DNA of 34,003 nt from an uncultured Phycisphaerae bacterium (GCA_937928595.1 CALGJV010000024.1:1-34003); one strand, 5' to 3'; positions 1 to 34,003 are shown, counted from the stretch's first letter. A program made the numbers and translations. Notes: a model not told the origin generated them from the sequence alone.

Positions 1-90
1 CAAGGCCGCCACCAACTTCTCGAGCGCTTCCGAGCCCGTCGCCGTGCTGCGCATGGCGAGGATATACGCGCGGGCGCGCTCCCAGCGCAA
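1..90 (-). CDS. Partial unknown protein, runs off left edge
   Basis: The reverse strand is open from an in-frame TGA at 109-111 to the window edge. Its codons end almost always in G or C from about 99 leftward, which is the coding signature of the neighbouring genes. Possible starts are TTG at 90 and ATG at 54. The fragment begins LRWERARAYILAMRS when read from the TTG. It is too short to assign to a family. It would be the 5' end of a gene whose remainder lies outside the window. An alternative is that it is the 3' part of a gene broken by a frameshift near 110, but the reverse strand further upstream is full of stops. Confidence is low. Confidence 0.3.
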   Translation of the reverse strand, partial: MRWERARAYILAMRSTATGSEALEKLVAAL

Positions 91-273
91 GGGGTTCTTG
101 GCAGAAAATCAGAAAATCCTTGCAGACGGGTGAAGTGTTACTTCGATCTGCTGATCGAGCCGAGAAATGTGGAGGTCGGGTGCGCGCTACTCGACGCGCA
201 CTCTGGCGTCTACCCCGGTGGGAACGACCTCCTCCTCAACACCTAGAGGCTATTCCCCGCGCCCCGCCCCGGC

Positions 274-300
274 AAGAAAAATCGACGCCCGGCCGTCGAT
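274..300 (-). terminator. Intrinsic terminator of the ACT-DUF2752-Fe-S operon
   Basis: Read on the minus strand, a perfect 7-bp stem (ATCGACG / CGTCGAT) with a 6-nt GC loop is followed at once by TTTTTCTT. This is a textbook Rho-independent terminator, about 80 nt past the stop codon of the Fe-S protein. The rest of 91-378 shows no convincing gene. A 38-codon plus-strand reading (GTG 130 to TAG 246) has decent third-position GC but no ribosome-binding site or recognisable homology. Confidence 0.75.
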
Positions 301-378
301 GGCCACGCCCCGAGCGGGTGAAGCCCCGGGAGCCGCCCTGTGCAGAACCTAGGCCCGAACCGTCCGCGGGTGCTCGCC

Positions 379-1551
379 TCACTCGTCGGCCGGCGGACTG
401 TAACCCTCTATCTTATAAGGAGATAGCAGCCAGCGCCCCGCCGCGCGGTCAAAGTACGGCTCCGTGATCGCCGCCCGGATCGCCGCCTCGTCCGTCTTCG
501 CCGGGTCATACGTGATCCGGACGGCGGAGCCCGCAGGCGCCGGCCAGACCTCGATGCGGCAGGACTTCGCGAGCGCGGGCTCGGCCGCCCCGATGTGATC
601 CGCGAATCGCAACGCGCTGTGGCGGCAGTTCACGCCGGCAATCCGCACGGTGAGCTGCGCGGTCGCCTTCGGCAGCGCGCCGCGCGTCACGACGACGGAC
701 GGCAGCGGCAGTGCATACGTGGCCGCGACGGCCCCGCCGACGCAGGCCAGGAGCACGGCAACGAGCACGGCTTGCGGCCAGCGCCGCCCCAACCGCCGCG
801 GCGGGCCCCACACGAGCGCCCCGCCGGCCTTCGGGGGACAGGCAGCCACGCACTCCAGGCAGCCGATGCATCGGGCGGCGGTCACGTCGGCGACATGGTC
901 CACGCGGATGCCCATCGGGCACGCCCGCCGGCACGCCCCGCAGTCGAGGCAGGTGCCCGGGTCGCGCTTCACCCGCGCCAGCCCGACCCGCGCGAACGGA
1001 CTGAGCACCGCCGCCAGCGGACACAGCCAGCGGCAGAATGGCATGATCACCAGCAGCGAGGCCGCGCCGATCGCGCCCGCGATGACGTACGCCCACAGCG
1101 TGATGTCCGTGCCGTGGCGACTGATGAGGGCGTAACAAGGGTCGTAACCGCGGAACACGAGCTCGCCGATCGTCCACGTGCAGTACAGGATGACGGCCAG
1201 GACGACGTACTTCAGCAGGGCCAGCGCGCGATCGAGCCCGTACGGCACGGTCCGGGCCCGCAGACCCAGCCGCCGCGCGCCGCTCTGAAGCCACTCCGAG
1301 AGCGCGCCGATCGGACAGGCGTAGCCGCAGAACGCCCGCCGCAGCAGCAACGTCATGACGACCACGGCCGCGAGGATGTAGAAGTTGGAAACCCCCAGCG
1401 AGCAGATCAGGTTGCCTTCGCGGAAGTAGTTGTAGGCCGCCTCCACCCCGCCGAACGGACACCAGCGCTCCGCGTGGCCGGCGAAGGCGTAGACGCCCAG
1501 CAGCGTGAGGGCCACGAACCCCAATTGCACGACGCGGCGAGTCCGGCGCAT
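379..1551 (-). CDS. Polyferredoxin-type membrane 4Fe-4S protein (Fer4_5/NapH-like)
   Basis: This 390-residue integral membrane electron-transfer protein has TM segments around residues 8-25, 55-71, 112-130, 150-170 and 258-282. Two CX3CP motifs characteristic of the NapH/NosR/CcoG-type Fer4_5 fold lie at C75/C79 and C173/C177. Two classical CX2CX2CX3CP clusters follow at C201-C211 and C228-C238. After a last membrane helix comes a 70-90 residue C-terminal domain (about 298-367). Its alternating strand/helix pattern resembles a heavy-metal-associated or ferredoxin-like fold, but it has NCRHSA instead of a CXXC metal site. It is the last gene of an operon behind a DUF2752 protein (17-nt gap) and an ACT protein, and a terminator follows. 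It probably passes electrons across or along the inner membrane. The donor and acceptor are unknown. The family is well supported and the specific role is not. Confidence 0.85.
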   Translation of the reverse strand: MRRTRRVVQLGFVALTLLGVYAFAGHAERWCPFGGVEAAYNYFREGNLICSLGVSNFYILAAVVVMTLLLRRAFCGYACPIGALSEWLQSGARRLGLRARTVPYGLDRALALLKYVVLAVILYCTWTIGELVFRGYDPCYALISRHGTDITLWAYVIAGAIGAASLLVIMPFCRWLCPLAAVLSPFARVGLARVKRDPGTCLDCGACRRACPMGIRVDHVADVTAARCIGCLECVAACPPKAGGALVWGPPRRLGRRWPQAVLVAVLLACVGGAVAATYALPLPSVVVTRGALPKATAQLTVRIAGVNCRHSALRFADHIGAAEPALAKSCRIEVWPAPAGSAVRITYDPAKTDEAAIRAAITEPYFDRAAGRWLLSPYKIEGYSPPADE

Positions 1552-1568
1552 GAACGGTCACCCGGGCG

Positions 1569-2060
1569 TCAGCGATACGGCAGCGTGCCGTCGATGCGCC
1601 CGGCGACCATCTTAAACGCCCAGCCCGCCAGGATCACCGCCAGGAGTGCGAAAAACACCCAAGTCGGCGCGATTCTCCGCTTTATCGGGCGCGGCCACCG
1701 CCCGCGCACCACCGCCCAACCCGCGACCGGCACGGCCGCCGCCGTTGCCAGCGCCAGCACGAACCCCGCGGGCTGCACCCATAACGCGCGGCCCCACTGC
1801 CCGCGGACGAAGTGCGCGAACGCGGTCGTCATGCCGCAGGTCGGGCACGGCTGCCCGGTGACGATGAGCATGCCGCAAGGGCCGGACCCGAGCCGCTGGT
1901 GCGTGCCGAAGCCGCGCGGGTCCGGCGGGAGTGACCACGCGACCCCCAGCAACGCCAAGCTCCCGAGCAGCACCCCGACCGCAACGAGACGGGTGACCCC
2001 GGTGCGGTGCGCCGGCCGGGCATACGGCAGCGGGTTGACGTGCTCGTCAGCGGCGGGCAA
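1569..2060 (-). CDS. DUF2752 membrane protein
   Basis: This 163-residue protein carries the DUF2752 hallmark, a CPTCGMTTAF motif at residues 72-81, ahead of an amphipathic helix. Hydrophobic helices lie near 23-41, 97-117 and 134-152. The family is small, membrane-bound and of unknown biochemical function, and its paired cysteines could bind metal or be redox active. The start is only 3 nt from the stop of the upstream ACT gene, and the stop is 17 nt from the start of the Fe-S protein. The three are therefore almost certainly co-transcribed. The pairing with a multi-cluster Fe-S membrane protein suggests a redox or metal-related job, which is inference. Confidence 0.85.
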   Translation of the reverse strand: MPAADEHVNPLPYARPAHRTGVTRLVAVGVLLGSLALLGVAWSLPPDPRGFGTHQRLGSGPCGMLIVTGQPCPTCGMTTAFAHFVRGQWGRALWVQPAGFVLALATAAAVPVAGWAVVRGRWPRPIKRRIAPTWVFFALLAVILAGWAFKMVAGRIDGTLPYR

Positions 2061-2063
2061 CGG

Positions 2064-2534
2064 CTATCCCCGGCGAACCGAGGGCTGCGCCCGCACGGCC
2101 GTCGCTCCCTTGCGACGCGGGCGTCGTTCCGCGAGGACCTTCTCGGCCTTCTTGAGATCCGAGACCCGGAAGATGCCGATGGCCTTGCCGCCGGCCGCGC
2201 CCGCCGTGCAGTACGCGTAGTTCACCGAGATGTGTTCGCTGGCCAGACGCTCCACGACGTCGGCCAACGCGCCGGGCCGGTTCGGGAGGGTCGTGAGCAG
2301 GACTTTGGACTCCGTCGTGGGGAGGTTGAGCTTCGTAAACGCCTGGCGAGCCCGCCCGCTGTCCTCGACCACCAGCCGCAGGACGCCGTGCTCGCTCGCG
2401 TCCATCATGCTCATCGCCACGATGTTGATCTTGTCGCTCGCAAGCTGCTGGCAGACCTGCGCGAGCAGGCCCGGCTTGTTCGCGAGGAAGACGGAGAACT
2501 GCGTGTCCACCAGCGTCCCATTCTCGGTTTTCAT
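2064..2534 (-). CDS. Tandem ACT-domain protein
   Basis: This 156-residue soluble protein is made of two ACT-type ligand-binding modules. The first is at about 10-75 (FSVFLANKPGLLAQVCQQL, then an MDASEHGVLRLVV strand). The second is at about 78-140 (LLTTLPNRPGALADVVERL). The PG-(L/A)-L/A turn that usually binds an amino acid is present in both. There is no catalytic domain, so it is a stand-alone sensor or regulator of the kind often annotated as an amino-acid-binding ACT protein. The basic C-terminal tail after residue 138 is probably disordered. It is the first gene of the operon and has a near-perfect Shine-Dalgarno 5 nt before the ATG. The ligand cannot be told from sequence. Confidence 0.88.
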   Translation of the reverse strand: MKTENGTLVDTQFSVFLANKPGLLAQVCQQLASDKINIVAMSMMDASEHGVLRLVVEDSGRARQAFTKLNLPTTESKVLLTTLPNRPGALADVVERLASEHISVNYAYCTAGAAGGKAIGIFRVSDLKKAEKVLAERRPRRKGATAVRAQPSVRRG

Positions 2535-2539
2535 CGTGG

Positions 2540-2546
2540 CCTCCTT
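2540..2546 (-). promoter_or_regulatory. Strong ribosome-binding site of the ACT gene
   Basis: On the minus strand the sequence AAGGAGG sits 5 nt before ATG 2534, one of the best anti-SD matches in the window, and it fixes the start. Just upstream (2554-2572) is an 8-bp GC stem (CGCCCGGC / GCCGGGCG) with a 3-nt loop, in the leader between the divergent ACT and rnr genes. It has no T-run, so it is not a terminator. Confidence 0.7.
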
Positions 2547-2695
2547 CGAGCCGCGCCCGGCTGGGCCGGGCGCCGGTCCGCGACGGGGCGCCCGTCGTTT
2601 CCTGGCACGACGTGCGACCGGACTCTATCATCGCCCGGAACACGAGCGGCGGCGGCGGCCCGGCCGCGTGCGCGACGCGGTAGCCGGGCCCCCCA

Positions 2696-2701
2696 GAGAG
2701 G
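2696..2701 (+). promoter_or_regulatory. Ribosome-binding site pointing to an ATC start of rnr
   Basis: GAGAGG lies exactly 6 nt before ATC 2708-2710. The reading frame of RNase R is closed upstream by TAG at 2681. It contains no ATG, GTG or TTG before GTG 3029, which would cut off the N-terminal HTH and cold-shock domains. The SD position therefore supports translation starting at or near ATC 2708. Confidence 0.5.
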
Positions 2702-2707
2702 TTCTCC

Positions 2708-4909
2708 ATCACGAAGCCGACCCAGTCGACTCCAGCTTGGCAACGGGCGCTGTTTGCGCATCTGGCCGGTCATCCGGACCGTCCGCTGAAGACACGCGCG
2801 CTGGCCCGGGCGCTCCAGGTTCCTGACACCGATTATACCACCTTCCGCGCCTTCGTTCGCGACTGCCTGGCCGACGGCCGCCTCGTCCTCGGCCCCGGCC
2901 GAACGCTCCGCCTGCCCGACCAGGCCGGGCTCGTCGTCGGCACCTATCGCGCCCATCCGCGCGGGTTCGGCTTCCTCCAGCGGCCCGGCAAGCCCGACGT
3001 TTACGTCGCCCGCGACCGCACCGCCGGTGTGCTCGACGGCGACCGTGTCGCCGCCCGTCTGACGCGCGGCACGCGCCGCGACGCCCCGGAAGCCGAGATC
3101 GTCCGGCTGGTCGCTCGCTCGACCCGGCCGCTGGTCGGAATCGTGCTCCGGGAGCGCGGCGCCTGGCTCGTGCGCCCGGTCGGCCGCGACGCCCGACCTC
3201 CCCTCCGGGTGGACGAGGCCGGCCGCGCGGGGGCCCGCGCCGGTGAACTCGTGGTCGTCGTACCGAACGACGCGCTCGACGACCGGGTCCCGCACGGCCG
3301 CATCGTGGAACGTCTCGGCGACGCCGTCGACGCGCGCACCCACATCCGCGCCGTCATCCGTCGGCACGAGCTGCCCGACACGTTTCCACCCGGGGCCCGG
3401 CAGGCCGCCGAGCGCGCCGCCGCGGCGTTCGATCCGAACGCGCTGGACGGCCGCACCGACCTCCGCGAGCTGCTGGTGATCACGATCGACCCACCGGACG
3501 CCCGCGACTTCGACGATGCCATCTCGATCGAGTCGCTGGCGGGCGGCCGGACGCGACTCGGCGTTCACATCGCCGACGTGGCGCATTTCGTCCCGAGCGG
3601 CGGCGCGCTCGACCGCGAAGCGCGCCGTCGCGGCACCAGCGTGTACTTCCCCGGCCTCGTGCTCCCGATGCTGCCCGAGGCCCTGTCGGCGGGCGTGTGC
3701 AGCCTCCAGCCGGGTCAGCCCCGCTACGCCCGCAGCGTCTTCATCACCTACGACAGCCAGGCGCGCGTGGCGGAGACGCGCTTCGCCCGCACGCTGATCT
3801 GCTCCGCTGCGCGCTTGACCTACGAGGCGGCGTCCGCGGCGCTCGAGGGCACGGCGGGGAACATCGCGCCCCCCGTGCTCGGGCTGCTGCGCGAAGCCGC
3901 GACGCTCGCCCGCCGCATCCGCCAGCGTCGACTCCGCGACGGCATGATCTCGCTCGCGCTGCCCGAGGTGCGGATCGAACTCGATGAGCGCGGCCGCGTC
4001 ACGGCCGCCGGCCCCGCCGACGCCAGTTTCTCGCATACGCTGATCGAAATGTTCATGGTCGAGGCGAACGAGGCCGTCTCGCGACGCCTCACCCAGGCCG
4101 GCCTGACGCACCTGCGCCGCATCCACCCGCCGCCCGCGCCGGAGGAAGCCGAGCACCTGCGGGCCCTCGCACCGCTCCTCGGCCGCCGCCCGCCGATCGC
4201 GCTGGACCGCGCGACGATCCAGGATCTGCTCACCGCGACGCGCGGCCGGCCCGAAGAATCGGCGGTGCACTACATCCTGCTGCGCTCGCTGCCGCAGGCC
4301 ACCTACGACCCCGGCCGCGTGGGGCACTTCGCGCTGGCCAGCCGCGACTACTGCCACTTCACCTCGCCCATCCGCCGCTACCCGGATCTCACGGTCCATC
4401 GCCTGCTGGATTCCCTGCTGACCGGGCCGGCGGGACGCGGGCGTCGGCACGCGGACGACGCCGCGACGGACCTCGAACTGGCGGCGTTGGGCCGGGAGAC
4501 CAGCGCGGCCGAGCGACGCGCTCAGCAGGCGGCGCGGGAGGCACAGGCCGCGTTGCTCGCGCTGTTCATGAAGAGCCGCCTCGGCGAGGTCTGCGCGGGC
4601 CTCATCACCGGCGTGACGTCATTCGGGGTGTTCGTACAAATCCGCCCCTACCTTGCCGAAGGCTTGATTCGCGTCGGCGATTTCGGCCCGGACGAGTGGC
4701 GGTACGACCGCGAGCACGCGCTCTTCGTCGGGCGCCGCAGTGGCCGGCAGGTGTTCGTGGGGCAGCCCGTCCGGGTGCTCGTCGCGGCCGTGGACGAGTT
4801 CCGCAACGAAATCATCCTTCTCCCGGCGGATGGCGGCCCGATCGGTGTCGCCGGCCGCGGCCCCCGCGGCGTTATCCGGACCCGACGCGGGCGGCGAAAG
4901 TCACGATAG
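2708..4909 (+). CDS. rnr: Ribonuclease R
   Basis: This is a processive 3'-5' exoribonuclease of the RNB family that degrades structured RNA in the cytoplasm. From 2708 it is about 733 residues, normal for RNase R. The order is a winged-helix N-terminus (about 11-68, WQRALFAHLAG onward), a cold-shock domain with the HPRGFGFLQ motif (about 72-130), the RNB domain with catalytic DPPDARDFDDA near residues 261-271, a C-terminal S1 domain (about 620-700, ITGVTSFGVFVQI) and a basic tail (RTRRGRRKSR). The only canonical start codon in frame is GTG 3029. That start would remove the conserved HTH and half of the first cold-shock domain, so I place the start at ATC 2708 behind a GAGAGG site. The gene stands alone, divergent from the ACT operon. 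Product is certain and start uncertain. Confidence 0.93.
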   Translation: MTKPTQSTPAWQRALFAHLAGHPDRPLKTRALARALQVPDTDYTTFRAFVRDCLADGRLVLGPGRTLRLPDQAGLVVGTYRAHPRGFGFLQRPGKPDVYVARDRTAGVLDGDRVAARLTRGTRRDAPEAEIVRLVARSTRPLVGIVLRERGAWLVRPVGRDARPPLRVDEAGRAGARAGELVVVVPNDALDDRVPHGRIVERLGDAVDARTHIRAVIRRHELPDTFPPGARQAAERAAAAFDPNALDGRTDLRELLVITIDPPDARDFDDAISIESLAGGRTRLGVHIADVAHFVPSGGALDREARRRGTSVYFPGLVLPMLPEALSAGVCSLQPGQPRYARSVFITYDSQARVAETRFARTLICSAARLTYEAASAALEGTAGNIAPPVLGLLREAATLARRIRQRRLRDGMISLALPEVRIELDERGRVTAAGPADASFSHTLIEMFMVEANEAVSRRLTQAGLTHLRRIHPPPAPEEAEHLRALAPLLGRRPPIALDRATIQDLLTATRGRPEESAVHYILLRSLPQATYDPGRVGHFALASRDYCHFTSPIRRYPDLTVHRLLDSLLTGPAGRGRRHADDAATDLELAALGRETSAAERRAQQAAREAQAALLALFMKSRLGEVCAGLITGVTSFGVFVQIRPYLAEGLIRVGDFGPDEWRYDREHALFVGRRSGRQVFVGQPVRVLVAAVDEFRNEIILLPADGGPIGVAGRGPRGVIRTRRGRRKSR

Positions 4910-4932
4910 AAAAAAGAGGGCACCAGGTGCCC
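4909..4932 (-). terminator. Minus-strand intrinsic terminator, probably for mnmE
   Basis: On the minus strand the perfect palindrome GGGCACCTGGTGCCC is followed by TCTTTTTTCTATC, which fits a Rho-independent terminator reading leftward. The only upstream minus-strand gene is mnmE, whose stop is 330 nt away. The T-run overlaps the last base of rnr. On the plus strand the hairpin has no T-run. Confidence 0.6.
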
Positions 4933-5261
4933 TGGGGCGTCCCGGTGCTCTCCGGAGGGGAAAGAAGCCAGGTACTTCTGTGGACCTCGTCAACCAAGGT
5001 CCGGTATTTATGACTCCAACCAGTATAAGACATCGGCCGGGTGCCGATCAACACCCCCAAAGCCGGTGCGGAGTTCGCGGCCATCGCTCACTCCAAACCT
5101 ATTCATCGGCCGGACGTTTCGCAAAATTTAGTCGCGTCGCGGCGTTCGGTGGCAGAACCGTCACGTTTCCAAGCAGACCCGACCAAACGGGCTGAATGTG
5201 CAGTATTATCGGACTACACGCCGTTTAAAGCTCCGGCTTCAACCTCCGCGGAACCGCGCGG
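4910..5261. other. Intergenic gap between convergent rnr and mnmE
   Basis: These 352 bases are visibly less GC-rich than their surroundings and hold no convincing protein gene. I found the terminator palindrome at 4918-4932 and a 10-nt direct repeat CATCGGCCGG at 5031-5040 and 5104-5113. I checked for tRNA T-loop (GTTCRA) and SRP tetraloop signatures and saw neither. The stretch is the probable 3' untranslated tail of mnmE, or it may carry an unrecognised small RNA on the minus strand. Confidence 0.5.
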
Positions 5262-6599
5262 TTATTTACCGATGCAGAACCGGGCGAAAATCTGCCCCAG
5301 CACTTCCTCATCAACCGGGGCCGCAGCCGCCGTCGCCAGGACGTTCACGGCTTCGCGCAATTCGAGTGCGACAATCTCCGGGGCGTCGGCCGCCCGGGCC
5401 CGCTGCACGGCCGCACAAGCCGCACGGCGGGCGTCCTCATCCACGCCGATCCCCGGCATCTCGCTGCCCGCCCGCAGCGCCGCCGCCAGTGCGCGGCGCA
5501 ACTCGGCCAGGCCCGCGCCGGTCAACGCGCTAACCACCACACAGGCGGTGAACGCGGAGGACAACTCCGGCCGGTCAGTCTGCCGGGACGCTATGCGGTC
5601 GCACTTGCTCAACACGAGCACCCCCCTTCTCCCCGCGATGGCCGCGGCCGTCGCGGCTTCTTCTTGGGTCCACGCCTCGTCGGCCGGATGCACCCAGAGC
5701 ACGACATCGGCCTGCGCCGCGGCGCGCTCGGCGGCGCGACGGGCGGCGCGCTCGAGTTCGTCGGCGGAGCGACCGAGCCCCGCGCAGTCCTGTAGCCGGC
5801 AGCGAACCCCCTCGCAATCGAACTCGGCCGTCAGCACGTCGCGTGTCGTTCCGTTGATCGGCGACACGAGCGCCCGGTCCGCCCCGATCAGCGCGTTGAA
5901 CAGCGTGCTCTTGCCGGCGTTCGGTCGCCCGACCAGCGTCACGTGGGGCAACGCGACGCCGCGCGGTCCGGGGGCGGTCGGAGCCGTCAGCGCGGCAAGC
6001 ACCTCATCGAGGCCGGTCCGCAGGTCGTCGTCGGAAATGAACCGCACATCTTCCTCGTCCACGAAGTCGATGCCGGCCTCGACCCGCGCCAGCAGGTCCA
6101 GCAGCCGCTCGCGGACCGCGTTCCGGTCGTCCGCGGCCCGGGTGCACAGTGCGCGGGCGGCCTGCCGCAGCGTCGCGGCCTGGTCGGCCTCGAGCAGCGC
6201 GAGCACGCCCTCGACCTGCCGCGCGTCGAGCTTGCCGCGGCGCAGCGCCCGCGCGGTGAACTCGCCCGGCAACGCCCAGCGGGCCCCCGCTGCGACGAGT
6301 TTGTCCAGCAGAGCCCGCAGCAACGGCGGCGACCCCGGCACCTGCAGTTCGACCACGTCGTCGCCCGTGTAGCTCCGCGGACCGCGGAACCAGCACGCGA
6401 CCGCCGGCACCGTGTGTTCGGGGTCCAGGTGCACGCGGGCCGCCGTCCACGCGCCGGCAACTCCCGGCGGCGGCCCCGCCCCCAGCCCGGCCGCCAGCGC
6501 AAAGCTGTCCGGCCCGCTCAGGCGGATGACCCCCACGGGCGCCGCCTGCCAGGCCGTCGAAACCGCCACGATCGTGTCATTCAGCGCCGGGAGGTTCAC
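5262..6599 (-). CDS. mnmE: tRNA modification GTPase MnmE (TrmE)
   Basis: With MnmG, this enzyme installs the 5-(carboxymethyl)aminomethyl group on U34 of certain tRNAs. The 445 residues comprise an N-terminal folate-binding domain (about 1-118, opening DTIVAVSTA), a helical domain, an inserted G domain (about 215-375) and the C-terminal FCIGK motif whose cysteine is essential. The P-loop GRPNAGKS is at 224-231 and G2 GTTRDV at 250-255. G3 reads DCAG (271-274) instead of DTAG, and G4 reads SKCD (331-334) instead of NKXD. The start is GTG 6599, which gives the usual short N-terminus before DTI. It is transcribed divergently from the Nudix gene. Its -10-like box sits so close to the GTG that the mRNA may be leaderless. 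Confidence 0.95.
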   Translation of the reverse strand: MNLPALNDTIVAVSTAWQAAPVGVIRLSGPDSFALAAGLGAGPPPGVAGAWTAARVHLDPEHTVPAVACWFRGPRSYTGDDVVELQVPGSPPLLRALLDKLVAAGARWALPGEFTARALRRGKLDARQVEGVLALLEADQAATLRQAARALCTRAADDRNAVRERLLDLLARVEAGIDFVDEEDVRFISDDDLRTGLDEVLAALTAPTAPGPRGVALPHVTLVGRPNAGKSTLFNALIGADRALVSPINGTTRDVLTAEFDCEGVRCRLQDCAGLGRSADELERAARRAAERAAAQADVVLWVHPADEAWTQEEAATAAAIAGRRGVLVLSKCDRIASRQTDRPELSSAFTACVVVSALTGAGLAELRRALAAALRAGSEMPGIGVDEDARRAACAAVQRARAADAPEIVALELREAVNVLATAAAAPVDEEVLGQIFARFCIGK

Positions 6600-6605
6600 G
6601 GTCGC

Positions 6606-6611
6606 ATTCTA
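6606..6611 (-). promoter_or_regulatory. Putative -10 box of mnmE
   Basis: TAGAAT (minus strand) lies 6 nt before GTG 6599. If used, transcription would begin at about the start codon and give a leaderless mRNA. No good -35 is seen 16-18 nt upstream, and no Shine-Dalgarno is present. Confidence 0.35.
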
Positions 6612-6626
6612 CGCCGGTCCCGCCGA

Positions 6627-6632
6627 TATAAT
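6627..6632 (+). promoter_or_regulatory. Putative -10 box of the Nudix-M50 operon
   Basis: A perfect TATAAT stands out in this GC-rich sequence, 53 nt before ATG 6686. The -35 position 17 nt upstream is poor (GCATTC). It lies back to back with the mnmE -10-like box, giving a compact divergent promoter. Confidence 0.5.
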
Positions 6633-6685
6633 CTGTGGCCCGCGGGCGAGCGGCGCCTGCGCTACCGAGTCTGACGGCGACCACC

Positions 6686-7216
6686 ATGCCCCCCGCGGCA
6701 GTTCTCTTCGAAGGCCGGCGTTTCCGGGTCGAGCGGCGCGAGCGGCCCACCGCCACCGGCCCGCACCCGTACGATGTGGTCGTCCACCCGGGCGCGGCCG
6801 TGATCCTGCCGGTCCTTGACGACGGTCGGATCGTGCTGATTCACAACTACCGCGTGGCCGCGGCGGCTGAGCTGCTTGAAGTGCCCGCCGGCACCCTCGA
6901 TCCGGGCGAGACGCCCGCGGCGTGCGCTGCCCGCGAGCTGACCGAGGAGACGGGCTACCGAGCCGCGACCGTGACGCCGCTGCTGGCGTTCTACTCCTCG
7001 CCGGGCATGATGACCGAACGGATGCACCTCTTCCTCGCGACCGGGCTGACGCCCGGCCCGACCGCCCACGAGGCCGGCGAGCAAATCCGCGTCACCACGC
7101 TCTCGCTGTCCGAGGCGCTGGCGGCCATCTCCGCCGGCCGCATCGTGGACGGCAAGACCATCGTCGCCCTGCTCTATTACGACCGCTTCATCCGCGGCGA
7201 AGGGATCCGGACATGA
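6686..7216 (+). CDS. Nudix hydrolase, ADP-ribose pyrophosphatase-like
   Basis: This 176-residue protein has a complete Nudix box at residues 69-91: G-T-L-D-P-G-E, seven residues, then RELTEETG. The arrangement before the box (HNYRVAAAAELLEVPAGTLDPGE) and the SPGMMTERMHLFLA strand after it are typical of NudF-type enzymes, which hydrolyse ADP-ribose to AMP and ribose 5-phosphate with Mg2+. It is cytoplasmic. I chose ATG 6686 because the longer GTG 6635 start adds a low-quality stretch immediately after the -10 box. The stop overlaps the ATG of the M50 protease gene by 4 nt (ATGA), so translation of the two is probably coupled. The substrate is not proven. Confidence 0.88.
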   Translation: MPPAAVLFEGRRFRVERRERPTATGPHPYDVVVHPGAAVILPVLDDGRIVLIHNYRVAAAAELLEVPAGTLDPGETPAACAARELTEETGYRAATVTPLLAFYSSPGMMTERMHLFLATGLTPGPTAHEAGEQIRVTTLSLSEALAAISAGRIVDGKTIVALLYYDRFIRGEGIRT

Positions 7217-8232
7217 ACTTTCTTGACGGCGCGATCCCGATCGGCCGGGTGGTCGGCATCACGATCCGGATCCACGTGCTGTTCATCCTCTTCGTCGCTT
7301 TTCGGCTCTTCGACGCCGCGCGCACGGGCGATGTGCGGACGGAGCTCCTGTTCATCGCGCTGCTCTTCGGCCTGGTGCTACTGCACGAGATCGGCCACTG
7401 TCTCGGGGCCCGCGCGGTGGGCGGTCACGCCGAGGACATCCTCATGTGGCCGCTGGGCGGGCTGGCCTATGCCGCCGCGCCGATGCGGCCCTGGCCGCAG
7501 TTCGTGACAGTGGCCGCGGGGCCGGCCGTCAACCTGCTGTTGTGCGTGCTCAGCGCCGGTCTGATCCTGGGTGTGACCCACGGCAACCTCTGGCCGCCGC
7601 TGAACCCGCTGACCGGAAAGTGGACGGTCTCCGGTCCGCACGTTCCGCCGGAATGGCTGACGTACGCGATGGTGTTTTACCACGTCAACCTCTGGCTGCT
7701 CGCCTTCAACCTCCTGCCGATCTTCCCGTTGGACGGCGGGCAGCTCTTCCAGGCCCTGCTCTGGCCGTTCATCGGTCTGCGGCGCGCGGCGGTTCTCGCC
7801 TGTCAGGTCGGGCTCGTGGGCGCGGCGCTGTTTGCGTACCTGGCGCTGCGGGGTGAAGGCAGCATGCTGCTGTTCATCGCGATCTTCGGCGGCCTGACGT
7901 GCTGGCAGCGGCTTCAGGCCGCGCGCCAGGGCATGCTGTACGAGGACCCCGCCTACACCCGCTCGAGCGCTGACGGCCGCCCGTTCTGGCAACGGCTCCT
8001 GGGCAGCGGCCGCCGGCGGCGACCGGAGCGCATGCCGACGGGCCAGATCAACCCGAACCCGGGCGGCTGGGAAGCCCGGCAGGCCGAGCGGGCGGCCGAG
8101 GAGGCCGAGCTCGACCGCATCCTGAAGAAGGTGTCGGAACACGGCATCCACAGCCTGTCGTACATCGAGCGGCAGACGCTCGAGCGGATCACGCGCGAGC
8201 GGCAGGCCGCCGGCGACCCGCGCAAGCTCTGA
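7213..8232 (+). CDS. M50 (site-2 protease-like) intramembrane metalloprotease
   Basis: This 339-residue multi-pass membrane protein has the zinc motif HEIGH at 58-62 inside a hydrophobic helix. The second conserved motif is NLLPIFPLDGGQLFQ at about 166-180 (D174 is the third zinc ligand). The layout fits the SpoIVFB/Rv2625c-like branch without a PDZ domain. The cytoplasmic tail (about 250-339) is Arg- and Glu-rich and ends in a helical segment (DRILKKVSEHGIHSLSYIERQTLERI). That segment resembles the small DUF6576-type C-terminal module found on bacterial rhomboid and M50 proteases. It likely cleaves single-span membrane proteins such as anti-sigma factors, but no substrate candidate is adjacent. 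The start overlaps the Nudix stop (ATGA). Confidence 0.9.
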   Translation: MNFLDGAIPIGRVVGITIRIHVLFILFVAFRLFDAARTGDVRTELLFIALLFGLVLLHEIGHCLGARAVGGHAEDILMWPLGGLAYAAAPMRPWPQFVTVAAGPAVNLLLCVLSAGLILGVTHGNLWPPLNPLTGKWTVSGPHVPPEWLTYAMVFYHVNLWLLAFNLLPIFPLDGGQLFQALLWPFIGLRRAAVLACQVGLVGAALFAYLALRGEGSMLLFIAIFGGLTCWQRLQAARQGMLYEDPAYTRSSADGRPFWQRLLGSGRRRRPERMPTGQINPNPGGWEARQAERAAEEAELDRILKKVSEHGIHSLSYIERQTLERITRERQAAGDPRKL

Positions 8233-8257
8233 ACGCCGGACCGCCCCGCGATACAAT
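8229..8257 (+). promoter_or_regulatory. Putative promoter of the tRNA-binding protein gene
   Basis: CTGAAC (8229-8234) and TACAAT (8252-8257) are separated by 17 nt and followed by a GAGGAG ribosome-binding site at 8293-8298, 7 nt before ATG 8306. The -35 is a partial match and the -10 is good. Confidence 0.45.
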
Positions 8258-8305
8258 GACCGCCGCGCTCGGTCGCCATGCGGCCGGGCCGCGAGGAGAC
8301 GCCCG

Positions 8306-8650
8306 ATGTCCGACACCCCCGCCGGGATCACGTACGACGATTTCGCGAAGCTGGACCTGCGTGTGGGCACGGTCCTCTCCGCCGCGCCGCATCCCAACGC
8401 CGACAAGCTGCTGGTGCTGCAAGTGGACCTCGGCCGCGAGCAGCGCCAGATCATCGCGGGCATTCGGGCGCACTACGACCCCGCGACGCTTCCCGGCCGG
8501 CAGATCGTCGTGGTCGCGAACCTGGCGCCGCGCATGATGCGGGGCCTGGAAAGCCAGGGGATGCTGCTGGCGGCGTCGAGCGACGATCACGCGCAGGTGA
8601 TTCTGCTCCAGCCGGAACGGCCGCTCGCGGCCGGCGCGAAGGTGTCGTAG
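8306..8650 (+). CDS. Stand-alone tRNA-binding domain protein (MetRS C-terminal/CsaA-like)
   Basis: This 114-residue OB-fold protein matches the EMAP II-like domain appended to methionyl-tRNA synthetase. It has FAKLDLRVGTV (13-23), HPNADKLLVLQVDLG (29-43), RQIIAGI and NLAPRMMRGLESQGMLLAA (72-90). These are the conserved signature stretches of the family. Proteins of this size act either as a detached tRNA-binding subunit of MetRS or as CsaA-type chaperones, and sequence alone does not separate these. It is monocistronic, with its own promoter-like boxes and a good SD. It converges on the WYL regulator gene with only 4 nt between stops. Confidence 0.88.
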   Translation: MSDTPAGITYDDFAKLDLRVGTVLSAAPHPNADKLLVLQVDLGREQRQIIAGIRAHYDPATLPGRQIVVVANLAPRMMRGLESQGMLLAASSDDHAQVILLQPERPLAAGAKVS

Positions 8651-8654
8651 CCGG

Positions 8655-9680
8655 TCAGTCCGCGTGCCGCGCCGCGGCCGCCAGCAGCTCGGCCCGCAGC
8701 TCGGCCCGCAGCCATGCCGGGCGGACCACCTCGGCGAACTCGCCGTAGCCCTTCAGCCAGCGCTTGAACTCGACCACGTTCGACAGCCGGAACGTCGCGA
8801 TGAGCACGTCGGCGTCTTCCGGCGACGGGTCGAACAGCGTCGCCTCGCCCGGCTGCCGCCGGAGCTGCTGCGACTCGTGCCACACGCGCTCCTCGATCAG
8901 CTCCGCGACCGGCCCGCTGAACCGCACGACGATCTCCACCGGCGGACCCGCGCCGTGGAATATGCCGAAGCTCCCGCGGAAGTGCTCCTCGAGCCGGAAA
9001 TCCGCCGGGCGCTCGAACGTCCCGGCCGTCGGGGCCGCCGCCGTGATCCGGTTCACCTTGAAGACGCGCAGCGCCGCGGCGCGGTGCGAGCGTCCGACCA
9101 CGAACAGATCGTCGTCGTACAGCACCAGGCCGTAGGGATCCAGGCGGGTCGTGTAGTCCACGCCCCGCCACAGCGCCCGGTAGGTCACCTCGACGGTCCG
9201 AGCCTCGCGGGCGGCGTCGGACAAGAGCCGGATAATGTCGGCCTGCTCCGCGTAGTCCGTGAAGCCGGCCCGCCGCACGTGCAGAACGTCGTCGAGCTCG
9301 CGGAAGTACTCCAGCGCCCGTGCCGGGATCAGCGCCCGGATCTTCTCCAGCAGCGACGCCAGCCCCTCGGCGAAGTGCGTGCCGGCCAGCGGCCGCAGCA
9401 GGTGCTCGGCCAGGTGCAGCGACACGGCCTCGGTCAGTCCCAGCACGAGCGGCCCGCTGCGGAAGAAATCGTGCGGCAGGCGCCAGTAGCGCTTGCCGTA
9501 CTCGTCCTCCTGGTGCTCGAGCGGGAAGCCGACCTCCTCGAGCGCCTCGAAATCGCGCTGGATGGTCCGCTCGGTCACGCCGAGCTCTGCGGCGATCGCC
9601 CGCAGCGGCAGACCCGTGCCGCGCGTCTGGAGCATCCGCAGCAGGTTCCAGTGCCGCAGGATCTGTTCGCCGCGCGCCAT
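8655..9680 (-). CDS. WYL-domain HTH transcriptional regulator
   Basis: This 341-residue regulator has an HTH_11/DeoR-like winged helix at about 8-60 (LPLRAIAAELGVTERTIQRDFEAL) that binds DNA. A WYL domain follows at about 145-225 (VEVTYRALWRGVDYTTRLDPYGLVLYDDDLFVVGRS) and is expected to sense a nucleotide-type or other small ligand. The C-terminal WCX domain (about 240-330) ends in the usual NVVEFKRWLKGYGEFAEVV helix. The start at ATG 9680 puts the HTH at the normal distance from the N-terminus and has GAGGGTG upstream. The longer frame to 9746 adds an atypical leader. It is divergent from the four-gene membrane block, so regulation of that block is possible but unproven. Confidence 0.88.
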   Translation of the reverse strand: MARGEQILRHWNLLRMLQTRGTGLPLRAIAAELGVTERTIQRDFEALEEVGFPLEHQEDEYGKRYWRLPHDFFRSGPLVLGLTEAVSLHLAEHLLRPLAGTHFAEGLASLLEKIRALIPARALEYFRELDDVLHVRRAGFTDYAEQADIIRLLSDAAREARTVEVTYRALWRGVDYTTRLDPYGLVLYDDDLFVVGRSHRAAALRVFKVNRITAAAPTAGTFERPADFRLEEHFRGSFGIFHGAGPPVEIVVRFSGPVAELIEERVWHESQQLRRQPGEATLFDPSPEDADVLIATFRLSNVVEFKRWLKGYGEFAEVVRPAWLRAELRAELLAAAARHAD

Positions 9681-9847
9681 GGGCACCCTCGCCACCCGCC
9701 GATCGGGAGTTATCGGGCATCCTATCGGTTGCCGCGGCGGCGCCAAGTCCGCCGCCCGGCATTGACAAACGCCGCGCGCTTTGCGACCGTTCGCCCGGTG
9801 CGCGCCGCCGGAGCGCCGCGCACCGCCCGCGGAGACGTGACGGCGCC

Positions 9848-10648
9848 ATGCAACACCCCGACGGCCTGATGCTCACGCTCATGCTGCTGTTCGGCGGCGT
9901 GATCCTGCTGTCGCTCTGGCGCGCCCGCCACAAGCTGCCCTACGTGCGGCCCATTCCCGGCATCGTCTCGATCGAGGAAGCCGTCGGCCGCGCCACCGAA
10001 CTCGGCCGCCCCGTCGTGTTCGCCATGGGCGAGGGCGACATCCGCGACATCGTCACGCACGCCTCGCTGTCGATCCTTGAGTACGTCGCGCGGCTGGCCG
10101 CCCGGCTGCGGGCCAGCTTCATCGCGATGGTCCGCAAGCCCGACGTTTACCCGTTCGCCGAGAACATCGTCCGCGACGCCTACCGCGTCGAGGGCGCGGC
10201 CGAGGACTTCCGCCCCGAGGAGCAGGTGCGCTTCCTGTCGGACGACGCCATCGTCTACGCGATGTCCACCGCCCGGCTGATCCAGGAAGCCCCGGCCGGC
10301 TGCGCCCTGTTCTTCGGCGGGTTCTTCTTCACCAGCCTGCTGATGACCGAGCCGGGCGCGCAGTCGGGCGTGCTCCAGATCGCCGGCGACCCGACACTCG
10401 GCCAGATCCCGTTCTTCGTCTGCACGTGCGATTACACCATCATCGGCGAGGAGTTCTTCGCGGCCGGGGCGTACGTCAGCAGCGACCCCACGGTCCGCGG
10501 GGCGCTGGTCGGGCAGGACTTCATCAAGGTCGTGCTGGCGCTGCTCGTGCTGGTCGGCACGGGCGCGCTGCTGCTGGCCGGCGGCGCCGGCGAGGGGCCG
10601 GCGTACGAGACGGCCCGCGGACTCATGAAGTACGTGACGCAGAAATGA
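9848..10648 (+). CDS. DUF6754-type membrane protein
   Basis: This 266-residue protein has one TM helix at about 7-23, a globular domain at about 35-222 and a second TM helix near 227-248. The globular part fits what I recall of the DUF6754 pattern: ATELGRPVVFAMGEGDI, YVARLAARL, VRFLSDDAIVYAM, LFFGGFFFTSLLMTEPGA, and FFVCTCDYTIIGEEFFAAGAYVS. The family has no known function. The repeated GEGD, GGFF and IGEE turns and alternating strands and helices suggest a Rossmann-like fold, which is inference. ATG 9848 is the first start giving a clean N-terminal helix, with only a weak GGAG upstream. It is the first gene of a tight plus-strand block of four. Confidence 0.75.
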   Translation: MQHPDGLMLTLMLLFGGVILLSLWRARHKLPYVRPIPGIVSIEEAVGRATELGRPVVFAMGEGDIRDIVTHASLSILEYVARLAARLRASFIAMVRKPDVYPFAENIVRDAYRVEGAAEDFRPEEQVRFLSDDAIVYAMSTARLIQEAPAGCALFFGGFFFTSLLMTEPGAQSGVLQIAGDPTLGQIPFFVCTCDYTIIGEEFFAAGAYVSSDPTVRGALVGQDFIKVVLALLVLVGTGALLLAGGAGEGPAYETARGLMKYVTQK

Positions 10649-10676
10649 CCCGCGCGGCCGGCGCGGAGAGGCGTGG

Positions 10677-11387
10677 ATGCGCAAGACAGTCGTACGGGTC
10701 GTGACACTGCTGGGCGGGCTGTTCTTCGTGCTCGAGTTCATGCTGCCCGCCGAGCTGCGCCGCCCCGGCGCGGACCGGCCGTACTTCACCAACCCGTTCT
10801 CGCCGTGGCTCAACCTGGCCACGGACCTGGTGATCGTGCTCGGCACGATGGCCTTCCTGCTCGGCCCCATCAACCTCATCCGCAGCCATTTCGGGAATCT
10901 CGTCCGCTGGCGGCGCGGCGCGGTCGAGAGCGCGGTCTTCCTGTTGTTCCTGGCTCTCGGCCTGGGACTGGCCGGGGTGAAGGAGTTTCCCGATTTGAAA
11001 GACGCGCTCGGCCTGGCGGCCGCGAGTGACGCGTTCCAGAGCGGCTACAACCTGCTGTTCTACGGGCTGATGAGCGCGTTCGGCGCGACCAGCATGGCGC
11101 TGCTGGCTTTCTACCTGGTGTCGGCGGCCTACCGGTCGTTCCGGTTCCAGAGCCTCGAAGCGGGCGTGATGATGATCACCGCGCTCGTCGTCCTGCTTGG
11201 GCTGGTGCCGCTGGGCACGTTCCTGACGAGCTGGCTGCCGACCGAGCTCCAGTTGCCGACGTGGGCCGCGTGGATCTTCGCCGTGCCCAACAGCGCCGTG
11301 CAGCGCGCGGTCGTCATCGGCACGTTCGCCGGGGCCTTCGCCGCGGGCCTGCGCCTGTGGCTCGGCGTCGGCCAGAAGACGGAGTGA
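10677..11387 (+). CDS. Six-helix membrane protein, unknown
   Basis: I do not recognise this 236-residue protein. It is strongly hydrophobic with about six TM segments (near 5-23, 42-66, 82-102, 117-150, 157-180, 192-230). Between helices 1 and 2 is a polar loop rich in Pro and Arg, and between 3 and 4 a loop with EFPDLKDALG. No catalytic or transporter motif stands out. A GGAGAGG ribosome-binding site lies 5 nt before ATG 10677. The gene sits 28 nt after the DUF6754 gene and 4 nt before the next gene, so it belongs to the same transcript. It is probably the membrane partner of one of the two globular proteins encoded beside it. Confidence 0.8.
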   Translation: MRKTVVRVVTLLGGLFFVLEFMLPAELRRPGADRPYFTNPFSPWLNLATDLVIVLGTMAFLLGPINLIRSHFGNLVRWRRGAVESAVFLLFLALGLGLAGVKEFPDLKDALGLAAASDAFQSGYNLLFYGLMSAFGATSMALLAFYLVSAAYRSFRFQSLEAGVMMITALVVLLGLVPLGTFLTSWLPTELQLPTWAAWIFAVPNSAVQRAVVIGTFAGAFAAGLRLWLGVGQKTE

Positions 11388-11391
11388 GCCG

Positions 11392-12240
11392 ATGCGGTTT
11401 CTCGCCCACCTGCACCGGATCGACCGCCGCTGGCTGTACGTGGCCACGCTTGTCCTGATGCTCGTGCCCTTTGTCAAGCCGCTGACGCTGCCGGCCGGGC
11501 ACGTGTCGCGCACGACGCGGGCGGCGTTCGAGCTGATCGACAGTTGTCCGCCGGACAAGGTCGTGATCATCGACTCGAGCTGGGACGCGGGCTCGCAGGC
11601 CGAGAACCGCGCCCAGCTCGAAGCGGTGGTCGCCCACCTCTGCCGCCGGAAGATCAAGTTCATCGTGACCTCGCTCGGTGTCACGCCGCTGGGCCCCGAC
11701 TTCGCCCGCGACATCATCCGCCCGCAGGTCGAGCGGGCCGGCTACGAATACGGTCGCGACTGGGTGCAGCTCGGCTTCGTCCAGGGCGTGGCCGGGGCGC
11801 TGGGTCCGGTGATCGACCGCTTCAGCCGCGACCTCTGGGGGCTCTACCCGCGCGACATCCACAACACGCCCGTCGAGCAACTGCCGCTGATGCAGGCCGT
11901 GCGGCGCGGGGCCGACGCGCACGCGCTGTGCTGTTTCACGTACGCCCCGGTCTACGAGTGGATCAGCTTCGCGAACGCCCAGTACGGCCTGCGGCTCGTC
12001 TTCGGCTGCATGACCATCATGTGCCCGGCGTACTACCCGTACATCGACAGCGGCCAGCTCGCCGGCATGCTGGTCGGCAACGTCGGCGCCGCCGAGTACG
12101 AGGCCCTCAACGGCACGGCCGGACGCGGCACCCGGCTGGGCGTGCCGGCGGCCTTCGGCAACGGCGCGGTCATCGCCGCCGCAGTGCTGGGCAACATCGG
12201 CCTGTGGGCCGAGCGGCGGGCGCGGAGGGCCGCGGCATGA
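11392..12240 (+). CDS. Membrane-anchored globular protein, unknown
   Basis: I do not recognise this 282-residue protein. An N-terminal TM helix (about 16-36) precedes a globular domain (about 45-245) with alternating strands and helices. Examples are DKVVIIDSSWDAGSQAENRAQLEAVVAHL and RKIKFIVTSLGVTPLGPDFARDII, which look Rossmann-like. A hydrophobic C-terminal segment (about 252-274, NGAVIAAAVLGNIGLW) is probably a second TM helix before a basic tail. Four cysteines occur: C52, then CC in the ALCCFTY stretch, and C in the GCMTIMC pair. The overall plan mirrors the DUF6754 protein two genes upstream. The start follows the previous stop by 4 nt with GGAGTGAG as SD. The stop overlaps the next start as ATGA. 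Confidence 0.8.
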   Translation: MRFLAHLHRIDRRWLYVATLVLMLVPFVKPLTLPAGHVSRTTRAAFELIDSCPPDKVVIIDSSWDAGSQAENRAQLEAVVAHLCRRKIKFIVTSLGVTPLGPDFARDIIRPQVERAGYEYGRDWVQLGFVQGVAGALGPVIDRFSRDLWGLYPRDIHNTPVEQLPLMQAVRRGADAHALCCFTYAPVYEWISFANAQYGLRLVFGCMTIMCPAYYPYIDSGQLAGMLVGNVGAAEYEALNGTAGRGTRLGVPAAFGNGAVIAAAVLGNIGLWAERRARRAAA

Positions 12241-12995
12241 CCGACACGCCGGTCATCTGGCTCGCCGCTTTCGTCACGGTCGTCGTCTTCAGCTACGCGC
12301 TGAAGGACAGCTACATCTACCGGCTCGTGCAGCACGCCACGCTCGGCGCCACGGTCGGCGTCACGGTCGTCGTCACCTGGAAACAGGTCCTGCTGCCGCG
12401 CTGGTGGGCGCCGATCTGGGCGGCGGCGCAGGGCACGGCGATCGACCCGGCCACCAGCCGGCCGGACTACGGGGGCCTGCTCTGGCTGCTCGCGCTGATT
12501 CCCGGCCTGCTGTGGTATTTTCAGCTCTCGAAGAAATGGTTCTGGCTCAGCACGCTCATCACCGGGCTGTTCGTGGGCACCGCCGCCGGGCTGGCGTTCA
12601 AGAACCAGATCCTGCTGATCATGCCGCAGCTCGCGGCCTCCATCAAACCGCTCAATCCCTTCGTCCGCCCCGACCCGGCCCTGCTGTACGGCCCGGCCTG
12701 GCCCGAGCCCGGCACGCCCGCCGCGTGGGCCGCCGCGCTCAACAACGCGCTGTTCCTCGCCGCCCTGCTGGCGACGCTGTTCTACTTCTTCTTCTCCGTC
12801 CGCACCGACCACCGCTTTCTCCAGGCCCCGCGCCGCTTCGGGCGGCTGGCGATCATGGTCTGCCTCGGCGCGATGTTCGGCAGCACGGTCATGACGCGCA
12901 TGGCCTACCTGCTGGACCGGCTCATGTTCCTCTCGCACGACTGGTGGCAGGAGCAGGTGCTCGTGCTTCTCCCACGCGTCTGGGGCGGGGGCTGA
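12237..12995 (+). CDS. Second six-helix membrane protein of the block, unknown
   Basis: This 252-residue polytopic protein has about six TM segments: near 5-23, 29-52, 75-95, 97-125, 170-193 and 204-232. A long polar, Pro-rich loop (about 130-165, LNPFVRPDPALLYGPAWPEP) lies between helices 4 and 5. It is Trp-rich, especially in the loop after helix 2 (PRWWAPIWAA) and near the C-terminus (HDWWQEQ). I see no known family motif. ATG 12237 overlaps the previous stop by 4 nt, so it is translationally coupled to the globular protein before it. It is the last gene of the four-gene block. About 100 nt of non-coding sequence separates it from queC. Confidence 0.8.
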   Translation: MTDTPVIWLAAFVTVVVFSYALKDSYIYRLVQHATLGATVGVTVVVTWKQVLLPRWWAPIWAAAQGTAIDPATSRPDYGGLLWLLALIPGLLWYFQLSKKWFWLSTLITGLFVGTAAGLAFKNQILLIMPQLAASIKPLNPFVRPDPALLYGPAWPEPGTPAAWAAALNNALFLAALLATLFYFFFSVRTDHRFLQAPRRFGRLAIMVCLGAMFGSTVMTRMAYLLDRLMFLSHDWWQEQVLVLLPRVWGGG

Positions 12996-13097
12996 CGCCG
13001 GCGTCCCGCGGCGATACGCTGCCGGGGCGATGTTCCGGCGAACCGGTCCACCACCGTCGCGGCGTCCGGCAACGCACGCCGCCCGCGAGCACGCGCC

Positions 13098-13778
13098 GTG
13101 ACGCCCCCACCGGCCATCGTGCTGCTCTCGGGCGGACTCGACAGCGCCACGACGCTCGCCATCGCCCGCGCCGACGGCTTCGCGCCGCTCGCGCTGAGCT
13201 TCCGCTACGGTCAGCGGCACGCCTGCGAACTCGACGCGGCCCGACGCGTCGCCGCCGCGGCCGGCGTGCGGGAACACCGCATCATCGACATCGACCTGCG
13301 GTCGCTGGGCGGGTCCGCCCTGACGTCGGACCTGGCGGTGCCCAAGGACCGCGATCTCGCCGCCGACGAAATCCCGATCACCTACGTGCCCGCGCGCAAC
13401 ACCATCTTCCTCGCGCTGGCCCTGGCCCTGGCCGAGGTCCGCGACGCCGCCGACATCTACATCGGCGTCAACGCGATCGACTACAGCGGCTACCCGGACT
13501 GCCGGCCGGAGTACCTCGCCGCGTTCGAGCGGCTGGGCGCGCTGGCGACGAAGGCCGGCGTGGAGGGCCGGCCGCTCCACATCCACGCGCCGTTGCTGCA
13601 TCTGTCGAAGGTGGAGATCGTGCGCCGCGGCCTGGCGCTGGGTGTGGATTACAGCCTGACGCGGAGCTGCTACGACCCCGACGCCGCCGGACGCGCTTGC
13701 GGGCACTGCGACAGTTGCCGCCTGCGCCGGGCCGCCTTCGCCGCGCTGGGGCGGACGGACCCCGCCCCGTATCAGTAA
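13098..13778 (+). CDS. queC: 7-cyano-7-deazaguanine synthase QueC
   Basis: QueC converts 7-carboxy-7-deazaguanine to preQ0 with ATP and ammonia, in the queuosine pathway. The 226 residues contain the PP-loop SGGLDS at 11-16, [14 protein letters not shown] at 35-49, the conserved [12 protein letters not shown] (97-108) and [17 protein letters not shown]. The zinc cysteines are C191, C201, C204 and C207 in CYDP...CGHCDSC. The start is GTG 13098, giving the normal short lead before the first strand, without a visible SD. No queD, queE or queF lies next to it. The tgt and queA genes at the right end belong to a segment that looks like another lineage and should not be read as its partners. Confidence 0.95.
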
Positions 13779-13785
13779 CCGCGCC

Positions 13786-15084
13786 TCAGTCCCGCGCCCG
13801 GCGCTTCACCGCGTACATGGCCTTGTCCGCGGCCGCCAGCAGCGCCGCCGCGTCGGCCCCGGGATGCTCCGACAGCGTCACGATGCCGGCGGACAGGGCC
13901 GGCGGCGGGTCCAGCGGCGTGAGCGTCCGGGCACGCTGAGCGAACAGCGCGGCGATCCGGTCGACCACGGTGCGGGCCGTCCGGGCATCGGTCCCGGGCA
14001 GCGCCAGCACGAACTCGTCGCCGCCAAGCCGCGCCGCCACGTCCGTTCCCTGGCGCACGGTCGCGCGCAGCAGCTCACCGACGAAGCTCAACACGCGGTC
14101 GCCGGCCGCGTGGCCGAACCGATCGTTGACGCCTTTGAACCGGTCGACGTCGAACACGACCAGCGCCAGGTCGCCTCCGCGGGCGAACTCCCGCTCGCAC
14201 AGCGTCGGCAGCACGCGTTCGAGCCCGCGGCGGCTGGCGAGCTGTGTGAGCGGATCGGTCAGCGCCTCCCGCTCCGCCTGCCGCCGCGCCTGCTCGGCTC
14301 GCCGGGTGCGCGCGTCAACCTGTGCATCGACCGTCATCCGCATCAGCAGCGCCTCGGTCTGGGCCCGTTCCAGCTCGAGCCCCAGCCGCTGCGCCGCGTC
14401 CACCAGCTTCCGCAGCTCACCCGGGACGCCGTCCGGGTCCGCCGGCCGGACCTCGCCCCGCAACGCGCCGGCCACGCAATCCAGGAGCTGCCGCGTCGGC
14501 GCGACGATCATCCGGTGAAACAGCGTCGCGACCAGCGCCAATCCGGCGGCTCCGGCCGCGACTAAACCCGCTACCAGCAAGGCCGCGCGCCCTCCCGCCC
14601 GCGGCTCGGCGGCCACCACGACGGCCAGACGCCCGCCGTCGGGCAGCGGCCAGACGCGCAGCTCCGCCGGGCCGGACGCCCCGGCGGGTGTCTCCAGCCG
14701 CGACCGCGCCGGTCCGCGGCCGAGCGCCGCGATCCGCTCCGCCAGCTCCGCGAAGGACGGCCCGCCCGCGCGTCGAAACTCGGTCCCCTCGCCGTCCGGC
14801 CGCACCACCCCCAGCCACTGCACGCGGGCCGCGACTTGCGCGAGCGACTCCCCGCCGGCCGCTTCCGCGTCGGCCCCCTGCCGCCCCAGGATCGTGACCG
14901 CTGCCAAGGCCGGCAGCGTGACCTCATCCTCCGGGTCGGCGGCCCGCTCCACGGTCCACGTCCGGTAAGCCAACCACGTCGGGACGGCCACGACCACCGC
15001 CGTAAGGGCGATGACCAGACGGCCGCGCGCCTCGAGCGTGCGCGGCAGCAGCCGTCGCAGGAATCCGGTTCGCACGTTCATCAC
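13786..15084 (-). CDS. Membrane GGDEF diguanylate cyclase
   Basis: This 432-residue protein is predicted to make cyclic di-GMP from two GTP. TM helices at about 22-40 and 167-190 bracket an extracytoplasmic domain (41-166) that is probably sensory. A HAMP-like linker and a long helix (about 191-270, rich in Arg, Gln and Glu) lead to the GGDEF domain (about 272-430). The intact RLGGDEF active site is at 352-358 and FDVDRFKGVNDRFGHAAGD at 311-329. The residues where an RXXD inhibitory site would sit read QGTD, so product feedback at the canonical I-site is unlikely. It lies 99 nt behind the SGNH hydrolase gene on the same strand and converges on queC with 7 nt between them. Confidence 0.92.
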   Translation of the reverse strand: MMNVRTGFLRRLLPRTLEARGRLVIALTAVVVAVPTWLAYRTWTVERAADPEDEVTLPALAAVTILGRQGADAEAAGGESLAQVAARVQWLGVVRPDGEGTEFRRAGGPSFAELAERIAALGRGPARSRLETPAGASGPAELRVWPLPDGGRLAVVVAAEPRAGGRAALLVAGLVAAGAAGLALVATLFHRMIVAPTRQLLDCVAGALRGEVRPADPDGVPGELRKLVDAAQRLGLELERAQTEALLMRMTVDAQVDARTRRAEQARRQAEREALTDPLTQLASRRGLERVLPTLCEREFARGGDLALVVFDVDRFKGVNDRFGHAAGDRVLSFVGELLRATVRQGTDVAARLGGDEFVLALPGTDARTARTVVDRIAALFAQRARTLTPLDPPPALSAGIVTLSEHPGADAAALLAAADKAMYAVKRRARD

Positions 15085-15183
15085 CGGAAGTATCGGCTCG
15101 CCCCCGAGCGGGCGTGACCGCGACGCCGCGGCGCGGCGGTCGGCGGGCCGGGCCGTTCCGCATTCTCGGACGGCGCGTGGGCC

Positions 15184-15798
15184 TCAGGCCGGCGGCAGGT
15201 GGGGCGCCAGCGCCGCCGCGAACAGCCCGTAGCCGGCCGCGTTCAGATGCAGGCCGTCGTCCGTCAGGTCCGCGCGCAGCTCGCCGTCCGCGCCGACGCA
15301 CTGCGCGTAGAAGTCGAGCAGCGTGCAGCCGTGCGCGGCCGCGAGCCGCGCGACGTGCGGATTGAACTCCCGGACCAGCGGGTTGAGCCCCGCGAACCGT
15401 CCCGTCGTCGGCAGCACGTTCACGACGATGAGCGGGACCGTCGACAGCCGGCCGCGGATCGTCGCGAGCACGCGGTCGTAGGCGGCGATGATCGCCGCCG
15501 GCGGCGGGGTACCGTTGCGCCACAGCTCGCCGAGGTCGTTCGCGCCGTTCTCGAACACGACGGCCGCGGGCCGCAGGTCGAAGCAGGACACGTCCAGGCG
15601 GTGCAGAATCCCGCGCTCCGTCAGTCCCAGCCGGTCGGACGCGATGCCGCGGTTCACGAAGCGCCGGCCCGGCAGCAGCCGCGGCGCATCGAACCATTCG
15701 AGGTGCGACGAGCCGAGCAGTACGATGCTGCCGGGGGCGACGGTCTCGGCCGCGAAGGCCCGCAGCCGCGCGTGGTAGTGCTGCTCCGCGTCGATCAT
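15184..15798 (-). CDS. SGNH/GDSL-family hydrolase
   Basis: This 204-residue esterase-like enzyme has block I as LLGSSHLE (27-34, nucleophile S31, with Ser in place of the usual Asp of GDS). Block II contains NRGIASD (49-55), block III contains ENGANDL (83-89, with N87 for the oxyanion hole) and block V is DDGLHLNAAGY (D181, H184). There is no signal peptide, so a cytoplasmic location is likely unless exported by another route. It starts 13 nt after the stop of the SpoIID-like gene, so the two are probably co-transcribed. The substrate is unknown. Family members deacetylate or de-esterify lipids or sugars. Confidence 0.88.
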   Translation of the reverse strand: MIDAEQHYHARLRAFAAETVAPGSIVLLGSSHLEWFDAPRLLPGRRFVNRGIASDRLGLTERGILHRLDVSCFDLRPAAVVFENGANDLGELWRNGTPPPAAIIAAYDRVLATIRGRLSTVPLIVVNVLPTTGRFAGLNPLVREFNPHVARLAAAHGCTLLDFYAQCVGADGELRADLTDDGLHLNAAGYGLFAAALAPHLPPA

Positions 15799-15811
15799 CG
15801 CTCCGCCCCGC

Positions 15812-17188
15812 TCAATACACGCGCGCCAACGCCGCCTTCGGGTAGTAGTGCCGACAGATCGTCTCGTAGTCGTGGCCGCACAGCGCCATGCCCAGCGCGC
15901 CGATCTGGCACAGCCCGACCCCGTGTCCCCACCCCGCCCCGCGCAGCGTCACCCGCGTCAGCCGCCCGTCGGCGGCGCGCTCCGGCCGCACGGCGAACGC
16001 GCTGCTGTAGAGGAACTTCGGGTGCAGCACCTGCCGGATCCGGTACTCGCTTTCGATCCGCCGGACGACGGGCGCGCCGCGTGCGTCGCGCCACTCGGCC
16101 TCGACGATGTAGGCCCGGCCGCTCACGCCCCGCGCCCGCACCCGCAAGTCGCGCAGCTCGACCAGCCCGTCGGCGTCGCCCAGCTTCGCCCGCAGCAGCG
16201 CCTCGAGCTCTTCGCGCCCGTACGACTTCGTCCAGCGGAAGTAATCGTCCGTCGTGTCCACGCGGCCCAGGAAGCGGCCGATCGCCTCCACCGGCACGAC
16301 GTTCGGGCTGCAATAGCAGCGGGTCGTCCGGACCCAGTCGCCGTCGAGGTACTCGTCCAGGTTCGCCTCCGTGACGGGAAAGAACCGGCGCTCGGGCGCG
16401 TTCGGCGGAGCATCCACGACGGGTGAAATTCCCGGCTTCTCCAGCCCCCACACCGCGACCGGCGTCTCCGAGATGCCGCCGCAGCTCTTCGCATAGTTCG
16501 CGTCGAGCACACCGCCCGACGGCGTCAGCAGCAGCACGCCGCGCGTTCGGCGGGCGGCCCCCAGCGCCGTCGGGTTCAGATCGTCCGTGCCCTGGTAGCG
16601 CTGGCAGCAATCGTCGTTGCACCGATCGTACGGCTCGTCCGTGTGCTTGGGCTCGGTCAGCGCCAGCAGCCACGCCCGCGCCACGACGCACTGGGCCTCG
16701 AGCAGCGCCGCCGGGCACGCACCGCTCATCTCGGCCGTGATGACGCCCGCCAGGTAGTCTTCCAGCGCCAGCTCGTTGACCAGTACCACGCCGCGGCGGC
16801 CCGGCCGCAGCTCCACCACGCCCGCCAGCGTCACGTCGATCCGCCGCTGCCAGTGAAAGCCCCGCCCGGCGATCACGTCGTGCACCCGTGCGCCGCCGTC
16901 CGGCGTGAGCTCGCCTTCGGGCGGAACCACGCGTGCCAGTGGCGCTGCGACGGCCGCCTCATTGCCGACCTGCACCCGCAGGCCGCCGCCCGCCATCGTC
17001 GCGATCACGGCCGTGCCCGGCGGCAGCACCCGCGTCGGGCCGGCGCCCAGGTCAAGCCGGCACGGCGCCGTCGGGGTCTTCACCCGCACGACCGCGTCGC
17101 CGTCTTCATCCAGAACGATCCCGATGCGGACGACCGGCTCGCGGCCCGCCGCCGGCGACCAGTCGCGCACGGATAGGGGCGTGGACAT
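15812..17188 (-). CDS. SpoIID/LytB-domain protein, probable peptidoglycan lytic transglycosylase
   Basis: This 458-residue protein carries the SpoIID domain from about residue 135 onward. LVNELALEDYLAGVITAEM ends in the candidate catalytic glutamate E153. Next come the Cys-rich KHTDEPYDRCNDDCCQRYQG (181-200) resembling the zinc-binding part of SpoIID, then NYAKSCGGISE. The C-terminal signature GWGHGVGLCQIGALGMA lies near 417-433. SpoIID enzymes cleave denuded glycan strands during sporulation, and non-sporulating bacteria keep homologues of unclear role. An N-terminal all-beta region (1-130) precedes it. I see no signal peptide at this start. It is followed by the SGNH hydrolase at 13 nt. Confidence 0.88.
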   Translation of the reverse strand: MSTPLSVRDWSPAAGREPVVRIGIVLDEDGDAVVRVKTPTAPCRLDLGAGPTRVLPPGTAVIATMAGGGLRVQVGNEAAVAAPLARVVPPEGELTPDGGARVHDVIAGRGFHWQRRIDVTLAGVVELRPGRRGVVLVNELALEDYLAGVITAEMSGACPAALLEAQCVVARAWLLALTEPKHTDEPYDRCNDDCCQRYQGTDDLNPTALGAARRTRGVLLLTPSGGVLDANYAKSCGGISETPVAVWGLEKPGISPVVDAPPNAPERRFFPVTEANLDEYLDGDWVRTTRCYCSPNVVPVEAIGRFLGRVDTTDDYFRWTKSYGREELEALLRAKLGDADGLVELRDLRVRARGVSGRAYIVEAEWRDARGAPVVRRIESEYRIRQVLHPKFLYSSAFAVRPERAADGRLTRVTLRGAGWGHGVGLCQIGALGMALCGHDYETICRHYYPKAALARVY

Positions 17189-17248
17189 GTGGGTAGTCTA
17201 CCGCGGCGCGCTCGACCGTCCCCCGCTTGTGAACCGGTCGCCGTCCGA

Positions 17249-17307
17249 CCCCGGCCGCCAAGCCGGGGCCCCAAGCCCCCGGAGCCTGGAGCTTGCGCTC
17301 CAGGCTC
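17249..17307. repeat. Tandem strong hairpins, REP-like
   Basis: The intergenic region between the aminotransferase and the SpoIID-like gene holds two adjacent stem-loops. The first is CCCCGGC / GCCGGGG with a 6-nt loop (17249-17268). The second is an 11-bp perfect stem GAGCCTGGAGC / GCTCCAGGCTC with loop TTGC (17282-17307). Neither is followed by a T-run on either strand, so they are not simple terminators. Paired palindromes in a spacer are typical of repetitive extragenic elements. Only one copy is in this window. Confidence 0.55.
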
Positions 17308-17396
17308 GGATGCCACACACCGGCCCGCCCGGCCCCCTTGTCATGGCCTGCGCACCGAACGCGGCCGTCCAAGGCGGCCCCCCGGCCATCGAACCC

Positions 17397-18554
17397 CTAG
17401 CGCCGGTAGAACGCCGTCAGCGCCGCGACGACCGCCTGCTGCTGCGACTCGGTAAGCTCCGGGTAGATCGGCAACGCGACGACTTCGCGGGCCGCCTGCT
17501 CGGCGTGCGGAAACGCACCCGCGCGATACCCCAGCTCGGCGAAGCACTGCTGGAGGTGCAGCGGCAGCGGGTAATACACGGCCGCCCCGATCTTGCGCTC
17601 CTTGAGAAACGCGACCAGTTCGTCCCGCCGCTGCGCCCGCAGCACGTACTGGTGATAGACGTGCCGCCCGTGCCGCTCGCTCGGGAGCTGCACGAACTCG
17701 GGGGCCAGGCCGGCCTCGGCGATCAGCGCGTTGTAGCGCGCCGCCCGCGCCCGCCGCTCCGCCGTCCAGCGTTCCAGGTGGGCCAGCTTGATCCGCAGCA
17801 GCGCGGCTTGGAGCGCGTCGATGCGGAAGTTGCCGCCCACGCGCTCGTGGTAGTACGTGTGCCCGCTGCCGTGAATCCGCAGCTTGCGGGCCAGCTCGGC
17901 CAGTTCGGCGCTCGACATCAGCAGCGCCCCGGCGTCCCCCAGGGCCCCCAGGTTCTTGGTCGGGTAGAAGCTCAGCGCGCCGAACGTGCCGAACGACCCG
18001 GCCCGCCGGCCCGTCGCGTCCTGCGCCCCGATCGCCTGCGCCGCATCCTCGACGATGGGCACGCCGTGCCGCGCCGCGACGGGCAGCAGCGCGTCCAAGT
18101 CGGCCAGTTGCCCGTACAGGTGCACCGGGATGAGCGCCTTCGTCCGCGGCGTGATCAGCGCCGCCGCCTGCCGCACGTCGAGGTTGAACGTCTGGGGGTC
18201 GATGTCGCACATCACCGGCCGCGCGCCCACCCGGCTCACCACCCCCGCCGTCGCGAAGAACGTGAACGTCGGCACGATCACTTCGTCGCCCGGCCCGATG
18301 CCCAGCGCCATCAGCGCCAGCAGCAGCGCATCCGTCCCCGACGACACCCCCACCGCGTACGCCGTGCCGCAGTACCGGGCCAGGTCCTCCTCGAACGCCG
18401 TCACCTTCGGCCCGAGCACGTAGTAGCCCGACTCGGCCACGGCCGTCAGCTCCGCCAGCAGCTCGCTTCGCAGGTCGGCGAACTGGCCGCCCAGGTTCAG
18501 CGGCGGTACGGCGAGACAGGCGTCGGCGGCACCGGTGGTGGTCACGGCTGGCAT
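17397..18554 (-). CDS. DegT/DnrJ/EryC1/StrS-family PLP aminotransferase
   Basis: This 385-residue sugar aminotransferase-type enzyme transfers an amino group to a nucleotide-linked keto-sugar using pyridoxal phosphate. Signatures are GYYVLGPKVTAFE (43-55), VGVSSGTDALLLAL (68-81), PTFTFFATA (95-103), IVEDAAQAIGA (167-177, D170 binds the PLP nitrogen) and SFYPTKNLGALGD (195-207, K200 is the Schiff-base lysine). The start at ATG 18554 has AAGGAG 5 nt upstream. A longer frame to 18803 would overlap the divergent promoter. No nucleotide-sugar dehydratase or glycosyltransferase is adjacent, so the sugar is unknown. It is first in the minus-strand run leading to the SpoIID-like gene. Confidence 0.92.
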   Translation of the reverse strand: MPAVTTTGAADACLAVPPLNLGGQFADLRSELLAELTAVAESGYYVLGPKVTAFEEDLARYCGTAYAVGVSSGTDALLLALMALGIGPGDEVIVPTFTFFATAGVVSRVGARPVMCDIDPQTFNLDVRQAAALITPRTKALIPVHLYGQLADLDALLPVAARHGVPIVEDAAQAIGAQDATGRRAGSFGTFGALSFYPTKNLGALGDAGALLMSSAELAELARKLRIHGSGHTYYHERVGGNFRIDALQAALLRIKLAHLERWTAERRARAARYNALIAEAGLAPEFVQLPSERHGRHVYHQYVLRAQRRDELVAFLKERKIGAAVYYPLPLHLQQCFAELGYRAGAFPHAEQAAREVVALPIYPELTESQQQAVVAALTAFYRR

Positions 18555-18601
18555 TTCCGCTCCTTGCGGTCCTGGCGCGACGGAATGTCGCGCTGCGGCG
18601 C

Positions 18602-18630
18602 TTTGTACCGCAATGCCGCGGGGATTTGAA
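18602..18630 (-). promoter_or_regulatory. Putative promoter of the DegT-type gene
   Basis: On the minus strand TTCAAA (18630-18625) and TACAAA (18607-18602) are spaced by exactly 17 nt, about 48 nt before ATG 18554. Both are four-of-six matches to the sigma-70 consensus. The -35 overlaps the -35 of the divergent promoter. Confidence 0.45.
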
Positions 18631-18656
18631 GCGGACGCCCGCGTCGCGGGTACAAT
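18626..18656 (+). promoter_or_regulatory. Putative promoter of the tricorn-like gene
   Basis: TTGAAG (18626-18631) and TACAAT (18651-18656) are separated by 19 nt, 83 nt before ATG 18740. The -10 is a five-of-six match and the spacer is slightly long. Its -35 is the same stretch as the minus-strand -35, so the two promoters may compete. Confidence 0.4.
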
Positions 18657-18739
18657 CCGCCGCGTGAGTTCGTAACGGCGATCCCGGCCGTCGGCGACAG
18701 CGCCGGACGCCGGGGGCCGCTTCAGCGAGGGCAGGCGGA

Positions 18740-21700
18740 ATGCGACGGATGGGCTGGTGGCTGGGGGCGGTGGCGATCCTCTCCGGCAGCATGGGCGGCG
18801 CACGAGCGGACGACGTGGTGTTCGCCCGACACCTCGCGCTCTCGCCGGACGGCGCGACGCTCGCGTTCAGCTGGGCCGGCGACATCTGGACGGTGCCGAG
18901 CACCGGCGGTTCGGCGACGCGCCTGACCGTCCATCCAGCCGACGACCGCCACCCGGTCTGGTCGCGCGACGGCGAGTGGCTCGCGTTCGCGTCCGACCGG
19001 CACGGCGCAGCCAACGTCTTCACGATGCGGCGCGACGGCCGCGACGTCCGCCGACTGACCGTCTCGGACCGCAACGAACTCCCGACCGACTGGTCGCCGG
19101 ACGGCGCCTTCGTGTACTTCCAGACGCTCCGCGAGTGCGAGCCGTTCCGCGAGCCGCGGCTGTATCGCGTGCCCGCGACCGGCGGCCAGGCCTGGCGCGT
19201 GCTCGACTGCTACGCGGCCGCCGCGCGGCTCAGCCCCGACGGGCGGCGGATCCTTTTCACGCGCGGCGGCGTCGAGTGGTGGCGGCGCGGTTACCGCGGC
19301 TCGGCCGCCCACGACGTGTGGCTCTGGACCAGCGACGATTTTCGCGCCCTCACCGGCGCCCCCGGCTCGCACCGCCAGCCGCACTGGGACGCCGACGGCC
19401 GCGGGTTCCTGTTCCTCTCGGACCGCGGCGGCACCGTCAATGTCTGGCACCAGTCGCTGGCCGACGACGACGCCGCGCCCGTGACGCACATGACCGGCGA
19501 TGACGTCCGCGACCTGGCAGTTGCCGCCGACGGCCGCACCGTCGCGTTCACGCACTGGAGCGCGATCTACGTCCGCCGCGGGTCCGACGCGGAGTTCCGG
19601 CCGATCCGCGTGACCGCCGGGGACGACGCCGGCCGCAACGACATCGAGCTCCGCACGTTCACGAAAGACGCCGACGAAGTGGTGGTGTCGCCGGACGGGA
19701 AGGAGATCGCGCTGGTCGTACGGGGCGAGATCTACGTTCTCCAGACCGAGGAAAACCGCTGGACCCGCCGCGTGACCCAGACGCCGGCCCGCGACCACGA
19801 AGTGAGCTGGTCGCCGGACGGCAAGGCGCTGTACTTCGTGTCGGACCGCGCCGGACAGGAGGACATCCACCGGGCCGTCTCGGACGAGAAGCCGCCCCGC
19901 GCCCTGAGCGAGTCCCGCAAGTTCCGCATCGAGCGCGTCACGGACGACCCCGCCCCCGAGTTCGGCCCGCAGGTCTCGCCCGACGGCAGGCAGCTCGCGT
20001 TTATCCGCGAGCGCGGCGACATCATCATCCGCGACCTCCAGTCCGGCCGCGAGCGCACGCTCGTGACGGCCTGGCTGCGGCCGACGTTCCGCTGGTCGCC
20101 CGACAGCGCGTGGCTCGCGTACGAGGTCGAAGACGCCGAGAACAACGCGGACGTCTGGGTCGTGCCCGCGGACGGCAGCCGACCGCCGGTCAACATCTCC
20201 CGGCATCCGGACAACGACACCGATCCGCAGTGGTCGGCCGACGGGCAGGTGCTCGCGTTCGCCACGCGCCGCAGCGGCTTCGACTGGGACTTGTGTCTCG
20301 TCTTCCTGTCGAAGGAGCTGGACGAGAAGTCCGCCGTCGATCTCGACCGCTACTTCGGCCGGCAGGCGGAAGAAGTGAAGAAGCGCAAGCCGCCGAAAAG
20401 CGCGATCGCCAGCGGCCGGATCCGGCTCGCGGGCGCGCCGGCCTCCGCCCCGGCCGAATCGCAGCCCGCGACCGACGCCGCCGAATCGCCACCGGCCGCG
20501 ACGCAGCCGAGCACCGCGCCGGCCGCACCGCCGTCCGCGGCCCTGCGCGGGGCGCTGCGCCGGTGGGTCAAGGAGCTGCTGGCCGAGCCCGAGAAGGCCG
20601 CGAAAAAGGACGACCAGGAGAAGGACGAGCCGGATGAGAAGCCGGAGAAGTTCGCCTACGACCTGGAGTCGTGCTACCGCCGCATCCGCACGGTCACGAC
20701 GCTGCCGGGCGACCAGATGCAGTTCGCGCTGGCGCCGGACGGCGCTTTGCTCGCGTTCCGTTCCGCCCACGAGGGCGAAAACCGGGTGTTCACGATCAAG
20801 TGGAACGGGCAGGACGTGAAACGCATTCTGGCGTCCGACGGCACCGGCCTGCACTGGGAGCCGACCGGCAAGCGGCTGTTCTACCTGTCCGGCGGCGCGC
20901 CCGCGTCGTGCGCCCCCGGCGGCTCGGACTCCAGGACGCACAAGTTCTCGGCCAAGCTCGCCATCGACCGCCGGGCCGAGGCCGCGCAGAAGTTCGACGA
21001 CGGCGCGCGGCAGCTCGCGCTGCGCTTCTACCACCCGACGCTCAAGGGGCTCGACTGGCCGGCGCTGATGGACAAGTACCGGCCGCTGGCGCTGGCCGCG
21101 TTGAGCACAACCGAGTTCAACGAAGTCTTCAACATGCTGCTCGGCGAGCTGAACGCCTCGCACCTGGGCATCTTCGGGCCGCGCGGCGGCCCCGCCGAGC
21201 GCATCGGCTACCTCGGCTGCCTGCTGGACCGCACCTACCCGGGGCCCGGCCTGCGCGTCGGCGCGGTGGTGCCAGACTCCCCCGCCGACCGCGCCGCGAG
21301 CCGCCTGAGGCCCGGCGACGTGATCCGGAGCGTCGGCGGGCAGCCCGTCGGCCCCAACGACCCGCTCGAGCGCGCGCTGGTCGACACGGTCGGAGAAGAG
21401 GTCCTGCTCGAGGTCGAGCCCGCCCCGGAGGCAACCACGACGTCCCCCGCGTCCGAGCCCGCCGCCGCACCGACCAGTCGCCCCGGGCCGCGCGAGCTCG
21501 TCATCCGCCCGATCGCCGCGGACGCGTTCCGCGATCTCCAGTACGAGGCCTGGGTCCGCGACAACGCCCGCTACGTGACCGAGCGGACCGACGGCCGCGT
21601 CGGCTATCTGCACATCCGCGGCATGGACGAAAGATCGTTCCAGACGTTCGAGCGGGACCTGTACGCCGCCGCCCACGGCCGCGCGGCGCTGATCATCGAC

Positions 21701-22183
21701 GTCCGCAACAACGGCGGCGGCTGGACCGCCGACTGGGTCCTGGCCGTCCTCAACGTGCGGCGTCATGCGTACACCGTCTCGCGCGGCGGGCAGCCCGGCT
21801 ACCCCCACGATCGGCTGGTGTTCTACGCCTGGACCAACCCGGCGGTCATGCTGTGCAACCAGTACAGCTTCTCGAACGCCGAGATCCTGGCGCACGCCTT
21901 CAAGAACCTGGGGCGCGGCCCGCTCGTGGGTGTGCCGACCTGGGGCGGCGTCATCAGCACCGGCAGCTACACGCTGCTCGACGGCGCACAGGTGCGCATG
22001 CCGGAGCGCGGCTGGTTCACGCTACCGGACGGTGTCGATATGGAGAACAACGGCGCGGAGCCGGACATCCGCGTGCCGGAAACCCCGGCCGACGAGACCG
22101 CGGGCCGCCGGCCGCAGCTCGACGCCGCCATTCGCGCGGCGCAGGCGCAGATCGCCGCGGACGGAGCGGGAACAGAGGAGTAG
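18740..22183 (+). CDS. Tricorn-like exported peptidase (S41 family)
   Basis: This 1147-residue protein is a large tricorn-type protease. A signal peptide covers about 1-23 (hydrophobic WWLGAVAILSG, then GGARA before the mature end). TolB/PD40-like beta-propeller repeats run from about 25 to 530, with recurring LSPDG, WSPDG and VSPDG turns. An Ala/Pro/Thr-rich linker at about 555-610 and a Lys/Glu-rich stretch at about 625-645 follow. Then come the core C1 domain, a PDZ domain (about 835-900, VVPDSPADRAASRLRPGDVI) and the C2 S41 domain. The tricorn tetrad appears as S807-H808 in NASHLG, S1045 in NQYSFSNAE and E1102 in DMENNG. Known tricorn degrades oligopeptides. This one is probably periplasmic. 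The amidase gene follows 38 nt later on the same strand. Confidence 0.92.
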   Translation: MRRMGWWLGAVAILSGSMGGARADDVVFARHLALSPDGATLAFSWAGDIWTVPSTGGSATRLTVHPADDRHPVWSRDGEWLAFASDRHGAANVFTMRRDGRDVRRLTVSDRNELPTDWSPDGAFVYFQTLRECEPFREPRLYRVPATGGQAWRVLDCYAAAARLSPDGRRILFTRGGVEWWRRGYRGSAAHDVWLWTSDDFRALTGAPGSHRQPHWDADGRGFLFLSDRGGTVNVWHQSLADDDAAPVTHMTGDDVRDLAVAADGRTVAFTHWSAIYVRRGSDAEFRPIRVTAGDDAGRNDIELRTFTKDADEVVVSPDGKEIALVVRGEIYVLQTEENRWTRRVTQTPARDHEVSWSPDGKALYFVSDRAGQEDIHRAVSDEKPPRALSESRKFRIERVTDDPAPEFGPQVSPDGRQLAFIRERGDIIIRDLQSGRERTLVTAWLRPTFRWSPDSAWLAYEVEDAENNADVWVVPADGSRPPVNISRHPDNDTDPQWSADGQVLAFATRRSGFDWDLCLVFLSKELDEKSAVDLDRYFGRQAEEVKKRKPPKSAIASGRIRLAGAPASAPAESQPATDAAESPPAATQPSTAPAAPPSAALRGALRRWVKELLAEPEKAAKKDDQEKDEPDEKPEKFAYDLESCYRRIRTVTTLPGDQMQFALAPDGALLAFRSAHEGENRVFTIKWNGQDVKRILASDGTGLHWEPTGKRLFYLSGGAPASCAPGGSDSRTHKFSAKLAIDRRAEAAQKFDDGARQLALRFYHPTLKGLDWPALMDKYRPLALAALSTTEFNEVFNMLLGELNASHLGIFGPRGGPAERIGYLGCLLDRTYPGPGLRVGAVVPDSPADRAASRLRPGDVIRSVGGQPVGPNDPLERALVDTVGEEVLLEVEPAPEATTTSPASEPAAAPTSRPGPRELVIRPIAADAFRDLQYEAWVRDNARYVTERTDGRVGYLHIRGMDERSFQTFERDLYAAAHGRAALIIDVRNNGGGWTADWVLAVLNVRRHAYTVSRGGQPGYPHDRLVFYAWTNPAVMLCNQYSFSNAEILAHAFKNLGRGPLVGVPTWGGVISTGSYTLLDGAQVRMPERGWFTLPDGVDMENNGAEPDIRVPETPADETAGRRPQLDAAIRAAQAQIAADGAGTEE

Positions 22184-22221
22184 CGGGGCCCCGGGGCCGC
22201 CAATCATGGAGGAACAGCGGC

Positions 22222-23379
22222 GTGGCGCGACGGGACTGGGAATTCGTGTGGTGGCTCGTCCGACGGTGGCTGCGGACGGGGCGGCCGTACCTGCTCGGCG
22301 CGCTTGCCGGCGGCCTGTTGGTGTGGATCGGGCTGACAGCCTGGTCCTGGCGCGAGGCGGATCCGACGCGGCACTATCCCCCCGCCGCCAAGTCGCCGCC
22401 CGGCAGCGACCCGTGGCGCGTGCTGCCGCCCCCTGAGTTTCCGGTGCCGCCCTTCGCGCGTCACCTGCGCGACGTCAGGATCGTCGTCGACCCCGGGCAC
22501 GTGGGGCAGCGCGACCCGGGCGGCACGTGGCGGCGCGGCCCGACCGGCCTGCGCGAGGCCGAGGTCAACCTGCGCGTGGCGCTCTTCCTGCGGGATTTCC
22601 TCGCCGCCGTCGGCGCCGACGTCATCCTCACGCGCGATCGCGACCGGGAGCTCGGGCTGTCGGACGCGGCGGACCTGAGCGCCCGCGTGCAGATCGCCAA
22701 CGAGCGGCGGGCCGACCTGTTTCTGTCGATTCATCACAACGGGTCCAACGACCCGCGGCCGAACTACACGGTCGTCTTCTACCACGGCTCCCCGGACGAC
22801 TCGACCGCGAGCCTGAGCGCCGCGCGGCATCTGCTGACCGGTCTGAATGACACGCTGCGGCTCGAATCGCACCTCGAATGCGCGCTCCTGAGCGACTTTG
22901 CGACACACGAGGGCAACGGCTACCGCGTGCTCCGTGAGGCCCGCGTGCCCGCCGTGCTCACCGAAGCCTCGTTTCACTCGAACCCGGAGGAGGAAGCCCG
23001 GCTGCGGGACCCCGTCTACAACCGACGCGAAGCCTACGGGCTGTTCCTCGGGCTGGCCCGCTGGGCCGCGGGCGGACTTCCGCGGATTGCGCTTTCAGCG
23101 CTGCCGACCGGACCGGGCGGGGAAGTCGTCGTCTCGTTCGATGACGGGCTGGGCGGGCGCGGCGGCTGGGACGCGGCCCGGCCCAAGATCCTCGTGGACA
23201 CGCTGACCGTTCGACTTAACGGGCAGTGGGTCCAGCCGGGCGTCGATCTGCCCAAGCGGCAGATCCGCGTGCGGCTGCCGGCGAACCGGCGCGGGCCGGC
23301 AAAGCTGCGGGTGGACTTCGCCAACGTGTTCGGCAACCACGTGCTGCATCCCGAGCTGACCGTTACCGTGCCACGGTGA
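22222..23379 (+). CDS. N-acetylmuramoyl-L-alanine amidase (Amidase_3)
   Basis: This 385-residue zinc amidase cleaves the bond between MurNAc and the stem peptide. The N-terminal membrane anchor is at about 22-42, followed by a Pro-rich linker. The Amidase_3 domain spans about 84-275, with zinc ligands H93 (VVDPGHVG), E112 (GLREAEVNL) and H171 (LSIHHNGS) and the catalytic E248 (LTEASFHSNPEEE). The last 100 residues (about 285-385) form a predicted beta-rich domain of unknown role. The start is GTG 22222 with GGAGG 9 nt upstream. It is probably co-transcribed with the tricorn-like protease, linking peptidoglycan and peptide turnover outside the cytoplasmic membrane. Confidence 0.92.
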   Translation: MARRDWEFVWWLVRRWLRTGRPYLLGALAGGLLVWIGLTAWSWREADPTRHYPPAAKSPPGSDPWRVLPPPEFPVPPFARHLRDVRIVVDPGHVGQRDPGGTWRRGPTGLREAEVNLRVALFLRDFLAAVGADVILTRDRDRELGLSDAADLSARVQIANERRADLFLSIHHNGSNDPRPNYTVVFYHGSPDDSTASLSAARHLLTGLNDTLRLESHLECALLSDFATHEGNGYRVLREARVPAVLTEASFHSNPEEEARLRDPVYNRREAYGLFLGLARWAAGGLPRIALSALPTGPGGEVVVSFDDGLGGRGGWDAARPKILVDTLTVRLNGQWVQPGVDLPKRQIRVRLPANRRGPAKLRVDFANVFGNHVLHPELTVTVPR

Positions 23380-23411
23380 GGCGCCGCACGACACGGCGTC
23401 GGCCGCCGCCC

Positions 23412-23762
23412 TCACCCACTGGCCGCATTCAGCTCGTCCAGCAGCGCCACGGCGCGCCGCAGGTGCGGGATCACGATCGACCCGCCGATCACCAGCCCCA
23501 CGTTCAGCGCTTCGAAAAGCTGCGCATCCGTCACGCCGCACTCCTTGCATCGGATCACGTGATACGCGATGCAATCGTCGCACCGCAGCACCAGCGACCC
23601 GACTAGCCCCGCGATTTCCTTCGTGCGGGTGTCGAGCGCCCCATCCTCGTACGCTTTCGTGTCCAGCGTGAAGAACCGGTTGATCCCGAGGTGCCCCGCC
23701 TCCAGGATCCGCTCGTTCATCCGCTCCCGAAACGCCCGGAACTCTTCCAGTCGTCCGCTCAT
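23412..23762 (-). CDS. AhpD/carboxymuconolactone decarboxylase-like protein
   Basis: This 116-residue all-helical protein has the AhpD redox motif CDDCIAYHV (C61, C64, H68), preceded by the typical TRTKEIAGLVGSLVLR helix and followed by GVTDAQLFEALNVGL. Such proteins are thiol-based peroxidase partners or decarboxylase relatives and are cytoplasmic. A second CXXC (C72, C75 in RCKECG) lies immediately after the active-site helix, as also seen in many members. The SD GGAGGTG is clear before ATG 23762. It stands alone, divergent from lnt and convergent with the amidase gene. The substrate is not deducible. Confidence 0.88.
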   Translation of the reverse strand: MSGRLEEFRAFRERMNERILEAGHLGINRFFTLDTKAYEDGALDTRTKEIAGLVGSLVLRCDDCIAYHVIRCKECGVTDAQLFEALNVGLVIGGSIVIPHLRRAVALLDELNAASG

Positions 23763-23911
23763 CCGACACCTCCGCGCTCGCGCACGCGGGCCACTCCCGG
23801 CCGCTCGGCCCGTTGACGCTGTTCGCCGGGGTCAAGACAATCTCCCCGGCCGGTGAGGCGCGCGCCGACCGCAGCGTACCCGCAGCGGAGCGTGCTGCCC
23901 ATGCGCGGCCG

Positions 23912-25864
23912 ATGGTGAGCGGCATGCCCGAACAGGCGCCCGGCGAACCCAAATCCACCGCACCGGCGACGGCCGGCGGGCCGCCGCCCCGAGGATTCCT
24001 GAGCGACGCCGGGCAGGTGCTCGGGCTGTTCGCCGTCAGCGCCGTCGCGCTGGTACTGATTTTTCCGCCGCTCGGGTTCTGGCCGCTGGCGTTCGTCGCG
24101 CTGGTTCCGTGGGCACTGGGGGTCTGCCGGGCGCAGCGGGCCTGGCTCGTGCACTGGCTGAGCTTCTTCGTCGGCTGGGGGTTCTTTCTGGTCGCGCTCC
24201 GCTGGCTGCAACCGGTTACGGGCCTCGGCTACGCCGCCCTCGGCCTTTATCTCGCGTTCTACTGGACGCTCGCCGCGTGGGCCCTGCGCACCGGCCGCCG
24301 CCACGGGATCTCCGTCGTCTGGACGCTACCGGTGGTGTGGGTCGCCTGTGAGTATCTCCGCGCGATCGTCATGACCGGCTTCCCGTGGCTGTTCCTGGCC
24401 CACGGGCTCTACGCGCAACTCCCCCTGATCCAGATCGCCGACCTGGTCGGCGCGTACGGCGTCTCCTTCGTGGCCGCGCTCGTCAACGGTCTGCTGGTCG
24501 AGCTCGCCCTGCGGCGGTGGCCCGCCCCAACCGGCCGCCGGCCGCGGCGCGAGCTGTGGGTGGCCGCCGTCGTCACGGCCGCCGTGGTGGGCGGCACGCT
24601 CGGGTACGGCGTGTTTCGACTGGGGGAGATCAACTTCGCGGACCCCGCGCGGCGCGGTCCGCGCGTCGCGGTCGTGCAGGAGGACTTTCCCCTTCGCAGC
24701 ACGCCGCCGTACGGCGAGCATCCGTACGTGTTGCTGGCGCGAAACCTGGCGCTCGGAGCACAGGCCGCGCTCGAGCGGCCCGATCTCGTCGCGTTCCCCG
24801 AAACGGCCTGGAACTCGACGCAGAACGTGGACTACCTCGAACAGAAGCAACTGATCCCCGAAGCCCGGCCGGAGTCGCGTGACTTCAGTTTGATCGCGCA
24901 CAAGGCCACGAGCGCCTTCGCCCGGGGCGACTACGCCACGGTCAACGCCATCCTTGCGGATCTGGAGGCGGCGTTGCGGGCCCGCAGCGCGGCCCGTGCC
25001 GGGCGCCAGCCGGCCCCGGCGCTGCCGCGGCTGCCGGAGAGCGGCGGTCCGCCCGTGACGGTTCTCGTCGGCGCGGTGTCCATCGAGCAGTTCCCCACCA
25101 ACACGTACCCGAAGGTACACGTCTACAACTCGGCGCTGGTGTATGACCCCGATGGTGTGCAGCGCCCGATCCGCTACGACAAGCACCACCTCGTGCCCTT
25201 CGGCGAGATCGTGCCCTTCCGACAGAAACGCTGGCTCGGCCTCGACCTGCACTGGCTGTACCGCTGGCTCAACAAGCTGAGCCCCTTCAGCGACGGCGGG
25301 CAGTTCGAGTACTCCCTGACGCCCGGTACCACGCTCACCGTCTTCGACCTGCACGCGACCGACGGCCGCACGTTCCGGTTCGGCGTCCCGATCTGCTACG
25401 AGGACGCCACGCCGTACGTGGTCCGCGGCTTCGTCTGGGACGGCGCGACGCGACGGTCCGACTTTCTCATCAACATCAGCAACGACGGCTGGTTCCAGCA
25501 CAGCAACGAGCTTCCGCAGCACCTGGCCATCTGCGCCTTCCGGGCCGTCGAGAACCGCGTGAGCATCGCCCGGGCGGTCAACACCGGAATCAGCGGCTTC
25601 ATCGACCCCAACGGCCGCGTCGAGACGCTCGTCACCGACGAGGAAGGCCGCGCTTTTCGCCGCGGCGTCGGCGGCATCGTCGGCTACGCGGTTGCCGCCA
25701 TGCCCCTGGACACCCGCGCCAGCCTCTACGGGCGCACGGGCGACTGGTTCGCGCAGGCCTGCACGCTGCTGACGGCCGTGCTCTGGCTCGGGGCGATTTT
25801 CGAACGCTGGGTGCTGGCCCTGAAAGCTCGTCTGGCCGCGTGGTTCGGAAGAAGGGATACCTAG
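23912..25864 (+). CDS. lnt: Apolipoprotein N-acyltransferase
   Basis: Lnt adds the third acyl chain to the N-terminal cysteine of lipoproteins at the periplasmic face of the inner membrane. From ATG 23912 it is 650 residues, longer than the roughly 510 of E. coli Lnt. About six TM helices fill residues 30-235 and one lies at the C-terminus (about 612-632). The nitrilase-like domain between them holds the triad E297 (AFPETAWN), K424 (RYDKHHLVPFGE) and C495 (VPICYEDATP). The E-to-K distance is 127 residues against 68 in E. coli, so about 60 residues are inserted, including a charged helix and a Pro-rich stretch (about 315-385). ATG 23924 is an alternative start. The next gene begins at the base after the stop. 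Confidence 0.93.
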   Translation: MVSGMPEQAPGEPKSTAPATAGGPPPRGFLSDAGQVLGLFAVSAVALVLIFPPLGFWPLAFVALVPWALGVCRAQRAWLVHWLSFFVGWGFFLVALRWLQPVTGLGYAALGLYLAFYWTLAAWALRTGRRHGISVVWTLPVVWVACEYLRAIVMTGFPWLFLAHGLYAQLPLIQIADLVGAYGVSFVAALVNGLLVELALRRWPAPTGRRPRRELWVAAVVTAAVVGGTLGYGVFRLGEINFADPARRGPRVAVVQEDFPLRSTPPYGEHPYVLLARNLALGAQAALERPDLVAFPETAWNSTQNVDYLEQKQLIPEARPESRDFSLIAHKATSAFARGDYATVNAILADLEAALRARSAARAGRQPAPALPRLPESGGPPVTVLVGAVSIEQFPTNTYPKVHVYNSALVYDPDGVQRPIRYDKHHLVPFGEIVPFRQKRWLGLDLHWLYRWLNKLSPFSDGGQFEYSLTPGTTLTVFDLHATDGRTFRFGVPICYEDATPYVVRGFVWDGATRRSDFLINISNDGWFQHSNELPQHLAICAFRAVENRVSIARAVNTGISGFIDPNGRVETLVTDEEGRAFRRGVGGIVGYAVAAMPLDTRASLYGRTGDWFAQACTLLTAVLWLGAIFERWVLALKARLAAWFGRRDT

Positions 25865-26914
25865 ATGGTCACGATTCGACGCGTGAGAACGACGACTTGT
25901 GGCGCGCTCGGCATCCTCGGGCTGCTGGTCGGACTCTGCGGCGGCTGCGTCGCCGACGCGCAGCCGGGCATGAAGCCCACGCGGCCGCTCACGCCGGAGG
26001 AAACGCTCGAGCTGCACAACCGCGCGCTCGACCTGCTGCTGCGGGCAGCCGAAGGCGACCTGAACGACGTGTCCTGCAACGCGATCGAAGCGCTCGTCGC
26101 GGTCGCCCCGCGCGAGGGCCTGCCGGCCTTCCGCGCTGCCGTCCAGTCCGACTCCCCGCTGGTGCGGTACGCCGGGTTCGTCGCCCTCGGCCAGGTCCGC
26201 GACCGAGCCTCGCTGCCGGCAATCACGGCCGGATTGAACGACGCCAACCCGCTCGTGCGGCTCGCCGCGGCGTTCGCCGCGTACCGCTGCGGCAAGACCG
26301 GCGCCGCGCGCCTGCTGGTCCGCACGCTCACCGACGCACCGGAAGAAAACGAGCGGGCCGAAGCCGCCGCGCTGCTCGGCCGTCTCGAGGAGCCGCAGGC
26401 CGAGCGCTGGCTGCGAGCCGCCCTGCGTTACCCGGCCAACGACAAGTCCAACCGGGTCACGCTCCAGATCTACGGCGCGCTGGCCCAGCTCGGCCGGCCG
26501 GACGCCGTGCGGGAGCTGAACTCCTTCTCGCAGGCCGACACCGAGACCCGCACCGACGCCCTGCTGCTGCTGGCCCGGATCGGGCACCCCCTGTCCCAGG
26601 ACGTGCTGCGCTTCGTCCTCAACCGCGACACCGAATACCTCGAAACCCGCCTGCTGGCCGCGCGCGGTCTGGGCCGGTCCGGCTTGCAGGAAGGTTTCGA
26701 CCTGGCGCTGCGCATGGCCTTCTACAAGGACCCGAACAAGGACCCCCAGGCCGCCGACCGCACATTCCCCGTGCGCTCCACGGCCATCCACGCGCTGGCC
26801 GAGTTCCGCAACCCCCGTGCGCTGCCGGCCCTGCGCGACATCGCGGCGGACCCGTCCGACGCCCGCTTGCAGGTGGCCGCGGCCTACGCCATCTGCCGCA
26901 TCACGGCGCGGTGA
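25865..26914 (+). CDS. Exported HEAT-repeat protein, possible lipoprotein
   Basis: This 349-residue protein has a Sec-type leader (about 1-30, hydrophobic GALGILGLLVGL), then about seven HEAT-like helical repeats from 50 to 345. Examples are SPLVRYAGFVALGQVRDRASL, NPLVRLAAAFAAYRCGK and NERAEAAALLGRL. The leader ends in LCGGC, a weak lipobox with Cys instead of Ala/Ser at -3, so lipid attachment at C28 is plausible but not certain. HEAT repeats are protein-binding scaffolds, and no enzymatic motif is seen. The ATG directly abuts the lnt stop and an AAGAAGGG site lies inside the lnt end, so the two are co-transcribed. The stop overlaps the convergent lipoprotein gene by 14 nt. Confidence 0.85.
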   Translation: MVTIRRVRTTTCGALGILGLLVGLCGGCVADAQPGMKPTRPLTPEETLELHNRALDLLLRAAEGDLNDVSCNAIEALVAVAPREGLPAFRAAVQSDSPLVRYAGFVALGQVRDRASLPAITAGLNDANPLVRLAAAFAAYRCGKTGAARLLVRTLTDAPEENERAEAAALLGRLEEPQAERWLRAALRYPANDKSNRVTLQIYGALAQLGRPDAVRELNSFSQADTETRTDALLLLARIGHPLSQDVLRFVLNRDTEYLETRLLAARGLGRSGLQEGFDLALRMAFYKDPNKDPQAADRTFPVRSTAIHALAEFRNPRALPALRDIAADPSDARLQVAAAYAICRITAR

Positions 26915-27523
26915 CGTCCGCAGGCTGCGACTCCGGGGGCGGACGGCTCCAGCCTGCCGCTTCGGTCTCGGCCGCGATCGCGCGGCCGCGCCCGTCCGTA
27001 TCCGGGACGGCCTCGAACGTGCCCAGCATGAGCTGCTGCATCGGACTCGTCCAGCCGCCCAGCAGGCGGCTGGACTGCTGCCCGACCAGCAACCGGAAGC
27101 TCCCCCGCAGCCGATCCCCGGGCTCGCGGTAGAGCGCGACGATGCCGAGGATGGACTCGTAGCGGCTTTCAACCGGGCCCAGCCGCACGGCCGCCCGCAG
27201 TTCGCGCTGCGCGACGCGGTATTCGCGCGCGCGGCCGGCCGGCAGGCCGCTCAGCACCAGCGACAGCCGGAAGCCGAAGTGCCCCGGGACGACGACCAGC
27301 GGCTCCTGCCGCTCCATCGCGATCCAGACTTGGCCGGCGTCGTCCTGCCACCATGTGCAGCGGTGCAGCACCACGCGGGCGACTTGCGGCGCCGGTGGAT
27401 CGATGGCGCTGAAGTTCAGCGTGGCCAGCTCGACGCGCGCGGAGCCCCCGCACCCGGCAGCGGCGAGCACTGCCAGAAGCACGGCGGCCGCCGGACCGCG
27501 ACGGGTCCACCGCCCCGCGGGCG

Positions 27524-27527
<4 letters not shown>
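26901..27527 (-). CDS. Predicted lipoprotein, unknown function
   Basis: This 208-residue protein starts with a basic n-region and hydrophobic helix ending in the good lipobox LAAAGC (C26), so it should be a lipoprotein substrate of Lgt, Lsp and Lnt. The mature part is a mix of predicted strands ([58 protein letters not shown]) with no family I recognise. I use ATG 27527 because it overlaps the glyA stop as ATGA, which implies translational coupling. It also leaves a standard signal peptide. The C-terminal end overlaps the convergent HEAT gene by 14 nt. Confidence 0.75.
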
Positions 27528-28780
<1,253 letters not shown>

Positions 28781-28989
28781 CCGTTTGTTCTCAGCTCTCG
28801 AGCACCGGGAAAACGAGGCGAGGGACACGACACGGCGCCCGCAGCGCCTCCGAAAAAGGGCTGCTTAGGATAGCGGATTTGCCGGGTCTTTCCCAACCGA
28901 CCCCTCAGGGCATCGGCCGTGGTCAAACCAGCAGGCGGGGCGGGGAACCGAGCGCGCACGGTCCACCTTGCACTGCGACCCAACACGGC
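28781..28989. other. Spacer between secF and glyA at the lineage change
   Basis: This 209-base non-coding stretch separates the proteobacterial-type sec operon from glyA. On the minus strand a -10-like TATCCT (28872-28867) lies about 87 nt before the glyA ATG, with no good -35. A short GGGTC / GACCC stem with a 7-nt loop occurs near 28890-28907. There is no T-run and hence no clear secF terminator. No repeat, integrase site or tRNA marks the junction. Confidence 0.45.
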
Positions 28990-29997
28990 TCAGGGCGTAC
29001 TTTCCTGCGGCGTCACCTTCCTGGCCGGCAACATGTCCTCGCGGGTGATGCCGAGGAAAAGCGTCGTCGGGGTGGCGATGAAGATCGACGAGTAGGTGCC
29101 TACGACGATGCCGATCATCATCGCGACGGAAAAGCCGCGCAGCGTCTCGCCGCCGTAGAGAAACAGCGCCAGCATCGTCAGCATGGTGGTGCCGCCCGTG
29201 ATAATGGTGCGGGCCAGCGTCTCGTTGATCGACGTATTCAGGACGTCGACTACGCTCGCCTTGCGCATCTTGCGGAAGTTCTCGCGGATGCGATCGAACA
29301 CCACCACCGTGTCGTTGAGCGAATAGCCGAGCACGGCGAGAATCGCCGCCAGCACGGAGAGCGAGAACTCCATCTGCGTGAGCACAAAAAAGCCGAACAC
29401 CAGAAACACGTCATGCGCGGTGGCCACGATCGCGCCGACCGCAAAGCGCCACTCGAAGCGGAAGATCACGTAGATCAAGATGCCGGCGGCCGCGAGCAGC
29501 AGCGCGAGTCCCGCCTTCCAGGCGAGCTCTTCCCCGATCTGCGGCCCGACGTACTCCACGCGCTTGACCTGGACGTGGCAGGCCACCGGGGTGGCGGCGC
29601 CGCTCGTCACGCACTTCTGCGCCTGCCCGGGCTCGCTCTGCACCTCGCGTTCGCCCATCGCGGCACGCAGGGCCGCGACGACCTCCGCGCTCAGCTTGGC
29701 GCTCGCCGCACCCTCCTTGAGTGGCAGGCGGATCATCAGCTCGCGCGCGCTTCCGAACCGCTGCACCACGGCGTCGCCGTGCCCGCCGTCCGCCAGCGTC
29801 TTGCGCACCTGGGCGACATCCGCCGGCTCGGCGTAGGACACCTCCACCAGCGTGCCACCGGTGAAGTCCAGGCTGAAATTGAGACCCATGATGAGCAGCG
29901 CAACGAGCGTGGCGACGTTGAGCAGCGTCGACAGCGTGAGAGACCACCAGCGCAGCCGGATGAAGTCGAACTTGGTGACGCGTCTGAAAACTTCCAT
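28990..29997 (-). CDS. secF: Protein translocase subunit SecF
   Basis: With SecD, SecF uses the proton motive force to pull preproteins out of SecYEG. The 335 residues begin MEVFRRVTKFDFIRLRWW, with TM1 at about 19-38. The conserved GLNFSLDFTGGTLVEV (38-53) begins the periplasmic domain. VGPQIGEELAWKAG opens the TM2-6 block and the RND-type signature GYSLNDTVVVFDRIREN follows. The periplasmic domain carries a short Cys-containing insert (KCVTSGAATPVACHV). The start at ATG 29997 has AGAGG 6 nt upstream, overlapping the secD stop region. It is a separate gene from secD, the proteobacterial arrangement, whereas planctomycetes often carry a fused SecDF. Confidence 0.95.
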   Translation of the reverse strand: MEVFRRVTKFDFIRLRWWSLTLSTLLNVATLVALLIMGLNFSLDFTGGTLVEVSYAEPADVAQVRKTLADGGHGDAVVQRFGSARELMIRLPLKEGAASAKLSAEVVAALRAAMGEREVQSEPGQAQKCVTSGAATPVACHVQVKRVEYVGPQIGEELAWKAGLALLLAAAGILIYVIFRFEWRFAVGAIVATAHDVFLVFGFFVLTQMEFSLSVLAAILAVLGYSLNDTVVVFDRIRENFRKMRKASVVDVLNTSINETLARTIITGGTTMLTMLALFLYGGETLRGFSVAMMIGIVVGTYSSIFIATPTTLFLGITREDMLPARKVTPQESTP

Positions 29998-30005
29998 GAT
30001 TGCCT

Positions 30006-31886
30006 CTAGACCGGGACCGACTGAAGCTTGCGTCCGCCGAAGCTCAGGTTGGTTATGGCGCGCGCGCCCATCACGGCGGTGAACATGGTGGTAAAGATGC
30101 CGATGGTGAGCGTGACCGCAAAGCCCTTGATCGGTCCGGTGCCGAAGTTGAACAGCATCAACGCCGCGATGAGCGTCGTAATGTTGGCGTCGGCAATGGC
30201 GGCGAAGGCCTTCTCGTAGCCGGCGTGGATGCTGGCCTGCGGGGTGTTGCCGTTGCGCAGCTCCTCGCGAATACGCTCGTTGATCAGCACGTTGGCGTCG
30301 ACCGCCATGCCGAGCGTGAGCAGAATGCCGGCGATGCCTGGCAGGGTGAGGGTGGCCTGGAAGAGCGACAGAATCGCCACCAGCAACACCAGGTTCATGA
30401 CCAGCGCCGCGTTGGCGATGAGGCCAAAGACCTTGTAGTAGACGACCATGAAGGCCATGACCAAGGCGAGCCCGATCAGCACGGCGCGCCAACCCTGATC
30501 GATGTTCTCCTGGCCGAGCGAGGGGCCGACCGTGCGCTCCTCGATGATCTCGACCGGTGCGGCAAAAGATCCGGCGCGCAGCAGCAGCGCCAGCTCGTCG
30601 GCCTCGCGCGCGCTCTCCAGCCCCTCGATCTGGAACTTCTTGCCGAGCTGGGAGCGGATGACGGGCGCGGTGATCACCTCCTCCACGCGGCGACTCACGC
30701 GCACCGGCTCGCCGCGCTCGTCCAGCACCGGACGGCCTTGCGCATCGAGCAGGGGATCGGACTTGATCTCGATGTACACCACGGCCATGCGCTTGCCGAC
30801 GTTTTCACCGGTGACGCGCTGATTGATGGCCGCCCCCTTGGCGTCGAGCGTGATCGAGACGATGGCGCGTCCGGTCTGGCTGTCGAAGCCGGGCGCGGCG
30901 TCCACGATGTTGTCGCCCGAGTAGATAACCCGGTTCTTGAGCAGAATCGGGCGCCCGTCGCGCATCTTGAATATCTTGCTGCCGGGCGGTGCGCCGCTCG
31001 CGAGCGCCGTGAGCGTGTCGTGCTCCTCATCGACCATCATGATCTCGAGCGTCGCCGTGCGTCCCAGGATCTCCTTGGCCTTGGCGGTGTCCTGCACGCC
31101 GGGCAGCTGCACCACGATGCGATCCTCGCCCTGCTGCTGGATGACCGGCTCGGCCACGCCCAGCTCGTTGACGCGATTGGACAGCGAGGTCATGTTCTGC
31201 TCGAGCGCCGCGCGGCGCTTGTCGGCGAGCGCCGCCTCGGTCAGGCGCGCCGCGAGCACGAGCTCACCGCCGCGGTCCGACTCGGTGTAGATGAGCTCGC
31301 GCAGCTCCTTTTTGAGGATGTCGCGTGCCTTGTCGCGCTCCGCCGCCTCGCGGAAACGCACCTCCAGCCCGCTCTCGGCGCGCGTGACGGCGAGGTAGCG
31401 CACCTTCTTTTCGCGCAGCAGGCGCCGCATGTCATCGGCGTAGCTGTCCTCGATCTTCCTGAGGAAGGAACGCATGTCAACCTGCATGAGGAAATGCACG
31501 CCGCCGCGCAGGTCGAGGCCGAGATACATGGGTCGCGCCCCCAGGGCCTGCAGCCAGCCCGGCGTGGCTGGCAGCAAATTGAGCGCCACCACGTAGCCGT
31601 CGCCGAGCGCGGATTGGACCAGGTCGCGCGCACGGATCTGCGTCTCGGTGTCGGTGAAGCGGAATTTGGCGCCGGTGGCGTCGAGCTGGCTGCCGGTGTA
31701 GGCGAGCCCGGCCTGCTTGAGCACGCCCTCCACCCGGTTGACCAGCGCGGCATCGACGGTGGTGCTGCGCGTGGCCGAGACCTGGATCGCCGGGTCCTCG
31801 CCGAACAGATTGGGCGCCGCGTAGATCGCGCCGATCAGCAGCACGGCCGCGATCAGCAGGTATTTCCACAGCGGGTATCGATTCAT
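30006..31886 (-). CDS. secD: Protein translocase subunit SecD
   Basis: This 626-residue inner-membrane protein is the size of gammaproteobacterial SecD (615 in E. coli). It has an N-terminal TM (MNRYPLWKYLLIAAVLLIGA), a large periplasmic domain with LDLRGGVHFLMQVD, then the P1-head and the late motif GSFAAPVEIIEERTVGPSLGQENI. The six-TM C-terminal block contains GMAVDANVLINERIREELRNG, the conserved RND-type segment. The N-terminal periplasmic region with FRFTDTETQIRARDLV is of the proteobacterial type. secF follows 8 nt after the stop and yajC lies 63 nt upstream, so this is the standard yajC-secD-secF operon. Confidence 0.95.
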   Translation of the reverse strand: MNRYPLWKYLLIAAVLLIGAIYAAPNLFGEDPAIQVSATRSTTVDAALVNRVEGVLKQAGLAYTGSQLDATGAKFRFTDTETQIRARDLVQSALGDGYVVALNLLPATPGWLQALGARPMYLGLDLRGGVHFLMQVDMRSFLRKIEDSYADDMRRLLREKKVRYLAVTRAESGLEVRFREAAERDKARDILKKELRELIYTESDRGGELVLAARLTEAALADKRRAALEQNMTSLSNRVNELGVAEPVIQQQGEDRIVVQLPGVQDTAKAKEILGRTATLEIMMVDEEHDTLTALASGAPPGSKIFKMRDGRPILLKNRVIYSGDNIVDAAPGFDSQTGRAIVSITLDAKGAAINQRVTGENVGKRMAVVYIEIKSDPLLDAQGRPVLDERGEPVRVSRRVEEVITAPVIRSQLGKKFQIEGLESAREADELALLLRAGSFAAPVEIIEERTVGPSLGQENIDQGWRAVLIGLALVMAFMVVYYKVFGLIANAALVMNLVLLVAILSLFQATLTLPGIAGILLTLGMAVDANVLINERIREELRNGNTPQASIHAGYEKAFAAIADANITTLIAALMLFNFGTGPIKGFAVTLTIGIFTTMFTAVMGARAITNLSFGGRKLQSVPV

Positions 31887-31949
31887 GTCGCGCGCAGCGC
31901 CGAAGGCGGCGGCCGGCTCCGGCTCGTTGCTGTCAGGAGCGGGGCTAAA

Positions 31950-32285
31950 TCAGACCATCGACTTGAGCGTGCCCTTTGGCAGGACCGCTTGAACGGCCTG
32001 CCGTTGCACCTTGACCTGCACGCCGTCCGCCACTTCCAGCGTGAGGAAGTTCTCGGAGATGTCCGCGATGCGCCCGAGCAGCCCGCCGGCGGTCACGACC
32101 TCGTCACCCTTGGCCAGGGCCGCGACCATGGCCTTGTGCTCCTTGGCACGCTTTTGCTGCGGACGGATCAACAGGAAATAAAACGCAACGAACATCAGCA
32201 CCATCATGAGCAGGGTGACGATTCCGCCTTGCTGCTGGGCGGCGGGTGCGGTCTCGGCGAGGGCGTCTGCGATCAGCACGTTCAT
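31950..32285 (-). CDS. yajC: Sec translocon accessory protein YajC
   Basis: This 111-residue single-span membrane protein associates with SecDF. The hydrophobic helix at about 20-40 (GGIVTLLMMVLMFVAFYFLLI) is followed by the family signature RPQQKRAKEHKAMVAAL, then LAKGDEVVTAGGLLGRI and a C-terminal beta-rich cytoplasmic domain ending in QAVQAVLPKGTLKS. Length and motif order match proteobacterial YajC. It lies 44 nt after tgt and 63 nt before secD on the same strand. Confidence 0.95.
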   Translation of the reverse strand: MNVLIADALAETAPAAQQQGGIVTLLMMVLMFVAFYFLLIRPQQKRAKEHKAMVAALAKGDEVVTAGGLLGRIADISENFLTLEVADGVQVKVQRQAVQAVLPKGTLKSMV

Positions 32286-32329
32286 GGCATTTTCCGTGGG
32301 CGAGGCTCGTGGCTAGTCGGTTTCCGGGG

Positions 32330-34003
<1,674 letters not shown>

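Follow-up and report, generated by a model that had tools for sequence, protein, structure and literature searches.

Closest described systems

The family DUF6754 (PF20539), to which the first protein of the locus described here belongs, is a catalogued DUF that is itself defined by sequence only, and we found no description of its conserved operon, its ATPase partner or its three membrane partners in the literature searched. A second family of relevance is GlmL/MutL (PF13941; methylaspartate mutase accessory protein). Some ASKHA proteins serve as reactivases of B12 enzymes, and GlmL is regarded as a reactivating or assembly factor for B12-dependent glutamate mutase. The ATPase of the present system, termed c4 below, is in this known superfamily, and shares with GlmL the Pfam family and intact ASKHA nucleotide motifs. 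However, c4 is ~600 aa rather than ~460 aa long, falls under all three curated GlmL cut-offs, and is found not with a mutase but with a membrane module and a second cytosolic protein (c5).

Two kinds of membrane machinery resemble the system in layout. Na+-NQR/RNF has in common with it a barrel-sandwich cytosolic subunit, two six-helix subunits and one subunit with an extracytoplasmic domain, whereas in the system conserved cysteines are lacking from c5, P2 and P4, and an ATPase is among the partners. GldFG-type ABC exporters unite a TM-Rossmann-like-TM auxiliary protein, a six-TM permease and a cytosolic ATPase in a similar arrangement, but the ATPase found here is of the ASKHA and not the ABC type.

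Within the open-licence part of PubMed Central, no paper names DUF6754, PF20539 or PF13941, and the literature there on GlmL, anammox complexomes and conserved operons yielded nothing relevant. The eight-gene assembly described below is apparently undescribed.

A four-gene membrane block built on a DUF6754 protein

The window, meaning the whole stretch of 34,003 nucleotides from an uncultured Phycisphaerae bacterium that was analysed, carries on its plus strand (9848-12995) a block of four genes, each open and intact. Their intergenic spacing is 28, 4 and -4 nucleotides, the last value representing a 4-nucleotide overlap of the P4 start with the P3 stop, and these gaps are exactly those given in a preliminary description that proposed four coupled genes. 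The features are as follows:

9848-10648, plus strand: P1, 266 aa; DUF6754 (PF20539); TM, globular domain, TM
10677-11387, plus strand: P2, 236 aa; six-TM membrane protein of a new family, with the conserved motif FyiasAaYRaFR
11392-12240, plus strand: P3, 282 aa; two TMs bracketing a Rossmann-like a/b domain that is predicted to be extracytoplasmic
11554..12111, plus strand: P3 residues 55-240, the Rossmann-like a/b domain in the AlphaFold2 model
12237-12995, plus strand: P4, 252 aa; six-TM membrane protein of a new family

P1 is a clear member of DUF6754, as previously stated, matching the Pfam model at 6.4e-65 and 219 bits (gathering cut-off 27) over profile positions 13-244 of 257. Nothing significant is found for P2, P3 or P4 in Pfam, NCBIfam or PHROG, for P1-P4 or c5 in a sequence-profile search of the PDB, or for P1-P4 among enzyme families in family and profile searches. 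With P1 a DUF and the other three without a confident database match, the statement that none of the four has a known function holds. Conserved positions include, in P3, SGQ..G and a GAAEYE stretch preceding the second TM and, in the P4 family alignment, E32, W103, R106 and R221. The block is flanked in the window by a divergent WYL/WCX regulator gene (8655-9746, minus strand) and by queC (13098-13778, plus strand), neither of which was found recurring next to the block in other loci.

Hydropathy is consistent with the alternation of TM-globular-TM and six-helix proteins that was originally noted. Specifically, P1 has a single strong TM at either end and a borderline segment in its centre, P3 has one TM per end, P2 has six TMs, and P4 has five above threshold and one weaker segment. 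Positively charged residues (K/R bias) flank the globular domain of P1 on the inner face, and many P1 relatives carry an additional signal peptide and an N-terminal extracytoplasmic domain (Fn3-like by eye, with no Pfam match) ahead of the first TM. On these grounds the DUF6754 domain of P1 is predicted to be cytoplasmic. In P3 the charges sit at both termini, and its domain is therefore predicted to lie outside. An AlphaFold2 model of P3 (pLDDT 79.7, pTM 0.77) contains a Rossmann-like domain flanked by two TMs; fold searches with this model gave no Foldseek match at E<=0.001 and a best VIA Z of 8.8, with generic Rossmann-type folds. The AlphaFold2 model of P1, built on a 3-sequence alignment, reached a pLDDT of 37.7.

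Profile-profile comparison with hhalign revealed no homology between P1 and P3 (probability 2%) or between P2 and P4 (probability 1.5%). Given this result, and given that the P1 and P3 domains are predicted to face opposite sides of the membrane, the earlier suggestion of two globular/polytopic pairs is unsupported.

The block is conserved and duplicated as a unit

Our genome set comprised 246 genomes of the window's phylum (probably Planctomycetota) and 14 well-known control genomes; the sampling for the system covers this one phylum plus three Armatimonadota loci. DUF6754 is present in 62 of the 246 and in none of the 14 controls. Rather than being scattered without synteny, the homologues keep the order DUF6754-P2-P3-P4 across 16 families of this phylum as well as in two Armatimonadota genomes, as judged by profile searches of the neighbourhoods. 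P1-P4 also co-evolve, their pairwise distances correlating at r 0.79-0.84, a figure that includes shared phylogeny. The four-gene block is a real unit and more than a chance arrangement.

Eight loci (L032-L037, L051, L081) carry a tandem doubling of the block, whole or in part. First and second copies (f18, f55, f68) occupy largely separate clades in both the P1 tree and a four-gene tree, with the exception of the first copy of L032, which falls outside. This pattern suggests an ancient duplication that mostly took in the entire block. In L054, L067, L068 and L075 (the last at the end of a contig), P2-P3-P4 or some part of this set is found with no P1 beside it, which speaks against the single machine proposed below. 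Neither viral contigs nor plasmids contain a relative of P1 or c5, and there is thus no sign that these genes are mobile-element or phage cargo. One carrier family has genomes of 3-4 Mb with ~41-42% GC and resembles the anammox Brocadiaceae. DUF1559-type prepilins, which we take to be typical of Planctomycetota, are present at two of the relatives' loci (L068, L084) and are the ground for our tentative naming of the phylum.

Four partner families neighbour the block, and c4 and c5 are co-inherited with it

Clustering of the genes that neighbour the block in relatives defined four further families, c4 through c7. The largest, c4, is a MutL/GlmL-like protein (PF13941 at 1e-125). Proteins of family c5 are ~375 aa long, begin with M-G/A-H-AYTPGL and give barrel-sandwich matches (Biotin_lipoyl 9e-7, RnfC_N 2e-5). 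The c6 family consists of soluble proteins of ~105 aa, and c7 of proteins of ~165 aa with two TMs. The complete gene order c7-c6-c4-c5-P1-P2-P3-P4 is seen, for example, in L033, L035, L041, L042, L049 and L050, and re-clustering of ~50 loci produced no further neighbour family that recurs at comparable breadth.

Genomes with P1 tend to hold P3, c5 and MutL as well, wherever these are encoded. P3 is present in 62/62 genomes with P1 but in only 2/184 without it (Fisher 2e-56), c5 in 56/62 versus 3/184 (Fisher 1e-44), and MutL in 57/62 versus 9/184 (Fisher 5e-40); none of the three tests corrects for phylogeny. The window's own family and order offer a stricter control, as P1 is patchy there (6 of 26 genomes) and c5 occurs in exactly those six. 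Two of the MutL-only genomes were read (G235, G197), and their GlmL-type proteins lie outside the c4 clade, scoring 150-164 bits with the c4 model as compared with 630-1061 bits for clade members; in one such genome the gene is apparently beside other genes of the glutamate mutase pathway. The near-complete genome G153 (99%) carries c6-MutL-c5 at C1:270000-286000 (L063) with no detectable DUF6754 or P3, an exception to an almost perfect co-occurrence.

An alternative account would be that the four genes alone are the complete system, and that MutL, c5, c6 and c7 are merely frequent neighbours. Indeed, the block in the window stands by itself between the regulator gene and queC, and P1 occurs without a detected MutL in 5/62 genomes and without a detected c5 in 6/62. 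Most of these exceptions, however, are incomplete or fragmented assemblies, and the co-occurrence holds for unlinked genes, including those of the window's own genome. There, MutL (C17:47257-48699; 440 bits with PF13941), c5 (C3:117089-118210) and c6 (C12:121000-121266) reside on three other contigs, all unlinked to the window. A search of the same genome for c7 found none, although the absence of a family this short and variable is weak evidence. We consider it quite improbable that the four genes suffice. What was initially called a four-gene module is only the membrane half of the system, to which the MutL-like ATPase, c5 and c6, encoded elsewhere in the genome, also belong. Thus, the idea of an undescribed syntenic unit that probably forms one complex survives, whereas its extent as four genes does not.

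Dispersal of the genes in other relatives hints at how the two halves might connect. In some genomes, c6-MutL-c5 form one operon and P1-P4 another (L064-L066 and L039-L040). When the membrane genes themselves are split, P1 stays with MutL-c5 in L084 while P2-P3-P4 are elsewhere in the same genome (L068), and P1 stays with c5 in L038 while P3 is elsewhere (L067). This retention of P1 suggests that DUF6754 is the bridge, but other genomes are split between c5 and P1, and the argument from splits is therefore not uniform. Moreover, L060 and L061 each have a single reading frame that encodes MutL (to about residue 530) followed by c5 (from ~500 to 830), and the two proteins therefore probably bind each other; the fused proteins belong to a divergent lineage that is far from any P1-P4 block.

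The window carries a diverged copy

P1 of the window lies on a long branch that is common only to G145 (61% identity in P1), and it is without several residues that are near-invariant in the family (for example, QFAYAA is AIVYAM, and AETG is TEPG). By comparison, five other genomes of the window's family encode a canonical DUF6754 that is immediately preceded by c6 and followed by P2-P4 as far as the contigs extend. To judge from these sequences, the copy in the window may be a replacement, either diverged or acquired, that works with the resident MutL, c5 and c6. Being both atypical and diverged, it is not the locus from which the system is best defined. Assembly contamination was rejected as an explanation because the GC content of the window (~0.71) equals that of the c5 and c6 contigs (0.71 and 0.70), and because DUF6754 with canonical neighbours is present in the five genomes of the same family. 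Another member of this family, G250, holds a canonical block (L094) together with a second, divergent P1-P2-P3 block (L095; G250:C484:1-9177), whose P4 was recognised via the P4 of the window.

A putative ATP-driven envelope machine

Three motifs of c4 (DcGSTTtK, DIGGATTD and GSGG) are strictly conserved in 28 sequences, and c4 exceeds the PF13941 gathering score. These ASKHA motifs make ATP binding and hydrolysis the likeliest energy input. The candidate identity of c4 as the GlmL of glutamate mutase (NF040745) was rejected, given scores of 228.6 and 218.9 bits in two relatives against a cut-off of 475. In a broader version of this idea, MutL-c5 would use ATP to reactivate or assemble an enzyme, and P1-P4 would constitute the membrane-bound enzyme that it maintains. 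In favour, the c4 clade is related to GlmL (NCBIfam GlmL 1e-67), and MutL-c5 pairs also occur away from any membrane module (L059-L062). Yet c4 misses the cut-offs of GlmL (228.6/475), ornith_Or-4 (210.9/600) and glmL_fam (164/204), neither a mutase nor any other enzyme is a recurrent neighbour of the system, and P1-P4 lack any enzyme family match, all of which make this role unlikely.

The features of c5 raise the alternative of a redox or ion pump. In such a distant Na+-NQR/RNF analogue, c5 would correspond to NqrA/RnfC, P2 and P4 to the two six-helix subunits and P3 to the periplasmic NqrC/RnfG. Weak matches of c5 to RnfC_N and NQRA_N (at best 2e-5 and 0.004) fit this proposal, and two six-helix proteins plus one extracytoplasmic domain mimic the layout. 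However, Cys does not exceed half of the sequences in any alignment column of c5, P2 or P4, no membrane subunit matches a Rnf-Nqr family (P2, P4 and 14 relatives of each were searched), and the MutL ATPase is not part of NQR/RNF. We judge a pump of this type to be very improbable. An ABC exporter with a GldG-type auxiliary was also rejected, since neither the ABC2 permease nor the ABC_transp_aux families of Pfam recognise any of P1-P4; ABC-like genes lie near only a few loci and are not a recurring partner. Consequently, no membrane subunit has been placed in a known transporter or respiratory family.

The distribution of domains on both sides of the membrane is sensory-like, and the system might instead serve in signalling or surface sensing. 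The sensors would then be P3 and the extracytoplasmic domain that P1 relatives carry; P2 and P4 would relay the envelope signal to MutL-c5, which would act as an ATP-dependent switch and not as a motor. An accessory-type patchy distribution and the occurrence of tandem paralogous modules with a single MutL-c5 set are compatible with this role. On the other hand, the operon encodes no recurring effector or regulator domain, and two polytopic subunits are more than a simple sensor needs. A signalling function therefore strikes us as improbable.

We tentatively prefer an envelope machine of a new class, whose MutL/GlmL-like ASKHA-type ATPase and barrel-sandwich adaptor would drive DUF6754-P2-P3-P4, probably for transport or assembly, even though we stop somewhat short of an even chance for this class as a whole. 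It builds on what was observed, namely the order of the genes and their co-inheritance, the duplication of the block, the fusion of c4 with c5, the conserved motifs of the ATPase and the P3 fold class. That the proteins form a physical complex is probable. That the four genes together with c4, c5 and c6 constitute one ATP-driven envelope machine, with P1-P4 as its membrane part, is a proposition that we hold to be evenly balanced, and we lean slightly toward c4 energising the membrane complex. The system occurs in at least two phyla, has undergone tandem doubling in some lineages, and retains its genes jointly even when they are dispersed. To our knowledge, ASKHA proteins are not classical transport motors, which counts against the proposed machine.

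In the proposed machine, P2 and P4, with six TMs each, would build the transmembrane core, and P3 would contribute an extracytoplasmic Rossmann-like domain anchored by its two TMs. A cytosolic sub-complex, made up of the ASKHA ATPase c4, the barrel-sandwich adaptor c5 and their small partner c6, would dock on the highly conserved cytoplasmic domain of P1. ATP binding and hydrolysis by c4 might then act through c5 on DUF6754, from there on P2/P4, and finally on P3, with the movement or assembly of an envelope component as the most likely output. We favour export or envelope assembly on the grounds that the putative complex crosses the membrane, has domains on both sides and is without a redox signature, but as a specific assignment this job is doubtful. 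Among the relatives' loci, no recurring substrate, secreted-protein or biosynthetic gene is found near the system.

The P1-P4 set, despite comprising three orphan families and a DUF, shows a co-inheritance as strict as that of known multi-subunit machines, and its link to a predicted ATPase points to a likely source of energy for these orphan families and defines the list of genes involved. If MutL-type ASKHA ATPases do power membrane complexes, then they would represent an additional kind of energised envelope machinery.

Other genomic contexts of the ATPase and adaptor

A divergent second MutL-c5 pair is encoded in L060 (7275-9749, minus strand), L061 (5310-7817, plus strand), L062 and L059 (4391-7332, plus strand), in some genomes as a fusion of ~830 aa, and in L061 it adjoins mraZ/rsmH-like genes. 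This pair is possibly a separate system with the same ATPase-adaptor combination. FHA-domain-like proteins, recognised by eye from the start of their sequences, are encoded in three families of genomes at L068:10985-12685, L069:8610-10487 and L060:4883-5674, where they lie near split P2-P4, c5 or MutL-c5 loci; they are too few for partner status. In the window's family, c5 lies near trigger factor (tig) and clpP-like genes, as assessed by eye (L058:9090-10217, plus strand; L101, L102 and L103), a conserved context that might reflect chance or might hint at protein biogenesis.
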